From positions 1 to 64,000 of the forward strand of contig JAETQY010000005.1 in the NCBI GenBank assembly GCA_021770445.1: 64,000 nucleotides of DNA, written 5' to 3'. Shown here in pieces: positions 1-64,000 of this stretch. This DNA is from Bacillota bacterium. Lineage in GTDB: Bacteria; Bacillota; Clostridia; Oscillospirales; Oscillospiraceae. The notes under the pieces are model-generated. The model worked only from the letters and a program-made list of their open reading frames with translations. It was not told the DNA's origin and made no database searches. A program made the position numbers and the translations under genes. The first letter of the stretch is position 1; the number at the start of each line of letters is the position of its first letter.

Positions 1-608
1 TCCCGAATACCGCACCAGTAGAGCATTTCAAAGGCGTAGTAAGAGAGGGGCTTGTCCATCATAGCCTCCGCAAACCGCTGATACTCCGCCTTTGTCCAGA
101 ACAGCATTTCCTTTCGTTCCTCCGTCCCCATGTTCCCGGCTTTGGCGGCGGGGTTGGAGCGAAGCTCATAGAAGCGGACAGCGTGGTTGAAAATGGCGCT
201 AAGCTGGTTGTGCAGGGTTTTGAGGTAGGTCTGGGAGTAGGGCTTGCGCTGGTCGTCCCGATAGGCCAGCAGTTCATTCTGCCATGCGATCACGTCCTTG
301 GTGGTGATCTCGCTGATTTTCCGCTTGCCGAAGTAGGGCAGAATCTTCTTCTGGATGATGTTCTCCTTTGTCAGCCAGGTGTTTTCTTTCAGCCGGGGCC
401 GCACATCCTTGGTGTAAAGCTCCACAAAGGCTTCAAAGGTCATATCCATGTCGGCGGCGGTCTGCATTTGAAAGCTGCGCTCCCAATCCTGAGCCTCCCG
501 CTTGGTGGGAAAGCCCCGCTCGCACTTCTGCTTGCGCTCCCCCGTCCAGTCCCGATACCACGCCATGACGTACCATGTGCCCCGCTTTTCGTCCTTAAAT
601 ACCGGCAT
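1..608 (-). CDS. Tyrosine recombinase (phage/ICE-type integrase), C-terminus outside window
   Basis: Partial gene that runs off the left edge. It starts at the ATG at 608, behind a GGAAGTGAACG ribosome site. The first ~45 residues (MPVFKDEKRGTWYVMAWYRD) look like the arm-site DNA-binding domain of Tn916/phage-type integrases. Residues ~55-130 (TFEAFVELYTKDVRPRL, then PYFGKRKISEITTKDV) match the SAM-like core-binding domain. The catalytic domain begins at about 150, and the last complete codon is the Arg of WCGIR, the likely first catalytic arginine. The gene overlaps the upstream excisionase-like gene by 14 bases, so the two are probably cotranscribed and translationally coupled. It should catalyse integration and excision of the element whose edge lies here. 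The family call is firm; the element type (ICE, prophage or remnant) cannot be told from this window. Confidence 0.9.
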   Translation of the reverse strand, partial: MPVFKDEKRGTWYVMAWYRDWTGERKQKCERGFPTKREAQDWERSFQMQTAADMDMTFEAFVELYTKDVRPRLKENTWLTKENIIQKKILPYFGKRKISEITTKDVIAWQNELLAYRDDQRKPYSQTYLKTLHNQLSAIFNHAVRFYELRSNPAAKAGNMGTEERKEMLFWTKAEYQRFAEAMMDKPLSYYAFEMLYWCGIR

Positions 609-798
609 TTTCGTTCACTTCCTTTCTGGCCCCGTAGAGCCGTTCGTTGAAATACTGGCGGTTGACCCGCCCCGCAATGGTGATGAAGCCCTTTCCTTTC
701 AGTTCCTCGTTCAGCTGTCGGATGAGCTTGTAGGCGTAGGGCCTCGACACGCCCAGCTCGTCCGCAACCTCGTCCACCCGGATAAACTTGTTCTCCAT
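595..798 (-). CDS. Excisionase-like helix-turn-helix protein
   Basis: A 67-residue protein with an N-terminal winged-helix/MerR-like HTH (EVADELGVSRPYAYKLIRQL), as in Xis/AlpA-type recombination directionality factors. It lies directly upstream of the integrase and overlaps its start, the usual int-xis arrangement in Firmicutes mobile elements. A strong AAGGAGG site (806-812, complement) precedes the ATG, and a near-consensus promoter lies at 850-878. The predicted role is to bias the integrase towards excision and perhaps regulate int. It could instead be a simple transcription regulator, because function rests on size, HTH and context. Confidence 0.75.
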   Translation of the reverse strand: MENKFIRVDEVADELGVSRPYAYKLIRQLNEELKGKGFITIAGRVNRQYFNERLYGARKEVNENAGI

Positions 799-849
799 GC
801 TGGTTCCTCCTTTCTTGAATAATAACGCTATTTGTTTAACGTTGACCCT

Positions 850-878
850 ATTATACTAACTCTATTCCGTTATGTCAA
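850..878 (-). promoter_or_regulatory. Sigma-A promoter for xis-int
   Basis: On the minus strand, TTGACA (873-878) and TATAAT (850-855) are separated by exactly 17 bases. This is a perfect consensus pair reading towards the excisionase-like gene. It is divergent from the XRE regulator promoter at 923-951, leaving a short shared control region where that regulator may bind. Confidence 0.85.
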
Positions 879-922
879 GGCTTTCCAAGGAGAAAATATA
901 AACAAATTTATTTATATTCTTC

Positions 923-951
923 TTGACAGTTCTAAATATATCTGTTATACT
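923..951 (+). promoter_or_regulatory. Sigma-A promoter for XRE regulator
   Basis: TTGACA (923-928), a 17-base spacer and TATACT (946-951). The -35 box contains a TTG in frame with the regulator. That TTG is therefore unlikely to be a start codon, which supports the ATG at 989. Confidence 0.8.
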
Positions 952-988
952 TCAAGTGTCCCCATTACATAGATTGGAGTTGGCAGTT

Positions 989-1522
989 ATGGCAATCGGT
1001 GAACGTATTCGATTTTTTCGCAATAAGAAAGGTGTCACGCAAAAGTACCTCGGTCAGGTGGTGGGATTCCCGGAACGCTCCGCTGATGTGCGTATGGCGC
1101 AGTACGAAACCGGGAGCCGCACCCCCAAGGCTGATTTAACGAAAACTTTGGCGGACTTCTTCGGGATATCAACCAACGCCCTAACTATTCCTGACATAGA
1201 CACCGATATTGGCCTTATGCACACCCTCTTTGCTTTAGAGGACATTCGGGGACTGACCATTGGAGAGATTGATGGTGAAATCTGCCTGCGGCTGGACAAG
1301 TCCAAAGGCAAGACCTATGTTGATATGCTTGAAATGCTGTCCGCCTGGGCAGAGCAGGCAAAAAATCTGGAGGCCGGGGAGATCACCAGGGAGGACTATA
1401 ACCGCTGGCGCTACAACTACCCCAAATACGATGCCTCAGGGCGTTGGGCTAAAGTACCTTCCCAAGAATTGAGCGACTTCCTGGTAGATACTCTCAAAGA
1501 CAATACTGATGCAGAGGAATAG
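989..1522 (+). CDS. XRE-family transcriptional regulator of the mobile element
   Basis: A 177-residue protein with an N-terminal HTH_3 domain at residues 1-65 (IGERIRFFRNKKGVTQKYLG, then MAQYETGSRTPKADLTKTLA). A ~110-residue C-terminal region has no recognised domain and contains a short aromatic motif (YNRWRYNYPKY). The start was chosen at the ATG at 989 (GGAG at 976-979), because the upstream in-frame TTG lies inside the -35 box. The gene is divergent from xis-int, which suggests a repressor of excision like those in ICEs and prophages. Its codon use is more AT-rich than the housekeeping genes to the right, consistent with horizontal transfer. Confidence 0.8.
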   Translation: MAIGERIRFFRNKKGVTQKYLGQVVGFPERSADVRMAQYETGSRTPKADLTKTLADFFGISTNALTIPDIDTDIGLMHTLFALEDIRGLTIGEIDGEICLRLDKSKGKTYVDMLEMLSAWAEQAKNLEAGEITREDYNRWRYNYPKYDASGRWAKVPSQELSDFLVDTLKDNTDAEE

Positions 1523-1528
1523 ACAGCA

Positions 1529-1564
1529 AAAGCCCTTACCGACGTTGCCATCGGTAAGGGCTTT
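1529..1564 (+). terminator. Rho-independent terminator of the XRE gene
   Basis: A 14-bp perfect stem (AAAGCCCTTACCGA with its complement) and an 8-base loop, ending in CTTTCTAATA, just after the regulator stop codon. Confidence 0.8.
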
Positions 1565-1654
1565 CTAATATGGATTTTGTCACCCGCAAGCCGCAAAGGA
1601 ACACTTTTCACCTGCAATCCACCGGAGATACAGAATGATGCGGCTTATGGGGGA

Positions 1655-1675
1655 CGTTATCAAATCGTTATCAAA
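1655..1675 (+). repeat. Short direct repeat in element/guaA junction region
   Basis: CGTTATCAAA occurs at 1655-1664 and again at 1666-1675, in the otherwise gene-free stretch 1567-1732 between the XRE terminator and the guaA stop. Short direct repeats near element ends often serve as integrase arm-binding sites. That role is inferred from position only. Confidence 0.35.
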
Positions 1676-1732
1676 AGAGGGGTGCAAAATCTGCTATTCC
1701 TTGCGCCGCAACGGGTTTGAGACTTCTGAAAA

Positions 1733-3268
1733 TCATTCGAATTCTATTGTGGCGGGGGGTTTACTGGTAATATCGTACACGATCCGGTTGATCCCCTTCA
1801 CCTCGTTGACGATCCGGGTGGATACCCGATCCAGCAGCTCATAGGGCAGGCGGGCCCAGTCGGCGGTCATAAAGTCGGAGGTGGTCACCGCCCGGAGGGC
1901 TAGGGTATAGTCATAGGTGCGCCCGTCCCCCATGACGCCCACGGAGCGGGTGTTGGTGAGGACGGCAAAATACTGGTTGGCGTGCTTGTCCTCGCCGGCC
2001 CTAGCCATCTCCTCCCGGAAGATGAAATCGGCCTGACGCAGGGTATCTGCCTTCTCCTTCGTGATGTTTCCGATGATACGGATGGCCAGGCCGGGCCCCG
2101 GGAAGGGCTGGCGGCTGACCAGATACTCGGGCAGGCCCAGCTCACGGCCCAGTTGGCGGACCTCGTCCTTAAAGAGCATCCGCAGGGGCTCCACGATCTC
2201 CTTAAAGTCCACATAGTCGGGCAGGCCACCCACGTTGTGGTGGCTCTTAATGACGGCGGCGTCTCCCGCTCCCGACTCGATGACGTCGGGGTAGATGGTG
2301 CCCTGGGCCAGGAAGTCCACGGCTCCCACCTTTTTGGCCTCCTCTTCAAAGACCCGGATGAACTCCTCGCCGATGATCTTCCGCTTGCGCTCTGGCTCCT
2401 CCACCCCGGCCAGCTTGGCCAGGAAACGGGCCTCGGCGTCCACACGGACGAAGTTCAGGTCCCACTTGGCGAAGGCCTCCTCCACCTCGTCCCCCTCGTT
2501 GAGGCGCATCAGGCCGTGGTCCACAAAGACGCAGGTGAGCTGGGACCCCACTGCCTCGGCCAGCAGGGCGGCGGCCACGGAGGAGTCCACCCCGCCGGAC
2601 AGGGCCAGCAGCACCTTTCCTGTGCCGATCTTCTCCCGCAGCCGGGCGATGGCGGTATCCTTGTAGTCCCCCATAGTCCAGTCGCCCTTGGCGTGGCAGA
2701 CCTCAAAGAGGAAATTTCGGATCATATCCACCCCGTGCTGGGTGTGGTTGACCTCCGGGTGGAACTGCACCCCGTAGAACCCCCGCTTCTCGTCAGCGAT
2801 GGCCACGTTGGGGCAGGCGTCGGACCGGGCGGTGAGGGCAAAGCCCTCGGGCACCTTGGCCATATAGTCCCCGTGGCTCATCCAGGACACGCCCTCCTCC
2901 GGCAGGCCCTTGAACAGCTTACAGCCGGTGTCGTAGCGGGTGAGGGTCTTGCCATACTCCCGGGCGGAGTCGTCCTGGGCGGGGGTGACCTGCCCACCCA
3001 GGGAGTAGGCCAGGTGCTGACAGCCGTAGCAGATGCCCAGGATGGGCACCCCCCAGCTGAAAATTTCCGGGTCCACCCGGGGGGAGCTGTCCAGATAGAC
3101 GGAGTTGGGCCCGCCGGTGAAGATAATCCCGATGGGCTCCATGGCCCGGAGCTCCGCCAGGGGGGTGTTGTAGGGCTTGACCTCGCAGTAAACATTGCAC
3201 TCCCGCACCCGGCGGGCGATGAGCTGATTGTACTGGCCGCCGAAGTCCAAAATCAAAATCGTTTCCAT
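1733..3268 (-). CDS. guaA: GMP synthase (glutamine-hydrolysing)
   Basis: A 511-residue full-length GuaA, which converts XMP, glutamine and ATP to GMP in purine synthesis. The N-terminal class I glutamine amidotransferase shows the nucleophile motif GICYGCQ (about C80) and the His/Glu pair in FHPEVNHT (about 169-171). The ATP pyrophosphatase domain has the PP-loop [13 protein letters not shown] at ~222-234. The C-terminal dimerisation domain ends in the usual [14 protein letters not shown]. The gene is transcribed alone from a promoter at 3302-3330. Its 3' end faces a mobile element; guaA 3' ends are an established integration target for genomic islands, and the coding end here is intact. Confidence 0.98.
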
Positions 3269-3301
3269 AGTTCTCCTCCGTCTCTCTATGATTGTCCTCT
3301 G

Positions 3302-3330
3302 ATTATATCAGACCTTCTCCGCTTTGGCAA
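3302..3330 (-). promoter_or_regulatory. Sigma-A promoter for guaA
   Basis: On the minus strand, TTGCCA (3325-3330), a 17-base spacer and TATAAT (3302-3307), about 35 bases upstream of the guaA start. The leader is too short for a purine riboswitch and none is visible. Confidence 0.75.
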
Positions 3331-3343
3331 TGCAGAAAATTCC

Positions 3344-3372
3344 TTGTAGTGCGGCCGCTTTGGTGCTATACT
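3344..3372 (+). promoter_or_regulatory. Sigma-A promoter for the alcohol dehydrogenase
   Basis: TTGTAG (3344-3349), a 17-base spacer and TATACT (3367-3372). It lies back to back with the guaA promoter, the -35 boxes being 13 bases apart. Confidence 0.65.
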
Positions 3373-3402
3373 GGGTCCATCAAGGATACAGGAGGACAAT
3401 TT

Positions 3403-4584
3403 ATGTTCAATTTCATCTATCACACCCCCACCCAGGTGGTATTCGGCAAGGGCGCGGAGGAGCAGACCGGCGCGCTGGTCAAGGGGCAGGGCTGCAAAAA
3501 GGCGCTGCTCCACTACGGCGGCGGCAGCGTGGTCCGGTCCGGGCTGCTGGGGCGGATCAAGGCCTCCCTGGACCAGGCGGGGGTGGCCTACGTTGAGCTG
3601 GGCGGCGTGGTGCCCAACCCCCGGCTGTCCCTGGTGTACCAGAGCATTGAACTGTGCAAAAAAGAGGGAGTGGACTTCATCCTGGCCGTGGGAGGCGGCA
3701 GCGTCATCGACTCGTCCAAGGCCATCGCCTACGGCCTGGCCGAGGAAGCTGACGTTTGGGAGCTCTACGACCGGGCCCGCCGGGCCAAGGCCTGCCTGCC
3801 CGTGGGCGTGGTGCTCACCATCGCCGCCGCGGGCAGCGAGATGAGCAACAGCAGCGTCATCACCAAGGACGAGGGCGGCATCAAGCGGGGCTACAACGAC
3901 GACATCTGCCGCCCCCGCTTCGCCGTCATGGACCCGGAGCTCACCGTCACCCTGCCCCCCTACCAGACGGCCAGCGGCTGCGTGGACATTTTGATGCACA
4001 CCATGGAGCGGTACTTCACCCCCAACGGCACTATGGAGCTCACCGACAGCCTGGCCGAAGGGCTGATGCGCACGGTGATGAAAAACGCCGTTATCCTCCG
4101 GGACGACCCTCAAAACTACGACGCCCGGGCGGAGATCATGTGGGCGGGCAGCCTGTCCCACAACGGCCTCACCGGCTGCGGCAGCGACGGCGGCGACTGG
4201 GCCTGCCACGGCCTGGAGCACGAGATGGGCGGCATGTTCGACGTGACCCACGGCGCCGGCCTGGCCGCCGTGTGGGGAAGCTGGGCCCGGTATGTGTATC
4301 GGGACTGCCTGGACCGCTTCGTCAGGTTCGCCGTCAACGTGATGGGGGTAGCAGAGGCCGGGACCCCGGAGGAGACCGCCCTGGCGGGCATTGAGGCCAT
4401 GGAGGACTTCTACCGCTCCATCGCCATGCCCACCTGCTTCTCCGAGCTGGGCATCTCCCCCACCCGGGAGCAGATGGTCACCATGGCCCACATGCTCCAC
4501 ATCGCCTCCGGTGGCAAAAAGGGGGCCGCCAAGGTGCTCCGGGAGGCGGATTTCCTGAAAATCTACGAGATGGCCAACCATTAG
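3403..4584 (+). CDS. Iron-containing alcohol dehydrogenase (butanol dehydrogenase-like)
   Basis: A 393-residue group III (iron) alcohol dehydrogenase of the BdhA/YqhD/YugJ type, expected to reduce short aldehydes to alcohols with NAD(P)H during fermentation. The nucleotide-binding GGGS motif is at ~97-100. The likely metal ligands D195 and H199 (VDILMHTMERYF), H273 (LEHEMGG) and H283 (THGAGLA) are all present. The start was taken at the ATG at 3403, because GGAGG sits at 3391-3395 and residues upstream of FNFIYHTPTQVVFGKG do not resemble the family. The substrate cannot be assigned from sequence. It is monocistronic, with its own promoter and a terminator at 4592. Confidence 0.92.
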   Translation: MFNFIYHTPTQVVFGKGAEEQTGALVKGQGCKKALLHYGGGSVVRSGLLGRIKASLDQAGVAYVELGGVVPNPRLSLVYQSIELCKKEGVDFILAVGGGSVIDSSKAIAYGLAEEADVWELYDRARRAKACLPVGVVLTIAAAGSEMSNSSVITKDEGGIKRGYNDDICRPRFAVMDPELTVTLPPYQTASGCVDILMHTMERYFTPNGTMELTDSLAEGLMRTVMKNAVILRDDPQNYDARAEIMWAGSLSHNGLTGCGSDGGDWACHGLEHEMGGMFDVTHGAGLAAVWGSWARYVYRDCLDRFVRFAVNVMGVAEAGTPEETALAGIEAMEDFYRSIAMPTCFSELGISPTREQMVTMAHMLHIASGGKKGAAKVLREADFLKIYEMANH

Positions 4585-4591
4585 AGCACAA

Positions 4592-4622
4592 ATGAGCCCC
4601 CGGCTTTAAGCCGGGGGCTCAT
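4592..4622. terminator. Bidirectional terminator hairpin
   Basis: ATGAGCCCCCGGCTT pairs perfectly with its complement around TA, between the convergent alcohol dehydrogenase and membrane-protein genes. T-richness is modest on both sides. Confidence 0.65.
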
Positions 4623-4661
4623 TCTGTCCGAACCTATGCAAAGGTTAAGCCGATGTAAACG

Positions 4662-5654
4662 TCAAATCAGCATCACGCCCACGACAACGGAGAAGAACGC
4701 GGCGAACATGGCCGCCCACATGCGGGCGGTCCAGAGCCGCACCGCATAGGTGTCCTCGCCATGGGGAACTGGGGCGTCGTATAGATACCACCCCAGAAGA
4801 ATAAAACAGACCGCCAGCGGCATGATGCCAATGAAGAGAATCGGACTGTGAAACAGGCCGGCGGCAGCCAGCGTTGCCGCCGCGTAAAGGACGCATAGTA
4901 GAACCATCCCCTTGGCCAGCCTGCACAGCCGTTTTCCCTTTGCCGTTCTGGCCCTGGGTGTGGAAGCTTTGCCGTCCTCAGAGGACGCGGCAATCTCCCG
5001 CCACTTTCGCCGCGGCTCAGACAGCATCCCCCAAAAGACCTGAATCAACAGCGAAGAAAATCCAATCAGCCAGATGTTCCCAAAAAACAGCAGCCGAACC
5101 CACCCACCGCGGGGGACAACCGGGACAAGCCCCTCCGCAGTCTGCCGGTAGACGGTGAGGGCGTTATAACAGAGTGCCCCTTCTGTAAACTCCGATTCGG
5201 ATATCCGCTCAGCCGGCGGTTTCTGCGCGGGAAATTCCGCCTCATGCTCCGCCTGGGGAAAGGCGTTCTGATACGCTCCCGTCTTCAGATCGTACTGATA
5301 GACCATATAGCGATCCTGCCAGAGGAACAGGGAACCGTCCTTTGCCCCGATCTGGGAATCTCCGGTGTGATCATGCCAGGGGGCCGACACCGACCAGAGA
5401 AAAGTGCCTGTTTTGTCGTAGACATTCACCGCACTGCTGTTGTCATACAGAATATAGATGTGATCTTTTCCCTCCAACACCTGCCCGATAGGGGCCGGAA
5501 CAAAGGCCGGGCGTTCCGCGGGAGGCGCGGAGGCGTCCGCCCGCTGTACAGGCCCTAACAAAAGCAAACGGAGCAGAAACAGGGCAAAAGCCAGGATGGT
5601 GCAGCCCCGCAGGAACAGCGACAGTCCAGACAACAGCTTTGTTTTCACCTTCAT
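4662..5654 (-). CDS. Multi-pass membrane protein with an extracytoplasmic domain
   Basis: A 330-residue protein of unrecognised family. One N-terminal hydrophobic segment (~13-34) is followed by an extracytoplasmic stretch (~40-180) with WD/PQQ-propeller-like phrases (DHIYILYDNSSAVNVYDKTG, then YMVYQYDLKTGAY). Four further membrane segments follow at about 187-210, 247-270, 273-292 and 306-329, separated by a basic cytoplasmic loop (RARTAKGKRLCR). The start lies 32 bases after the cysteine desulfidase stop, so the two are probably cotranscribed. The propeller fragment is too short for a full propeller. No function is assigned. Confidence 0.7.
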   Translation of the reverse strand: MKVKTKLLSGLSLFLRGCTILAFALFLLRLLLLGPVQRADASAPPAERPAFVPAPIGQVLEGKDHIYILYDNSSAVNVYDKTGTFLWSVSAPWHDHTGDSQIGAKDGSLFLWQDRYMVYQYDLKTGAYQNAFPQAEHEAEFPAQKPPAERISESEFTEGALCYNALTVYRQTAEGLVPVVPRGGWVRLLFFGNIWLIGFSSLLIQVFWGMLSEPRRKWREIAASSEDGKASTPRARTAKGKRLCRLAKGMVLLCVLYAAATLAAAGLFHSPILFIGIMPLAVCFILLGWYLYDAPVPHGEDTYAVRLWTARMWAAMFAAFFSVVVGVMLI

Positions 5655-5686
5655 ATGCTTCCCCCCCTGGCGCAGACTGCGTTGGT

Positions 5687-6967
5687 TCAGGTCTGGAGCA
5701 TAATCTGCAAAATTTCCTTGTCGGTGGAGCGCATTCCGATTTTTCCCAATCGCCCCACATTGTCCAGGGTGTGTTCGATCCCGTGGGAGATGATGCCGTC
5801 GCCGCCGTAGAACTGCTGGCCGTTCTGGAACATCCGGTAGCCCAGTATCCCGGCATCGATGGCGGCGGCGATCTTTCCGGCGCAGGAGGCCTTGGCCCCG
5901 TCGCAGATCATCCCGGACACGATGGCCAGGGCGTTGACCACGGTGTGGATGACCTCCTCGTAGCCGCCGCCGTCCAGGTAGGCGATACCCGCCCCCGCTG
6001 CGGCCCCGGCGCTCACAGCGCCGCAGTAGGCGGACAGCCGGCCGATGCGGGTCTTTTGGTGGATGGTGATGAGGTTAGACAGCACCAGCGCCCGGTACAG
6101 CTTCTCCTCGCTCACGCCCTTCTCCCGGCCGTAGACGATCACCGGTACCGAGGCGGTCATCCCCTGGTTGCCGCTGCCCGAGTTGATAATAACAGGCATC
6201 TCACAGCCCCCCATCCGGGCGTCCGACCCGGCGGCGGCGGCGGCCTTGGCCTTGGCGATGGGGTCGTCCGCCGGGGACGTGGCCCGGATCACCTGGCCGA
6301 TATTGGCCCCATAGCTGTGGGTGAGGCCCTCCTGAGAGATGGCCATGTTGCACTGGATCTGACGGCCGATGATCTCCCGCACGTCCCCCAGCTCTACCGT
6401 CTGGGCAAAGTCGTAGATGTCCGCCATGTTGAGCAGGGTCCGGTCGGTGAGGCCGCTCTCGTCGTCGGCCTCCACGGGCAGGTCCAGCAGCACGTTCCCA
6501 TTGTGCTCGATGTGGACAATATTAGTGTGGTAGTTGGCGATGCGGATCTTGGCGGTGTCCTCCCCCTTTTTCAGGGTGATCTGGATGTCAAAAACCAGCT
6601 CGCCATCCAGGAACTCCACCCGGACGGGGTGCTCCTTCAAGTAGGTCCGCATCTCCTCCTGCTGCTCCGGAGTAACCTGGGAGATGACCTCCAGCAGCAG
6701 CTCCGGCTTTCCGGCCACCACCCCCGCGGCGGCGGCGGCCTCGATGCCGTGGAGCCCGCCGGTATTGGGGACCACCACGCTCTTCACGTTTTTGATGATG
6801 TTGCCGCTGGCCTCCACCACCACCTGGTCGGGGAGGGCGCCCAGCACCTCCCGGCCCTTGGCGGCGCCGTAGGCGATGGCGATGGGCTCGGTGCAGCCCA
6901 TGGCGGGCACCAGCTCCTCCTCCAGGATACGGATGTAGGCGTCATATCTCACATTTGACTTTTCCAT
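5687..6967 (-). CDS. cyuA: L-cysteine desulfidase (CyuA/UPF0597, serine dehydratase alpha-like)
   Basis: A 426-residue member of the serine dehydratase alpha-subunit-like UPF0597 family, whose characterised members (CyuA) are 4Fe-4S L-cysteine desulfidases releasing pyruvate, ammonia and sulfide. Conserved Cys positions are visible in PAMGCTEPIAIAYGAA near the N-terminus and in SGMICDGAKASCAGK near the C-terminus, with NSGSGNQGMTASVPV between. Two adjacent ATGs (6970 and 6967) are possible; the second has better spacing to AAGGAGG. A consensus promoter lies at 7005-7033. No CyuR-type regulator or cysteine importer is adjacent. Some family members may act on other amino acids, so the substrate is inferred. 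Confidence 0.87.
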   Translation of the reverse strand: MEKSNVRYDAYIRILEEELVPAMGCTEPIAIAYGAAKGREVLGALPDQVVVEASGNIIKNVKSVVVPNTGGLHGIEAAAAAGVVAGKPELLLEVISQVTPEQQEEMRTYLKEHPVRVEFLDGELVFDIQITLKKGEDTAKIRIANYHTNIVHIEHNGNVLLDLPVEADDESGLTDRTLLNMADIYDFAQTVELGDVREIIGRQIQCNMAISQEGLTHSYGANIGQVIRATSPADDPIAKAKAAAAAGSDARMGGCEMPVIINSGSGNQGMTASVPVIVYGREKGVSEEKLYRALVLSNLITIHQKTRIGRLSAYCGAVSAGAAAGAGIAYLDGGGYEEVIHTVVNALAIVSGMICDGAKASCAGKIAAAIDAGILGYRMFQNGQQFYGGDGIISHGIEHTLDNVGRLGKIGMRSTDKEILQIMLQT

Positions 6968-7004
6968 CATGCTCCTCCTTGCTTTCTCCCGGGGCTTTGT
7001 GCCT

Positions 7005-7033
7005 ATTATACAGGAAAACCTGCCCCGGGTCAA
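7005..7033 (-). promoter_or_regulatory. Sigma-A promoter for cyuA
   Basis: On the minus strand, TTGACC (7028-7033), a 17-base spacer and TATAAT (7005-7010). Confidence 0.75.
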
Positions 7034-7037
7034 ACGG

Positions 7038-7066
7038 TTGCGGAAAATACTTCTCTGTGGTAAGAT
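7038..7066 (+). promoter_or_regulatory. Sigma-A promoter for the HAD gene
   Basis: TTGCGG (7038-7043), a 17-base spacer and TAAGAT (7061-7066). It is divergent from the cyuA promoter, the two -35 boxes lying 4 bases apart. Confidence 0.6.
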
Positions 7067-7105
7067 GGGAAAGCGCCCTTCAGGGCGAAGAACGGAGGAA
7101 ATGCC

Positions 7106-7753
7106 ATGTTCAAGGCGGTATGCTTCGATTTTGACTACACCCTGGGGGACTCCACTGACTCCATCGTGGCCGGCTTTCAGCACGGGCTCACCGGCCTGGG
7201 CTGGCCCGCCCCGGAGCGGGAGGCGGTGCGCTCCACCATCGGCTATCTGCTGGAGGACGCCTACACTATGCTCACCGGAGACAGCGACCCCGGCCGTCAG
7301 GCCAAATTCCGGGCCCTGTTCTCCGAGGTGGCGGTGGAGCGCCAACGGAAGGAGACCACCCTGTTCCCCGGCGCGGCCGAGCTGCTCCGGGGCCTAAAGG
7401 CCCGCGGCGTCAAGACGGCCATCGTCAGCACCAAGCGGGGGGACACCATCCAGATCGTCATGGCCAACCACGGCCTGGGGGACGCCCTGGACCTGGTCAT
7501 TGGCAGCGCCGACGTCAAACGCCACAAGCCCGATCCGGAGGGTCTACTGGCCGCCATGGACCGGCTGGGGGTCACCCGGTCGGAGACCCTGTTCTGCGGG
7601 GACACCGTGCTGGACGCTGGGGCGGCGAAAAACGCCGGCTGTCACTTTGCCGCCGTCCTCAACGGGATCACCCCGGCAGAGGACTTCGCCCCCTTCCCCA
7701 CCGACCACATCGCCCCTGATCTGTGGGACCTGGCGGCCTGGCTGGGGCTCTAA
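7106..7753 (+). CDS. HAD-superfamily hydrolase (phosphoglycolate phosphatase-like)
   Basis: A 215-residue HAD subfamily IA phosphatase. Motif I is FDFDYTLGDS (nucleophile D8, acid/base D10). A helical cap spans ~15-80. Motif II is AIVSTKRG (T-containing), followed by the Lys of KRHKPDPEG, and motif III/IV is LFCGDTVLDAGAAKNAG. This set is typical of Gph/PpaX-like enzymes that dephosphorylate small phosphometabolites. The ATG at 7106 follows GGAGG at 7094-7098. An out-of-frame ATG at 7101 is ignored. The gene is monocistronic between its own promoter and terminator. The physiological substrate is unknown. Confidence 0.9.
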   Translation: MFKAVCFDFDYTLGDSTDSIVAGFQHGLTGLGWPAPEREAVRSTIGYLLEDAYTMLTGDSDPGRQAKFRALFSEVAVERQRKETTLFPGAAELLRGLKARGVKTAIVSTKRGDTIQIVMANHGLGDALDLVIGSADVKRHKPDPEGLLAAMDRLGVTRSETLFCGDTVLDAGAAKNAGCHFAAVLNGITPAEDFAPFPTDHIAPDLWDLAAWLGL

Positions 7754-7760
7754 CCAGAAC

Positions 7761-7795
7761 AAAAGGCCGTCCTCCTTTTAGGAGGACGGCCTTTT
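7761..7795. terminator. Bidirectional terminator
   Basis: AAAAGGCCGTCCTCC, a 5-base loop and its exact complement, with A/T tracts on both sides. It serves the HAD gene and overlaps the 3' end of the convergent RHH gene. Confidence 0.85.
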
Positions 7796-7972
7796 GTTGT
7801 CTTTCAGCTCCATATGGTCCAGTGCATACTGCAAGGCCATACCAATAAGCTCATTCCGGGAGCGATTGGTCCGGGCCGAAAGGTCGTTGTACTGCTCCTG
7901 AAGGGCTCTATCAATGCGGATCGTCATGGTAACAGTCTTATCTTCCCGGGGTGTAATGATAAATTTTTCCAT
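7778..7972 (-). CDS. Ribbon-helix-helix (CopG/Arc-type) DNA-binding protein
   Basis: A 64-residue protein. Residues ~14-57 (VTMTIRIDRALQEQYNDLSA, then RSRNELIGMALQYALDHM) fit the ribbon-helix-helix fold of CopG/Arc repressors: a basic/hydrophobic strand followed by two helices. No toxin-like partner gene is adjacent, so it is not obviously an antitoxin; it may be a small autoregulator. Its coding end lies inside the terminator hairpin shared with the HAD gene. A TATAAT-like -10 is visible upstream (complement, near 8005) without a clear -35. Confidence 0.75.
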   Translation of the reverse strand: MEKFIITPREDKTVTMTIRIDRALQEQYNDLSARTNRSRNELIGMALQYALDHMELKDNKRPSS

Positions 7973-8070
7973 AATGCCTCACTTCTCACTCTTTTTGAGT
8001 ACATTATAGGGTGAATCTACACATTTAATCCATGTCACAAACTGCATTAAAAACTCAACTCAATTTGTAA

Positions 8071-8156
8071 TTGACATTTTTGGAAATAAGTGTTATTGTG
8101 AAATGGCAGGTTTTAAGAAAATTTTAATTTGACTTATGCCTGTCCGGTGCTACAAT
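8071..8156 (+). promoter_or_regulatory. Two tandem sigma-A-like promoters for the TraB/GumN gene
   Basis: Promoter 1 is TTGACA (8071-8076), a 17-base spacer and TATTGT (8094-8099). Promoter 2 is TTGACT (8129-8134), a 16-base spacer and TACAAT (8151-8156). Both read towards the gene starting at 8199. Confidence 0.55.
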
Positions 8157-8198
8157 AAGCTGGAGAAGTTGGGCGCTGTCCCAAGAAAGGATGATTCG

Positions 8199-9626
8199 AT
8201 GAAACGATTACTTACTCTGCTGCTAGCTCTGGGCCTGCTGGGCAGTACCACCCCTGTCATGGCCGCGGAGTCCTCCGCCCTGGGCGGCGAGGGGAACGAT
8301 GTGGTGGTAACCACCGACGTCGCCCAGGCCGCCCCCATCCCTGCTTGGGCCTACAAGGAGCTGGCCGACGGCTACGCCTTGGGCCTGTTCGGGGATGAGA
8401 TCTACACCCAGCACAACAAGACCGTCACTCAGGAGCAGCTGGACAAAATCACAGGCGTGGTGGCGGACAAGCTGGCCCTGCTGGGGGTGGAGCAGCGCTC
8501 CAGCGCCGGCTCCTTCGTCCTTGATACCACCCGGGGCGGCGTGCTCAACGCCTTGTATATGGAGGTTCTCCCCTACGCCTTCCCGGGCGTCGACGTCGGA
8601 CCGGTGGACTTTATGCGCTCCATGAAGGTGGTCCGGGGTGACAACACCGGCCTGGCGCTGGATCGCCCCTGCACTCTGATGGAGGCGGCCGCCTTTGCCG
8701 ACCGGCTGATCCTCAACCTCTACGATCAGCAGAACGCCGGCTCTCTGGGTCTTCTGTGGAAGGCGGAGGGGAATGGCAATACCCTGTACCTGCTGGGCTC
8801 CATCCACACCGACCGGAACAACCTCTACCCCTTCCACAAGCAGCTCCGGGATATCATCACCAACTCCGAGCTGGCCGCCTTTGAGCTGGACTTCAACAGC
8901 CAGGAGGGGATCGACGAGTTTTCCGCCATGCAGATCTACTCCGACGGCACCACCTTGAAGGACCACATCAGCGCTGAGCTGTATCAAGAGGTTATCGAGG
9001 CTCTGGCTCCCCTGGGCATGCCGGAGGCACAGGTGGCCCAGTTCAAGCCCTGGGCGCTGGCCAACTCCTTTACCGCCCTGTCCATGCTGGACGAGACCAG
9101 CAGCGACAACGCCATGGCCATCGATCTGTATATCAACGCCAAGGCGGCCAACGCGGGCATCCAGATCGAGGGCGTGGAGACCTACGCCTTCCAGGGCAGC
9201 ATCTTTGAGAACCTGTCCGCCGAGTATCAGGAGAACTACCTGGCCTCCACTCTGGCCATGTACCAGGGAATCGACGCCGCCGAGGGTCTGACCGCGGCGG
9301 AGAAGGCGGAGCTTGAGGCCGCCCTCAAGGAGCAGGACGCCATGGTGGACCGCTGGATGGACCAGTGGAAGACCCGTGACACCCAGGGCTTCGCCAAGGA
9401 CTACCCCAAGGACGACATTCAGTCCAACACCACCGACGAGCTGAACGCCAAGCTCTTCGAGGGCCGTGACCCCAACATGATCGCCTGGGCGGACCGCTAC
9501 CTGAAGCAGGAGGGCTCTCACACCGGCCTGATGACCGTGGGCGCGGGCCACATGATTGGCAAGACCGGCATCGTCCAGGGGCTGAAGGACCTGGGCTACA
9601 CCGTGGAAGCCGTGCCCGTCCCCTGA
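8199..9626 (+). CDS. Secreted TraB/GumN family protein
   Basis: A 475-residue protein with a signal peptide (MKRLLTLLLALGLLGS to about residue 23, cut near VMAAES). The GumN/TraB domain covers roughly residues 185-472. It shows the family hallmarks YLLGSIHTDRNNLYPF near residue 200 and a C-terminal GAGHMIGKTGIVQGLKDLGY, the paired motifs of the Tiki/TraB/GumN putative metalloprotease fold. The start is the ATG at 8199, which opens the signal peptide; a longer frame exists upstream but lacks a ribosome site. The ~160 residues before the domain look like a lineage-specific extension. The substrate is unknown; it acts outside the membrane. Confidence 0.87.
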   Translation: MKRLLTLLLALGLLGSTTPVMAAESSALGGEGNDVVVTTDVAQAAPIPAWAYKELADGYALGLFGDEIYTQHNKTVTQEQLDKITGVVADKLALLGVEQRSSAGSFVLDTTRGGVLNALYMEVLPYAFPGVDVGPVDFMRSMKVVRGDNTGLALDRPCTLMEAAAFADRLILNLYDQQNAGSLGLLWKAEGNGNTLYLLGSIHTDRNNLYPFHKQLRDIITNSELAAFELDFNSQEGIDEFSAMQIYSDGTTLKDHISAELYQEVIEALAPLGMPEAQVAQFKPWALANSFTALSMLDETSSDNAMAIDLYINAKAANAGIQIEGVETYAFQGSIFENLSAEYQENYLASTLAMYQGIDAAEGLTAAEKAELEAALKEQDAMVDRWMDQWKTRDTQGFAKDYPKDDIQSNTTDELNAKLFEGRDPNMIAWADRYLKQEGSHTGLMTVGAGHMIGKTGIVQGLKDLGYTVEAVPVP

Positions 9627-9633
9627 ATCCCGT

Positions 9634-9669
9634 AAAAAATCCGGACCCCTTACGGGGTCCGGATTTTTT
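9634..9669. terminator. Bidirectional terminator
   Basis: A long stem (AATCCGGACCCC with its complement, loop TTAC) flanked by A6 and T6 tracts, between the convergent TraB/GumN and glycogen phosphorylase genes. Confidence 0.85.
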
Positions 9670-9673
9670 ATAC

Positions 9674-12118
9674 TTATTTTCTGGTGGGCACATGCCAGAT
9701 ATCCCGGGCGTAGTCCTGGATGGACCGGTCGGCGGCGAAGATACCCGACCGGGCAATGTTGATGAGGGACATCCGGTTCCAGCGCTCCCGGTCGGCGTAG
9801 GTTGTAATCGCCCGCTGGTGGGCGTCGCAGTAGCTGTCGAAATCGGCCAGCAACATATACTCGTCGGCCTGGCTGCCGCCCGCACCGAAGAGCAGCCGCT
9901 GGGTCAGGTCGGAGTAGGACACCTTGTCGGCAAACCCGGCGGAGATCTGGTCCAGCACCCGCTTGATGGCCTGGTTGTGGAGGTAAATCTCGTGGGGACG
10001 GTAGCCATCCTGCTTGCGCTGGTTCACCTGCTCGGTGGTCAGGCCGAAGAGGAAGATATTCTCGTCCCCCAGCTGCTGGTGCATCTCCACATTGGCGCCG
10101 TCCAGGGTGCCGATGGTGAGGGCGCCGTTCATCATAAACTTCATGTTTCCGGTGCCGCTGGCCTCCTTGCCGGCGGTGGAGATCTGCTCGGAAATCTCAG
10201 AGGCGGGCATGAGCTTCTCGGCCAGAGAGACCCGGTAGTTCTCCAAAAAGACCACCTGCAGCTTGTCCTTACAGATGGGGTCGGCGTTGATCTGGGCGGC
10301 CAGGGAGTTGATGAGCTGGATAATCTGCTTGGCCACATGGTAACCCGGGGCCGCCTTGGCGCCGAAGAGGAAGGTCTGGGGAGTAAACTCCATGTTGGGG
10401 TTGTCCCGCAGCTGGTTGTACAGGTGGATGATGTGCAACACGTTGAGCAGCTGCCGCTTGTACTCGTGGAGGCGCTTCACCTGGACGTCGAAGACAGCGT
10501 CGGTATTCAGCACCACCCCCGACTCCTTCTCGACCCAAGCGGCAAAGCGGCGCTTGTTGTCCAGCTTGATGTCCTCCAGCTTCTGGAGCACGGCCTTGTC
10601 GTCCGCCGACTTTTCAAACTCCTTCAGGGCCTCGGGGTGGAGGAGGTACTTGTCCCCGCCGGTACACTCCCGGATGAGGGCGTCCAGCTGGGGGTTGATC
10701 TGGGACAGCCAGCGGCGGTGGTCGATGCCGTTGGTCACGTTCTTGAACTTGCCGGGCTCGGCCTGGTAGGCATCCCGGAATACCTCCCGCTTCAAGATCT
10801 CAGAGTGGAGGGCGGACACGCCGTTGATGCACTGGCAGGCGCAGACACACAGGTTGGCCATGCGCACCTCTCCCCCCCAGATGATGGCCATTTGGGCCAC
10901 TTTATCGGTGTCGCCGGCGTAGCGGTGCTCCAGCTCATACTGGTAGCGGCGGGCGATCTCGGTGAGGATCTGCCAGATCCGGGGGAGCAGGTCCTGGATC
11001 AGCTTCTGGGGCCAGCGCTCCAAGGCCTCGGCCAGCACGGTGTGGTTGGTATAGCACACCGAGTCAGCGACGATGTGCCAGGCCTCATCCCAGCCGTAGC
11101 CCTCCTCGTCCAGCAGGATGCGCATCAGCTCGGGGATGACCAGGGTGGGGTGGGTGTCGTTGATCTGGATGACGTGCTTCCGGGCAAAGTTGCGCAGAGT
11201 GCCGTACTGGGCCTTGTGCCGGCGGACGATGGACTGGACGGTGGCAGAGACGAAGAAATACTGCTGTTTCAGCCGCAGGGACTTGCCCTCAGCGTGGTTA
11301 TCGTCTGGGTAGAGCACCTTGGCGATGACCTCGGCCATAGCCTGCTGCTCCATCGCCTTCATATATTCGCCCTTGGAAAACAGGGACATATCCACAGGCT
11401 GGGGGCTCTTGGCGTCCCACAGCCGCAGGGTGTTGGTATGCTTGGTCTTATAGCCGGCGATCTCCATGTCCCGGGGGATGGCCAGCACGGCGGTGTAGCC
11501 CACATGCTCGGGATGGTTGACCCCGTTCTCCCAGCGGTCGATGATCTGGCCGCCGAAGCGGACCTCCTCCGCCTCCTCCATCTTGGGGATGAGCCAGGCG
11601 TCGCCCAGGCCCAGCCAGTTGTCAGCCAGCTCCTGCTGCTTGCCGTCGATGATCTTCTGCTTGAAGATGCCCAGCTCATAGCAGATGGAGTAGCCGGTGG
11701 CGGGAATCTCCAAGGTGGTCATGGAGTCCAGGTAGCAGGCGGCCAGGCGGCCCAAGCCGCCGTTGCCCAGGCCGGCATCGGGCTCGCACTCAAAGAGGTC
11801 GGCGGCGGAGAAGCCCATGCCCTCCAGGGCCTGCTTCAGGGTGTCCAGCAGCCCCAGGTTGTAGGCGTTCTTCTCCAGGGAGCGGCCCATGAGGAATTCC
11901 AGGGACAGGTAGTGGACCTGCCGCTGCTGCTTCTCCCACACCTGGTTGCTGGTCTCCATACGGTGGCGGGACATGATGTCCCGCAGCACCAGGGCACAGG
12001 CCTTGAACATGTGATTTTCGTTGGCCGTCTCCACCGTGCAGCCGAAGTTGCGCTGGAGCTTGCCCGTAATCATTTCAGTAAGCTGTTCCTTATTGTACTC
12101 AGGGGAATGGTCTGTCAT
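9674..12118 (-). CDS. glgP: Glycogen/alpha-glucan phosphorylase
   Basis: An 814-residue, full-length GT35 phosphorylase that releases glucose 1-phosphate from glycogen or maltodextrin using pyridoxal phosphate. The PLP-lysine motif ASGTGNMKFMMNGA is near residue 660. The conserved GNGGLGRLAACYLDSM and NDTHPTLVIPELMR segments are intact. The start is supported by GGGAGG eight bases upstream of the ATG. No glgB, glgC, glgA or malQ is adjacent, so the gene appears to work as an orphan locus here. Cytoplasmic. Confidence 0.97.
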   Translation of the reverse strand: MTDHSPEYNKEQLTEMITGKLQRNFGCTVETANENHMFKACALVLRDIMSRHRMETSNQVWEKQQRQVHYLSLEFLMGRSLEKNAYNLGLLDTLKQALEGMGFSAADLFECEPDAGLGNGGLGRLAACYLDSMTTLEIPATGYSICYELGIFKQKIIDGKQQELADNWLGLGDAWLIPKMEEAEEVRFGGQIIDRWENGVNHPEHVGYTAVLAIPRDMEIAGYKTKHTNTLRLWDAKSPQPVDMSLFSKGEYMKAMEQQAMAEVIAKVLYPDDNHAEGKSLRLKQQYFFVSATVQSIVRRHKAQYGTLRNFARKHVIQINDTHPTLVIPELMRILLDEEGYGWDEAWHIVADSVCYTNHTVLAEALERWPQKLIQDLLPRIWQILTEIARRYQYELEHRYAGDTDKVAQMAIIWGGEVRMANLCVCACQCINGVSALHSEILKREVFRDAYQAEPGKFKNVTNGIDHRRWLSQINPQLDALIRECTGGDKYLLHPEALKEFEKSADDKAVLQKLEDIKLDNKRRFAAWVEKESGVVLNTDAVFDVQVKRLHEYKRQLLNVLHIIHLYNQLRDNPNMEFTPQTFLFGAKAAPGYHVAKQIIQLINSLAAQINADPICKDKLQVVFLENYRVSLAEKLMPASEISEQISTAGKEASGTGNMKFMMNGALTIGTLDGANVEMHQQLGDENIFLFGLTTEQVNQRKQDGYRPHEIYLHNQAIKRVLDQISAGFADKVSYSDLTQRLLFGAGGSQADEYMLLADFDSYCDAHQRAITTYADRERWNRMSLINIARSGIFAADRSIQDYARDIWHVPTRK

Positions 12119-12249
12119 AACGATGCCTCCCGTTTCATTTCATCAAGGGGAGGCCGCGCCTCCCGCGGGTATTGATTTTATCAGATTTTTCTGCCGCAGT
12201 CAACAATAGGGATGGGAGAAAATGGGGAAAAATTGCATTTCTCTGACGT

Positions 12250-12282
12250 AAAAAGCGGGCGGCTTTTCCAAAGGCCGCCCGC
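12250..12282 (-). terminator. Terminator of the envelope operon
   Basis: On the minus strand, GCGGGCGGC (12274-12282 complement), a loop, its complement at 12255-12263, then T5. It lies immediately after the stop of the gene ending at 12289. Confidence 0.75.
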
Positions 12283-12288
12283 CGCGCC

Positions 12289-13620
12289 TCATTCAAAGGC
12301 GGCATACAGCGTCATGGGTTCCGGAGTCCAGCCCGCCGGAAGGGAGGCTGTCCCGTCCGCTTCCGGCCGGAAGCGGACCGTCATAGTGACGCTGTCCCCC
12401 GACTTCTCCCGGACGGCCCAGCCGGCGAAGCGTTTGCCCGCCGGGGCCGTCACCGCGGGCGGGGTAAAGCTGCACTCCTCGGAGGAGACAAAGAACCTCC
12501 CCAGCTCCTTCTGGCCGTCCATAAAAATCAGGCGGGTGCGGGTGATCTCCCGCTGGACATCCACGTTGGTCATCTCATAGGCCCGCCAGCCCGCCGCCGT
12601 CTGACGGAAAAAGAAGGTACTGTCCACATGGTAGCCCTTGAGGGTGCCGTTCGTCCGTTTGACGTTCATATCCATCTTCACCCGGGCTGAGAACAGCGAC
12701 CGGCTGTAGCGGCGATACTCGCTGATCTCCTCGCTGTCAAAGCTGTGGTCGGTGGTGTTCTTGACCCAGATCTCGCTCTGACGGATGGTGCTGTAGATCT
12801 GGCTCTCGCTGTCAAAATACCGCCGGAGCTGTTCGGAGGTAGATTCCCGGATCATAAACCGGGCGTAGGTCCTCGCCGCCCCCAGGAGGGCGGCCCGCGC
12901 CTCCTCGTCCGGCTCCTCCGACCGCTCCCCGGCCATGAAGCAGCCGTCCTGGTAGCTTAGCGGGGCACTCTGGCCATCCCGATCCAGCACTTTGACCTCC
13001 GCCTGGCGGATGGCGCTGGCCTGGGTCTGCCACAGGACGGTCCGCCGGCCATGGACTCCCTCCGGGAGGTAGCGCTCCGCGGCCGTCTCCACCGTCTGGG
13101 CCACGCAGTCCTCCCCCAGCAGGACGCCGTTGACCTGCACGCTCCAGCCCTCAGGGGCCCGGACGGACACCGTGCCCGTCTGGCCCAGCAACAGCTCCAC
13201 CTTGTCCAGCTCCCAGACGGTCCGGCCCTCTTCCGTCTCGCTGCCGGCCAAAGTAAAGGCCGCCACGCTGTCGCCCCCCGCCTTTACGATATACCGCCGA
13301 GCGCCGGACAGGCCAGCGGAGGTCTCCACTAGGGTCAGCTCCTGTCCGGAGGTCAGCTCCTCCATGGACCGGGCAAAGCCCTCCCGGTCCCCGTAGAGAC
13401 CCGCCTCCAGCCCAGCCAGGTCGTACACCCGGCCCCAGTCCGCCGGGGAAAAGAGGTCGTTAAAGACCTCCTGGCTGGTGTGCTTGGGCTGGGCCGCCTC
13501 GAACCGGGTGAGCCAGGGGCGCAGAAGGCCGAACCGAATATAGCAGAAGGCGGCCAGCAGCACCAGGACGATCGCCAGCAGCACCTTATAAAACAGGCTG
13601 ATCTTTCTCGTCTTCATCAT
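12289..13620 (-). CDS. Membrane-anchored secreted protein with C-terminal InlB-type repeat
   Basis: A 443-residue protein. One N-terminal transmembrane helix (~8-30, YKVLLAIVLVLLAAFCYIRF) anchors a large extracytoplasmic region (~35-365) that I do not recognise. The last ~70 residues (PPAVTAPAGKRFAGWAVREK, ending in PMTLYAAFE) have the pattern of an InlB B-repeat/Listeria-Bacteroides repeat. The ATG at 13620 overlaps the stop of the upstream glycosidase gene (ATGA), so the genes are translationally coupled; a second ATG at 13617 is equally possible. It is the third gene of a three-gene cell-surface operon. No enzymatic motif is evident; a surface-exposed scaffold or sensor role is a guess. 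Confidence 0.75.
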   Translation of the reverse strand: MMKTRKISLFYKVLLAIVLVLLAAFCYIRFGLLRPWLTRFEAAQPKHTSQEVFNDLFSPADWGRVYDLAGLEAGLYGDREGFARSMEELTSGQELTLVETSAGLSGARRYIVKAGGDSVAAFTLAGSETEEGRTVWELDKVELLLGQTGTVSVRAPEGWSVQVNGVLLGEDCVAQTVETAAERYLPEGVHGRRTVLWQTQASAIRQAEVKVLDRDGQSAPLSYQDGCFMAGERSEEPDEEARAALLGAARTYARFMIRESTSEQLRRYFDSESQIYSTIRQSEIWVKNTTDHSFDSEEISEYRRYSRSLFSARVKMDMNVKRTNGTLKGYHVDSTFFFRQTAAGWRAYEMTNVDVQREITRTRLIFMDGQKELGRFFVSSEECSFTPPAVTAPAGKRFAGWAVREKSGDSVTMTVRFRPEADGTASLPAGWTPEPMTLYAAFE

Positions 13621-14726
13621 CCATTCTCCTCTGCGGGGCGCACCATAAAGAAGGTGGGCATGCGCCGGGGCTCCTCCTGGAGCAGAGAGACGTTGTTCAC
13701 ATACTGTACCTGCCCCTCCCGGTCCCGGAGCAGCATCACCGTGGAGGACCCGCCGTCCAGGTTGCAGGCGTTCACCGCGCCGAACTCCACCATCACGTCG
13801 ATGATGTCGGCGTAGGTGGCCCCCAGGCTGCCCGCCTGACGGCCATCGATGCACAGCAGAATGGCCGTGCCGTCGGAGCGCTGGCCGATGGCGGTGCGGG
13901 GGTTGAAGCCGGAGTTGGTGTTGTAGGCCTCCTCGTTGACGGCCCCGTTGAGGATGAGCACCGGGCCGTAGCAGCAGCCGTCCCGAATACGGGCCTGCCG
14001 GGCGTCGTCGGCGGACATGGTCTTGGACACCACCAGGATATTGTCCTCGTTAAAGCCGGCGAAGCCGTAGTAGGAACTGCCGTCGTCCCAGAGGACCTTC
14101 CCCTCGGACACCACCAGCCCACAGGGGACGCTGCCCACCTCTGGGCTGATGGTCCCATTGTCAAAGAAGGCCCCGCCGTTGATGGCGGCCACGGCCCCCT
14201 CCGCCTCGATCTGCCGGTTGATCCGCTTCCCGGGGACGCTTCTGGAATAGCTCCGGGAGGAGGGAGACAGATAGATCCGGGAGGGGTCCCGGACCAGCAT
14301 CACGTAGGCGTTGTAGGTGTCGCCGCTGACCTGCTCCACCCGCAGGCCGTCTGGGTACTCCGCCCACTCGTCGTCCTCCAGCACGCTGTCAGTGCGGATG
14401 ATGACCTGAGAGGGGTCGGACTGCTCGTCAGGCAGGTCGGAGGCCACCTTGGCGCGGATCTCCTCCACCGTCTCTTCCCCCACAAAGACCGCCGGCACCC
14501 ACTTGGTGGCGCTGGCCTCCAGCAGAGACATAGTCAGTCGATTCCGGGCAGTCTCGGAGGGTCCGTTGAACACCTCGTCCATCACCATCCACAGCCCCAG
14601 CACCAGGGTGGCCGCCACCGCCAGGAGGGCGATCAGCCCCCGCAGGAGATACCGCAGGACCCGGCCGCCCCCCTTCTGGGACTTGGGGGCCACCCGCCGG
14701 CCCCTCGCCCCGCGCTCGTCGCTCAT
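13617..14726 (-). CDS. Phosphodiester glycosidase family protein (NAGPA domain)
   Basis: A 369-residue protein with one N-terminal transmembrane helix (~26-48) and an extracytoplasmic NAGPA/phosphodiester glycosidase domain at ~140-365. Typical motifs are AAINGGAFF, TAIGQRSDGTAILLCIDGRQ and NACNLDGGSSTVMLL. Related domains remove GlcNAc from phosphodiesters, and bacterial ones often sit in exopolysaccharide loci. It overlaps the GT2-GtrA gene upstream and the secreted-protein gene downstream by 4 bases each, indicating one tightly coupled transcript. The natural substrate is probably a cell-wall or exopolysaccharide phosphodiester, by inference. Confidence 0.87.
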   Translation of the reverse strand: MSDERGARGRRVAPKSQKGGGRVLRYLLRGLIALLAVAATLVLGLWMVMDEVFNGPSETARNRLTMSLLEASATKWVPAVFVGEETVEEIRAKVASDLPDEQSDPSQVIIRTDSVLEDDEWAEYPDGLRVEQVSGDTYNAYVMLVRDPSRIYLSPSSRSYSRSVPGKRINRQIEAEGAVAAINGGAFFDNGTISPEVGSVPCGLVVSEGKVLWDDGSSYYGFAGFNEDNILVVSKTMSADDARQARIRDGCCYGPVLILNGAVNEEAYNTNSGFNPRTAIGQRSDGTAILLCIDGRQAGSLGATYADIIDVMVEFGAVNACNLDGGSSTVMLLRDREGQVQYVNNVSLLQEEPRRMPTFFMVRPAEENG

Positions 14727-15838
14727 GTCGATTCTTCCTTTCTATCTTTTCGGGCAAAGACCCACCGGCGCTGGATCACATAGCTGGCCACAAACAGGAC
14801 AACCATCACCCCGGCGTACACCGCTGTGCGCAGGAAGGTCTGCCTGTCGCCAATCCGGGCGGCCCGGAGCGCCCCCTCGGTCATCAGAAACTGACACAAC
14901 AGCAGGGGCAAGGCCAGGGCGTAGTACCGCCCCAGGGCCCGGCCCAGGGGGGCGCCGCTCCGGAACACCAGCCGCCGGTTCAAGGTAAAGTTCAGCAGGG
15001 AGGACAGCACCCGGGCTCCGATGGCAGCGGCGGCGGTGAGGGCCGTCCCGGCCAGCAGCCCCGCCAGCAGGGCGGACAGCAGCGCAAACAGGCCGGTGTC
15101 CGCCGCGGCGCTGGCCAGAGCGCTGAGGGTATAGCGGAAAAACCGGGCCAAAATCAGCTTGTAGATCCGCCAGGAGTCCCGGACGGTGTGGAAATGGGAC
15201 TCCTTGTTTTCATCCAGATAGATGGTGCGGATCTTCACCTCGTCCCAGGGGATGTCCAGGTCCTTCAGGGCCAGCAGCATATTGGTCTCGTACTCATACC
15301 GCTCCCCGGCCACAGTGGTCAGCCGGGACAGGTACTCCATGGGGATGGCCCGCAGACCGGTCTGAGTGTCCGAGATGGCCAGACCACAGAAAATTCGGAA
15401 CACGGCCCGGGTAATCCGGTTGCCCATCCGGGACCGGGGCGGCACGTCGGGCAGGGAGAAGTCCCGGCACCCCAGGATCAGCCGGTGCTCCTCCAGCATT
15501 TTCTGGGCGCAGGCCATGGCGTCCTCCGGATGGTGCTGGCCGTCGCCGTCCACCGTCACCACGCCGGCGCAGTCGGGACAGTGCTCCAGCAGCCAGGAGA
15601 AGGCCGTCTTCATGGCTGCCCCCTTGCCCCGGTTGACCTCATGGCCCAGGAGGGTGATCCTGGGCCGGGAGGCCGCAGCCTCAAAAAAGGGTCCAGCCTC
15701 GGGCCGGCTGCCGTCGTTCACCAGGACGATTTGGGAAAATCCCGCCTGGAGCAGTCCGTCCACGGTATCGGTCAGCCTGTCCGTCGGGTTCAGGGAGGGC
15801 ACCACCACCGCCACCCTTGCCTGCGCCGTCTCTCCCAT
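14723..15838 (-). CDS. Glycosyltransferase family 2 fused to a GtrA-like membrane domain
   Basis: A 371-residue fusion. Residues ~8-215 form a GT2 domain resembling dolichyl-phosphate mannosyltransferase (VAVVVPSLNPTDRL, VTVDGDGQHHPED, then SRMGNRITRA). Residues ~240-365 form a four-helix GtrA domain (ADTGLFALLSALLAG, SSLLNFTLNRRLVF, then YVIQRRWVFARKDR). Such fusions load a sugar onto undecaprenyl phosphate and may help flip it for cell-envelope glycosylation. The start is the ATG at 15838, because GAGGAGG precedes it; the in-frame ATG at 15856 has no ribosome site. It is the first gene of the operon. Confidence 0.88.
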   Translation of the reverse strand: MGETAQARVAVVVPSLNPTDRLTDTVDGLLQAGFSQIVLVNDGSRPEAGPFFEAAASRPRITLLGHEVNRGKGAAMKTAFSWLLEHCPDCAGVVTVDGDGQHHPEDAMACAQKMLEEHRLILGCRDFSLPDVPPRSRMGNRITRAVFRIFCGLAISDTQTGLRAIPMEYLSRLTTVAGERYEYETNMLLALKDLDIPWDEVKIRTIYLDENKESHFHTVRDSWRIYKLILARFFRYTLSALASAAADTGLFALLSALLAGLLAGTALTAAAAIGARVLSSLLNFTLNRRLVFRSGAPLGRALGRYYALALPLLLCQFLMTEGALRAARIGDRQTFLRTAVYAGVMVVLFVASYVIQRRWVFARKDRKEEST

Positions 15839-15907
15839 GCTTTTTTCCCTCCTCATACAGAAAGGCCCCCCAGCCGGTTCCAGCGGGGAGGCCTTGGTAG
15901 TTGTGGC

Positions 15908-16672
15908 TTACATCAACTTGACCGTATAGTAGACAAACAGGGCGAACAGCCATGCCGCCATTGCAAAGAGCAGATAGTAGGCCAGGCTCTCCACCGCCAG
16001 TCCGGCGGCCATGGCGACCAGACTGGCCAGGCAGGTGACCAGCAGTACGCTGTGGCTTCCCTCCTTGGGCAGGAACTGGATGGGTGTAGGGGCGGGGATG
16101 ACACCGCCGTTCTTCTTCAGCCACAGGGCTGCAAGCCCCACCAGCACGATGCCGGCCGTCAGGAGGCCGGCCTCAAGGCGCCCGGAGGCGCCGTACCGGG
16201 CAAACCACAGCCCCAGCACCGACATGCCGCAGGCGGCGGCGCCCAGGAAGAACTCCCGCTGATAGATATAATACACCAGAGCCAGCACGGCCCAGGCCGC
16301 CACCAGCCAGAACAGCATGTTCACGCCGGGCCCCTGGTACTTGACCGTGACGTGGGCACAGATGGCGACGGCGCCCAGAGCGATGGCTCCGATCAGCGGC
16401 CAGCCGAACTTCTCGCCCTTCTTCAGCTTCCATGCCGTCCACAACAGGGCCAGCGCCGCCCCGATCAGGGCCACATTGCGCAGAATGGGCAGCCACTGGC
16501 CCAGGCCCAAATAGGCATTGACGCCGGCGTCGGTAAGGGTAAAGTTAATATAGAAGCGATTGACAAGCACCAGCAGAGCCTCTAATCCGATCGCCCCCAC
16601 CACCCACAGCAGACCCCGCTGCAGCGCGATATCCTCCTGACGGCGGCGTTCTTCTCTCTGTTTCTTATCCAT
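15908..16672 (-). CDS. Integral membrane protein of unknown function
   Basis: A 254-residue protein with a basic cytoplasmic N-terminus (DKKQREERRRQED) followed by about eight hydrophobic helices covering residues 20-250. I do not recognise the family; it resembles uncharacterised Oscillospiraceae membrane proteins only in general composition. It lies 69 bases upstream of the GT2-GtrA gene on the same strand and has its own promoter at 16753-16781, so it may head that envelope operon. Confidence 0.65.
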   Translation of the reverse strand: MDKKQREERRRQEDIALQRGLLWVVGAIGLEALLVLVNRFYINFTLTDAGVNAYLGLGQWLPILRNVALIGAALALLWTAWKLKKGEKFGWPLIGAIALGAVAICAHVTVKYQGPGVNMLFWLVAAWAVLALVYYIYQREFFLGAAACGMSVLGLWFARYGASGRLEAGLLTAGIVLVGLAALWLKKNGGVIPAPTPIQFLPKEGSHSVLLVTCLASLVAMAAGLAVESLAYYLLFAMAAWLFALFVYYTVKLM

Positions 16673-16752
16673 GCGTGTTCATTCTCCTTACTGCGGACCG
16701 CTGCGGTCCAATTGAAACTTTCCGGTATATCCTAATATCCAGACAATTTATT

Positions 16753-16781
16753 ATTGTACCAGATACCGATTTTTTTTGCAA
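16753..16781 (-). promoter_or_regulatory. Sigma-A promoter for the 15908-16672 gene
   Basis: On the minus strand, TTGCAA (16776-16781), a 17-base spacer and TACAAT (16753-16758). Confidence 0.65.
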
Positions 16782-16889
16782 TACTTAAAACGGGAAAAGT
16801 ATCCAAATTTAATAAACAGGGGGAACGGCGGCTGGCCGACCACCATAAAATGCTGTGGGGGAGACAGCGCAAGCAAAAGGAGAATGAAT

Positions 16890-17090
16890 ATGGATCTCTT
16901 TCACAAGCGGATCTCCAGGCTCTTGACCGTCAAGAGCCTCGTTACCCTGATCCTCACCGCCGTGTTCGCCGTTTTGGCCTTTCGGGGTGAAATCCAGCAG
17001 GACTTTATGACCATCTACGCGGTCATCATCTCCTTCTACTTCGGCACCCAGAGTCAGGAGGACCACGAGGTCCGGGAGGAGCGAAAATGA
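16890..17090 (+). CDS. Small holin-like membrane protein
   Basis: A 66-residue protein with a basic N-terminus (FHKRISRLL), one or two hydrophobic helices at ~14-30 and ~36-52 (SLVTLILTAVFAVLAFRG, then FMTIYAVIISFYFG) and a charged tail (SQEDHEVREERK). This is the layout of small phage holins. The ATG at 16890 was preferred over 16884 because AAGGAG ends only one base before the latter. It overlaps the amidase gene by 4 bases, the classic holin-endolysin arrangement. No other phage genes are nearby. Confidence 0.6.
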   Translation: MDLFHKRISRLLTVKSLVTLILTAVFAVLAFRGEIQQDFMTIYAVIISFYFGTQSQEDHEVREERK

Positions 17091-17878
17091 GACTGCGCAG
17101 CCAGTACCTTACCAAAAATGACTGCTACCAGACGGACCGGACCATCTCTGTCCGGGGCGTCATGGTCCACTCCACCGGGGCCAACAACCCCCGCGTCTGC
17201 CGGTATGTGCCCGGTGACGAGGAGATGGGCCGCAACACTGCCGGCAACCACTGGGACCGCCCTGGCTTGACCAAATGCGTCCACGCCTTTGTGGGCAGCT
17301 TTGCTGACGGGGAGGTGGGGACCGTCCAGACCCTGCCCTGGGAGCACCGGGGCTGGCACGCGGGGGGCGCGGCCAACAACACCCACATCGGCTTTGAGAT
17401 CTGTGAGGACGGCCTGGACGACCCGGTCTACTTTGGCAAGGTCTACCAGGAGGCGGCGGAGCTCACCGCCATGCTGTGCCAAAAATTCGGCCTGGACCCC
17501 CTGGCCGACGGGGTAGTCATCTGCCACGCGGAGGGACATGAGCGGGGCGTGGCCTCCAACCACGGGGACGTGCTCCATTGGTTCCCCAAAATGGGCAAGT
17601 CCATGAACGACTTCCGCGCCCACGTGGCCGCCCTGATGCAGGACGGCCAGTCCCCCGACCCCGAGGAGCCGGAGGGAGGTGACGCGGACATGACCTACCA
17701 GCAGTGGAAGGAGTTTATGGCCCGCTACCGCCAGGAGCTGTCGGAGCGCCCCGCCCCCGAGTGGGGCCAGAGGGAGCTGGAGCAGGCCAAGACCCTGGGC
17801 TTTACCGACGGTAAGCGCCCCCAGGATCTGGCCTCCCGCCAGGAGGTGGCCTCCATGATCCTGCGAGCTTTGGAATAA
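17087..17878 (+). CDS. N-acetylmuramoyl-L-alanine amidase (endolysin-like)
   Basis: A 263-residue amidase_2 enzyme that cleaves the MurNAc-L-Ala bond of peptidoglycan. The N-terminal catalytic domain (~1-185) contains the likely zinc ligands in VMVHSTGANN and VICHAEGHERG, and the conserved EHRGWHAGG. The C-terminal ~60 residues (ELEQAKTLGFTDGKRPQDLA, then SRQEVASMILRAL) match the SLH-like tail common in Clostridia phage endolysins. No signal peptide is present, consistent with holin-dependent release. It is translationally coupled to the holin-like gene. The cassette may be a prophage relic or a domesticated lysis module. Confidence 0.87.
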   Translation: MRLRSQYLTKNDCYQTDRTISVRGVMVHSTGANNPRVCRYVPGDEEMGRNTAGNHWDRPGLTKCVHAFVGSFADGEVGTVQTLPWEHRGWHAGGAANNTHIGFEICEDGLDDPVYFGKVYQEAAELTAMLCQKFGLDPLADGVVICHAEGHERGVASNHGDVLHWFPKMGKSMNDFRAHVAALMQDGQSPDPEEPEGGDADMTYQQWKEFMARYRQELSERPAPEWGQRELEQAKTLGFTDGKRPQDLASRQEVASMILRALE

Positions 17879-17892
17879 TTCCGTCCCGCCCT

Positions 17893-18034
17893 GAAGGCTC
17901 CCTCTCTGAGGGAGCTGTCGCCGCCGCAGGCGGTGACTGAGGGAGTAAAACAGCAAAATTTTGTAACTTTTTCTGTAGAAAACTCCCTCCGTCACGGCTT
18001 CGCCGTGCCACCTCCCTCAAGGAGGGAGGCTTTG
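17893..18034. repeat. MITE-like intergenic repeat with terminal inverted repeats
   Basis: About 142 bases with imperfect ~21-base terminal inverted repeats: AAGGCTCCCTCTCTGAGGG on the left and, on the complement of the right end, AAAGCCTCCCTCCTTGAGGG. Each end forms its own hairpin (CTCCCTC/GAGGGAG). Inside are two further GC-rich hairpins (near 17919-17937 and 17993-18010) around an AT-rich centre. It carries no coding capacity. From memory, very similar elements are abundant between genes of Faecalibacterium and Oscillospiraceae. Only one copy was noticed in this window. Confidence 0.7.
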
Positions 18035-18043
18035 GACAGTCCG

Positions 18044-18071
18044 TCCCGCTCCCCCTGGGGGCGGGATTTTT
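18044..18071 (+). terminator. Terminator after the amidase/MITE region
   Basis: An imperfect GC-rich stem (CCCGCTCCCC with GGGGGCGGG) followed by ATTTTTAT. It overlaps the end of the convergent M42 peptidase gene by two bases. Confidence 0.5.
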
Positions 18072-19089
18072 ATGCCCCCATCTCCTCCAGGAACAGCCTG
18101 GTCAGCCTGAGCATGTTCTCGAAATCGGCGACACTGCCCACGCTGGCCGGGGCGTGGAGGTAGCGGGTCGCGGCCGACACGGCGGCCACCCTCACCCCCG
18201 CCTTGGAGCGCTGGATGGTGCGGGCGTCGTTGCCCCCGGCGATATACTCTTTCGTCTGCCAGGGGATACCCTTCTCTTCTGATAGACGACGGAGGGTGTC
18301 AAAAAGTTCCCGGTCGTAAATGGTTCCCCCGTCCATATAGGAGATGACCGGCCCCCTGCCGGGATAACACACCCGGCGGCTGGCCTCCACCCCGGGGAGG
18401 TCGGCGGCGGTGGTGGTCTCCAGCACCAGAGCGATCTCAGGCGTCACCGAGAAGGCGGCCCCGAAGGCCCCCCGGGTGCCCACCTCCTCCTGGGCGGTGA
18501 AGGCAAAGGTCACATCCAGGGGCAGGTCCTCCTCCAGCAGCTTGAGCATGATGGCGCAGCCCACCCGGTCGTCGATGGCCCGGGCCTTGAACAGGCCGTC
18601 CCCCAGCTCCTCAGGCTCACACACGAAACAGCCGCAGTCCCCCAGCTCCACTTTTCTCTCGGCGGCTTCCTTGTTTTTCGCACCGATGTCGATATAGAGG
18701 GCCTCTGTCTTGGGGACCTTTTTCCGCTCCTCCCGGCTCACCAGGTGGACGGCCTTTAGGCCAATGACCCCGGGGACCTTGTTTTTCCCGACGATCACCG
18801 GCTTGCCCATGGCCACCCGCCGGTCTACCCCACCCACGAAGTCAAATTTGAGAAAGCCCTCGTCGGTGATGCGGGTAATGATAATCCCCACCTCGTCCAT
18901 GTGGGCGGCAAGCATCAGCTTGTTCCCGGTGGGTTTTTTGCCCTTTTTGAATACAATCAGATTGCCCAGGGCGTCGGTGCGGACGCTGTCAGCGCAGGAC
19001 GCGGCCTTCTCCTCAATATACCGGCGCACCTCGCCCTCGTCCCCGGACACACCGCTCAGCAGGCACAGCTCCTTTAAGGTGTTCAGCAT
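18070..19089 (-). CDS. M42 family metallopeptidase (aminopeptidase), second of a tandem pair
   Basis: A 339-residue cytosolic M42 (glutamyl aminopeptidase/TET-type) enzyme that trims N-terminal residues from peptides. Metal and catalytic motifs are present: AAHMDEVGIIIT, KARAIDDRVGCAIML (bridging Asp), FTAQEEVGTRGA (catalytic Glu pair) and the C-terminal TRYLHAPAS His. Its start overlaps the end of the paralogous upstream gene by 7 bases, so the two are one transcript. M42 members self-assemble into dodecamers; the pair could form mixed particles with complementary specificity, which is inference. Confidence 0.93.
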   Translation of the reverse strand: MLNTLKELCLLSGVSGDEGEVRRYIEEKAASCADSVRTDALGNLIVFKKGKKPTGNKLMLAAHMDEVGIIITRITDEGFLKFDFVGGVDRRVAMGKPVIVGKNKVPGVIGLKAVHLVSREERKKVPKTEALYIDIGAKNKEAAERKVELGDCGCFVCEPEELGDGLFKARAIDDRVGCAIMLKLLEEDLPLDVTFAFTAQEEVGTRGAFGAAFSVTPEIALVLETTTAADLPGVEASRRVCYPGRGPVISYMDGGTIYDRELFDTLRRLSEEKGIPWQTKEYIAGGNDARTIQRSKAGVRVAAVSAATRYLHAPASVGSVADFENMLRLTRLFLEEMGA

Positions 19090-20120
19090 GTCCTCTTCCC
19101 CTCTCCAAGGCTCTCCACGAAGGCGGCCAGCAGCCTGGCGGTATCCGTCAAGTCCTCTTTGTTCACGACCTCCACCGGGGTGTGCATATACCGCTCCGGG
19201 ACGGACACCACGGCGGTGGCCACCCCCTCCCGGCTGACCTGGATAGGCCAGGCGTTGGTGCCGCTGGAGCCCGCCATCACCTCAATCTGGACAGGCATGT
19301 CCAGCTCCTTGGCCAGCCCCTTGAGCCGCTCTGACAGGGACCGGGCGCAGTTGGGACCCACCCCGATCACCGGGCCGCCCCCCAGCTTGAAGGTCTCGTT
19401 TTTGGAGGCGTCCGGGCTGTCCCCGTGGGTGACGTCCACCGCCACGCACCACTCCGGCGCGATCTCATAGGCGGCGGTGATGGCTCCGGTGCTGTGGGTC
19501 TCCTCCTGGGTGGAGCCCAGCACGTACAGGTCCACATTTAACTGTTTATCCCTCAGCCGCTCCAGCACGTCCAGCAGGACGGCGAAGCCACAGCGGTCGT
19601 CCAGGGCCTTGCCGCACAGCAGCTCCTCCCCCAGGGGCGTACAGCTCCCCCGGTAGGTGCCTGGGGTGCCGGTGGGAATGCGGCGTTTTACCTCCTCCTG
19701 GGACAGGCCCACGTCGATGCACAGGTCCTTGATGGGGGTAGTCTTGTCCATATCCCCGTCCTCCTGGATGTGGGGGGGCAGGCAGATTACCACCCCGGTG
19801 ACGGGGGGCTCGGTCATCAGGGTGATCTCCCGGTCGGGGAGCATCCGGGGATCCACGCCCCCCAGGGCGGCGAAGCGGAGAAAGCCCTCGTCGTGTCCCG
19901 TGACGATGAAGCCAATCTCGTCCAGGTGGGCGTCCAGCAGCAGCTTGGGGGCGTTGTCCCGCCCGCACCGGCGCACCCCTACCACGCTGCCCAGGCGGGT
20001 AAAGTACACCTCGTCCGTCAGGGGTCGGAGCAGCTCCGCCGCCGCCTTCGCTACGTTTTCCTCAAACCCGCTGGGCCCGGACAGGGCGCACAGGCGGGCC
20101 AATGTCTGTTCATAGTTCAA
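19083..20120 (-). CDS. M42 family metallopeptidase (aminopeptidase), first of a tandem pair
   Basis: A 345-residue M42 peptidase paralogous to its downstream neighbour. Motifs: LLDAHLDEIGFIVTG, GKALDDRCGFAVLLD, GSTQEETHSTGA and a C-terminal PERYMHTPVE. The start is taken at the TTG at 20120, with GGAGG nine bases upstream; the upstream in-frame extension has no ribosome site and poor homology. The catalytic pair reads EET rather than the EEV of the neighbour, a common M42 variation. It is convergent with nothing and divergent from the rplJ leader. Confidence 0.92.
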   Translation of the reverse strand: MNYEQTLARLCALSGPSGFEENVAKAAAELLRPLTDEVYFTRLGSVVGVRRCGRDNAPKLLLDAHLDEIGFIVTGHDEGFLRFAALGGVDPRMLPDREITLMTEPPVTGVVICLPPHIQEDGDMDKTTPIKDLCIDVGLSQEEVKRRIPTGTPGTYRGSCTPLGEELLCGKALDDRCGFAVLLDVLERLRDKQLNVDLYVLGSTQEETHSTGAITAAYEIAPEWCVAVDVTHGDSPDASKNETFKLGGGPVIGVGPNCARSLSERLKGLAKELDMPVQIEVMAGSSGTNAWPIQVSREGVATAVVSVPERYMHTPVEVVNKEDLTDTARLLAAFVESLGEGKRTC

Positions 20121-20210
20121 TTTGGAATACCTCCATTCGGTGATAGGGTTCCAGGATATCCCTATCTTAATCCAAAACAGAAAAAGCTGCAAGTTTTTTT
20201 GTGAAACTGC

Positions 20211-20239
20211 TTGACAACGCCCCGGCGCTGGGATATAAT
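20211..20239 (+). promoter_or_regulatory. Sigma-A promoter for rplJ-rplL
   Basis: TTGACA (20211-20216), a 17-base spacer and TATAAT (20234-20239): a perfect consensus, as expected for a ribosomal protein operon. Confidence 0.9.
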
Positions 20240-20247
20240 GCGCTTTG

Positions 20248-20366
20248 CGTTCAAAGACAGCAGGGGCCTTCGGGCATAATTCCTGCCGAGAGTGCTTTCA
20301 AAGGAATATTCTTTTGATGGTACTGTCCTTCTGTCTTTACGACGGAAGGTTTTTTGTTTCGCACCA
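20248..20366 (+). ncRNA. Ribosomal protein L10 leader
   Basis: The untranslated leader between the rplJ promoter and gene has the L10-leader layout of Firmicutes. A motif AGACAGCAGGGG is followed by a TTCCTGCCGAG segment, then an attenuator-like hairpin (CCTTCTGTC/GACGGAAGG) running into a T6 tract at 20349-20355. In the known system, the L10-L12 complex binds this RNA to reduce expression of its own operon. The exact boundaries are approximate. Confidence 0.8.
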
Positions 20367-20391
20367 AGAAATTCTGGAGGTGAAACCAAAA

Positions 20392-20943
20392 ATGCCTAAC
20401 GCAAAGGTCCTTTCCGAGAAGAAGGCCATCGTGGCCGCTCTGGAGGAGCAGCTGAAGGGCGCCGCCAGCGGCGTGCTGGTGGACTACAAGGGCATCACCG
20501 TGGCCGAGGACACCGCTCTGCGCGCCGAGCTGCGTCAGAACGACGTGCAGTACTCCGTGGTGAAGAACACTCTGGTCCGCTTTGCCCTGGACGACGCCGG
20601 CTTGAAGGAGCTGGACGATGTGCTCAACGGCACCACGTCCCTGGCCACCAGCTCCGGCGACCCCATCGCCCCCATGCGGGTGGTGAACAAGCACGCCAAG
20701 AAGCTGGGCGACGGCAAGTTCAACATCAAGGGCGGATTCATGGACGGCAAGGTGCTCTCCCTGGACGAGATCATGGCCCTGGCTGAGCTGCCCCCCAAGG
20801 ATGTGCTCCAGGCTCAGGCTCTGGGCATGATGCTGGCTCCCATTACCAGCCTGGCTATCGTGCTGAAAGCCATCGCCGAGAAGGGCGGCGAGCCCGCCGC
20901 CAAGGAGGCCGCCCCCGCTGAGGAGGCTCCCGCCGCCGAGTAA
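20392..20943 (+). CDS. rplJ: 50S ribosomal protein L10
   Basis: A 183-residue L10, the base of the L7/L12 stalk. The N-terminal rRNA-binding domain (LSEKKAIVAALEEQLKGAAS, then GVLVDYKGITVAEDTALRAE) is clear. A C-terminal helical L12-binding region ends in a family-atypical Ala/Pro/Glu tail (KEAAPAEEAPAAE). The start at 20392 follows GGAGGTGAAACC; upstream in-frame codons lie within the leader RNA. It is first in the rplJ-rplL operon, which ends at the terminator at 21410. rpoBC does not follow here. Confidence 0.97.
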   Translation: MPNAKVLSEKKAIVAALEEQLKGAASGVLVDYKGITVAEDTALRAELRQNDVQYSVVKNTLVRFALDDAGLKELDDVLNGTTSLATSSGDPIAPMRVVNKHAKKLGDGKFNIKGGFMDGKVLSLDEIMALAELPPKDVLQAQALGMMLAPITSLAIVLKAIAEKGGEPAAKEAAPAEEAPAAE

Positions 20944-21011
20944 GCGGCAGACCCGCTCCCGGGATGGGAGACTACAAAATTTAAAATAACACAATTAGGA
21001 GGTTTATTATC

Positions 21012-21389
21012 ATGGCTAGTGAGAAGATTACTGCGATGATCGAGGAAGTCAAGGCTCTGACCGTTCTGGAGCTGTCCGAGCTGGTTAAGGCTCTGGAGGA
21101 GGAGTTCGGCGTGTCCGCCGCCGCCATGGCCGCTCCCGCCGCCGGTGGCGCCGCCGCTGAGGCCGCCGCTGAGAAGACCGAGTTTGACGTGGTCCTGGCC
21201 GGCTTCGACGCCGCCGCCAAGATCAAGGTCATCAAGGCCGTCCGCGAGATCACCGGTCTGGGCCTGGCTGAGGCCAAGGCCGCCGTTGAGGGCGCTCCCA
21301 AGACTCTGAAGGAGGCCGTGTCCAAGGACGAGGCCGAGGAGCTGAAGAAGAAGCTGGAAGAGGCCGGCGCCAAGGTGGAGCTGAAGTAA
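21012..21389 (+). CDS. rplL: 50S ribosomal protein L7/L12
   Basis: A 125-residue L7/L12. The N-terminal dimerisation helices ([20 protein letters not shown]) are followed by an Ala-rich hinge ([16 protein letters not shown]). The C-terminal factor-binding domain carries [20 protein letters not shown] and [20 protein letters not shown]. It recruits translation GTPases on the ribosome stalk. It lies 68 bases after rplJ with an AGGAGG site, and is last gene of the operon. Confidence 0.98.
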
Positions 21390-21409
21390 TCAGCATCCCC
21401 AACAAACAA

Positions 21410-21445
21410 AAAAAGGACCTGAGGCTCTCGCCTCAGGTCCTTTTT
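21410..21445. terminator. Bidirectional terminator after rplL
   Basis: A stem of AAAAAGGACCTGAGGC with its complement, loop TCTC and T5, between rplL and the convergent crotonase gene. Confidence 0.85.
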
Positions 21446-21454
21446 CTTCTTCGC

Positions 21455-22228
21455 TCAGCGGTTCTTGAAGGCAGTGACCTTCTCCTTGTTGACAAAGGCC
21501 TTCATGGCGTCCTTCTGGTCCTCGGTGGAGAAGCACAGGCCGAAGGCCTCGGCCTCGAAGGCGGCGCCGGTGGCCATGTCGGTCTGGAGCCCCCGGCGGA
21601 TGGCCGCCTTGGACTGGCGCACCGCCACCTGGGCGTTGGCGGCGATGGCGTTGGCCAGTGTGATCGCCTTGTCCATCAGCTCCTCGGCGGGGTAGACGTG
21701 GCTGACCAGGCCGATGCGCTCCGCCTCCTCCGCCTTGATGGTCTTGGCGGTGAGGATGAGCTCCATAGCGTTGGACACCCCCACGATCCGGGCCAGACGC
21801 TGGGTGCCGCCGAAGCCGGGGGTGATGCCCAGGCCCACCTCGGGCTGGCCGAACTTGGCCTTCTCGCTGGCCAGGCGGATGTCGCAGGCCATGGACAGCT
21901 CGCAGCCGCCGCCCAGCGCGAAGCCGTTGACGGCGGCGATGGTGGGCTTGGTCAGGTTCTCCAGCTTGAGGAACACACCGTTGCCGTAGGCACCGAAGGC
22001 CTTGCCCTCCACGGCGGTGAAGCCGGACATCTGGCCGATGTCCGCCCCGGCCACGAAGGACCGGCCCGCTCCGGTGACGACGGCCACCAGGATCTCAGGA
22101 TCGGCCTCCACCTGGTCCAGTACAGCGTTCAGGTCCTCCAGCACCTGCTTGTCCAGGGCGTTCAGCGCCTCGGGACGGTTCATGGTAACGACGCCCACAG
22201 GGCCCTTCTTCTCCAGAGTAACAAACAT
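21455..22228 (-). CDS. Enoyl-CoA hydratase/crotonase
   Basis: A 257-residue crotonase, likely 3-hydroxybutyryl-CoA dehydratase of the butyrate route. The oxyanion-hole region FVAGADIGQMS, the first catalytic Glu in GGGCELSMACDIRLAS and the second in GQPEVGLGITPGFGGTQRL are intact. It is monocistronic with a consensus promoter at 22264-22292. No thl, hbd or bcd genes are adjacent, so a dedicated butyrate role is inferred from family similarity to Crt rather than context. Confidence 0.93.
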   Translation of the reverse strand: MFVTLEKKGPVGVVTMNRPEALNALDKQVLEDLNAVLDQVEADPEILVAVVTGAGRSFVAGADIGQMSGFTAVEGKAFGAYGNGVFLKLENLTKPTIAAVNGFALGGGCELSMACDIRLASEKAKFGQPEVGLGITPGFGGTQRLARIVGVSNAMELILTAKTIKAEEAERIGLVSHVYPAEELMDKAITLANAIAANAQVAVRQSKAAIRRGLQTDMATGAAFEAEAFGLCFSTEDQKDAMKAFVNKEKVTAFKNR

Positions 22229-22263
22229 AGGAAAATTCCTCCTTGTTTTTTAGTGGTGCTCCC

Positions 22264-22292
22264 ATTATAGCGGATATTCAGGGAAAGAGCAA
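22264..22292 (-). promoter_or_regulatory. Sigma-A promoter for the crotonase gene
   Basis: On the minus strand, TTGCTC (22287-22292), a 17-base spacer and TATAAT (22264-22269). Confidence 0.65.
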
Positions 22293-22340
22293 GGATAAAC
22301 TCTCCCCCTCCCGAATAGATTGTCAGGAGGGGGGATCGTC

Positions 22341-23867
22341 TTGTCTGAAAAAATGCTGTCCGCCGGGAAGGGCGCGCTGTTCCTCACGGCGCTGAGCGCC
22401 ATCTCCCAGGTGCTGGGCTTTTTCTACCGGGTGGTGCTGTCCCGGCTGGTGGGGGCGGAGGTGATGGGGCTGTATCAGCTCATCATGCCGGTGTCCTCGG
22501 TGATCATGTCCCTCACCGCCGTGGGGCTGACGGCGGCGGTGTCCAACCTCACCTCCCAGCACCTGGCCCTGGGCAACCGCAGGGCGGCGGACCAAACGCT
22601 CTCCGCCTGCCTGAAGGCTTTCTTCCTCCTGCTCCTCCCCGTGGGGGCGGTGGTGATCTTGGGCTCGGACGCCATCTCCGTGTACCTCCTGGGGGACGCC
22701 CGCACCCAGCTGGGGCTGATCCTCCTCATCCCCTGCGTCGCCCTCATGGGGGTGGAGAACTGCCACAAGCACTTCTTCTACGGCTCCGGGGTGGTCCGCC
22801 CACCGGCTATTGTGGAGCTGCTGGAGCAGTTCGTCCGCACCTTCGCGGTGATCGCCTTACTGGTCCTCTTCCTGCCCCAGTACCCGGAGCGGGTGGTGGG
22901 CCTCATCGTGACCGGCATGGTCATCTGTGAGATTTTCTCCTCCTGCACCCTGGTCATCCTCTACCGCCGCCGGCGGAGGCCCCTCACCGGACGGGGGGAG
23001 GAGGGCCGGGTACGGAGGCGGCGCATCTTCTCCATCGCCCTGCCCGTGGGGCTCAACGCCCTGCTGGGCAACCTGCTCTCCGCGGCCAACTCCGCCCTCA
23101 TCCCCCAAAAGCTGGTGGAGGGGGGCATCGACAGGTCCGCCGCCGTCTCCCAGTTCGGGGTGGTGTGCGGCATGACCATGCCCATGCTGTCCCTGCCCAT
23201 CGTCTTTCTGGGGGCGCTGAACCTGGTGATGGTGCCCCGTCTGGCCCGGGCCCGGGCCTTGAACCGCCCGGCGGAGGCCAGAAAGCTCATCTCCCAGACC
23301 ATCTCGGCGGTGTCGCTGCTCACCCTGCCCTGTATGGCCTTCATGGTAGTGGTGGGCCCCGACCTGGGAAAGGCCATGTTCCACCAGGAGGGAGTGGGGG
23401 AGTACCTGTTCCCCCTGGCCTGCGTCATGGCCATGAGCTGCGGCACCTCGGTACTGGCCTCCGCCCTCAACGGGGTGGGGCGGCAGCGGACGGTGGCCGT
23501 CATCTCGCTGACGGGCGGGGCGGTGCAGCTGGGCTTTACCCTGGCCCTGGTCCCCCTCCCCGGGGTGGGGATGGCGGGCTATGTGGCCGGGGCGGTGGCC
23601 GCCACCGCCCTGGAGCTGGGGCTGTGCCTGTGGCAGGTGGTCAGGGCCACCGGGCTGGAGGTGCGTCCCTTCCAGTGGATGGCCGCCCCCGGCCTGGCCG
23701 CCGCCCTGGCGGGGCTGACAGGCAATCTGCTTTTCCGGGTACTCAAGGACAGCGGCCTGGACCCCGTCCCCGCCGGGCTGGCCACCCTGGCCTTTGCCCT
23801 GATCCTGTACTTAGCCGCCCTCCAGGCTCAGGGGGTCAGGGTCCGGGAGGTTCTGCGGCTGGACTGA
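22341..23867 (+). CDS. SpoVB-like polysaccharide flippase (MOP superfamily)
   Basis: A 508-residue protein with 12-14 predicted membrane helices throughout, of the MVF/SpoVB/oligosaccharide flippase group. The start region (LTALSAISQVLGFFYRVVLS, then RLVGAEVMGLYQLIMP) is diagnostic for Firmicutes SpoVB/YtgP-type lipid II or polysaccharide flippases. The start is the TTG at 22341, with AGGAGG at 22325-22330; the next in-frame ATG (22353) lies too far from that site. SpoVB acts in spore cortex synthesis, and paralogues act in vegetative wall export; which applies here is not resolvable. Confidence 0.87.
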   Translation: MSEKMLSAGKGALFLTALSAISQVLGFFYRVVLSRLVGAEVMGLYQLIMPVSSVIMSLTAVGLTAAVSNLTSQHLALGNRRAADQTLSACLKAFFLLLLPVGAVVILGSDAISVYLLGDARTQLGLILLIPCVALMGVENCHKHFFYGSGVVRPPAIVELLEQFVRTFAVIALLVLFLPQYPERVVGLIVTGMVICEIFSSCTLVILYRRRRRPLTGRGEEGRVRRRRIFSIALPVGLNALLGNLLSAANSALIPQKLVEGGIDRSAAVSQFGVVCGMTMPMLSLPIVFLGALNLVMVPRLARARALNRPAEARKLISQTISAVSLLTLPCMAFMVVVGPDLGKAMFHQEGVGEYLFPLACVMAMSCGTSVLASALNGVGRQRTVAVISLTGGAVQLGFTLALVPLPGVGMAGYVAGAVAATALELGLCLWQVVRATGLEVRPFQWMAAPGLAAALAGLTGNLLFRVLKDSGLDPVPAGLATLAFALILYLAALQAQGVRVREVLRLD

Positions 23868-23871
23868 CATA

Positions 23872-23903
23872 ACACAGCCCCGTCCGACCGGACGGGGCTG
23901 TGT
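23872..23903. terminator. Bidirectional terminator
   Basis: ACACAGCCCCGTCC pairs with its complement around GACC, between the convergent flippase and MATE genes. Confidence 0.75.
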
Positions 23904-23906
23904 TCG

Positions 23907-25280
23907 TTATTTCGTCTCCCGCATGGGGGCAACCTCTTTCTTGTAGACGTGGTAGAGGAACAGGGCACTGAGGGTGGTGGAGAACAGCTCCGCAAAGGGG
24001 AAGGACCACCACACCACATGCAGTCCGCCCAGCCGGGCCAGAACGAAGGCCGCAGGCAGCAGCACGATCAGCTGACGGACCACCGACACCGCCAGGGACA
24101 GCACCCCGTGGCCCAGGGCCTGGAACACCGAGCCCGCGACGATGCAGAACCCGGCCAGCAGGAAGCTGGTGGAGATGATGCGCAGGGCGGGCACGCCGAT
24201 GGCCAGCAGGTCGCCGGCCTCCTCCCCCTCCGCCTCGAACAGGCTGAGGAACACGTCGGGGAACAGCTGGAACAGGGCGAAGCCCACCGCCATAATGCCC
24301 ACGGCGTAAGTAATCGCCAGCCGGACGGTCTTGATGATCCGCTCCGGCTTTCGGGCGCCGTAGTTGTAGGCCACGATAGGCACCATGCCGTTGTTCAGGC
24401 CAAAGACGGGCATGAAGATGAAGGACTGGAGCTTGAAGTAGATACCGAACACCGCGGTGGCGGTGGAGGTGAAGGCGATGAGGATCTGGTTCATGCCGAA
24501 GACCATCACCGAGCCGATGGACTGCATGATGATGGAGGGCAGGCCCACGCTGTAGATGCCGCCGATGATGTCCCTGCTGGGCCGCAGGCCGGAGAAGGAC
24601 ATCTGAATCTCCGGGTTGTGGGTGAGGGACAGATAGAGCCCCACCAGCCCGCCGATGATCTGGCCGGCCACCGTGGCCACGGCGGCTCCCGCCACCTCCA
24701 GCCGGGGGAAGGGGCCCAGGCCGAAGATCAGGAGGGGGTCCAGGATCAGGTTGATGACCGAGCCTGTCCCCTGGATAATCATGGCGTACACCGTCCGCCC
24801 GGTGGACTGGACCAGCCGCTCGCAGGCCACCGACACGAAAATGCCCATGCTGCACCCGGCAATGATGGTCAGGTAGTCGGTGCCGTAGGAGATGATGCCG
24901 GGGATGTCGGTCTGGATGGTGTAGAACAGCCGGGCGCAGGTCAGGCCCAGCACGGTGAACACCAGCCCGCTGACCACCTCCAGCAGCACACCGTTCATGG
25001 CGGTTCGGTTGGCCCGGGTGAAGTCCTTCTGCCCCAGACTGCGGGAGAGCAGGGCGTTGATACCTACACCGGTGCCCACCGCCACTGCAATCATCAGGTT
25101 CTGCACAGGGAAAGCCAGCGACACCGCATTGAGGGCGTCCTGGCTCAGCTTGGCCACAAAGTAGCTGTCTACGATGTTGTAGCAGGCCTGGATCAGCATG
25201 GAAATAATCATGGGCAGCGCCATGTTCAGCAGCAGCCTGTTCTCGGGCATGACGCCCATCTTGTTTTCCTGCGCGGGCAC
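23907..25280 (-). CDS. MATE family efflux transporter
   Basis: A 457-residue multidrug and toxin extrusion family transporter with ~12 membrane helices. Family signatures: LPMIISMLIQACYNIVDSYF at the N-terminus, GTGVGINALLSRSLGQ and FGLNNGMVPIVAYNYGA in the second half. It starts at a GTG (25280) behind GGAGGAGG. A consensus promoter lies at 25358-25386. The substrate is not predictable. It is monocistronic. Confidence 0.92.
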   Translation of the reverse strand: MPAQENKMGVMPENRLLLNMALPMIISMLIQACYNIVDSYFVAKLSQDALNAVSLAFPVQNLMIAVAVGTGVGINALLSRSLGQKDFTRANRTAMNGVLLEVVSGLVFTVLGLTCARLFYTIQTDIPGIISYGTDYLTIIAGCSMGIFVSVACERLVQSTGRTVYAMIIQGTGSVINLILDPLLIFGLGPFPRLEVAGAAVATVAGQIIGGLVGLYLSLTHNPEIQMSFSGLRPSRDIIGGIYSVGLPSIIMQSIGSVMVFGMNQILIAFTSTATAVFGIYFKLQSFIFMPVFGLNNGMVPIVAYNYGARKPERIIKTVRLAITYAVGIMAVGFALFQLFPDVFLSLFEAEGEEAGDLLAIGVPALRIISTSFLLAGFCIVAGSVFQALGHGVLSLAVSVVRQLIVLLPAAFVLARLGGLHVVWWSFPFAELFSTTLSALFLYHVYKKEVAPMRETK

Positions 25281-25357
25281 AAAAATTCCTCCTCCATAAA
25301 AAATTGCCGCCCGTGGAGGGAATACGCAATTTTTCGCTCTTTTTTGTCCAGGAGCCT

Positions 25358-25386
25358 ATTATAGAGGAATCAAATTTTTATGTCAA
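25358..25386 (-). promoter_or_regulatory. Sigma-A promoter for the MATE gene
   Basis: On the minus strand, TTGACA (25381-25386), a 17-base spacer and TATAAT (25358-25363): perfect consensus. Confidence 0.85.
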
Positions 25387-25417
25387 TGGCACTTTTACTG
25401 ATTTTTCCCGGTTTGCA

Positions 25418-25446
25418 TTGACTTGTGCCCCGGAATTGAGTATGAT
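25418..25446 (+). promoter_or_regulatory. Sigma-A promoter for ilvA
   Basis: TTGACT (25418-25423), a 17-base spacer and TATGAT (25441-25446), divergent from the MATE promoter. Confidence 0.75.
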
Positions 25447-25485
25447 AAAAACAAGTTTGAAACTTTCTGATAAGGAGACTGCCAT

Positions 25486-26706
25486 ATGCTCACCCTGGAA
25501 TCCTTCAAGTCTGCCCGGAGCGTCCTTCAGGCCGTACTGCGGCCCACACCGCTGATCCACTCCCCCTACCTGTCCAAAAACTGCGGCAACAACGTCTATC
25601 TCAAGCCGGAGAATATGCAGGCCACCGGGGCCTACAAGCTCCGGGGGGCCTATTATAAGATCAGCACTCTGAGCCAGGAGGAGAAGGACCGGGGACTGGT
25701 CACCGCCTCCGCCGGCAACCACGCCCAGGGGGTGGCCTACGCCGCCCAGGCCGCCGGGGTGGCAGCTACCATCGTCATGCCCACCACCACCCCTCTGGTG
25801 AAGGTGAACAACACCAAGGACTACGGGGCCAAGGTGGTGCTCCACGGCGAGGTCTTTGACGATGCCGCCGAGCTGGCCGCCAAAATGGCCCAGGAGGAGG
25901 GGCTGACCTACGTCCACCCCTTCAACGATCTGACCCTGGCCACCGGCCAGGGCACCATTGCCTATGAAATTTTCCAGGACCTGCCCGACGTGGAGGCCAT
26001 CCTGGTGCCCATCGGGGGTGGCGGGCTGGCCGCCGGGGTGTCCACCCTGGCCAAGCTACTCAACCCCCATGTGGAGGTCATCGGCGTGGAGCCCACCGGG
26101 GCGGCCTCCATGAAGGCCAGCCTGGAGGCAGGACACGTGGTCACCCTCCCCGCCGCCACCACCATCGCCGACGGCGTGGCGGTCAAGACCCCCGGGGACA
26201 AGGTCTTCCCCTATGTACAGAAAAACGTGGACCGGGTCATCACCATCGACGACAGCGAGCTGGTGGAGGCCTTCCTGGACATCATGGAGCGACACAAGAT
26301 GGTGGTGGAGAACGCCGGTCTGCTGCCGGTGGCCGCCCTGCGCCATCTGGGGTACGAGGGCAAGAATGTGGTCTGTGTCCTCTCCGGGGGCAACATGGAC
26401 GTGATCACCATGTCCTCCCTGGTCCAGCACGGACTGATCCAGCGGGGGCGCATTTTCACCTTCGCTGTCCAGCTCCCCGACCGCCCCGGCTCCCTGCTGG
26501 CCGTGGCCAAGATCCTGGCCGACAACAACGGCAACGTCATCAAGCTGGAGCACAATCAGTTCGTCAACATCAACCGCCAGTCCGGGGTGGAGCTGCGGGT
26601 CACTCTGGAGGCCTTCGGCCACGAGCACAAGGAGCAGATCCTGTCCGCCCTCCGGGCCCAGGGCTTCCAGGCCGAGGTGGCCGACACCGGGGATTTTTAT
26701 AACTGA
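25486..26706 (+). CDS. ilvA: Threonine ammonia-lyase
   Basis: A 406-residue PLP enzyme that converts threonine to 2-oxobutyrate and ammonia. The PLP lysine lies in GAYKLRGAYYKI (near residue 55), and the phosphate-binding loop is VPIGGGGLAAG. A single ACT-like domain occupies the last ~75 residues (VQLPDRPGSLLAVAKILADN). The length and single regulatory domain fit the short catabolic/TdcB-like class more than the long biosynthetic E. coli IlvA. No other isoleucine genes are adjacent, so energy or propionate metabolism is as likely as biosynthesis. Confidence 0.93.
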   Translation: MLTLESFKSARSVLQAVLRPTPLIHSPYLSKNCGNNVYLKPENMQATGAYKLRGAYYKISTLSQEEKDRGLVTASAGNHAQGVAYAAQAAGVAATIVMPTTTPLVKVNNTKDYGAKVVLHGEVFDDAAELAAKMAQEEGLTYVHPFNDLTLATGQGTIAYEIFQDLPDVEAILVPIGGGGLAAGVSTLAKLLNPHVEVIGVEPTGAASMKASLEAGHVVTLPAATTIADGVAVKTPGDKVFPYVQKNVDRVITIDDSELVEAFLDIMERHKMVVENAGLLPVAALRHLGYEGKNVVCVLSGGNMDVITMSSLVQHGLIQRGRIFTFAVQLPDRPGSLLAVAKILADNNGNVIKLEHNQFVNINRQSGVELRVTLEAFGHEHKEQILSALRAQGFQAEVADTGDFYN

Positions 26707-26905
26707 TCCTCTGCCGCCCGCCGGGGACGAGATGTCCCCGACGGACGGCTATCTGAAAGCGGTGGACCGGCCGGAGGTTGGAGGACGGGTTTGGGCCGTG
26801 GGTCCGGCCTGGAGCACTCTCCCCGGCCCCGGGGCCTCTCTCCGCTGAGTTATCCTATGCGCCCGGCCTGTCCCCAGCGCCTGTCCATATCAAGGAGGAG
26901 CTGTT

Positions 26906-27550
26906 ATGATTAAAATTGCACCCTCGATCCTATCCGCCGACTTCGCCAACCTGGAGCGGGACATTAAAAAGGTGTCCTCCGCCGACTACCTCCATGTGGA
27001 CGTGATGGACGGCGCCTTTGTGCCCAACATCACCATCGGCGTTCCTGTGGTGAAATCCATCCGAAAATGCACCGATATGTTCCTGGACGTCCACCTCATG
27101 GTGGAAAAGCCGGTGCGGTACATCGAGGCCTTCGCCAGGGCGGGGGCCGACCTGCTGTCCGTCCACCTGGAGGCCGACCACCCCACCCGCATCGCCGAGG
27201 CCCTCAAAATCATGGGGGAGTGCGGCGTGAAGAAGGCCGTGGCCCTGCGGCCCATCACCAAGGCGGAGGCCGTCCTGCCCTATATCGAGGAGCTGGACAT
27301 GGTGCTGGTGATGACGGTGGAGCCCGGCTTCGGCGGCCAGGCCTTCATGGAGGACCAGCTGGACACCATCCGCAAGGTCCGGGCCATTATCGAGAAATAC
27401 AACCCCGCCTGCGAGCTGGAGGTGGACGGAGGCATTGCCCCCAAAACCGCCCCCCTGGTGACTGAGGCCGGGGCCAACGTGCTGGTGGCCGGCTCCGCCG
27501 TCTACGGCGCGGCCGATATTCCCGCCGCCATCGCGGCACTGAGAGGGTAA
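26906..27550 (+). CDS. rpe: Ribulose-phosphate 3-epimerase
   Basis: A 214-residue TIM-barrel epimerase interconverting ribulose 5-phosphate and xylulose 5-phosphate in the pentose phosphate pathway. Signatures: IKIAPSILSADFANLE, LHVDVMDGAFVPNITIG, LDVHLMVEKP (metal-binding His/Asp) and VMTVEPGFGGQAFM, plus the second catalytic Asp in LEVDGGI. AAGGAGGAG precedes the ATG. recR follows after 5 bases, so the two share a transcript. The 199-base gap upstream holds one small hairpin (GGGGAC/GTCCCC near 26723) and nothing else recognisable. Confidence 0.97.
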   Translation: MIKIAPSILSADFANLERDIKKVSSADYLHVDVMDGAFVPNITIGVPVVKSIRKCTDMFLDVHLMVEKPVRYIEAFARAGADLLSVHLEADHPTRIAEALKIMGECGVKKAVALRPITKAEAVLPYIEELDMVLVMTVEPGFGGQAFMEDQLDTIRKVRAIIEKYNPACELEVDGGIAPKTAPLVTEAGANVLVAGSAVYGAADIPAAIAALRG

Positions 27551-27555
27551 CGACT

Positions 27556-28158
27556 ATGCAGTATTTTCCCCCCGCACTGGAAAATTTAGTGGAGCACTTC
27601 GCCAAGCTGCCCGGGGTGGGCGTCAAGTCCGCCCAGCGGCTGGCCTTCCACGTACTGTCCCTGCCCGAGGAGGAGGCCGCCGCCTTCGCCAAGGCCATCA
27701 CCGACGCCAAAGCCCACATCCACACCTGCCCCGTCTGTCAGAACCTCACCGAGGGGGAGGGCCCCTGTCCCATCTGCGCCAGCGCCAAGCGGGACGCCTC
27801 CACTGTCTGCGTGGTGGCCGACCCCAAGGACGTGGTGGCCATGGAGCGCAGCCGGGAGTACAACGGGACCTACCACGTCCTCCACGGGGTGCTCTCCCCC
27901 ATGAACCGGGTGGGGCCCGACGACCTGTATATCAAGTCTCTGGTGGAACGGGTATCCGCCGGCGGGATCGAGGAAGTGATTATGGCCACCAACCCAGACA
28001 CCGAGGGGGAAGCCACCGCCATGTACCTGTCCCGACTGCTCAAGCCCTTCCAGGTGAAGGTCACCCGGCTGGCCTACGGCATCCCGGTGGGAAGCCACCT
28101 GGAGTACGCCGACGACGCCACCCTGGTCCGGGCCCTGGAGGGCCGCAGAGAGATATGA
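27556..28158 (+). CDS. recR: Recombination mediator protein RecR
   Basis: A 200-residue RecR, which loads RecA with RecO/RecF during gap repair. It shows a helix-hairpin-helix (HFAKLPGVGVKSAQRLAFHV), a C4 zinc finger (CPVCQNLTEGEGPCPIC), a Toprim domain (VCVVADPKDVVAMERSREYN) and a Walker-B-like end. It is the second gene after rpe; the more usual partners dnaX and ybaB are absent here, so the pairing with rpe is a local arrangement. Confidence 0.97.
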   Translation: MQYFPPALENLVEHFAKLPGVGVKSAQRLAFHVLSLPEEEAAAFAKAITDAKAHIHTCPVCQNLTEGEGPCPICASAKRDASTVCVVADPKDVVAMERSREYNGTYHVLHGVLSPMNRVGPDDLYIKSLVERVSAGGIEEVIMATNPDTEGEATAMYLSRLLKPFQVKVTRLAYGIPVGSHLEYADDATLVRALEGRREI

Positions 28159-28187
28159 AAACCGCCCGGCCAATGGCCGGGCGGTTT
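28158..28187. terminator. Terminator after recR
   Basis: AAACCGCCCGGCC pairs with its complement around AAT, between recR and the convergent small gene. Confidence 0.75.
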
Positions 28188-28190
28188 GTC

Positions 28191-28520
28191 TTACTCTTCG
28201 TCGTCGGAGCTGTCCTCCAGCTCGTCCACCATTTTTAAGGCCGCGATGTCCTGACACATCTGCTTCAGCTTCAGCTCCTGGGACATGGCCGCCAGCTCCT
28301 CCTCGTCCAGCGGCTGGGACTCATCCGGAGCGGCGTCCCCCTGCATCCACTGCCGGGCCGCTTTTTCATACAGATCGGCCGCCGCCTCTACCTGCGCCTC
28401 CTCCGACCGCTCTAAAAACTGCTGTTTCATCTCGAACCGGTCGATGGGCGCTCTCCCCGGGGCGGCGATCCCGCCGGAAGGGGCCTGCTCCCCGGAGGGA
28501 ACAAAGGTGTCCTGGCTCAT
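28191..28520 (-). CDS. Small acidic protein of unknown function
   Basis: A 109-residue, strongly acidic, probably soluble protein. It has a Gly/Pro-rich N-terminus, a helical centre (FEMKQQFLERSEEAQVEAAA) and a Glu/Asp-rich C-terminus (DELEDSSDDEE). No domain or signal peptide is recognised. It is likely cotranscribed with sfsA (77 bases upstream on the same strand) or separately expressed. It is kept because the frame fills the space between a terminator and sfsA and has a plausible upstream ribosome site (GGAGGCTGTTGCAGGG). Confidence 0.6.
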   Translation of the reverse strand: MSQDTFVPSGEQAPSGGIAAPGRAPIDRFEMKQQFLERSEEAQVEAAADLYEKAARQWMQGDAAPDESQPLDEEELAAMSQELKLKQMCQDIAALKMVDELEDSSDDEE

Positions 28521-28597
28521 CCCTGCAACAGCCTCCTTTTCAGATTCTTATATACTTATATTATGATATCGGCAGACAGGTCCGAAAACTTTAGCCC

Positions 28598-29302
28598 TCA
28601 CAGCCTCACCGGAAGTTTCCCGCTGACCTCCAGCCGCCCCGGCTCCACCCGGCACTCCAGGGCCAGCACCTCCACCCCAGCCCGGGCCGCCCGGCGGAGG
28701 GCCTCGCCGAACTCCGGGTGGGTGGCGTCGTTGGGCTCCACATGCTCCATCCCCGCCATCTGGACGATAAAGCACACCCCTGCCTCATAGCCCGCCTGAT
28801 GGGCAAGGATCAGCTCCTCCAGGTGCTTCACCCCTCGGAGGGTGGGGGCGTCCGGGAAGCGGGCCGTACCGTTCTCCTCCAGGGTGACCCCCTTCACCTC
28901 CCAGAAGCCCCGGCGCAGGCCGCCCTCTTGTGAAAACTCCCAGTAATAATCAAATCTGGAATTGCCATATGTCATCTCCGGCCGCAGGAGGGCGGGGGTA
29001 AACCCCAGCCCGCCGGCGGCCGCCCACTCCCCAAAGACCTTGTTGGGGGCCTGGGAGTCCATGTTGATGAGCAGAGGGCCAGCCTCCCGCTCCTTCTCCA
29101 CGGCGATCAGGTCGTACTTCGTCTTTCGGGCGGGGTTAGCGCTCTCCTCCAGCCAGACCTTCACCCCAGGAAGGAGCAGCTCCCGGCACCGGCCGGTGTT
29201 CTTCACGTGGCAGACCTCCACCTGCCCACTGATCTCCACATGGGCAATAAAGCGGTTGGGCCGGGTCAGAAAGACCCCCGGCAAAATTTTTCCGTAGACC
29301 AT
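28598..29302 (-). CDS. sfsA: DNA/RNA nuclease SfsA
   Basis: A 234-residue SfsA (sugar fermentation stimulation protein) with an N-terminal OB fold (FIAHVEISGQVEVCHVKNTG) and a PD-(D/E)XK-like C-terminal nuclease part (SRFDYYWEF, WEVKGVTLEENGTARFPDAP). The family is described as nucleic-acid binding with nuclease activity; its historical name reflects a maltose phenotype in E. coli. Length and motifs are typical. The start is at 29302 behind GGGAGAAAAG. Confidence 0.93.
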   Translation of the reverse strand: MVYGKILPGVFLTRPNRFIAHVEISGQVEVCHVKNTGRCRELLLPGVKVWLEESANPARKTKYDLIAVEKEREAGPLLINMDSQAPNKVFGEWAAAGGLGFTPALLRPEMTYGNSRFDYYWEFSQEGGLRRGFWEVKGVTLEENGTARFPDAPTLRGVKHLEELILAHQAGYEAGVCFIVQMAGMEHVEPNDATHPEFGEALRRAARAGVEVLALECRVEPGRLEVSGKLPVRL

Positions 29303-29389
29303 CTTGTCTTTTCTCCCGTTTCTCTGTATGATGTAGGGGCGGCCAAAAGCCTCCCCCTATCATACCCCATTCCGAAAAGAGAGACAAGC

Positions 29390-30256
29390 ATGAAAAAAGC
29401 CTATCTACAAATCATTGCGGCCGCCGCCCTGTGGGGGTGCATCGGCCTGTTTTTAAAGCTGCTCACTGCCGCTGGCCTCACCTCTATGCAGGGGGTGGCC
29501 CTGCGCAGCGTGGTGGGCGTCATCTTCTACGGGCTGTTCCTTTTCTTCACCGACCGAAAAGCCCTGTTTATCGTACCCAAGGACTGGTACTATTTCTTTG
29601 GCACCGGGGTATGCTCCCTGCTGTTCTTCAACTGGTGCTACTTCAACGCCATCACCCGCAGCTCCATGTCGGTGGCGGCGGTGCTGCTGTACACCTCCCC
29701 CGTCTTCGTCACCCTCATGTCGGCCCTCTTCTTCCGGGAGAAGATCACCCCCGTCAAGCTCGCCGCTCTGGCAATGACCTTCGCCGGCTGCGTGCTGGTG
29801 ACAGGGCTGTTCCCCCTGGGCCAAGAGACCGTCTCCCTGCCGGTGATCCTCTTCGGGCTGGGCTCCGGCTTCGGGTACGCCCTGTACTCCATTTTCGGCA
29901 AATTCGTGCTGAAAAAATACTCCCCCGCCACCGTCACCTTCTACACCATCCTGTTCTGCGCCCTCTTCTCCCTGCCCATCTCGGGGCTGCACGCCAATTT
30001 GACCTCCCTGGGAGACTGGCGGGCCTGGGTGGGGGCGCTGGGGGTGGGAGTGCTGTGCTGCGCCCTGCCCTACCACCTGTACACCACCGGCCTGAAGGAG
30101 GCCGAGCCGGGCCGGGCGGCCATCCTGGCCACCGTTGAGCCCTTCGTGGCCGCCGGGCTGGGCATCCTGCTCTTCCAGGAGGCAATTACCCCCTGGAAGC
30201 TGCTGGGTATGGCCGCCATTTTGGGGGCGGTGGCTCTGCTGAACACAAAAAACTGA
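29390..30256 (+). CDS. EamA/DMT-family transporter
   Basis: A 288-residue drug/metabolite transporter with ten predicted helices in two EamA repeats (AAALWGCIGLFLKLL in repeat 1, FGLGSGFGYALYSIFGKFVL in repeat 2). The start is the ATG at 29390, preceded by AAAGAGAGACA; longer in-frame extensions overlap sfsA antisense and are not credible. An HD-domain gene follows after 19 bases, likely in the same operon. Substrate unknown. Confidence 0.9.
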   Translation: MKKAYLQIIAAAALWGCIGLFLKLLTAAGLTSMQGVALRSVVGVIFYGLFLFFTDRKALFIVPKDWYYFFGTGVCSLLFFNWCYFNAITRSSMSVAAVLLYTSPVFVTLMSALFFREKITPVKLAALAMTFAGCVLVTGLFPLGQETVSLPVILFGLGSGFGYALYSIFGKFVLKKYSPATVTFYTILFCALFSLPISGLHANLTSLGDWRAWVGALGVGVLCCALPYHLYTTGLKEAEPGRAAILATVEPFVAAGLGILLFQEAITPWKLLGMAAILGAVALLNTKN

Positions 30257-30275
30257 TCTGGGAAGGAGAACAACC

Positions 30276-30860
30276 ATGTCCTGTAAAGAAGAATTCATCG
30301 AGATTTTTAAGGCCAACATCACCCGGGAGGGGGCCGACAAGCTGCTGGACTACCTGGAGCACAAGAGCGATTTCTTCACCGCCCCCGCCTCCGCCCGCTA
30401 CCACGGGGCCTACGAGGGCGGGCTGTGCGAGCACAGCTTGAACGTGTACCACTGCCTGGTGGACTACCTCCAGCGGGAGCGGGTGCAGGAGCTCTACGGC
30501 CTGGACTACAGCGCCGAGTCCATCGCCATTGTGGCCCTGTGCCATGATCTATGCAAGATCGGCTGCTACAAAAAGACCTTCCGCAACGTGAAGGACGACG
30601 CCACCGGCCAGTGGAGCAAGGTGCCCTCCTACACCTTCGACGACCCCCTGCCTTACGGCCACGGGGAGAAGAGCGTGTACATCACCAACGGCTTTATCCG
30701 CCTCAGCCGGGAGGAAGCCATGGCTATCCGCTGGCACATGGGCTTCTCCGGCCCGGAGGACAACCGCATGGTGGGCCAGGCGCTGCGGATGTACCCTCTG
30801 GCCTTCGCCCTGGCCACGGCGGACATGGAGGCGTCCTACTTCCTGGAGAACGAGGAGTGA
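30276..30860 (+). CDS. HD-domain phosphohydrolase
   Basis: A 194-residue HD-superfamily protein. Metal ligands are visible as H in GGLCEHSLNVYH, HD in VALCHDLCKIG, and a later His in AIRWHMGFSG. This matches the small bacterial HD hydrolases acting on nucleotides or related phosphoesters. It is probably cotranscribed with the upstream EamA transporter. The substrate is unknown. Confidence 0.85.
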   Translation: MSCKEEFIEIFKANITREGADKLLDYLEHKSDFFTAPASARYHGAYEGGLCEHSLNVYHCLVDYLQRERVQELYGLDYSAESIAIVALCHDLCKIGCYKKTFRNVKDDATGQWSKVPSYTFDDPLPYGHGEKSVYITNGFIRLSREEAMAIRWHMGFSGPEDNRMVGQALRMYPLAFALATADMEASYFLENEE

Positions 30861-30861
30861 T

Positions 30862-30887
30862 GTTCCTTTTCTTGAAAGAAAAGGAAC
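30862..30887. repeat. Near-perfect palindrome downstream of the HD gene
   Basis: GTTCCTTTTCTT and its exact complement separated by two bases. It is followed by a separate terminator, so it is not needed for termination. A similar AG-rich palindrome recurs between genes of related genomes as far as I recall. Confidence 0.45.
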
Positions 30888-30905
30888 CGAAAAGAACTTT
30901 AATGC

Positions 30906-30931
30906 AAAACCGCCCCGGTCGGGGCGGTTTT
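30906..30931. terminator. Bidirectional terminator
   Basis: AAAACCGCCCCG pairs with CGGGGCGGTTTT, between the HD gene and the convergent QueT gene. Confidence 0.8.
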
Positions 30932-30936
30932 GTTCG

Positions 30937-31452
30937 TTACAGATGGGCCAGACGCCTCTCCGGGATGAAGGGCCGCAGGACGGGCACCTTGGGCAGAGCG
31001 GTGAGCAGCAGCTCGCCCAGGATGACGCAGGCAATCAACTCCCCCACGCCCACGGTAAAGGCGTTGTAGGCGTAAGCGGCCCAAAAACCGGGACCGAAGC
31101 CTGTCAAATACCAGGCGATCTCCGCCCCCACAATCACGGCGTTGCACAGCACCGGAGGCAGAGGGGCCAGCCAGCGATTTCCCACACGCCGGGTCATCAG
31201 GCAGGCCAGCAGGGTTGCCAGGGTGCCGAACACAAGGTCCAGGGGGTAGGGGGAGAACAGATTGACGATAAAACACCCCACCACCAGTCCCGGCGTGGCG
31301 GCGGGGAACAGGAAGGGCAGTACCGTCATAGCCTCGGCCACCCGAAGCTGAATGCCGGCGTAGGGCGGCAGGGGCAGCCCCATAGTGAGGACGGCGTATA
31401 CCGCCGCGATGAGGGCGGCCAGGGTCAGGTCCCGGACAGTAAATTTGCGCAT
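30937..31452 (-). CDS. queT: QueT-family queuosine precursor ECF transporter S component
   Basis: A 171-residue membrane protein of the QueT family (DUF988) with ~5-6 helices. N-terminal signature: RDLTLAALIAAVYAVLTMGL followed by GIQLRVAEAM, where the IQ/R residues are typical of the family. It is thought to bind preQ1/preQ0 and work with the shared ECF energising module, which is not encoded here. GGAGG lies seven bases before the ATG. The 5' leader is long and structured; in Ruminococcaceae such leaders can be preQ1 riboswitches. Confidence 0.88.
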   Translation of the reverse strand: MRKFTVRDLTLAALIAAVYAVLTMGLPLPPYAGIQLRVAEAMTVLPFLFPAATPGLVVGCFIVNLFSPYPLDLVFGTLATLLACLMTRRVGNRWLAPLPPVLCNAVIVGAEIAWYLTGFGPGFWAAYAYNAFTVGVGELIACVILGELLLTALPKVPVLRPFIPERRLAHL

Positions 31453-31610
31453 AAAAAAACCTCCATTTTTTGTTTAGAGAACGGCGGACGCAGATCGTCC
31501 CCGAACGAACACCGGTGTCACGCCCCGCCTGTTCACGACGGCTCGGACGCTTCGGCGCTTGGACGAGATGGTATTAAACTCGTCAGCAGGCATTTTACCA
31601 CAGCCGGGGC
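31453..31610 (-). promoter_or_regulatory. Structured leader of queT, candidate preQ1 riboswitch
   Basis: The ~150-base leader read towards queT contains a GACGAG/CTCGTC stem (31562-31586), a GGACG/CGTCC stem (31486-31500), an enclosing GGCGG/CCGCC pairing and a CACCGGTG palindrome, then an A-rich stretch before GGAGG. I do not recognise the preQ1-I or preQ1-II consensus. Class III is known upstream of queT in Ruminococcaceae, making it the best hypothesis. Assignment rests on context and pairing potential only. Confidence 0.4.
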
Positions 31611-31621
31611 GGTTTGTCCAG

Positions 31622-31656
31622 AAAAAAGTGCCTTCCCCGGAAGGGAAGGCACTCTT
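31622..31656 (-). terminator. Terminator of the DUF2461 gene
   Basis: On the minus strand, AGTGCCTTCCC, a short loop, its complement and T6. It lies directly after the stop codon at 31656. Confidence 0.85.
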
Positions 31657-32333
31657 TACATATTCTCGGGCTCCGGGTCGCCGGGGAGGGAGCACAGAAA
31701 CTGGTACTGGGGTACCAGGGACTTCCAGCCCTCCAGCACCTGTCCGGCCAGCTCGGAGGTGAAGAACACGCCCTCGCAGTTGCAGTCCCGGGCAAAGCTG
31801 ATCTGCCTGCTGTTATACCAGGGCCAGAGCAGAGGTCCCGGGTCCCCTTTGGGGCGCTTGTAGACGTGCCCGTCCATATGGAACTCCCCCCGCTTCTCCA
31901 CCGCCCGAGCCAGCTTCTCCACGGGCTTGGGGTCCCGGTCGATGCGGGCGCGGAGCTTGGCCATGACCACAGGAGGCATCTCCCAGCAGCCCATGCCGTA
32001 GCCGTAGTGGTCGGGGGCGATCTCAAACCAGAAGCAGGGGATCTGCCCGTCGTGCTCCCCCGGCTTACGCAGGGAGAACCACAGGTGGTCCTTGTAGGGC
32101 CCCCGGCCGAAGAGCCGCCGGGCGTCCCGGTAGATACGGCTCACCTTCAGCTCCAGCCCCAGCTTGGGGTAGAGCTCGGTCATCTCGTCCCGGAGCTGCT
32201 CAGCCAGCTCCCGGGTAGGCCGATCCACCAGAGTGATGAATTCTTCCTTGTGCTCCTGGAACCAGGCGCGCTCGTTGTTCAGGGCTAACCCCCACAAAAA
32301 GTCGATGGCGCCCTGGGTGTAGCCCTGAAACAT
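31656..32333 (-). CDS. DUF2461 family protein
   Basis: A 225-residue DUF2461/TIGR02453 protein. Characteristic segments are present: FLWGLALNNERAWFQEHKEE (the helical N-terminus), RIYRDARRLFGRGPYKDHLW and FWFEIAPDHYGYGMGCWEMP. The molecular function is uncharacterised. It starts 22 bases after the VanW-family gene with an AGAGGTAAC site, so the two are likely one operon, and is followed by a strong terminator. Confidence 0.88.
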   Translation of the reverse strand: MFQGYTQGAIDFLWGLALNNERAWFQEHKEEFITLVDRPTRELAEQLRDEMTELYPKLGLELKVSRIYRDARRLFGRGPYKDHLWFSLRKPGEHDGQIPCFWFEIAPDHYGYGMGCWEMPPVVMAKLRARIDRDPKPVEKLARAVEKRGEFHMDGHVYKRPKGDPGPLLWPWYNSRQISFARDCNCEGVFFTSELAGQVLEGWKSLVPQYQFLCSLPGDPEPENM

Positions 32334-32355
32334 AATGTTACCTCTCTATCTGTGC

Positions 32356-34143
32356 TCACATCGCCGCCCCGTTTGGGTCGATGGGGCTGATTCCCGAGTC
32401 GGAGGGGGGCGGGGTGACGGGATCGGTAGGCGTTTCGGTCCCCGGGTCCGCCGTGCCGGGGTCGGTGGCCGTGCCCGGATCGGTGGAGGGCGGGGCGGGG
32501 GGCTTGCCGTCCACCCAGGTGGAGGGGTCGCCGTCGGCCGGGTTGTAGAAGTAGGTGTTGGGCCGCATCTTGTAGGTGCTCACGCCCAGGTCCTGCTTCT
32601 CCACCACCGTGCCATCCGCCTCATAGATGGTGCGGTAGGCGCGGGCCTTCATGCCGGTGTAGGCGTACTGCTCCCGGTCCAGCACCAGGGTGCCTCGGGC
32701 CACATTGGGGTCGGGCTTATAGGCGGTGCTGGGGGCCACCTTGTCAAAGACGGCGTGGGACGGCTTGGCGTAGCGGCCGTCCTCGTTGGTGCCGTACAGC
32801 TGGACCTCCAGATAGCGGACGCCCTTGCTGTTGTCATAGCTCCGGGTGACTACCTTCACCGGGTAATTGGTGTTGTTCTTAAAGCGGAAATCCAGGCTGC
32901 CGTAGTACACCGTGGCGTCCATCCCCGGGTCCAGGTAGCTGACGGCAAACTGGTGGTCGTGGCGCTCCACGATCTCCAGGGTGGTGTGGAGCACGGCGTA
33001 GTAGATGGTGGAGGACACCTGGCAGATACCTCCACCCACGCCGTCCTCGGAGCGGCCCCCCGCGTAGATGGGGGCGGGGAGGTAGCCCTTGTCGGGGGAG
33101 CGGCTGCCGGTGGTGTTGTTGTAGGAGAACTCCTCTCCGGGCAGGAGAATCTTCTCATTGCAGGCCGCGGCGGCCAGCTTCACGTTGGTCTTTCGGGCAG
33201 AGCTTCCGCCCACCCGTGTGGTGGCCTCCCCCAGCAGGTCCCGGAACAGCCGCCCCTCCAGGTCGTCCTTGGTCACGTTGGGCCGGGTGACGGTCAGGGG
33301 GATAATGACGGTCTCGCCGCTTTTGGCGTTTTGATAGGCGGTTTTCAGCTGCTGAACGTCGAAGTCGATGCCCACGGCGTGGTCGCTGACCTCCATAGTG
33401 TTCACGTCCAGGGCGGCGTCCCTGGGCTCGGCGTACACCTCTCTGTGAATGGCCTCAAAGTCGGGCTCCTCGGTCTCGCTCTGTTCGGCCTGGAAGGTCA
33501 CCCGGTACTCATCACCGTCTCCCGCCAGCGCCTGAAAGGCCTGCGGGAGGCTATAGTCGAAGAGGTCGGACTTCTGAGTTTCCCAGTCTATTGTGATGAC
33601 GGGTGCACCCTTGGTCATTACCAGCTCCGTCTGGGTGACCTCATAGCCGTGATTCTGGGTGGCGGCGCTGATCCGCTCCTTCATCCGGTCGATCAGGCCC
33701 GTCACGGCTGGGTCGTCCTCGGGCAGGACTACGGGCACCTCGCTAGACATCCCCAGCATATGGCCCACCAGCTGCGGGCCGCCGGTGAAAAAGTTCCCAT
33801 GGCCGATGTCCCAGGCATTTTGAGCGCTTTGGCCGGCGTCCACCGCCAACTGGTCCAGGGTCAGGCGCTCCTCAATGTCCTCATAGGCCATGATAATGGG
33901 GAAATCCCCGCCCTTCTGCTCCACGGTGGAGGCCACGGCGCTTTGGGCCTGCTCCACCGTCATATTGGACACGTCGATGCCAGCCACCGACACGTTGGGC
34001 AGGATGGTCTCCCGGCCCGCCGCCCAGGCGCATGTCCCCAGATAGGCCGCGGCCAGCACTCCGACCACTCCTCCGGCTATAATCCAGGGCAGCTTGCTTC
34101 CGCCCTCGCTTTTTGCCTCACGTCGTCCCTTCATCGCTTTCAC
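32356..34143 (-). CDS. VanW family cell-wall protein
   Basis: A 595-residue membrane-anchored surface protein. One N-terminal transmembrane helix (~19-42) is followed by putative peptidoglycan-binding regions (~50-330, including VSVAGIDVSNMTVEQAQSAV). A VanW domain spans ~345-480, with the hallmark GVGGGICQVSSTIYYAVLHT and a preceding GEEFSYNNTTG. The last ~55 residues are a low-complexity Pro/Thr/Asp tail (TDPGTATDPGTADPGTETPT). VanW accompanies some vancomycin clusters, but no van resistance genes are here and a wall-maintenance role is more likely. It is expressed from an extended -10 promoter at about 34229. Confidence 0.88.
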   Translation of the reverse strand: MKAMKGRREAKSEGGSKLPWIIAGGVVGVLAAAYLGTCAWAAGRETILPNVSVAGIDVSNMTVEQAQSAVASTVEQKGGDFPIIMAYEDIEERLTLDQLAVDAGQSAQNAWDIGHGNFFTGGPQLVGHMLGMSSEVPVVLPEDDPAVTGLIDRMKERISAATQNHGYEVTQTELVMTKGAPVITIDWETQKSDLFDYSLPQAFQALAGDGDEYRVTFQAEQSETEEPDFEAIHREVYAEPRDAALDVNTMEVSDHAVGIDFDVQQLKTAYQNAKSGETVIIPLTVTRPNVTKDDLEGRLFRDLLGEATTRVGGSSARKTNVKLAAAACNEKILLPGEEFSYNNTTGSRSPDKGYLPAPIYAGGRSEDGVGGGICQVSSTIYYAVLHTTLEIVERHDHQFAVSYLDPGMDATVYYGSLDFRFKNNTNYPVKVVTRSYDNSKGVRYLEVQLYGTNEDGRYAKPSHAVFDKVAPSTAYKPDPNVARGTLVLDREQYAYTGMKARAYRTIYEADGTVVEKQDLGVSTYKMRPNTYFYNPADGDPSTWVDGKPPAPPSTDPGTATDPGTADPGTETPTDPVTPPPSDSGISPIDPNGAAM

Positions 34144-34565
34144 CTTCCTCTCCGGTCCCGCTTTCGGACCGGCGCCGCGCGCCTTTCATATATAACTGTT
34201 ACGAAGCGCTTTTGCGGCAATTGTTGATATTATAGCACGCAGTCCCCTCGAAATAATTACAGAATAGTTACAACTCCCCCGAAAATCTCCCCAAATCTTC
34301 AAGCTGTTTCCAGAGAAAAAATTGGACAGGGCATTTACTTTTATTCTCTGGTGCGCTATGATAGAATTCAAGGCGCGCCGGCGGCGCTCTTCACGAAATT
34401 TTAAGAAAAAATCAATTCCATTTTGGGAATTTTCTGTTATAGTTATGGTAAGGGACCGGGTGTTTTCCCCGCCGAAGGCGGGGAAAACACAGTAAAATAA
34501 AGTTTTCTCGCTTCAGGGGCCGCCGGCCAGTGCGCGGCGCCGATCATGGATATGGGGGATATGAG
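34144..34565. other. 422-base intergenic region with promoters and a strong hairpin
   Basis: No gene is seen. For the VanW gene there is an extended -10 (TGCTATAAT, complement of 34229-34237) without a good -35. Towards the XpaC-like gene, TATAGT near 34438 is a weak -10. A 13-bp perfect hairpin (TGTTTTCCCCGCC, loop GAA) occupies 34461-34489 and lacks a T-tract in the plus direction. The AT-rich centre (34240-34440) shows nothing recognisable. Confidence 0.5.
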
Positions 34566-35765
34566 ATGGCTGACTATCAGGACCGGAAAAACAACGGCGA
34601 CGGCTTCTACTGGCTGATTGCCCTGGGGCTGATCTTTACCGGCGTGGCCGCTCCGGTGGGTGTGTTGATGATCGTAATGAAGATGCTCAGCGGAGACAGC
34701 AAAAAGAAGCGTCAGCAGGGCCGCCATCCCTACTACCAGCAGCAGTCGGGGAGCATAGGGGCCCGGACCGCTTGGGATGGAGCCTCCTGGGAGGAGTCCT
34801 CCCAGGCCGCGCCTTCCTGGGAGGCGCCCAAAAAGGCTGCCAAACCCAAAAAGAAGAAACGGCCCGGCCGGGACCTGATCTCTGAGCTGGACGCCAGGGG
34901 CAAGCGCTGGGCCGTCATCGGCGGCGCTGTGGCCGCCCTATGTCTCATCAGCTTTGTCGGCAGCCTGGGCGACCCGCTGTACTGGCTCTTCGACGGCAAT
35001 CTGGCCTTCTTTATCGAGGAGCTAATGGGCCTGATGGTCCTGCCCTGCGCCGCCGCCGGCGGGCTGGGCTTTGTGTGGGCCGGCCTGCGCAAGCGCAAGC
35101 AGGCCAGCCGTTTCCGCAACTATTTGGCCATGGTGGGCAATCAGAGCTCGGTCTCCATCTCCGCCCTGGCCTCGGCCGCCGGACTGTCCCCCAATAAGGT
35201 GCGGGACGACCTGGCCGATATGCTGGACGACGGCCTGCTCCCCCAGGGCTATCTGGACTACGGCGGGGACCGGCTGGTGCTCACCGGCGAGGGCATTGCC
35301 CAGCCGCCCAAGGAGCAGCCCGCTCCCCCTCCGCCCCCCAAGGAGGACGAGAACGCCATCCTGGCCGAGATCAAGGCGGTGAACGACGCCATCGACAACG
35401 AGAAGATGTCCGCCCAGATCGACCGGATCGGGGTCATCACCGCCAAGATCCTGGACTACCAGAAGACCCACCCGGACAAGGCCGTCCAGCTCCACAGCTT
35501 TTTGAGCTACTACCTGCCCACCACTCTGAAAATTCTCCGGGCCTACGCCCAGCTGGAGGACCAGGAGGTGTCCGGCTCCAACATCACCGCCGCTATGCAG
35601 CGCATCGAGGGCATGATGGACAAGGTGGTGGAGGGCTTCGAGAAGCAGCTGGACCTCCTCTTCCAGGGGGACGCCATGGACATCACCACCGATGTAGAGG
35701 TGCTGGAGCGGATGCTGGCCAAGGACGGCCTGTCCGACCAGGAGGGCCTCACCCTGGGACTGTAA
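34566..35765 (+). CDS. XpaC-like (5-bromo-4-chloroindolyl phosphate hydrolysis family) membrane protein
   Basis: A 399-residue protein. The first membrane helix lies at ~15-38 (YWLIALGLIFTGVAAPVGVL). A basic, Trp/Ser-rich linker carrying KKKKRPGRD spans ~45-110, and two further helices lie at ~117-140 and ~147-170. Residues ~182-240 resemble a winged helix (SSVSISALASAAGLSPNKVR, DDLADMLDDGLLPQGYLDY). The C-terminal ~130 helical residues match the XpaC/PF10112 family, often linked to tellurite-resistance-like TelA partners; no telA is adjacent. The start at 34566 follows GGGGGAT. Function in the cell is unknown. Confidence 0.77.
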   Translation: MADYQDRKNNGDGFYWLIALGLIFTGVAAPVGVLMIVMKMLSGDSKKKRQQGRHPYYQQQSGSIGARTAWDGASWEESSQAAPSWEAPKKAAKPKKKKRPGRDLISELDARGKRWAVIGGAVAALCLISFVGSLGDPLYWLFDGNLAFFIEELMGLMVLPCAAAGGLGFVWAGLRKRKQASRFRNYLAMVGNQSSVSISALASAAGLSPNKVRDDLADMLDDGLLPQGYLDYGGDRLVLTGEGIAQPPKEQPAPPPPPKEDENAILAEIKAVNDAIDNEKMSAQIDRIGVITAKILDYQKTHPDKAVQLHSFLSYYLPTTLKILRAYAQLEDQEVSGSNITAAMQRIEGMMDKVVEGFEKQLDLLFQGDAMDITTDVEVLERMLAKDGLSDQEGLTLGL

Positions 35766-35767
35766 AC

Positions 35768-35797
35768 CAAAAGCCGCCTCCACCGAGGCGGCTTTTT
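35768..35797. terminator. Bidirectional terminator
   Basis: AAAGCCGCCTC, loop CACC, its complement and T5. It separates the XpaC-like gene from convergent folA. Confidence 0.85.
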
Positions 35798-36276
35798 CAT
35801 GCTCTTTTGTAGGTCACATAGCGGAACTTGACCCCTTCCTCCTCCAGCTCCGGGCCCTCCTCCGCCACACGCCACTCTGACAGGGCGTCCAGATCGGGGA
35901 AAAAGCAGTCGGCCCCGGGAAAGCGGCCGCCTATTTTTGTGACATAGGCGGTGTTACATCTGTCCAGCAGGGCCGCGTACACCGAGGCCCCGCCGATGAC
36001 GAAGGCGTCCTCCGGGGCGGCGGCCAGTAGGGTCTCCAGGTCCTGGAACACCTCCGCCCCCTCTGGGGCGAAGCCTGGATTTCGGGACAGGATCAGATTG
36101 CGCCGTCCCTTCAAGGGACGGCCCCCAGGGAAGGTGGCCAGGGTCTTGCGGCCCAGGATCACCGAATGGCCGGTGGTCAGGGCCTTGAAGTGCTTTAAGT
36201 CCTCCGATATGTAGATCAGCTGGTCGCCGTCCTTTCCGATGGCCCAGTCCCGGTCCACAGCAACGATCACGTTCAT
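35797..36276 (-). CDS. folA: Dihydrofolate reductase
   Basis: A 159-residue DHFR producing tetrahydrofolate with NADPH. Motifs: MNVIVAVDRDWAIGKDGDQL at the N-terminus, the catalytic acidic position in the following helix, the NADPH-binding HSVILGRKTLATFPGGRPLK and FVIGGASVYAALL. It lies 44 bases downstream of thyA on the same strand, the common thyA-folA pair that links dTMP synthesis to folate recycling. Confidence 0.96.
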   Translation of the reverse strand: MNVIVAVDRDWAIGKDGDQLIYISEDLKHFKALTTGHSVILGRKTLATFPGGRPLKGRRNLILSRNPGFAPEGAEVFQDLETLLAAAPEDAFVIGGASVYAALLDRCNTAYVTKIGGRFPGADCFFPDLDALSEWRVAEEGPELEEEGVKFRYVTYKRA

Positions 36277-36320
36277 GCTATTCCTCTTTTCCGTTTACGT
36301 CCTTCGCGACGGCTCAGGCG

Positions 36321-37151
36321 CTATACCGCTACAGGGATCTTCTGGTCCAGCGGGTGAGCCTGGTAGCCCTCCAGCTTTACGCTGGCCGGAGTGAAGTCGT
36401 AAAAGTCGGTAACGGACTTGTCCAGGCTGAATTTGGGGGCGTCGTAGGGCTGGCGGGTGATGAGCTCCTCCACCACGGGGACGTGGCGGTCGTAGATGTG
36501 GCAGTCGGCGATGACGTGGACCAGCTCCCCGGCCTCAAAGCCAGTGACCTGGGCGATCATGGCTAGCAGCACGGCGTACTGCATCACGTTCCAGCCGTTG
36601 GCGGTGAGCATGTCCTGAGAGCGCTGGTTCAAAATGGCGTTGAGGGTGTTCCCCGACACGTTGAAGGTCATGGAGTAGGCGCAGGGGTAGAGGGCCATCT
36701 CGCTTAAATCGTGGTGGTTGTACATGATGGCCAGGATGCGCCGGGAGGCCGGGTCGTGCTTTAAGTCCCAGAGGACCTTGTCCACCTGGTCCATGTCCCC
36801 CTGGGGGTAATGATGGCGTACACCCAGTTGGTAGCCGTAGGCCTTGCCGATGGAGCCCGCCTCGTCCGCCCAGGCGTCCCAGACGTGGCTGTTCAGGTCG
36901 TGGATGTTGTTGGACTTCTTCTGCCAGATCCACAACAGCTCGTCTACCGCCGACTTGATATACTGCTTCCGGACGGTGAGGATGGGGAACTCCTTTCGCA
37001 GGTCGTAGCGGTTCACCACTCCGAAGAGCTTCACCGTATGGGCGGGGGTGCCGTCCTCCCAGCGGGGGCGGACCTCCCGGTCGGTGTCCCAGACGCCCCG
37101 GGATAAGATGTCCTTGCAGTTCTGGATAAATATCTGATCGGCGTAACTCAT
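36321..37151 (-). CDS. thyA: Thymidylate synthase
   Basis: A 276-residue ThyA that methylates dUMP using methylene-tetrahydrofolate. The catalytic Cys sits in MALYPCAYSMTFNV. The usual following His is Ala, as in the B. subtilis ThyA subgroup (from memory PCVYE), so the enzyme is probably functional. Other motifs: the RRILAIMYNHHDLS phosphate-binding arginines, QRSQDMLTANGWNVMQYAVL and DCHIYDRHV. The start is at 37151; the longer frame upstream runs through the promoter at 37188-37216 and is rejected. Operon with folA. Confidence 0.94.
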   Translation of the reverse strand: MSYADQIFIQNCKDILSRGVWDTDREVRPRWEDGTPAHTVKLFGVVNRYDLRKEFPILTVRKQYIKSAVDELLWIWQKKSNNIHDLNSHVWDAWADEAGSIGKAYGYQLGVRHHYPQGDMDQVDKVLWDLKHDPASRRILAIMYNHHDLSEMALYPCAYSMTFNVSGNTLNAILNQRSQDMLTANGWNVMQYAVLLAMIAQVTGFEAGELVHVIADCHIYDRHVPVVEELITRQPYDAPKFSLDKSVTDFYDFTPASVKLEGYQAHPLDQKIPVAV

Positions 37152-37187
37152 CGGTCCATGTTCCTCTCTGTTTATTCGGATGACGTG

Positions 37188-37216
37188 ATTGTAACACAAA
37201 ACCGCCCGGGGTACAA
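37188..37216 (-). promoter_or_regulatory. Sigma-A promoter for thyA-folA
   Basis: On the minus strand, TTGTAC (37211-37216), a 17-base spacer and TACAAT (37188-37193). Confidence 0.65.
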
Positions 37217-37232
37217 CCCCTATAAAAAACTG

Positions 37233-37260
37233 TTGACAACCGCCGAAAATATGATAGAAT
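37233..37260 (+). promoter_or_regulatory. Sigma-A promoter for the T-box/alaS operon
   Basis: TTGACA (37233-37238), a 16-base spacer and TAGAAT (37255-37260), immediately before the T-box leader. Confidence 0.7.
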
Positions 37261-37265
37261 AAGTC

Positions 37266-37494
37266 CCGCAAAATGCGATGATGGAGCTAAGCGTGTTTCG
37301 GCGGCCGCAAGCGAGAGGGGACGGTGAGAGCCCTCGGCCCAGCAGAAGCGCGCGGGCCACTCCGGAGCGGCCCGGGATGACCGGGACGGCCTGTCCCCGT
37401 TACGGACCAACGAGATGCCCCGCTCTGCGGGGATAACCAAGGTGGTACCGTGGATTTTTCCGCCCTTGACAGGAAGTGTCAAGGGCGGTTTTTT
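37266..37494 (+). ncRNA. T-box leader, alanine type
   Basis: The ~230-base leader ends with the conserved T-box/antiterminator sequence AACCAAGGTGGTACCGTGG (37436-37454). A strong terminator follows: CCGCCCTTGACA, loop, its complement at 37477-37488, then T6. The UGGU of the T-box would pair with the ACCA end of an uncharged tRNA with an A discriminator, as in tRNA-Ala. Since alaS lies downstream, the specifier is expected to be an Ala codon; a candidate GCT (37289-37291) lies in the first arm, but its position in the specifier loop was not verified. Uncharged tRNA should favour readthrough. Confidence 0.9.
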
Positions 37495-37512
37495 CTGGAA
37501 AGGAGGAAGATC

Positions 37513-37938
37513 ATGAGAAAACGAGCGCTCCTGCTGGCGCTGGCACTGGGGCTTTTGCTTACGCTGTCCGGCTGCAAGGTATCCGGAAACCCATTGCCGG
37601 AGGGAATGGAGGAGGAGACCGTGCTGTCTGAGGGACGGGAGGTGGTGGCCCTGCTCAACGGCGAGGGCTGGCAGGAGGTCTACGACCTGCTGCGCTCCGA
37701 CGCGAAGGAGACCTCCAGCCCTGAGGCCATCCAGTCCTATATGGCCCAGCGGCTGGACAAGGCCGGGGCCTACAAGTCGGAGGACGAGGCCATGGCCACC
37801 GGGCAGACGCTCAAGGACACCGGTGAGGAGTATGGCACAGCGGTGCTGTACTGCAAGCATGAGAAGAAGTCCGTCATCTACCGCGTCGCCTACAGCACCG
37901 ACATGGAGCTGATGGGCATTGAGATCAAGGTACGATAA
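37513..37938 (+). CDS. Small lipoprotein, DUF3887-like
   Basis: A 141-residue predicted lipoprotein. The signal peptide (MRKRALLLALALGLLLTLSG) ends in the lipobox LSGC, with the lipidated Cys near residue 21. The mature part is a small NTF2-like/DUF3887-type domain (VVALLNGEGWQEVYDLLRSD, VIYRVAYSTDMELMGIEIKV). The start at 37513 follows AGGAGGAAGATC. It lies directly after the T-box terminator and 30 bases before alaS, so its transcription should be under the alanine T-box. Function unknown; its link to translation is unexpected. Confidence 0.8.
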   Translation: MRKRALLLALALGLLLTLSGCKVSGNPLPEGMEEETVLSEGREVVALLNGEGWQEVYDLLRSDAKETSSPEAIQSYMAQRLDKAGAYKSEDEAMATGQTLKDTGEEYGTAVLYCKHEKKSVIYRVAYSTDMELMGIEIKVR

Positions 37939-37968
37939 AACAACACATTTTTTACGGAGGTAATCAAC

Positions 37969-40581
<2,613 letters not shown>

Positions 40582-40593
40582 GGAGGTCTTACT

Positions 40594-40767
40594 ATGTTAC
40601 CCCAGGACCCCATCATTCTGCTCAGCTATGTGAATACCAAGCTCCGGGACAACTACTCCAGTCTGGACGCGCTGTGCGACGACCTGGATGCCGACAAGGA
40701 GGAGCTGGTCCGCAAGCTGGAGGGCGTGAACTACGTCTACAGTCCTGAGCGCAATCAATTTATCTGA
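40594..40767 (+). CDS. DUF4250 domain protein
   Basis: A 57-residue protein beginning MLPQDPIILLSYVNTKLRDN and ending in YVYSPERNQFI, matching the small DUF4250 family (HTH-like, uncharacterised) along its full length. It starts 12 bases after alaS with AGGAGG 8 bases before the ATG, so it is the last gene of the T-box-controlled operon. A terminator follows at once. Confidence 0.85.
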   Translation: MLPQDPIILLSYVNTKLRDNYSSLDALCDDLDADKEELVRKLEGVNYVYSPERNQFI

Positions 40768-40770
40768 CAA

Positions 40771-40803
40771 AAACCGGCTGGTTTATGACCAGCCGGTTTT
40801 TAA
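40771..40803 (+). terminator. Terminator of the alaS operon
   Basis: AAACCGGCTGGT, loop TTATG, its complement and T5. Confidence 0.85.
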
Positions 40804-40823
40804 AAAAATATTGGGGGAAAGCT

Positions 40824-40850
40824 CAACATTTTCCCTTCCCCAATCGTGTA
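40824..40850 (+). promoter_or_regulatory. Candidate ECF-sigma autoregulatory promoter
   Basis: CAACATTTT (from 40824) and CGTGTA (40845-40850), with 17 bases between AAC and CGT. This is the AAC...CGT pattern of Firmicutes ECF promoters, and it lies just upstream of an ECF sigma gene. Confidence 0.55.
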
Positions 40851-40883
40851 ACAGACAGAAGGACAGAGAGGAGGCGGTTTCGG

Positions 40884-41375
40884 ATGGGCGTGTACTCCCG
40901 GGAGGAGATCGAAGCTATTTACCGGCGGAATTTCAAGCTGGTGTATCAGATTTGCCTGGTGATGATGAAGAGCGTGCCCGACGCCGAGGACGCCGCTCAG
41001 ACTGTCTTTGGCCGGGTGATGGAGCGGGACACGCCTTTTCGTGATCCGGAGCACGAGAAGGCCTGGCTCATTGTCACCGCCCGGAACGAGTGCCGAGACC
41101 AGCTCAAGCACTGGTGGCGCAGGTGCCGGGAGGACGCTTCCGCCCTGGACGCCCTGGTCTGGGAACAGCCCCAGGACGGCCTGGTCTGGGACCAGGTGGC
41201 CGCCCTGCCGGACAAGCACCGGCTGGTGCTGTTCCTCCACTACTACCAGGGGTACGCCACCGATGAGATCGCGCAAATGCTAGGGGACAACCCCTCCACG
41301 GTGCGCTCCCGGCTGGTCCAGGCGCGGAAAAAACTGAAATTACGATTGGAGGCGGAAGGCTATGGAACAACGTGA
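40884..41375 (+). CDS. ECF-type RNA polymerase sigma factor
   Basis: A 163-residue sigma-70 family factor lacking regions 1 and 3. Region 2 spans ~15-80 (IYRRNFKLVYQICLVMMKSV, then DAEDAAQTVFGRVM). Region 4 spans ~105-160 (LPDKHRLVLFLHYYQGYATD, then EIAQMLGDNPSTVRSRLVQA) with a clear HTH. The start at 40884 is set by GAGGAGG; a longer in-frame extension lies in the promoter region. It overlaps the DUF4179 gene by 14 bases, the usual sigma/anti-sigma coupling. Confidence 0.92.
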   Translation: MGVYSREEIEAIYRRNFKLVYQICLVMMKSVPDAEDAAQTVFGRVMERDTPFRDPEHEKAWLIVTARNECRDQLKHWWRRCREDASALDALVWEQPQDGLVWDQVAALPDKHRLVLFLHYYQGYATDEIAQMLGDNPSTVRSRLVQARKKLKLRLEAEGYGTT

Positions 41376-42519
41376 CTTGAACCGGATGTTTGACGCCCTT
41401 GCTCCCACCCAGGAGCAGGAGCAGGCCGTGCTGGACCGCCTTCTCCAGACGGAAAGGAAGGGCAACTCAATGAAGAAACTGAAAAAGCTGACCGTACTCG
41501 GCATTGCCGCCGCGCTGATGGTCATCTCCTGCGCCGCCGCCGTGGTGACGGGGCTGGACCAACGGCTGGCGGACTACTTCGGCGCAAGCCCGGAGCAGGC
41601 GGAACAGCTCTCTACCGCCGCTGCCACCCAAGACCCGGTGTCCCACACCTACAACAGCGGCTGGACGGTGCAGATCAGCCAGGTCCTGTCCGACCGCTAT
41701 ATAGTGGCGGCCCTGATCGACTTCACCGCGCCGGAGGGAATGGTTCTGCCCATCCCGGAGGATACCGAGCTGTCCCGGGAACTGACCCTGATGGTGGACT
41801 ACCGCATCGAGGACAAGGACGGAAACCTGATCGCCTCCCTGAAGGATGCTCCGAGGTCAGTAAAGCCGGATCGTGTCAGTGAGGGCGGAGGATTGAAAGT
41901 GTATACAGTGGAAAGCTGGTCTTATGAGAAAGAGGGAGACGGTCTTGCGAACTGCCTGTATTTAGAGGACAGCGAACCGGAACAGGGGCGTATCTCCGTG
42001 ATGTGGAAGTATGTCCGGGGTACTAAGTTCCAAAACTACGCAAATGATGAGCTGTTAGGCGCCAGGGTCAGCATCATTCCCAAGGGCATGACCTTCCGCA
42101 GCACCCATGAGACCGTCTATTTTGCGGAGGAGGCAGAGCTGTGGTCTTATGACATTACTCTGTCGGAGAGCGATTCGGGCAGCTTGTACAGCATAGAGAC
42201 ACCCTTGAAAATCGCAGAACATGAGGTGGAGCTGAAGACCATCTACCTCTCTCCCCTGGAGTTGGCCTATGAGTTCCAACGCTCCCCCGAGCTGCCCAGC
42301 AGCTATGCCATCCCTCTCTATGATAAGGAGGCCCGGGCCTATGCCATCAACCTGGCGGACGGCTCCTCCGTCGCGGTGAAGGACAACTTTGGCCTCTCCG
42401 CTACAGCTTCGGAGAGCGGCGAGGGGATCAACCATGTCGGCCTGTACCCGGTGGAGTTCATCGACCCGGAAAAGGTGGTCTCCTTCTCCCTTTTCGGCCA
42501 GACCTTCGCACTGAAATAG
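41362..42519 (+). CDS. DUF4179-type membrane protein, probable anti-sigma factor
   Basis: A 385-residue protein. A short cytoplasmic N-terminus (~1-40, QEQEQAVLDRLLQTERKGNS) is followed by a transmembrane helix at ~42-62 (LTVLGIAAALMVISCAAAVV) and a long extracytoplasmic DUF4179-like domain. This is the topology of Firmicutes anti-sigma factors that hold their ECF partner at the membrane until an envelope signal arrives. It overlaps the sigma gene by 14 bases. An in-frame ATG at 41470 could give a shorter form lacking most of the cytoplasmic sigma-binding segment. Confidence 0.82.
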   Translation: MEQRDLNRMFDALAPTQEQEQAVLDRLLQTERKGNSMKKLKKLTVLGIAAALMVISCAAAVVTGLDQRLADYFGASPEQAEQLSTAAATQDPVSHTYNSGWTVQISQVLSDRYIVAALIDFTAPEGMVLPIPEDTELSRELTLMVDYRIEDKDGNLIASLKDAPRSVKPDRVSEGGGLKVYTVESWSYEKEGDGLANCLYLEDSEPEQGRISVMWKYVRGTKFQNYANDELLGARVSIIPKGMTFRSTHETVYFAEEAELWSYDITLSESDSGSLYSIETPLKIAEHEVELKTIYLSPLELAYEFQRSPELPSSYAIPLYDKEARAYAINLADGSSVAVKDNFGLSATASESGEGINHVGLYPVEFIDPEKVVSFSLFGQTFALK

Positions 42520-42530
42520 AAAATTCCCTC

Positions 42531-42559
42531 TTGCATATACTGGGGAGCGGTGGTATAAT
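42531..42559 (+). promoter_or_regulatory. Strong promoter facing the small-peptide gene (candidate antisense RNA)
   Basis: TTGCAT (42531-42536), a 17-base spacer and TATAAT (42554-42559). Transcription should begin near 42566 and run through the terminator and then the antisense strand of the peptide gene at 42655-42753. No plus-strand protein gene follows until 42917. Confidence 0.7.
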
Positions 42560-42603
42560 AAACATTGCCAAGAAACTGGTCAGGAGATTCATGGCGCTCA
42601 TGC

Positions 42604-42637
42604 AAAAAAAGACCCCGGGGGTTGCCTCCCCGGGGTC
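42604..42637 (-). terminator. Terminator of the small-peptide mRNA
   Basis: On the minus strand, GACCCCGGGG, loop, CCCCGGGGTC and T7: very strong, 18 bases after the peptide stop codon. Confidence 0.85.
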
Positions 42638-42654
42638 CTGCTATGTACCGATGC

Positions 42655-42753
42655 TCACCTGCCCTTGCGGTGCCTGCCGAGCCATTTGCTCACGCAGTTG
42701 CCAACTACGCTCGCTATGACAGACACAAGAAAATTAGTCAGGATTTCTTCCAT
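42655..42753 (-). CDS. Small hydrophobic peptide, candidate type I toxin
   Basis: A 32-residue peptide, MEEILTNFLVSVIASVVGNC followed by VSKWLGRHRKGR. It has a short acidic start, one ~17-residue hydrophobic helix and a basic tail. This is the plan of membrane-acting type I toxins (Fst, TxpA, BsrG classes), although no close family is claimed. It has a perfect AAGGAGGTGA site five bases before the ATG, a consensus promoter (42810-42838) and a strong terminator, so the predicted mRNA is ~200 bases and fully self-contained. A strong opposing promoter lies just past the terminator. It could alternatively be a harmless small membrane peptide. Confidence 0.65.
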   Translation of the reverse strand: MEEILTNFLVSVIASVVGNCVSKWLGRHRKGR

Positions 42754-42809
42754 GACGCTCACCTCCTTCTGCTGCCTAAGTGTCAGCGCGGGAGAAGGGC
42801 GGCGGAATC

Positions 42810-42838
42810 ATTATACCATTGTTTGACAAAATCCGCAA
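42810..42838 (-). promoter_or_regulatory. Promoter of the small-peptide gene
   Basis: On the minus strand, TTGCGG (42833-42838), a 17-base spacer and TATAAT (42810-42815). The leader to the start codon is ~50 bases. Confidence 0.7.
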
Positions 42839-42856
42839 CAAGGCGAAAAGTAAACC

Positions 42857-42884
42857 TTGCAATCTCCAAAAAATGGGGTAAAAT
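42857..42884 (+). promoter_or_regulatory. Sigma-A-like promoter for the HIT gene
   Basis: TTGCAA (42857-42862), a 16-base spacer and TAAAAT (42879-42884). Confidence 0.6.
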
Positions 42885-42916
42885 GATTTTACCGACAAAC
42901 AAAGGAGGTTTTCCCA

Positions 42917-43255
42917 ATGTCCGACTGTTTATTCTGCAAGATCGCCGCCGGGGAGATCCCGTCCAACAAGGTCTACGAGGACGAGAAGTGCCTGGCCTTC
43001 TACGACATCGACCCCCAGGCTCCCACCCATTTTCTGGTGATCCCTAAGGCCCACATCGGCTCGGTGGCCGAGGTCACGGAGGCCAACGCCGCCACCGTGG
43101 CCCACATCTTCACCGTCATTGCCCAGCAGTGCAAAGAGCTGGGGCTGGACAGCTACCGGGTGGTGTCCAACATCGGGGAGCAAGCGGGACAGAGCGTGCC
43201 ACACCTACATTTCCACGTCCTGGCCGGCCGGGACATGACCTGGCCTCCGGGCTGA
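42917..43255 (+). CDS. HIT family (HinT-like) nucleotide hydrolase
   Basis: A 112-residue histidine-triad protein, probably a purine nucleoside phosphoramidase of the HinT type. N-terminal DCLFCKIAAGEIPSNKVYED and the catalytic triad VPHLHFHVLAGRDM are intact. AAAGGAGG precedes the ATG. It lies 7 bases before the LysR gene, so the two are cotranscribed. Confidence 0.95.
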   Translation: MSDCLFCKIAAGEIPSNKVYEDEKCLAFYDIDPQAPTHFLVIPKAHIGSVAEVTEANAATVAHIFTVIAQQCKELGLDSYRVVSNIGEQAGQSVPHLHFHVLAGRDMTWPPG

Positions 43256-43262
43256 GCCTGCC

Positions 43263-44195
43263 ATGTTCGTCAAGAATCCGGACTACTTTCTCACCATCGT
43301 CAAGGAGCGGAGCATCTCCAAGGCGGCGGAGCGGCTGTATCTGTCCCAGCCCTACCTGAGCCAATACCTGGCCAAGCTGGAAAATAGCCTGGGGGTGGTC
43401 CTGCTGGACCGCTCCCACTCCCCCCTCCGGCTCACCCCGGCGGGGGAGCTGTTCCACGCCTATCTGGAGCGGCAGAGCTTTCTGGACCGGCAGCTTGTCA
43501 GCGACCTGCGGGACTTGCAGGACAAGAAGCGGCCGGTGCTCCACATCGGGGTATCCCCCTGGCGGGGATCCACCCTCCTGCCCGACATCCTGCCCCTGTT
43601 CGAGGAGCAGTACCCCGATGTGCAGGTGGTCCTCCACGAGGCCCCGGTGCCCGAGCTGGGAGAGCTGGCCGAGGCCAACGTCATTGACTTCTGCGTCATG
43701 CAGCCCCCTGACAACCTGGCCGAGCTGACCTACGAGCCGGTGATGCAGGAGCGGATCTTCCTGGTCTGCCACCGGGACCATCCCCTCCTCCAGGGGCTGG
43801 GCAGCGGCTATGACGACCCCCAGCCCTTCCCCGACCTGCGGCTGCTGGAGCACGAGCGGGTGGTGATGCTGCCCCCCGCCTGGCGGCTGTCCAAGCTGCT
43901 GTACAACACCTTCTCGGTCCACAGCGTGGAGCCCCAAAATCTCTTAATTACCACCAACACCACCACCGCCATCAACCTGGCGGCGGAGAAGCTGGGCTTC
44001 GCCTTCCTCCAGGAGAGCGGCGTCTCTCGCACCCCCTATCTGGACCGGTTGGCCTGCTTCACCCTGGGCGAGCCGCCTCTCACCTGCCCCCTGGCGGTGG
44101 TCTATAAGAAAAACGGCTTCCTCTCCCCCGCCGCCCGCACCTTTATCGACCTGGTCAAAGAATTTTACAGCCGGTTTGACCACAAGCCGGAATAA
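43263..44195 (+). CDS. LysR-family transcriptional regulator
   Basis: A 310-residue LysR regulator. The N-terminal winged HTH is FLTIVKERSISKAAERLYLS followed by QPYLSQYLAKLENSLG. The C-terminal periplasmic-binding-like effector domain covers ~90-300. It has no strong ribosome site of its own and sits 7 bases after the HIT gene, suggesting translational coupling. Its targets and coinducer are unknown; no divergent gene lies at its 5' side, which is unusual for the family. Confidence 0.9.
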   Translation: MFVKNPDYFLTIVKERSISKAAERLYLSQPYLSQYLAKLENSLGVVLLDRSHSPLRLTPAGELFHAYLERQSFLDRQLVSDLRDLQDKKRPVLHIGVSPWRGSTLLPDILPLFEEQYPDVQVVLHEAPVPELGELAEANVIDFCVMQPPDNLAELTYEPVMQERIFLVCHRDHPLLQGLGSGYDDPQPFPDLRLLEHERVVMLPPAWRLSKLLYNTFSVHSVEPQNLLITTNTTTAINLAAEKLGFAFLQESGVSRTPYLDRLACFTLGEPPLTCPLAVVYKKNGFLSPAARTFIDLVKEFYSRFDHKPE

Positions 44196-44199
44196 GCTG

Positions 44200-44226
44200 A
44201 CAGCCCGCGCCCGGGCTGTCTTTTTT
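44200..44226 (+). terminator. Terminator after the LysR gene
   Basis: GACAGCCCG, loop, CGGGCTGTC and T6. Confidence 0.8.
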
Positions 44227-44284
44227 ATGTTTTTGCATGGAACTCCCGGCCTCCGGGCAGACTGAAGAGGAGGAGGGGAACGAC

Positions 44285-44464
44285 ATGGAGCAATATGAGC
44301 AGTACTACCGCCTGCCCCAGGACGTGGTGGGCCACGACGCCGCCCTGCTGTCCTACTGGGACCAGATGCCCGCCAAGGCTCAGCTGAGGTTGCTGGAGAG
44401 CAATATCACCGTGTCCACTCTGGGGGAGCTGAAAATGCTGGCTGAAACATTTTCTCAAGAATAA
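44285..44464 (+). CDS. Small protein of unknown function
   Basis: A 59-residue soluble protein (DMEQYEQYYRLPQDVVGHDA core, ending in LKMLAETFSQE) with no recognised domain. The ATG at 44285 is preferred because GGAGGAGGGG lies just before it; an in-frame ATG at 44237 exists. It lies alone between the LysR terminator and spoIVB. Its two helices and small size would fit a small regulatory or spore-related protein, but no function is assigned. Confidence 0.6.
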   Translation: MEQYEQYYRLPQDVVGHDAALLSYWDQMPAKAQLRLLESNITVSTLGELKMLAETFSQE

Positions 44465-44638
44465 TTTGTCCCCATTTTTGGGGCAAATTCCTGGACATTT
44501 CAAGGAAAAAATGAAAAAAATTCTGCTGGAAGCAGTGGTATACCTCCCCACGGTTGAATCGGGAAAACTCCGGCCATAATGAGAGGGCGGGCGGTTGCAG
44601 TCCGTCCGCTCTTTTATTTTCGGCAAGGGGGTGGAATG

Positions 44639-45748
44639 ATGGAACAAGAAAAGAAAAAAGGTCCGGGAGTGCTTTGGCTGGTCGTGCTGGGGGTGGCGGC
44701 CTGCCTGGCCCTGTCCCTGTCGGGACACCGGGCCGACGCCGCGGCCGTGACGGCCTCCGCGACCGTGGAGCTCCCCGGGTTAGCCCGGCCGGCGGGGACG
44801 GCCCGCAAGGTGATTCCGCTGGGCAAGGCGGTGGGCATCAAGCTGTTTTCCGACGGCGTGCTGGTGGTAGGTCTGTCCCCAGTGGAGACGGAGGCGGGCG
44901 CCTCCTACCCTGGCCGCGACTGCGGACTGAAAACCGGGGACGTGATCACCCACATCAACGGCGGCGAGGTGGACACCATCGAGGAGGTCCAGGCCCTGGT
45001 GGCCCAGTGCGAGGACGAGCCCCTCACCATCCAGGCGGTGCGGGGCCAGCGGCAGCTCCAGCTAAAAGCGGCGGCGGTGGAGAACAGCCAGGGGGTCTAT
45101 CAGCTGGGGGTGTGGCTGCGGGACTCCATGGCGGGCATTGGCACCATGACCTTCTATGACCCGGCCAGCGGCGTGTTCGGCGCCCTGGGTCACGGGATCA
45201 ACGATGTGGATACCTCCATGCTCATGCCGCTGGAGTCGGGCAGCATCATGCCTGCCAGCGTGTCCGAGGTGAAAAGGGGGGAAAGCGGCGCCCCCGGCGA
45301 GCTCCACGGGCAGTTCGACCTGACCCGGGACCTGGGTACCCTGTACGCCAACACCAATCTGGGTATTTTTGGCCAAATGCCCAGCCAGACCGTGGGCGAC
45401 GGGGTGGAACCGGTGGAGGTGGCCTCCCGGAGCCAGGTGGAGACCGGCCCGGCCACCATCCTGTCCAACATCCGCGGGGATGAGGTGGAGGAGTTCGACA
45501 TTGAGATCACCCATCTGTACCCGGCGGGGGACGGCACCCGGAGCATGATGGTAGAGGTCACCGACCCGGACCTGCTCTCGGCCACCGGCGGCATCGTCCA
45601 GGGTATGAGCGGCTCGCCCATCCTTCAAAACGGCCGTCTGGTGGGGGCAGTGACCCATGTACTGGTCAACGATCCCACCCGGGGCTACGGCATTTTGGCG
45701 GAAAACATGCTCAAGCAGGCGGTTGGTGAACAGCAGGCTGCCGGATAG
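44639..45748 (+). CDS. spoIVB: SpoIVB peptidase (sporulation signalling protease)
   Basis: A 369-residue S55 serine protease. A single N-terminal transmembrane helix (~10-30) is followed by a PDZ domain at ~65-150 (GLKTGDVITHINGGEVDTIE). The protease domain shows the catalytic His region FGALGHGINDVDTS and the nucleophile region GGIVQGMSGSPILQNG. In B. subtilis it is made in the forespore and triggers SpoIVFB cleavage of pro-sigma-K. Two ATGs (44636, 44639) are possible; 44639 has better spacing. spo0A, its common downstream neighbour, is absent here; rlmB follows instead. Confidence 0.94.
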   Translation: MEQEKKKGPGVLWLVVLGVAACLALSLSGHRADAAAVTASATVELPGLARPAGTARKVIPLGKAVGIKLFSDGVLVVGLSPVETEAGASYPGRDCGLKTGDVITHINGGEVDTIEEVQALVAQCEDEPLTIQAVRGQRQLQLKAAAVENSQGVYQLGVWLRDSMAGIGTMTFYDPASGVFGALGHGINDVDTSMLMPLESGSIMPASVSEVKRGESGAPGELHGQFDLTRDLGTLYANTNLGIFGQMPSQTVGDGVEPVEVASRSQVETGPATILSNIRGDEVEEFDIEITHLYPAGDGTRSMMVEVTDPDLLSATGGIVQGMSGSPILQNGRLVGAVTHVLVNDPTRGYGILAENMLKQAVGEQQAAG

Positions 45749-45757
45749 AGGCACATG

Positions 45758-45783
45758 CCCGCGGACCTGATGGTCCGCGGGCC
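45758..45783 (+). terminator. Terminator after spoIVB
   Basis: GCCCGCGGACC, loop TGAT and its complement; the following T-tract is weak (CTCAATTTC). Confidence 0.6.
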
Positions 45784-45873
45784 TCAATTTCAAAAATTTA
45801 TTCTTCCCACCGGGGGACAAATGTGGTATAGTGTCTTTATATGTGATTTCGACGCCGGAAGGACTGGATACCT

Positions 45874-46656
45874 ATGAACAAACGCCCCCCTCTGCGCCGC
45901 TCCGCCCCCGTGGAGCAGGAGAACGACGGCATCATCGAGGGCCGCAACGCCGTAATCGAGGCCCTGCGGGCCGGGGTGACCATTGACAAAATTTTTATCG
46001 CCAAAGGGGAAACCGATTCCGCCCTGGGCCACATCGCCTCCGCCGCCCGAGAGAAGGGCATCGTGGTGGTGGACGCCGACCGACGCAAGCTGGACGGCAT
46101 GAGCCGCACTCACTCCCACCAGGGAGTCATTGCCCAGGCCGCCGTCCGGGAGTACGCCAGCGTGGACGACATCCTGGCCGCCGCCCGGGAGAAGGGGGAG
46201 GCGCCCCTCATCGTGGTGTGCGACGAGCTGTCCGACCCCCACAACCTGGGGGCGGTCATCCGCACCGCCGACGCCGCTGGGGCCCACGGTGTGATTATCC
46301 CTAAGCGCCGCTCTGCCGGTTTGACTGCCATTGTGGGCAAGACCTCCGCCGGGGCGGTGGCCCATGTCCCTGTAGCCCGGGTGCCCAACCTGCCCGCCCT
46401 GCTCAAGGAGCTGAAGGAGGAGGGTGTCTGGGTCTTCGGGGCCACCATGGGCGGCACCACCCCTCTGTACCGGGCCGATCTGAAGGGCCCCGCCGCCATC
46501 GTCATCGGCAGTGAGGGGTCCGGTTTGGGCCGGCTGGTGGAGGAGAACTGCGACTTCACCGTGTCCATCCCCATGTTCGGCAAGATCAACTCCCTCAACG
46601 CCTCCGCCGCCGCGGCGGTGCTGTTATACGAAGCGGTACGTCAAAGAATGAACTGA
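45874..46656 (+). CDS. rlmB: 23S rRNA 2'-O-ribose methyltransferase RlmB-like (SpoU family)
   Basis: A 260-residue SpoU-family (SPOUT, trefoil-knot) methyltransferase. The N-terminal substrate-binding domain (EGRNAVIEALRAGVTIDKIF) is followed by the SAM knot motifs CDELSDPHNLGAVIRTADAA, IVIGSEGSGLGRL and IPMFGKINSLNASAAAAVLL. RlmB methylates G2251 in E. coli; in Firmicutes, close paralogues (TrmH-like) act at other sites, so the target is inferred. It lies 16 bases before the pseudo-ATPase gene. Confidence 0.93.
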   Translation: MNKRPPLRRSAPVEQENDGIIEGRNAVIEALRAGVTIDKIFIAKGETDSALGHIASAAREKGIVVVDADRRKLDGMSRTHSHQGVIAQAAVREYASVDDILAAAREKGEAPLIVVCDELSDPHNLGAVIRTADAAGAHGVIIPKRRSAGLTAIVGKTSAGAVAHVPVARVPNLPALLKELKEEGVWVFGATMGGTTPLYRADLKGPAAIVIGSEGSGLGRLVEENCDFTVSIPMFGKINSLNASAAAAVLLYEAVRQRMN

Positions 46657-46672
46657 CCAAGGAGCCCCGCCC

Positions 46673-48877
46673 ATGAGCGACAAAGACAAACAACTGAACA
46701 AGGGCGAACTGATCGACATAAAATCCCTCATTGGGGACGCCGACGGCGGGGGCTACTCCCTAGACGACATTCTGGCCGAATTCGGCCACCCCGCCCCCCC
46801 ACCGGAAGAGTCGGAGGAATCGGAGGAGCGCTTCAACACCATCGACCTGTCCAAGCTCCCCCGCCCCGCCTCCAGGCCGCAGTCCGGTCCCACCGGAGGC
46901 AAGGTGGTGGCCTTCCCAGGAGCGGCCTCTCCAGAGACGCCGGACGAGCCCCTCCCCCATGAGGAGGAACCGGAAGAGGCCCCCTCCCCCTCGGAGGAAT
47001 CCGCCCCGGTGATCCCCTTCCCCAAGGAGGAGAACGTATTGACCTCCTTCCTCCGGGACCTGAGCCAGAAGGCGGACGACTACGCCGACCACATGTTTGA
47101 AGAGGACGAGGCCATCGACAAGAAGGAGGTCCGCCGTCTGGAGCGCCTCATTCCCGGCACCGACCGGGAGGAGGTGGACGACGTACCCCCTCCCCCCCAA
47201 TGGCACCTCCCCAGGCGGCCGGAGCCCGTATTTCCGGACACGCCCCCCCAGGAGCTGGCCCGAAAATACGGCAAGGGCCTGAAATGGATGCGTATCCGGG
47301 TACTGCTGACCTTTTTTCTGACCCTGCTCTCTGTGTGCCAGATCGTCACGCCCATGGTGGGGCTGGTCTGGCTGCCCCCCCTGGACCAGCCCCAGGTCCA
47401 ATACGGGATCTGCGCCTGCCTGCTGGGGGCGGGCATGCTGCTGTCGGCCGATGTGCTGCTCACCGGCCTGGGCCGGGCCTTCCGCCTGCGCCTGGGGATG
47501 GACACCATGGCCGCTCTGGCCTGCGGCTTTACTCTGGCCGACGCCATAGAGCTGGCCCGCTCTGCCGAAGAGGTCGCCCGCCTGCCCTACACACCGGTCT
47601 GCCTGGCTGGACTGTTCTTTTTGCTCCACGGCGCCTACCACAAGCGCTGCGCTCTGCGGCTCAGTTGCCGCACCGCCGCCTCCTCCGCCACCCCCTACCG
47701 GGTCACCCTGGACAGCCGCAAATGGAGCGACCGGGATGCCTATGCCAAGTGGTCGGGCACCGAGGAGGAGTTCGGCAGCCAGATCCAGGCCGACGACGGA
47801 GCTCAGCGCATTTTTGGCCGCTTCTGTCCCCTGCTGCTGCTGGGGGACGTCGCCTTTGCCCTGATGGTCTCGGTGGGCGGGGAGCACCCGGAGCGACTGC
47901 TGTGGGCTCTGTCCGCCCTGTTTGCCGCCACCGCCGCCTTCGGCGGCACCCTGGCCTACGGCCGCGCCTTCCACAAATCCGCCCGGCGGCTCACCCCCAT
48001 CGGCGCCGCCCTGGCCGGCTGGCCCGGCATTTCTGCCTCCCGCCGGGGGGCCTGCGTCCTGCTCACCGACGGCGACCTCTTTCCCCCCGGCTATGTGGAG
48101 CTCAACGGGTTCAAGGTCATGCCCGACTACCCCGCCGAGCGGGTGGTGGCCTACACCGCCACCCTGATCCGGGACTCGGGCTGCGGACTGGCCAAGCTGT
48201 TCCACGACCAGCTCCGGTCCATGGGCGGCCTGCTCCGCCGGGCCGGCGAACTCACCTGCCACGAGGGGGGCGGGCTGTCCTCCACCATCCGGGGAGACGA
48301 GGTGCTGGTGGGCTCCGCCGCCTTTATGAAGCTGATGAAGGTCCGGCTGCCCCAGGGGTTAAACGTGAAAAACGCCGTCTTCTGCGCCATCGATGGCAAG
48401 CTGGCGGGGATCTTCGCCCTGAGCTATGCCCTGCCCGACACCGTCTTCCCCGCTCTGGACGCCCTGATGCTGGAGAAGGTGGAGCCGGTGCTGGCCACCC
48501 GGGACTTCAACCTGATCCCCGCCATGCTCCAGCAGCGGTTCAAGCTGGCAGCGGATAAGATGGCCTTCCCTCCGGTGGAGCGCCGGCGGGAGCTGTCCGA
48601 CCCGGAGCAGACCCACGACGGTATTCTCACCGCCCTGCTGTGCCGGGAGGGCCTGCTCCCCTTTGCCGAGGCCATCACCACCGCCAAGCGCCTGCGCTGG
48701 GCCACCCGCCTGGGGGCCGTCTTATGCTGCGCGGCCTCACTGCTGGGGATGCTCCTGTGTGCCTACCTCACCTCTGTGGGGGCCTACACCTCCCTGTCCC
48801 CCCTAAATCTGCTCATCTACATGCTCACCTGGCTCCTTCCTGTCTGGTTCCTCTCGGGCTGGGTACACCGCTTCTAA
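46673..48877 (+). CDS. Degenerate heavy-metal P-type ATPase-like membrane protein
   Basis: A 734-residue protein. Residues 1-200 are acidic, Pro-rich and probably disordered. A membrane part follows with helices at ~207-230, 242-262, 270-290 and 310-325, including GMDTMAALACG, like the TM4 region of P1B ATPases. Another helix pair lies at ~385-430 (LFAATAAFGGTLAYGRAFHK), where CPC would be expected but is absent. A soluble part resembles the P/N domains: VLLTDGDLFPPG replaces DKTGTLTxG, VLVGSAAFMKLMKVRLP matches the N-domain VLVGN motif, and LATRDFN replaces MLTGDN. The TGES and GDGxND motifs are missing. Two C-terminal helices complete the layout. Catalysis is therefore unlikely. It is cotranscribed with rlmB. 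Confidence 0.7.
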   Translation: MSDKDKQLNKGELIDIKSLIGDADGGGYSLDDILAEFGHPAPPPEESEESEERFNTIDLSKLPRPASRPQSGPTGGKVVAFPGAASPETPDEPLPHEEEPEEAPSPSEESAPVIPFPKEENVLTSFLRDLSQKADDYADHMFEEDEAIDKKEVRRLERLIPGTDREEVDDVPPPPQWHLPRRPEPVFPDTPPQELARKYGKGLKWMRIRVLLTFFLTLLSVCQIVTPMVGLVWLPPLDQPQVQYGICACLLGAGMLLSADVLLTGLGRAFRLRLGMDTMAALACGFTLADAIELARSAEEVARLPYTPVCLAGLFFLLHGAYHKRCALRLSCRTAASSATPYRVTLDSRKWSDRDAYAKWSGTEEEFGSQIQADDGAQRIFGRFCPLLLLGDVAFALMVSVGGEHPERLLWALSALFAATAAFGGTLAYGRAFHKSARRLTPIGAALAGWPGISASRRGACVLLTDGDLFPPGYVELNGFKVMPDYPAERVVAYTATLIRDSGCGLAKLFHDQLRSMGGLLRRAGELTCHEGGGLSSTIRGDEVLVGSAAFMKLMKVRLPQGLNVKNAVFCAIDGKLAGIFALSYALPDTVFPALDALMLEKVEPVLATRDFNLIPAMLQQRFKLAADKMAFPPVERRRELSDPEQTHDGILTALLCREGLLPFAEAITTAKRLRWATRLGAVLCCAASLLGMLLCAYLTSVGAYTSLSPLNLLIYMLTWLLPVWFLSGWVHRF

Positions 48878-48879
48878 AC

Positions 48880-48915
48880 AAAAAATTCCCCGACCGAAAC
48901 GGTCGGGGAATTTTT
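48880..48915. terminator. Bidirectional terminator
   Basis: AAAAATTCCCCGACCG, loop AAA, its complement and T6, between the pseudo-ATPase and the convergent SLH gene. Confidence 0.85.
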
Positions 48916-48920
48916 TGCTC

Positions 48921-51900
48921 TTAGTAGGTGAGCACCCGGTGGAGCATCTGGGCCATGTCCACCCGGCTCAGGGGCTGGTAGGGGTCCAGCCGGCCGCTGT
49001 TGGTAGGCAGATAGCCCTCCCGCACGGCGAAGGCCATCGCCCCCTGGGCGTAACCGGCCACCCGGTTCGCGTCGCTGTAGCCGTTCAGATAGCTGGCGCT
49101 GCCGTCATAGCCTCCCATGTCCAGGGTCCGCATGGCCCGCTGGACCATACACACGGCGTCCTGGCGGCTCAGTGTGCTGTTCGGCGCATAGCGCCCGCTC
49201 CCCACGCCGCTGACAATGCCCATCGCCCGCAGGGTGTTCACCGCCTCGCTGTAGTAGGCGCCGGAGGACACATCCTGGAAGGGCCTGCTGTTGTAGCGGG
49301 GGTTCAGCTCCATGGCCTGGTAGAGCATCAGGGCAAAATCCCCTCTCCGGATGGAGTTCTCCGGACCGAACTGAGTGGAGGACATCCCCCTGGTGATGTT
49401 GTTCTCCCGGCAGAAGTCCACCGCCGCCCGCTGGGCGTCGCTGTAGGAGCCCATGTCGTTGAAGTAGGTGGAGCTGCGGGTGGGAGAGACCGTGATGGCC
49501 ACCTCTCCCTCAAAGGTGGAGCCGCTGGAGTTGGTGCCGGTGTAGGGCAGGATGACCGTGCCGGTGTAGCCCGCCCGGGGGACAAAGGTCAGGTCGGAAA
49601 TCAGACTGTTTCCGCTCCCGCTGGCCCGGTAGGAGGTCCGGGTATCGGCCTCTCCCTCCTGCCGGAGGGGGCTGGTATACCGGTAGTACAGGTGCCCCTC
49701 GCCGGAGGAGGGCAGGCCGTCAAACCGGATGGAGGACAGCGTCCGGGTCCCCTGGCGGAAGTCCTGGCTGTCAAACTGGACCGGCGCGCTCTGGGTGTAA
49801 TACTGGGCGGTGGCATCCGCCGCCCCCCGCTCCACCGAGATCTCCACCGTGCCGTCAAAGACCGAGTCGTCCTCTGAGGTGGCGGTAAAGTCGATGTACA
49901 CCATGCCCGTGTAGCCCTTGGCCGGGACAAAGGCCACCTGGTCTAGGCTGCTCCGGGAGATGGAGGTACTGCTGGTGGTAATCCGGGTCCCCTGATTAGA
50001 GGAGGACCGGTAATTGCGGTACAGGTCGCCCTGGCTGGTGGAGGGGACCTGGAAGCGCACCGAGCGCACATTCTCTCTGGTGTCCCACTGGGACAGGCTG
50101 TCGAAGTCGTCCCGGTCAAAGACCGCCGCCGTGCTGCTGTCTGCACGGTAGTGGATGGTCCAGTCGTTCACGCCGCTAGAGCTGATGGTAATGACGCCGT
50201 CGAAGGAGTCCCCGTTGGAGGCGTAGCCCACAAAGGGGATATCCACCGAGCCGAAGAAGCCGCTGTTGGCCTCAAAGGACAGTCGGCTGATTCGGTAGGA
50301 GTTGGAGGTGTTGGCGTAGTACCTGGTGCCGGTGGAGCTGACACGGCTGCTATTGTGGTAGACAGAGCCCTCGCTGTAGCGGTCGGGCAGCCCCCGGAAC
50401 ACGATGTAATTCAAGGTGCGGCCCGTCAGCTCCCGGCACAGGCTGGTGAAGTCGCTGTTGAGGAAGCTCACCGACCGTCCGGGGGAGCAGGTATAGCGGA
50501 TATCACCGCTGCCGCCGCTGCCCCGCACCGCGATCTCCACCTCGCCGGAGAAGCGGCGGCCGTCCCGGTCCCAGCCGGTGAAAGGGATGCGCACTGTTCC
50601 GGTAAAGCTCTCCGCCGGGACAAAGGTGATCCGGTCCAGCCGGGGGGTGCGGGTATTGTAGTAGTAGCTGGTTCCCTCGCTGACCCGGGAGCCAGGGCTG
50701 CCGGTGGTGCGGTAGTCGTAGTACAAAATCCCCTGGGAGGTGGCGGGCAGGCTGTCAAACCGGATGTAGCTCAGGGTATTGCCATCGGAGAGCACCTTGG
50801 CCCGGTAGTCCTCAAAGTCCCGGTCGTCGAAGGTGACCGGGCCGCCGTTGGCGGTGGTGTAGATCGGGCCGCCCTCCTTGACGTCGCTCCGATCCCCAAC
50901 CGTAATGGTCAGGCTGCCGGTGTAGACGCTTCCGGTGGAGCCGCGGCCCCGGGCGGTGTAGGAGATGGTCACCGGGCCGGAGACGCCGGGGGCGGGGACA
51001 AACCAGATGTCGTCCAGCTCCTGCCGGGTATACAGCCTGCTGGTGGACACCACGCTGCCGTAGTTGCCCGGACCCACATAGTTGGTATACAGGGTGCCCT
51101 GGCGGCTGGAGGGCTGGGCAAAGGTGACGGTATTCAGCCCAACGCCGTTGAGCTCCTGACAGATGCGGTCAAACTCCGCGCTGCTGAGCTTAATGGGGGT
51201 GTCGTAGGGGGTGGACAGGGACACAGTGGGCACGCTGCCCCGGGGCTCCACGGTGAGCAGGATGCGGCACTGCTGATTGTCATAGTTCTTGGACACCGCG
51301 GTGTAGGAGATGGTCACCATGCCGCCGGCAAAGTTGGGCTTGGGGACAAAGGTAATGTCGGACAGTCCCCTCTGACCACCGCTGGGGCTCAGGTAGTAGC
51401 TGGCCTCCTGGGCCACGCCGGAACCGGGCTCGGCCTCGGAGTAATACTTGTAGTACAGGGTGCCCTGGGCGGTGTCCACCCGCAGGCCGGTGATATGGGA
51501 CAGGCCCCCGTCTCCGCCCTGCTTGTTGAAGTCAGACCACAGATCACTGAAGCGCAGGGTGCCGGTGACGCTGATCGGTTTGTCCCGCCGGTCGATGGTA
51601 AAGCTGCCCACCGTCACCTCCACGTTGGCGGTGGCCTCGTAGACGCCGCCGTCTACGGTGGCCCTGATGGTGGTCCTGCCAGGGCCCACGCCCATCACCC
51701 GGCCGTCGATGATCTCCGCCACATCGGGGTTCATGGACATCCAGCTCACAGTTTTTCCCCCGGCCACGCCGAACCGTTGAGCCTCGGGCAGCTCTTCGCT
51801 CTCCTGCTCCTTCAGGGTGATGGAGGTCGGCTCCAGCTTGATGCCGCTGACCTCTACCCGGACGCTAGCGGACGCCGTATTTTCTCCGGAGCCGATGGTG

Positions 51901-52514
51901 GCGGTGATGGTTGTCTCACCGGGGTTCTTGGCATAAACGGTCCCCCGGCTGTCCACGGTGGCCGTGCTCTCGTCAGAGCTCTTCCAGGTCACGGGCTGGT
52001 TTTCCGGAGAGGTGGTGACCGTGAGGCCTCGACTGCCGCCCTTCTCCAGAACAAAGGGGCCGGAGGGGCTGATCTCCACCCGCTCCATCTCTTCCTCGAC
52101 GGTAACAGCGCAGGAGCGGGCACTGCTATGGGCTTTCCCATCAGCGTCGGTGTATGTCACCGTCAGGGTCACAGTGACGCGGCCGCCAGCCTTTCCGGTA
52201 ATTGTATACTCACGGCTGTTGGCTCCTATGGCCTCTATCACACTGCCGGCTTGATCCGTATTCGTCCATTGATAGGCTACTTTGGGATCGCTGCCCCACA
52301 AAGTAACATCGCCGCAATAGGCTTTCGCCTCAATTGTTAATTCCTCTTCCACCAGAATCGCGGCTGTACTGGGGAACTCCACTTCATTGCCTTCCTGCAC
52401 GCATTTGATAACAAGATCATCCACGCCCTCCGCGAAGGCCGCCGGGGCCAGGCTGAGGCACAGAGCCAGCGTCAGAAGCAGGGCCAGCCAGCGCCGCCCA
52501 TGGGTCGTTTTCAT
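48921..52514 (-). CDS. S-layer homology protein with Ig-like and six tandem-repeat domains
   Basis: A 1197-residue secreted protein. Signal peptide: ~1-28 (WLALLLTLALCLSLAPAAFA). Two Big_2-type Ig-like domains lie at ~140-310 (EISPSGPFVLEKGGSRGLTV; LEPTSITLKEQESEELPEAQ). Six repeats of ~105-115 residues follow to about 1010, each with a 'QGTLYYxY...' strand and an 'FVPxxxxxGxVxIxYT' strand, like tandem-95/cadherin-like modules. Three SLH domains (~1020-1197) should anchor it to wall polymers. The last SLH ends RVDMAQMLHRVLTY. GGAGTGG precedes the ATG. It follows the other SLH gene after 84 bases and shares its likely operon. Confidence 0.9.
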   Translation of the reverse strand: MKTTHGRRWLALLLTLALCLSLAPAAFAEGVDDLVIKCVQEGNEVEFPSTAAILVEEELTIEAKAYCGDVTLWGSDPKVAYQWTNTDQAGSVIEAIGANSREYTITGKAGGRVTVTLTVTYTDADGKAHSSARSCAVTVEEEMERVEISPSGPFVLEKGGSRGLTVTTSPENQPVTWKSSDESTATVDSRGTVYAKNPGETTITATIGSGENTASASVRVEVSGIKLEPTSITLKEQESEELPEAQRFGVAGGKTVSWMSMNPDVAEIIDGRVMGVGPGRTTIRATVDGGVYEATANVEVTVGSFTIDRRDKPISVTGTLRFSDLWSDFNKQGGDGGLSHITGLRVDTAQGTLYYKYYSEAEPGSGVAQEASYYLSPSGGQRGLSDITFVPKPNFAGGMVTISYTAVSKNYDNQQCRILLTVEPRGSVPTVSLSTPYDTPIKLSSAEFDRICQELNGVGLNTVTFAQPSSRQGTLYTNYVGPGNYGSVVSTSRLYTRQELDDIWFVPAPGVSGPVTISYTARGRGSTGSVYTGSLTITVGDRSDVKEGGPIYTTANGGPVTFDDRDFEDYRAKVLSDGNTLSYIRFDSLPATSQGILYYDYRTTGSPGSRVSEGTSYYYNTRTPRLDRITFVPAESFTGTVRIPFTGWDRDGRRFSGEVEIAVRGSGGSGDIRYTCSPGRSVSFLNSDFTSLCRELTGRTLNYIVFRGLPDRYSEGSVYHNSSRVSSTGTRYYANTSNSYRISRLSFEANSGFFGSVDIPFVGYASNGDSFDGVITISSSGVNDWTIHYRADSSTAAVFDRDDFDSLSQWDTRENVRSVRFQVPSTSQGDLYRNYRSSSNQGTRITTSSTSISRSSLDQVAFVPAKGYTGMVYIDFTATSEDDSVFDGTVEISVERGAADATAQYYTQSAPVQFDSQDFRQGTRTLSSIRFDGLPSSGEGHLYYRYTSPLRQEGEADTRTSYRASGSGNSLISDLTFVPRAGYTGTVILPYTGTNSSGSTFEGEVAITVSPTRSSTYFNDMGSYSDAQRAAVDFCRENNITRGMSSTQFGPENSIRRGDFALMLYQAMELNPRYNSRPFQDVSSGAYYSEAVNTLRAMGIVSGVGSGRYAPNSTLSRQDAVCMVQRAMRTLDMGGYDGSASYLNGYSDANRVAGYAQGAMAFAVREGYLPTNSGRLDPYQPLSRVDMAQMLHRVLTY

Positions 52515-52598
52515 GGTAAACCACTCCTTTTTTCATCGGGGTTTGGATAAGACCCGGCGGGAGCAGGCTCAGGGCCCGCTCCCGCTGGGGAAACATAA

Positions 52599-55500
52599 TC
52601 AGGACTGTGTTTTCTCTCTTATCGGTGTACTGCCAAACCAGACCTTTATATGGGGATATTTGGCGCTAGCCAGACCTCCCGTCTCCGTAATATCCACCTC
52701 AAACCACACCTTTTCCTGCGTTGGCTTTGATCCCGCCGGTCCGTAAATAGTGGATTTCGGCAGCAATGTAACATTGCAATTGGTGTTCGCCTTTATATCC
52801 GACACCTTGATCTTGTACACTGTTGTGCTTCCGCCGCCAACTGGCAGCTGGGTGACCGTAACTCCACTCGCGCCGGTCGCAACGACTATATCGGGGGAAT
52901 CAGTACTGGGAAGTAAATTGGTAATACGGGTGGTTCCAGCGGCATCACTGAAAATCGCGCTGCTGAACCTGAGCTCGATCGTCGCCTCGACAGTACCGCC
53001 TGACGCTGCCATGCTGCCGCTAAATCCAATATCGGCCTCTATCAATTCCGGCGAGGTTGCCGCAGCGCCGCCGAGTGCGGTCTCGGGGATCCAATCGGTT
53101 TCCTCAGTGCCAACAGTTGTTGTCGTGCCGCCGACCCGATAAGTAACGTCCCACCGGCCTTTCCATTCCGTGAACGGATTTGCGGGGTCATCTCTATTTG
53201 TTCGGCTCTGCACGGTAAACTTGACTACAAGCGGTCCGCCTGGGTCGTTGCCGTCTTTGGCGTAAAGGCTGCCGTTGGGCAAAAGTGTGTAGCTCCCGCC
53301 CGTCGCCCCGCTGAACGCAAGGCTGAAATAGGTAGGACCGCCCGTCGCGTTGGTAAAAGGATGGTTCTTTGTCGCGCCGTACAGCAAACCGACCGTCCCG
53401 TTATCCCCGGAGCCGCTGGGCATACCGCTCCCCGACCCTACCAGGTAGTACGTGCCGGCGTTGTTCTGCCGCCAATAGACCGGCTTGTCGGATTCAAACT
53501 GAAGGTTGACCGAACCCGACGCCGTCGCGCGCTTTGCGGTCGCATCCCAGCCAAGCTCAATGCCGCCTACTGCGTATTGCAGTTGTGGGGCGCTCTTGTT
53601 GGCCAGATCGACCAAAAGTGCCCGGAAGCTGTACTTATCATAGGAGATATCAGCGTCCTCTGCCTGGCCCAGCTGGCTGTCGTAGCCGCCCACCAGGATC
53701 AGATACTCGGTCTTTTCGATATTCTCGTCCGGGTGGTTCTTTTTGACGATGTCATACCAGTTTTTCCTCCAGGAGTAGTTTCTTGTCGTTCCTCCTTCGC
53801 CGTCGCCGCCGTACACTATCAAACCGCTGCTTCCCACGATCAGGGTGTACACATCTCTCCTGTCCGAATCGCTGGCAAGCACATCGAACACGCTGAGCCC
53901 GTTGTAGCCGGCCCCAAACTTTTTAGTTCCCCCATAACTGCTGCCATAATACTGGTCAGAATCAAAGGTGGTGGTGAGGGCCTGCAGTATGGTACTGACA
54001 TTCGGATATCCGCCAGGGACATCCGCATCGCTTGAAGTAAAGGTTTTGCCGAGTACGGTCATCGCGTCAGACCGATGGAAAATTCTCCATCTCAGGTCAG
54101 CCTCGACAAAGGGGGTGGTGAGCTGGTCGGTATCCACGGTGAACTCCCTCAGGTTCTGGTTCACCAGCATCTTCGGCTTCTCCGCCACGCCGGAAATAAA
54201 GTTGTAGATGTACACGTTAGACATTTTTTCCGAATTGTTAGAGGCCAGCACGATGTAGATATAGTACTCCTCGCCCTCCTCCATCTCCTCCGGGTTCCAG
54301 CTGAGGGTCATCGTATCCGTCTTTTTGTCCGTCCGTGTGTAGGACAGATAGGTCTCCGTGTCCTGCGTGGCGATATTCTGCGCAGTGGGGCCTGTGATCG
54401 AGTAGTACTCCAGGTAGCCGTCCTCCTCCAGCCTGCCCGGGGCCTTCAGGGCCGTCTGGGCAGAGATGACCGCCCACAGCTTATCCTTCCATTTATCCAC
54501 ACTGCTGTTGATGTCGCTGCCCGTTGCGACGTATCCGTCTTTACCGTTCTCGCCGACATCTTTCTTCGTTTTGATCGCGGTGCTGCTGAGGGGCTCATCC
54601 TTGGGCACAATGGCGTAGTAAAGCGTACCCGGATTGTTCAGGCCAAACTTGATTGTCGCGGAGGGGTAGGGGGTGCCGTCCTCCTCAGAATAGGCGTAAC
54701 AGCCCTCGAACACAGGACCCTCGCTGAAGGTGGGGGCCGCGTTGAACTGGTTGAAGTCCATGGTGATGTGGAAGGGGTCGCTGATGACCGTGATTCCCTC
54801 CTGTGTTGTGATGTCCTCCTCCGTAGCTCTCCCGGTCCGGATCACCTGGTCCACCCTTGACTGAGCGCCGGCGATCACGCCGACATGGACGTTGAACCTG
54901 TCGCCCCAGTTCTCGTAGTTGGAGCTGGTACCCAGCTTTGTGACCGAGATGGCAAACTCATACCGCACATCCTGCCCCAGGGTGTTCAGTAGACGCAGGT
55001 TGTTTATCGACGCAGCATAGGCCGTGCCACCGGTGTTGTGGGGCCGCGCCGCGTCCCGGTTCAGGCCGCTGACGTCCCGGACAGCGATACCCGCCTTGTC
55101 GCTCTTCACGTTGCCCAAATAGGCCCAGCCCTCGTTGTCAGTCTCGTCGTCTGCCCGGAGGCGGTAGGTATCAAAATACTTCTTGTTAGGATCCGCGCCG
55201 GTGGCCGGTTTGAGCTCCGTCAGCGGGCTATACGGGTTAGTTTTGTTGTCCGGATCCAGAACCCGGTAATAGATATCGTAGTCCATGGCCTTTTCCGAGA
55301 AGAGGACGATGTCATAGTAGTACGTATCCCCCATCTCCGAGGTGGACTCGGGGTCCACATAGAACCGGCCGTCCATACGGGCAAGCTCCTTGCCTGCGTC
55401 TGTGCCGGTGCCTTGCTTTTTCCCGCCGTTCACCTTGCCCTGGCTGTTGATGGGGGTGGTCGCATCCGGGTTTGCCACCCACACCGGCGCGACACTGATC

Positions 55501-58500
55501 TGGTTCACCGAGGGCTCGCTCAGCTTCACCGACGCTGGGGCAATGGTGAACCTGGGCAGGACGTGCTCTGTTCCAGTCACCCGGTCGTAGCGCAGGACAG
55601 CCTCGGCCGTCATATCCTTGGGGGGATTGTCCGACAGGTCTGTGATCTTGGCCAGCTCGAAGTAATACTCCTCTCCGCTGACCAGCTTGACAGCGCCCCT
55701 GGCGGGGTCAAGGGCCACCTCGATGCCGTCATCCACCTTGCGGACCACCGCCTTGCTGTAGTCCACCCAGGTTTTGTTCTCCTTACCGTCGGTGGTCTTC
55801 GCGCCCACCGGGACCGGCGTTCCCCGGTCGTCTATATAGTACAGCTTAAAGTTTGCCTCCAGGGCCGTTTTCAGCGCAGAGGTCTTTTTGTTGTTGTACA
55901 GATCCAGCAGGCTTTCGCTGCCACCCACCTTGATGTCCTCGTTGAACTTCAGGACCACCTCGTCCGAGGACCTGGGGACAGCGACGGCCTCGCCCCTTGT
56001 GGTATCCCGGAAATACTGAGTGACCACCGGGCCCACGGTGTCCTTGGTCTTAATGGTGATCTTCTTTACTTCCTTGGAGAAATTGCCCGCCGTGTCCTGG
56101 GCCACGTAGTAGAAGTCGTAGGCGGTGGCCTCTTTCAGGTTCCGCACATCAATGTTGACCTCAGTGCCCGCGTTCGCCACGGGCACCGAGCCGAACGCGG
56201 TCACACTGCCCTTGTGGTTTTTCACCTGGTTCTTGGCGTACTCGCTGGTCAGCCTGGAGGAGACCGGGGTGCCTGCGTTGGGGTCCCGGCCAATAACGTT
56301 ACCGTCTTTATCCAGAATGTCAGCTCCGCTCATAATGTTGTCCTTGTCAATGGGATCGCTACCGGGGTTGACGGGAGGATAGGGCTTGCCCTTGGGCACG
56401 GCCACCCAGTAGATGGTGCCCGGCTCGTTCAGGCCGGCGGTCATCTTGACGGAGGTATTCTCCTCCACGGCGGCGTCGGGGTCGGGATCGGGCCTAAACT
56501 CGGGGGGTGTCTTGTCCACGGTCTTGAACTGGACCGGGACCACCGCAGAGCTGTTGACGCCGTCGGCGTCGGTGAGCCACAGGTACAGAGTGTACTCCTT
56601 CAGCTCCTGGAGCCGGTTGCTGACGTTGATGACCCGCTCGGTGTTCTTCACCACGTCCACGATGCCGTAGCCCAGGTTGCCGGTGACGGAGGCGGAGCGC
56701 AGCTCACTGGCCGTGGGGGCCGGCGCGCCTCTGAGCAGCACGGCGTAGTACAGCTTACAGGTCTTGGTGGGCATCACGGTGACCTGAGCCATGGTATTGG
56801 TGACCAGGGACATGTAGGGATACCCCTGGGCGAAGGCGGGCACGGTGTTGTCCGGCGTGGTGAAGGAGATCACCTTCACCGGGCTGCGCTCGCCCCGGCC
56901 GTCCATCAGTACGGCGGACAGGTAGTAGGAGCCGCCCACGGTCAGGCCGCTGATCTGGGTGCTGCCCACGGTGTCCCCCGCGGGCACGCCCACGGAGCCG
57001 CCCCGCACAGCCTTGGAGCCGTAGGAGGGCGGGGAGATCAGGTCCTCGGCCCCGATGGAGCCGTCGGCGATATCGCTCACCGCCCAATAGACGGTGCCCT
57101 TCTTGTTTCCGGCGAAGTCCGCCCGGAAGCCGGTGGGGGCCACGTCGCTGGCCGCCGGGTAGCCCGACAGCAGCCGCGGGTCCAGAGAGGACTCCTCCGC
57201 GGCGGCGGAGTCCATCTCAGTCCCGTTCACGTTGCCGGTGATGCCGGGGCGGATATAGATCTCGTCGGGCAGCATGGTCACGGTGGAGCCGGGGGCGTTG
57301 ATGTTCAGCTTGCCCACGCTGCCCTCGCCGTTGACATTGGTAGCCACATCCAGATTCAGCTCCTTCACCTCGGTGTTCCGGTTGATCTGGATGACGGAGT
57401 TGGTGGCAGCCTCGTCCACCGTAATGCTTTGCACGGTGCCCTTGGCCACCTGAATAAAGGAGTCCGGCGTCTTATCCACCACATTCTTGATGCGGCCGGC
57501 CAGGTCCAGCCGGGTGCCCGAAGCCCCCTCCAGGCTGATGTTCAGCAGGCCCTTGTCGTCGGTGTTGTTGTCCTCCAGATAGGCGTTGGTGCGCACGATG
57601 GTCCGGGGGATCTCGGTGATGCCGTCCGCCCGGACGGTGACATACTTCTTGCGCATGTTGTCCACCAGCAGCTCGTTGGCATTGACATTGCGCATAATTA
57701 CGCTGGCGGAGCCGTTCTCGCTCTCGCCGGTCCCGCTCACCACGATCCGGCCCAACACGTTCACGTTCTCCAGCTTGATGCCGCCCAGGCCCACGCCGCC
57801 GGAGATGTACAGATCGCCGCTGATGGTGGTGTTGCGCAGGGTGACATTGGGCGCGGTGACGGTGACGTTGCCCGACACATCGCCCAGCTCATAGGTGCCG
57901 CTGGCGTTGACAGGGGTGCCCACACACTGGGTCACCAGAACGGCCATCTGCCCCTTGGTGATGTTGGACTTGGGGCGGAAGGAATCGTCAGGATAGCCGG
58001 TGACAATGTAGTTGTTCACCGCGGTCTTGACCATACCCCGGGCCCAGCCGCTGATGTCGCGGCTGTCGCTGAAGGCCAGGTCCTCCCCCGGCGTCTCCTT
58101 CAGCATCATGTTGCGCCCCAGGATACAGATCGCCTGTTCCCGGGTCAGCCGGGCGTTGGGCGAGGCGGTGGTCTTGGAGGTGCCCTTCATATAGCCGGCG
58201 TTGTAGGCGATGGCCACGTCGTCATAAAACCAGTCGCTCTTTGACACGTCAGTAAAAGGCATTTCCCCTATCTCCTGATAGCCATAGGCCCGGTTGATGA
58301 TCGCCATAAATTCAGCGCGGGTCAGGGGGGTGTCAGGATTGGATATCTGGTCGGCACGCATCACACCCCAGTCCACCAGCTGGTCCAGGTAGGAGTCAGC
58401 CCAGTGGGCGGAGGCGGGTAGCACAAGCCCGGGGACACTCCCCAGCAGCAGCGCGGCACTCAGAAACAGGGAAAAGGCCCGCCCCTTCCAGGTGCGGCGC

Positions 58501-58523
58501 CGGTTTCCGTCTTTATGGAACAT
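52599..58523 (-). CDS. Giant S-layer homology protein with beta-helix and Fn3-like regions
   Basis: A 1974-residue secreted protein. A signal peptide (~1-39, ending VLPASA) is followed by three SLH domains at ~40-200 (YLDQLVDWGVMRADQISNPD, then RLTREQAICILGRNMM and SNITKGQMAVLVTQC). A polymer-like beta-helix follows at ~205-440 (VTVTAPNVTLRNTTISGDLY). The remainder holds many Ig/Fn3-like modules with a recurring 'LNEPGTIYWVAVPKG'-type strand (also LNNPGTLYYAIVPKD and NKKGTVYWAVSD). AAAGGAGAACC precedes the start. The gene lies 49 bases after the PilZ gene. Its 3' third (52.6-54.2 kb) is visibly less GC-rich than the rest. A surface adhesin or S-layer structural role is inferred. Confidence 0.9.
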   Translation of the reverse strand: MFHKDGNRRRTWKGRAFSLFLSAALLLGSVPGLVLPASAHWADSYLDQLVDWGVMRADQISNPDTPLTRAEFMAIINRAYGYQEIGEMPFTDVSKSDWFYDDVAIAYNAGYMKGTSKTTASPNARLTREQAICILGRNMMLKETPGEDLAFSDSRDISGWARGMVKTAVNNYIVTGYPDDSFRPKSNITKGQMAVLVTQCVGTPVNASGTYELGDVSGNVTVTAPNVTLRNTTISGDLYISGGVGLGGIKLENVNVLGRIVVSGTGESENGSASVIMRNVNANELLVDNMRKKYVTVRADGITEIPRTIVRTNAYLEDNNTDDKGLLNISLEGASGTRLDLAGRIKNVVDKTPDSFIQVAKGTVQSITVDEAATNSVIQINRNTEVKELNLDVATNVNGEGSVGKLNINAPGSTVTMLPDEIYIRPGITGNVNGTEMDSAAAEESSLDPRLLSGYPAASDVAPTGFRADFAGNKKGTVYWAVSDIADGSIGAEDLISPPSYGSKAVRGGSVGVPAGDTVGSTQISGLTVGGSYYLSAVLMDGRGERSPVKVISFTTPDNTVPAFAQGYPYMSLVTNTMAQVTVMPTKTCKLYYAVLLRGAPAPTASELRSASVTGNLGYGIVDVVKNTERVINVSNRLQELKEYTLYLWLTDADGVNSSAVVPVQFKTVDKTPPEFRPDPDPDAAVEENTSVKMTAGLNEPGTIYWVAVPKGKPYPPVNPGSDPIDKDNIMSGADILDKDGNVIGRDPNAGTPVSSRLTSEYAKNQVKNHKGSVTAFGSVPVANAGTEVNIDVRNLKEATAYDFYYVAQDTAGNFSKEVKKITIKTKDTVGPVVTQYFRDTTRGEAVAVPRSSDEVVLKFNEDIKVGGSESLLDLYNNKKTSALKTALEANFKLYYIDDRGTPVPVGAKTTDGKENKTWVDYSKAVVRKVDDGIEVALDPARGAVKLVSGEEYYFELAKITDLSDNPPKDMTAEAVLRYDRVTGTEHVLPRFTIAPASVKLSEPSVNQISVAPVWVANPDATTPINSQGKVNGGKKQGTGTDAGKELARMDGRFYVDPESTSEMGDTYYYDIVLFSEKAMDYDIYYRVLDPDNKTNPYSPLTELKPATGADPNKKYFDTYRLRADDETDNEGWAYLGNVKSDKAGIAVRDVSGLNRDAARPHNTGGTAYAASINNLRLLNTLGQDVRYEFAISVTKLGTSSNYENWGDRFNVHVGVIAGAQSRVDQVIRTGRATEEDITTQEGITVISDPFHITMDFNQFNAAPTFSEGPVFEGCYAYSEEDGTPYPSATIKFGLNNPGTLYYAIVPKDEPLSSTAIKTKKDVGENGKDGYVATGSDINSSVDKWKDKLWAVISAQTALKAPGRLEEDGYLEYYSITGPTAQNIATQDTETYLSYTRTDKKTDTMTLSWNPEEMEEGEEYYIYIVLASNNSEKMSNVYIYNFISGVAEKPKMLVNQNLREFTVDTDQLTTPFVEADLRWRIFHRSDAMTVLGKTFTSSDADVPGGYPNVSTILQALTTTFDSDQYYGSSYGGTKKFGAGYNGLSVFDVLASDSDRRDVYTLIVGSSGLIVYGGDGEGGTTRNYSWRKNWYDIVKKNHPDENIEKTEYLILVGGYDSQLGQAEDADISYDKYSFRALLVDLANKSAPQLQYAVGGIELGWDATAKRATASGSVNLQFESDKPVYWRQNNAGTYYLVGSGSGMPSGSGDNGTVGLLYGATKNHPFTNATGGPTYFSLAFSGATGGSYTLLPNGSLYAKDGNDPGGPLVVKFTVQSRTNRDDPANPFTEWKGRWDVTYRVGGTTTTVGTEETDWIPETALGGAAATSPELIEADIGFSGSMAASGGTVEATIELRFSSAIFSDAAGTTRITNLLPSTDSPDIVVATGASGVTVTQLPVGGGSTTVYKIKVSDIKANTNCNVTLLPKSTIYGPAGSKPTQEKVWFEVDITETGGLASAKYPHIKVWFGSTPIREKTQS

Positions 58524-58572
58524 ACGTGGTTCTCCTTTCTATTCACGGGGGGACAGCGCGAAACGTGCGGTC

Positions 58573-59163
58573 TCAGTTGGCGGTACGGATCTGTATACTA
58601 AACACGGCTTTCCGGATCAGGGCCTCCTCGTCGTGGATCAGGTCCACGAACTTGGCGGCGTACAGCGGCAGCCTGGAGCTCTCGTCCGGAAGCGTCCGCA
58701 GTACCTGGGTTTTGACCAGCAGCGGAGAGTCAGTGACGGGCAGGACGATCTCCACAATCTCCCTGTCCTCCAAAAGGATGGTGGACCAAAAGGCGATGCC
58801 GCCGCAGCTCAGGTCCTTGGCCTTAATGGCGCGCTGGCCGGTCCAGTACCCGGAGACGGGATACATCACGCTCTCAAAATCGGTGAGGATGCGCAGGTTC
58901 TCCCGGGCGTCTGGGCCCAGGGCGGCGGTGGGCTGGATGACCAGCTGGTCCCCCCGCTGACGGACGATGACGCCCACCCGGTTGGGGGAGCCGTCGTCGA
59001 TTCCGATGAGCTGGAGCTCCCGGTGCTCGGCCACAGCCTCCTCCTTGCCGCCCAGGATCCGGATCTGGAGCACCTCCGCGTTCAGAGGCGACTCCAGTAC
59101 CGCGTTGGCCAGGGGGGTGCCCTTGCTATCCAGAATCAGATAGAGCCTTTCTTCCATTTCCAT
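58573..59163 (-). CDS. PilZ-domain protein (c-di-GMP receptor candidate)
   Basis: A 196-residue protein. The N-terminal half (~1-95) resembles a YcgR-N-like beta domain (RLYLILDSKGTPLANAVLES). The C-terminal half (~95-190) is PilZ-like, with the family DLSCGGIAFWS (D/NxSxxG pattern) following an Arg-containing strand (GQRAIKAKDLS). The canonical RxxxR is not clear, so c-di-GMP binding is plausible rather than proven. It starts right after the FlhB-like gene stop and precedes the giant SLH gene by 49 bases, placing it among flagellar-type genes. Confidence 0.75.
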   Translation of the reverse strand: MEMEERLYLILDSKGTPLANAVLESPLNAEVLQIRILGGKEEAVAEHRELQLIGIDDGSPNRVGVIVRQRGDQLVIQPTAALGPDARENLRILTDFESVMYPVSGYWTGQRAIKAKDLSCGGIAFWSTILLEDREIVEIVLPVTDSPLLVKTQVLRTLPDESSRLPLYAAKFVDLIHDEEALIRKAVFSIQIRTAN

Positions 59164-59541
59164 TTAGGACTCTCCTTTCTCTTCCTCTTCAGGCGGCGGG
59201 ACCTGCTGGGCCGCCTGGGCCGCCTGCTCCGCCTGGGCTGCCAGGGCCTCCCGCTCCCGGCGCGCCTTGTCCGGGTCGTTGGGGTCAAAATTCAAAAAGT
59301 AGACATATATCTCCACAATGGCCTGATAGAGCGCGTCGGGGATCTCCTGGCCCAGGGCCAGCTGGGACAGCATGGTGGCCAGGGAGTTGTCCTCATAGAT
59401 GGGCACACCGCTCTCGGCGGCCACCTCGATCATCCGCTCGGCCATGTAGCCCATGCCGGAGGCCACCACCACAGGCGCGCCCTCCCCCTCGTATCTCAGG
59501 GCCACCGCCCGGTTGGTGGCCCGGTTATCATATCTTGACAT
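59164..59541 (-). CDS. FlhB-like C-terminal domain protein (EscU/YscU/HrcU family)
   Basis: A 125-residue stand-alone version of the cytoplasmic FlhB export-switch domain, similar to B. subtilis YlqH. The body (NRAVALRYEGEGAPVVVASG, then GVPIYEDNSLATMLSQLALG) aligns with FlhB-C. The autocleavage motif NPTH is replaced by RATN (residues 7-10), so it should not self-cleave. The tail is Ala/Gln/Glu-rich. It starts within the last codons of the upstream FliK-like gene (14-base overlap), as ylqG-ylqH-type pairs do. Confidence 0.85.
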   Translation of the reverse strand: MSRYDNRATNRAVALRYEGEGAPVVVASGMGYMAERMIEVAAESGVPIYEDNSLATMLSQLALGQEIPDALYQAIVEIYVYFLNFDPNDPDKARREREALAAQAEQAAQAAQQVPPPEEEEKGES

Positions 59542-60964
59542 TGATGCTGTTCTCCCCCTCAAAGACCCGGGGGAATACCCCGGATATGGTCAGCGGCCGG
59601 ACCATGCGCTGGACCTGGACCGCACCGGCGGACAGTCCGTTGTCCGTCAGGATGCGGGAAAGCTCCCCCTGGACCAGCTGGGTAAAGGGGACCACCTTCT
59701 CCGGACAGAACACCTGGACGTCTACCTTTTCTCCCTGACAGGTGAGCACCATATCGAAGAAGCCCAGGTTCTGGATGTCGATCTTGAACAGGAAGCGCAA
59801 CGTATTTTCCCGCTCCCCTCTGCCCCGCTTCAGGTTCTCCTCGGCGTCCGGGTCCACCCACATCTCGGAAAAGGCCATTTTCCCGTCCCACTCCAAAGGG
59901 AGCAGGATATGGTTCAGCGGCATGTGGACGCTCTCGTTGACCAGGAAGGCGGAGACAATGTTCCGGAAGGCCTCCTGCACCTCGTTCCCCGCGCCCCCCT
60001 GGAGGGCCTGCTGGGCGGCCCGGGCCAGCTGGGCGGCGAACTGGTCCCCCTCGGCGGCCTTGGCGAAGCTGGTGCTGTCCAGAAGCTTCAACAGCGCCTC
60101 GTCGGACAGCCCCCCCAGCTTTTCCCGCAGCCCGGGGCTGTTGGTGAGCTGGTGGAAGGCCTGGAGCAGGCCCTCCTCGCTGCCGTTCTCGTAGCGGGAG
60201 ATGTCCAGGGCCAGCATGGAGATCAGCGTCCGGGACAGGCCCATGTCGTTGGTCTTGCTGGTGTAGCCCGACAGGAAGGGAAGAATGGAGCCCTGGAGCA
60301 GCTTCAGCGCCCCGGCCCGGTCCCCGGCGTTCAGCCTGCCCTCCAGCTGGGACACCATAGGCAGCAGCTGACTGCCCCAGCTGGCCGGGATAGCCCGGGT
60401 CAGCTTGGTCAGGGTGCGCAGCAGGTTGCCCTGGATGTGGTTGGTGGAGGAGTAATCCCCGTACTTCTTTAAAAACTGGAGGATATTGTTCCGCACCGCC
60501 TCAGAGCTGCTGGAGGCGTAGGCGCTTCGCAGCAGGTCGAAGAGGGCGCCGCCGAAGCGGGTGCCGTTGGCCATCTGGGATAACAGGAACTTCCCCAGCT
60601 GGCTCTCGTCCATCTTCAGCATGTTGAGCAGCGCGCCCATCTCGCTGGCCAGCCCCTCCTCGATGCCAGAGGAGACCACCTTCCCCTCGTACATGGCGAA
60701 GAGGGTGCGCAAACTCTCCCCCATTCCGGGGGTGTTCGCCAGCCGCTGGAGGAAGGCGCCGAAGTTGGAGTCGTAGCGCAGGGCCTGGCTTCCCGAGGAG
60801 TCGCCGGTGTCCTGCCGCTCCGTCCGGTTGTCCGGCCGGCTGACCCGGGAGGGGTCAGGGGCGTTTTGGATCCGGGTATCGTTGGGCGAAACGGGGATAT
60901 TTCGGTTTACATTGCTGTTATCATGGCCCGGTACCGGGTTGGTCACACCAAGCAGGTCTGGCAT
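59528..60964 (-). CDS. FliK-like/YlqG-type flagellar hook-length-control-related protein
   Basis: A 478-residue protein. The N-terminus is low-complexity and polar (~1-60), and the centre is helical (~65-330). The C-terminal part (~345-445; HILLPLEWDGKMAFSEMWVD, then FLFKIDIQNLGFFDMVLTCQ) resembles the Flg_hook/FliK C-terminal domain. The ATG at 60964 has GGAG eight bases upstream; an in-frame GTG at 60973 is less likely. It is followed by the overlapping FlhB-like gene. It may be FliK itself or a YlqG-type relative; the main flagellar operon is not in view. Confidence 0.65.
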   Translation of the reverse strand: MPDLLGVTNPVPGHDNSNVNRNIPVSPNDTRIQNAPDPSRVSRPDNRTERQDTGDSSGSQALRYDSNFGAFLQRLANTPGMGESLRTLFAMYEGKVVSSGIEEGLASEMGALLNMLKMDESQLGKFLLSQMANGTRFGGALFDLLRSAYASSSSEAVRNNILQFLKKYGDYSSTNHIQGNLLRTLTKLTRAIPASWGSQLLPMVSQLEGRLNAGDRAGALKLLQGSILPFLSGYTSKTNDMGLSRTLISMLALDISRYENGSEEGLLQAFHQLTNSPGLREKLGGLSDEALLKLLDSTSFAKAAEGDQFAAQLARAAQQALQGGAGNEVQEAFRNIVSAFLVNESVHMPLNHILLPLEWDGKMAFSEMWVDPDAEENLKRGRGERENTLRFLFKIDIQNLGFFDMVLTCQGEKVDVQVFCPEKVVPFTQLVQGELSRILTDNGLSAGAVQVQRMVRPLTISGVFPRVFEGENSINVKI

Positions 60965-61011
60965 TGGCGACACTCCATTTCAGTAAAACTTGGTTTTTTT
61001 TCTGGGAATCT

Positions 61012-61050
61012 TAATTTTCTAATTGACAGTGCCGATATAATGAGTATGAT
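61012..61050 (+). promoter_or_regulatory. Overlapping sigma-D and sigma-A-like promoters for cheA
   Basis: Sigma-D type: TAAT (61012-61015), a 15-base spacer and GCCGATAT (61031-61038), an exact -10 for the motility sigma factor. Sigma-A type on the same stretch: TTGACA (61023-61028), a 16-base spacer and TATGAT (61045-61050). Both read into the cheA operon. Confidence 0.7.
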
Positions 61051-61125
61051 TATAGATAGGCAGGTGTACTATGCCCTCAGGGGCTGTACCCTCCGTCAAG
61101 CAAACTAAGAAAAGGTGGCGTTTTT

Positions 61126-63234
61126 ATGGGCGACAGCATTCTGGATATGTATCTGTATGAGACCAACACCCTGTTGGAACAGCTGGACGGGATCCTGCTG
61201 ACTGCGGAGCAGGCGGATACATTCTCTGAGGACAGCGTCAACGAGATTTTCCGTATCATGCACACCATCAAGGGTTCCTCCGCCATGATGGAGTTCAGCT
61301 CCCTGATGACGGTGGCTCACCGGATTGAGGACATGTTCTTCATCGTCCGGGAGAAAGGTATGGCTGTGGTTCCGGAGCAGACAAAGCCTGAACTGTTCGA
61401 TATGCTGTTCCAGGCTGTGGACTTTTTCCGGGGGGAAATTGAAAAAGTTGAAAACGGAGACCCCCTCTCTCAGTCTATCGACCACATCGTAAATAAAATT
61501 AATAGCCTGATTGATAAAATTCAGGGCAACCCCTCCGCTCCCGCCGCCGAGGCCCCGGCCGAGGCAGAAAGCGCCCCCGCACCCGCCGCTGAGGCCGCCG
61601 CGCCCGCCGTCAGCGCCGTCAATCAGGACTACCCCTACGGTATCCATGTCTTCTTTGACGAGGGCAGCGGTATGGAGAATCTCCGGGCCTTTATGCTCAT
61701 CAACAGCGTAAAGGACTACTGCGGAGACTTCGTCAGCTTCCCCGAAAATGTGGAGACCGACCCCTCCACCTCCGACTCCATTGCCGACCAGGGCTTCTTT
61801 GTCTGGTTCCGCACCGCCGACGACCGGGATAGTGCCATCCCCGGCGTGAAGAACGCCGGCTCCGTCCGGGAATATCAGCCGGTGGACGCGACCAAGTCCG
61901 CCCCCGCACCTGCACCCGCCCAGGAGGCCCCCAAGGCCGAAGTCGCCGCCGCGCCCAGCGCCCAGGCTCCCAAGGCCGAGGCCCCCGCGGCCAAGCCCGC
62001 ACCTGCGGCTGCTGCCGCTGCCACGCCCGCTGCCGGACAGCAGCACGCCAAGGAGAGCCTGATCAGCGTCAACCTGTCCAAGCTGGACCAGCTGCTGGCA
62101 GTGGTCAGCGAGATCGTCATTACCGAGTCCATGGTCACCGCCTCCCCCGACCTGAAGGGGCTGCGGCTGGACAACTTCACCAAGTCCGCCCGGGATCTGC
62201 GCAAGCTCACTGACGACCTGCAGGACGTGTCCATGTCCCTGCGCATGGTGCCTGTGTCCGGCACCTTCCAGAAGATGAACCGCATCGTCCGGGACATGAG
62301 CAAGAAGCTGGGCAAGCGGGCCAAGCTCACCCTCATCGGTGAGGACACCGAGGTGGATAAGACCATCGTGGACGCCATCGGCGATCCCATCATGCACATC
62401 GTCCGCAACTCCATGGACCACGGCCTGGAGGAGCACGAGGCCGACCGCGTCGCCGCCGGCAAGGACCCGGTGGGCGAGGTGATCCTCTCCGCCCGGCACA
62501 CCGGCAGCGAGGTCATCATCGAGATCAAGGACGACGGCCAGGGCGTCGATCTCCAGGCGGTGCTCAACAAGGCCATCCGCCAGGGCCTGGCCGCCCCCGA
62601 CCACGACTACAGCCAGAAGGAGATCCTCAACTTCCTGATGATGCCCGGCTTCTCCACCAACACCGAGGTCACCGAGTACTCCGGCAGAGGCGTGGGCATG
62701 GACGTGGTGAAGAAGAACGTGGCCGACGTGGGCGGCACCGTGTCCATCAGCAGCGAGTGGGGCAAGGGCATGACCACCACCCTGAAGATCCCCCTGACCA
62801 TGGCCATCATGGACGGCATGGAGGTCTCGGTGGGCGGGTCCATGTTCACCATCCCCATCAACAGCATCCAGTCCTCCCTGAAAGTCACCGCTCAGGACGT
62901 CATCCACGACCCCGCCCAGGGCGAGATGGTCAAGATCCGCGACAACTTCTACCCCATCATCCGGGCCAAGGAGCTCTTCCAGATGGAGAAGGGCTACGAA
63001 AACATCGAGGACGGCATCCTCATGTGGGTAGAGTCGGGCGAGCACTCCTACTGCCTGTTTGTGGATGAACTGCTGGGCGAGCAGCAGATTGTGGTAAAGC
63101 CCCTGCCCAACTACGTGAACAGCTTCGGCGTGAAGAACTACGGCATCATCGGATGTTCCATTCTGGGCGACGGCAGCATCAGCATCATTCTGGACGTGAT
63201 TAACGTGTACACCGCCGCCCACAACATCTTTTGA
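61126..63234 (+). CDS. cheA: Chemotaxis histidine kinase CheA
   Basis: A 702-residue CheA. P1/HPt domain: ~1-105, with the phosphorylated His in FRIMHTIKGSSAMMEF (H46). P2-like region: ~165-245, flanked by Ala/Pro linkers. Dimerisation P3: ~310-370. ATPase P4: ~370-560, with the N box HIVRNSMDHGLEEHEADRVA, G1 KDDGQGVD and G2 YSGRGVGMDVVKKNV. CheW-like P5 spans ~565-702. It relays receptor signals to CheY and CheB. AAAAGGTGG precedes the ATG. It is first gene of a cheA-cheW-cheR operon. Confidence 0.97.
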   Translation: MGDSILDMYLYETNTLLEQLDGILLTAEQADTFSEDSVNEIFRIMHTIKGSSAMMEFSSLMTVAHRIEDMFFIVREKGMAVVPEQTKPELFDMLFQAVDFFRGEIEKVENGDPLSQSIDHIVNKINSLIDKIQGNPSAPAAEAPAEAESAPAPAAEAAAPAVSAVNQDYPYGIHVFFDEGSGMENLRAFMLINSVKDYCGDFVSFPENVETDPSTSDSIADQGFFVWFRTADDRDSAIPGVKNAGSVREYQPVDATKSAPAPAPAQEAPKAEVAAAPSAQAPKAEAPAAKPAPAAAAAATPAAGQQHAKESLISVNLSKLDQLLAVVSEIVITESMVTASPDLKGLRLDNFTKSARDLRKLTDDLQDVSMSLRMVPVSGTFQKMNRIVRDMSKKLGKRAKLTLIGEDTEVDKTIVDAIGDPIMHIVRNSMDHGLEEHEADRVAAGKDPVGEVILSARHTGSEVIIEIKDDGQGVDLQAVLNKAIRQGLAAPDHDYSQKEILNFLMMPGFSTNTEVTEYSGRGVGMDVVKKNVADVGGTVSISSEWGKGMTTTLKIPLTMAIMDGMEVSVGGSMFTIPINSIQSSLKVTAQDVIHDPAQGEMVKIRDNFYPIIRAKELFQMEKGYENIEDGILMWVESGEHSYCLFVDELLGEQQIVVKPLPNYVNSFGVKNYGIIGCSILGDGSISIILDVINVYTAAHNIF

Positions 63235-63262
63235 CCGGGCGGACAGAAGGGAGAGCTAAACT

Positions 63263-63751
63263 ATGGCACAAATGTTACAGTCTGAAGAGGTACTGTTCGC
63301 CACCGAGAGCGACGTGGACGACTACAACGACCAGCTGCCTGAAATCGCTACCGAAAAGTACCTGATCTTTTCCTCTGACGGCCTGATGTACGGCATCAAG
63401 GCCGAGCAGGTAAAGGATATTATTACCGATTACACCATCACCTACCTTCCCCGGGTGCCCGACTATGTGCGGGGCGTCATCAATCTCCGGGGCCAGATCA
63501 TTCCTGTGGTGGACATCCGTCTGCGCCTGGGCAAGCCGGAGCAGAACAACTTCTGCGGCATCGTCGTGGATGTGGACGGCAGCATGGTAGGCATTCTGGT
63601 GGATATGGTGGAGCAGATGGTGGACGTCCCGCTGGACTCCATCCTGCCCGTTCCCACCAGCACCACCCAGGCCATGGTTTCCGGTATGTGCACCCTCCAC
63701 GACGGCAACACCATGCTGGAGCTGGACTGCGGGCTGCTGCTCCACGACTGA
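63263..63751 (+). CDS. cheW: Chemotaxis coupling protein CheW
   Basis: A 162-residue CheW that bridges receptors and CheA. The core CheW fold is evident: YLIFSSDGLMYGIKAEQVKD, YLPRVPDYVRGVINLRGQII, then PVVDIRLRLG. It lies 28 bases after cheA with AAGGGAGAG before the ATG. It is a single-domain protein, not CheV-like, since no receiver domain follows. Confidence 0.95.
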   Translation: MAQMLQSEEVLFATESDVDDYNDQLPEIATEKYLIFSSDGLMYGIKAEQVKDIITDYTITYLPRVPDYVRGVINLRGQIIPVVDIRLRLGKPEQNNFCGIVVDVDGSMVGILVDMVEQMVDVPLDSILPVPTSTTQAMVSGMCTLHDGNTMLELDCGLLLHD

Positions 63752-63787
63752 TTTTGACTACATCACCGAAAGGGAGGGAGCTCTGAG

Positions 63788-64000
63788 ATGATCCAGGCCA
63801 TCTCGGATGAGGATTTTAAGAAACTGACAAGCTTTATTAAGACTCAGTATGGCATTACCCTACAGGAAAAGCGCCAGCTGGTCACCAGTCGCTTGTCCTC
63901 CTTAGTGGAGGAGCAGGGCTACAATAGCTTTACACCATTTGTCACCCAGCTTCTGAAGGAGAAGGACCCTCAGAAGATTGAGCTGGTACTCAACCGGCTC
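63788..64000 (+). CDS. cheR: Chemotaxis methyltransferase CheR, truncated by window end
   Basis: The first 71 codons of CheR, running off the right edge. The segment (FKKLTSFIKTQYGITLQEKR, then LVTSRLSSLVEEQGYNSFTP) matches the all-alpha N-terminal domain that recognises receptor methylation helices. The SAM domain lies beyond the window. GGAGGGAG precedes the ATG. It follows cheW by 36 bases in the chemotaxis operon. Confidence 0.88.
   Translation, partial: MIQAISDEDFKKLTSFIKTQYGITLQEKRQLVTSRLSSLVEEQGYNSFTPFVTQLLKEKDPQKIELVLNRL

Follow-up and report, generated by a model that had tools for sequence, protein, structure and literature searches.

A candidate chromosomal type I toxin-antitoxin locus of par-like design in an Oscillospiraceae genome

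The window, i.e. the whole stretch of 64,000 nucleotides of Oscillospiraceae DNA analysed in this study, carries on its minus strand a small transcription unit, which the first-pass annotation had described as a possible toxin gene. All of the parts claimed for it were found: a promoter with the -35 hexamer TTGCGG (42838-42833) and, after a 17-nt spacer, the -10 hexamer TATAAT (42815-42810) with TGG in front, a Shine-Dalgarno sequence AAGGAGGTGA (42768-42759), an ORF for 32 amino acids starting with ATG (42753-42655, also present in the ORF list), and an intrinsic terminator with a 12-bp stem (42639-42609) whose T-run lies on the toxin strand. The alignment of related loci described below revealed a further element within the spacer, TGTCAAA (42822..42828, minus strand), a one-base variant of the family element TGTCGRA. 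If transcription starts about 7 nt past the -10 hexamer, as the promoter suggests, the mRNA leader would comprise positions 42754..42803.

Past the toxin terminator and directed into it lies a plus-strand promoter consisting of TTGCAT (42531-42536) and TATAAT (42554-42559), again with a 17-nt spacer and TGG in front of the -10 hexamer. It was recovered at 42531-42559 as claimed, and the family alignment contains the -35 hexamer as well. Both promoters were absent from the output of a generic promoter scan. The statement that no protein gene before 42917 uses the plus-strand promoter also held, as for none of the ORFs listed there could a ribosome site be seen by eye. Judged likewise by eye, the gene at 42917 is presumably a HIT-family gene. 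The first-pass annotation overlooked, however, a direct repeat of the toxin start region located between the terminator and the plus-strand promoter. Copy 1, TGAGCGTCATGGAAGAAATCCTGACTAATTTTCTTG (42761-42726, minus strand), comprises the end of the Shine-Dalgarno sequence, the start codon and codons 2 to ~10. Copy 2, TGAGCGCCATGAATCTCCTGACCAGTTTCTTG (42600-42569 in minus-strand reading), is in plus-strand reading the predicted 5' part of the antisense RNA and complementary to copy 1. Because of this arrangement the 5' end of the antisense RNA would be complementary to the toxin translation start. Judging from promoter, repeat and terminator, the predicted antitoxin RNA runs on the plus strand from ~42566 to at least 42639, through the repeat and the shared terminator.

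The window peptide, MEEILTNFLVSVIASVVGNCVSKWLGRHRKGR, shows one hydrophobic helix, a conserved Trp and a basic tail. Its most hydrophobic 19-residue stretch comprises residues 4-22 (mean 1.8), and a single-sequence AlphaFold2 model predicts a single helix from residue 2 to 31 (mean pLDDT 92). We presume that the peptide inserts into the membrane. In the source genome (2.64 Mb, 79 contigs) seven loci of this family were detected. Among the genomes of the own and related species, 15 of 30 (the own genome counted) gave matches at E <=1. After removal of 20 of the 50 similarity matches, which either failed a filter for ORF, ribosome site and Trp motif or were duplicates, 30 loci remained for comparison. 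The Trp proved invariant in all 30 peptides. A scan with a DNA pattern listed at least 132 matches. Removal of 3 repeats and of 20 matches at a contig edge or with no start codon in frame left 109 loci; those with new peptides that passed the filters make up a set of 92 further loci. In the 122 family peptides the Trp is followed by L or I without exception, a count that is partly given by construction since many of them were gathered by a DNA pattern containing that codon. The tail past the Trp carries a net positive charge in 63, no net charge in 34 and a negative charge in 25 of these 122 peptides.

The promoter pair is likewise conserved. When no more than one of the scored positions was allowed to deviate, the antisense promoter was recovered at its expected place in 29 of 30 loci, compared to 0.4% of shuffles, and the toxin promoter at its own in 26 of 30, compared to 0.3%. 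Of the 109 DNA-pattern loci, 63 show the antisense -10 in its strict form; a -10-like hexamer anywhere in 160 nt, which is weak evidence, occurs in 107. In the source genome the word TTGCATATAC from the antisense promoter occurs four times, three of them at family loci; no family member was found at the fourth. Conservation at different loci, a check proposed in the first-pass annotation, had a favourable outcome. The same applies to the second check, a bias towards synonymous sites: dN/dS in the 30 loci was 0.25-0.45 (codons 2-10, 11-29 and 11-18), which shows the family peptide to be under purifying selection.

The repeat of the window reached a score of 31, a value not attained in any of 5000 shuffles (best shuffle 30). 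A single score near 30 is not decisive, for an unrelated ORF reached 29 when this gapped repeat score was applied to it over 150 nt. In the source genome the own toxin was the best match of the repeat in 7 of 7 loci. In the 30 loci from the own and related species this was the case in 29 (0 of 100,000 permutations), with a mean score of 35.7 for the own locus and 15.9 for other loci; the near-identical paralogues L041 and L042 tie with each other in this test. Both controls were null, codons 13-29 with 7441 of 10,000 permutations and the reverse complement with 4194 of 10,000. In the 92 further loci with different peptides the own toxin was first or tied in 74 (0 of 20,000 permutations), and the repeat score was 21 or lower in 6. 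Furthermore, the own repeat was best in 11 of 11 loci (ten on plasmids, one in an inovirus) picked from 255 plasmid and 14 phage records. In these 11 loci, -10 patterns were found for the antisense RNA in 10 and for the toxin in 8. One of the 30 loci, L014 (1498-1593), has a toxin-like ORF, a ribosome site and a promoter; neither a repeat nor an antisense promoter was found there.

Predicted duplex energies point in the same direction. The seven cognate pairs of the source genome range from -41.7 to -52.5 kcal/mol and the non-cognate ones from -16.8 to -42.5. For each toxin mRNA the predicted duplex is strongest with the cognate antisense RNA (7 of 7 rows, 6 of 7 columns); the column that deviates is that of the L006 antisense RNA, with -42.5 for the L004 mRNA versus -41.7 for its own mRNA. 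In the 30 loci the cognate duplex ranked first in 27 rows and 27 columns. Taken singly, a locus as short as this one might be a fortuitous reading frame that happens to lie between a terminator and two promoters with no relation to each other. With seven paralogues, more than 100 relatives, purifying selection and a start-site repeat far above permutations, the probability of such a coincidence appears negligible.

On these grounds, we regard the locus as very probably a chromosomal type I toxin-antitoxin system of the par (RNA I/RNA II) design. The minus-strand mRNA would encode a membrane peptide which, if overproduced, is probably toxic to the cell that makes it. The plus-strand RNA, beginning at ~42566, would complement with its first ~40 nt the toxin Shine-Dalgarno sequence, the start codon and codons 2-10 by means of the locus-specific repeat. 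It would also include the terminator stem, pair with the mRNA and block ribosome loading. The parts, their conservation, the selection on the peptide and the specificity of the complementarity for the own locus can be read from the sequences, whereas transcription of both RNAs, the translational block, membrane insertion and toxicity are predictions.

The first-pass annotation had proposed a type I toxin-antitoxin locus whose antisense RNA is transcribed convergently and had taken TxpA/RatA and BsrG/SR4 as its model. The first part is backed by the paralogues, the promoter pair, the purifying selection and the locus-specific complementarity, whereas the model was not retained, the start-site repeat being that of the par/Fst design. 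TxpA/RatA and BsrG/SR4 rest on an overlap of the 3' ends, and to our knowledge they are without a start-site repeat. These Bacillus subtilis systems resemble the present locus in their convergent transcription and small membrane toxin (PMC6563280, PMC4147584), and the mechanism given for TxpA/RatA in a review table is stimulated mRNA degradation (PMC4147584). If the locus functioned in this way, the antisense RNA would act by 3' overlap and trigger degradation of the mRNA, and the repeat would be incidental. The convergent layout and the shared terminator region would fit. The terminator stem is common to both strands, and the window locus has T at only 3 of 9 positions on the antisense side (among the 30 loci a script detected a stem in 25, with 2 to 6 T, and none in 5). 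Because of these few T residues the antisense RNA may extend across the ORF, and the missing clear T-run would allow a longer 3' overlap. An incidental repeat, however, would not track its own toxin in 29 of 30, 74 of 92 and 11 of 11 loci. Since the start-site repeat is the conserved and locus-specific element, we set TxpA/RatA aside as a model and consider an action by 3' overlap quite unlikely.

The par design, which we prefer, is that of Fst of plasmid pAD1 and its chromosomal homologues, the Fst/Ldr superfamily. With these the window locus shares the convergent promoters, the repeats common to the mRNA start and the antisense 5' end, a terminator stem common to both strands (here with few T on the antisense side), and a single-helix peptide of ~30 amino acids with a Trp between helix and charged tail. 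A review of Fst describes convergent RNAs, a bidirectional terminator and the repeats DRa/DRb over the ribosome site, to which the antisense 5' repeat of the toxin start site found here would correspond (PMC7472228). The same review reports for Fst peptides a Trp between helix and charged tail and, in most members, a P/D/S/TxxxG motif, and states that the repeats are poorly conserved between Fst systems that do not cross-react (PMC7472228). There are differences, too. The window peptide has SVIAS at the usual place of the P/D/S/TxxxG motif, and the motif occurs in it only as SKWLG across the Trp; somewhere in the sequence it is present in 70 of the 122 family peptides. Moreover, the toxin promoters studied here share the TGTCGRA spacer element.

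At the level of sequence the relationship to Fst is less clear. The window peptide matched neither the NCBI nor the Pfam model of Fst, and in Pfam it gave nothing at all. The NCBI model NF033608 matched 1 of the 30 peptides of profile A1 (E 0.98) and 9 of the 73 peptides of profile A2 (E <=0.1), and in none of the 61 same-genus genomes was anything above its cut-off. A profile comparison of the family with three Fst peptides by hhalign yielded a probability of 1.1%. The Pfam model Ldr_toxin was matched by eight of 73 relatives (best 0.0049), a level at which matches to unrelated families of small membrane proteins, e.g. Phage_holin_3_3 (22) and ATPase_gene1 (16), were commoner. Rfam gave only a sub-threshold match for the locus, and a PDB sequence search with the window peptide returned nothing relevant. 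A relative on a Megamonas plasmid, 40% identical to the window peptide, is annotated as Fst family and reaches 29.2 bits with NF033608 (cut-off 26 bits). In 398 genomes of the phylum this cut-off was exceeded in one, G574, with three canonical Fst loci. These have a start-site repeat at the same place, scoring 33, 33 and 28, values without a permutation control that have to be read beside the 29 of an unrelated ORF in the same script. One of them adjoins a member of the window-peptide family (repeat score 38). The family thus probably works like par/Fst, while its membership in Fst by sequence is unproven.

Alternatively, the family to which the locus is to be assigned might not be Fst but NF047374, the type I toxins of Clostridioides difficile. 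In these clostridial systems (CD0956.2 family), too, a small membrane toxin is paired with an antisense RNA, and there are weak sequence matches: 28 of the 73 peptides match this model at E <=0.1 (best 2.4e-5), the window peptide itself at 0.026. The scores inspected, from 14.9 bits for the window peptide to 24.6 bits for the best one, lie well below the cut-off of 60 bits, and it is the Fst model whose cut-off the Megamonas relative exceeds. The RNAs of the C. difficile systems are described as overlapping near the 3' end (PMC7699646), and the term "direct repeat" has 0 occurrences in that paper. We consider an assignment to this family unlikely.

A literature search, which covered mainly freely accessible papers, gave none that we recognised as describing this family. 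Fst homologues and the small proteins of microbiomes have been surveyed before. Being so short, type I toxin genes escape most annotation, and the family of the window peptide is largely unannotated. Among 40 plasmid matches listed, a named gene lay under one, in a gene table known to be incomplete.

The seven loci of the source genome would represent a natural set of cognate RNA pairs in one cell, and a concrete case of insulation between paralogous toxin-antitoxin pairs. At the RNA level they resemble the Fst-type systems SprA1/SprA1AS and SprA2/SprA2AS of Staphylococcus aureus. As described in two papers, a cis-encoded antisense RNA acts there in trans, with a non-overlapping 5' part on the ribosome site, and the two cognate pairs do not cross-react (PMC6393315, PMC8383071). 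We compared the divergence of codons 2-10, which lie in the repeat, with that of codons 11-29. In the 30 loci, gathered by protein similarity, codons 2-10 had diverged 1.05 to 1.8 times as much at synonymous and 1.4 to 2.4 times as much at nonsynonymous sites, with the largest ratios in the closest pairs; dN/dS was 0.29-0.37 in codons 2-10 and 0.25-0.30 in codons 11-29. One reading would be that codons 2-10 have been diversified for RNA specificity inside a peptide that is still under selection. An approximately twofold faster divergence of codons 2-10 in 125 ORFs was discarded, since most of that set had been selected for an exact DNA match inside codons 11-29, so that divergence in these codons was kept low.

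In the 30 loci the toxin promoters share the consensus cTTGcg, TGTCGRA within the 17-nt spacer and then TGgTATAAT. Each of the seven positions of TGTCGRA is conserved in 25 to 28 loci. The pattern TGTCGnA-N3-TGnTAynnT has six matches in the source genome, one at each of the toxin promoters besides that of the window, which has TGTCAAA (control 1); a stricter pattern has three, again all toxin promoters (control 0). Both patterns were built from toxin promoters, and at such a length about one match is expected by chance, so finding no others indicates no more than that the element is not generally used. We hypothesize a shared regulator reading TGTCGRA, which could switch several toxins at the same time; common descent is another possible source of the element. 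On the same contig beyond the window lies a second family member, L003 (G000:C19:71349-71432), whose toxin promoter is spanned by an inverted repeat, CAGCCTTGCG...CGAAGGCTG.

For the toxin leaders, a nested folding that masks the Shine-Dalgarno sequence was not enriched over shuffles (0.727 versus 0.726, n=29). A possible H-type pseudoknot over this site was better than at least 95% of 40 shuffles in 50 of 122 leaders (about 9 expected), with a mean of -14.9 compared to -6.4 for shuffles. The window leader by itself showed no significant structure, 12 of 40 shuffles being as good for the pseudoknot. The further tests conflict. A pair test (S1) was marginal, with 195 of 5000 permutations reaching the observed value and a C-A mismatch in 17 of 38 arm pairs. 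A swap test (S2) gave 423 of 20,000, its reversed control 868 of 5000; with 121 leaders the swap test was positive (z -3.1), but so was the reversed control (z -2.4). We treat the pseudoknot, which these folding models suggest for many leaders, as a lead rather than a claim. For the SprA systems, in contrast, pseudoknots were shown by probing.

A more far-reaching interpretation would combine these observations. The loci would form a large, Fst-like but separate type I toxin family throughout the Bacillota, in which RNA-antidote pairs (seven here) are mutually insulated by changes in the first ten codons, the toxin promoters are jointly controlled by a factor reading TGTCGRA and the leader may fold into a pseudoknot over the ribosome site. 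We put this forward tentatively, as a rather doubtful extension of the par-like reading.

The family is wide but patchy in its distribution. With profile A1 (30 peptides, E <=0.01) matches were detected in 24 of 61 same-genus genomes, the own included, with up to eight matches each. Profile A2 (73 peptides, E <=1e-6) detected the family in 13 of 245 genomes of the order and 14 of 398 of the phylum, the own genome being counted in both. Among the matches listed in the DNA-pattern scan of named genomes were Oscillibacter, Lawsonibacter, Flintibacter, Colidextribacter, Pseudoflavonifractor, Faecalibacterium, Ruminococcus, Lachnospiraceae, Anaerovibrio, Selenomonas, Holdemanella and others. Par-like RNA control would thereby be extended to many gut Clostridia and to Negativicutes.

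The surroundings of the HIT-like gene (42917) were compared in 28 loci, namely those with a located HIT start among 30 examined of 59 HIT matches. An intact family member lies within 900 nt of this gene in the same orientation in 8 of them, the window included. At least three different toxin types occur at this site in the 28 loci. The toxin site beside the HIT-like gene is old. Relatives also show decay, as read by eye from one alignment. In L194 the otherwise invariant Trp is changed by a missense mutation, and L201 is a mostly erased copy. Upstream of the HIT-like gene, L199 shows the scar of a deletion between the two direct repeats, possibly a natural route by which such loci are lost. 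L191, also upstream of this gene, is a toxin-less remnant similar to the window type, with terminator, repeat and antisense promoter, and adjoins an intact member of another type. Antitoxin-only loci are on record for another type I family (PMC11264685).

Toxicity of the peptide is predicted here from sequence, and a conserved chromosomal place beside the HIT-like gene (8 of 28 genomes, the own counted) would also suit a regulated membrane peptide with another function, e.g. a signal, a small membrane regulator or a bacteriocin, with the antisense RNA as an ordinary translational switch. The occurrence of the family with the same repeat design on small plasmids and in an inovirus, the patchy and decaying distribution and a design that is that of known toxins argue against such a function, which we consider very unlikely compared to a toxin.

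Some further occurrences were observed. Tandem arrays of three members, ~330-400 nt apart, are present in L216 (G046:C15; 353, 689 and 1018, minus strand) and L218 (G498:C23; 381, 776 and 1178, plus strand). The inovirus member (L180:4761-4844; PQ006183.1, bajarodino virus 15, from rodent faeces) has its own repeat and an antisense -10 hexamer, and lies where no gene is annotated. Weak matches were obtained in 197 Enterococcus plasmid records, those listed showing mostly ~48% identity over 25 residues (E ~0.3-0.5). In one Enterococcus lactis record (L220:601-675; NZ_CP082964.1, near ssb), the repeat is present.
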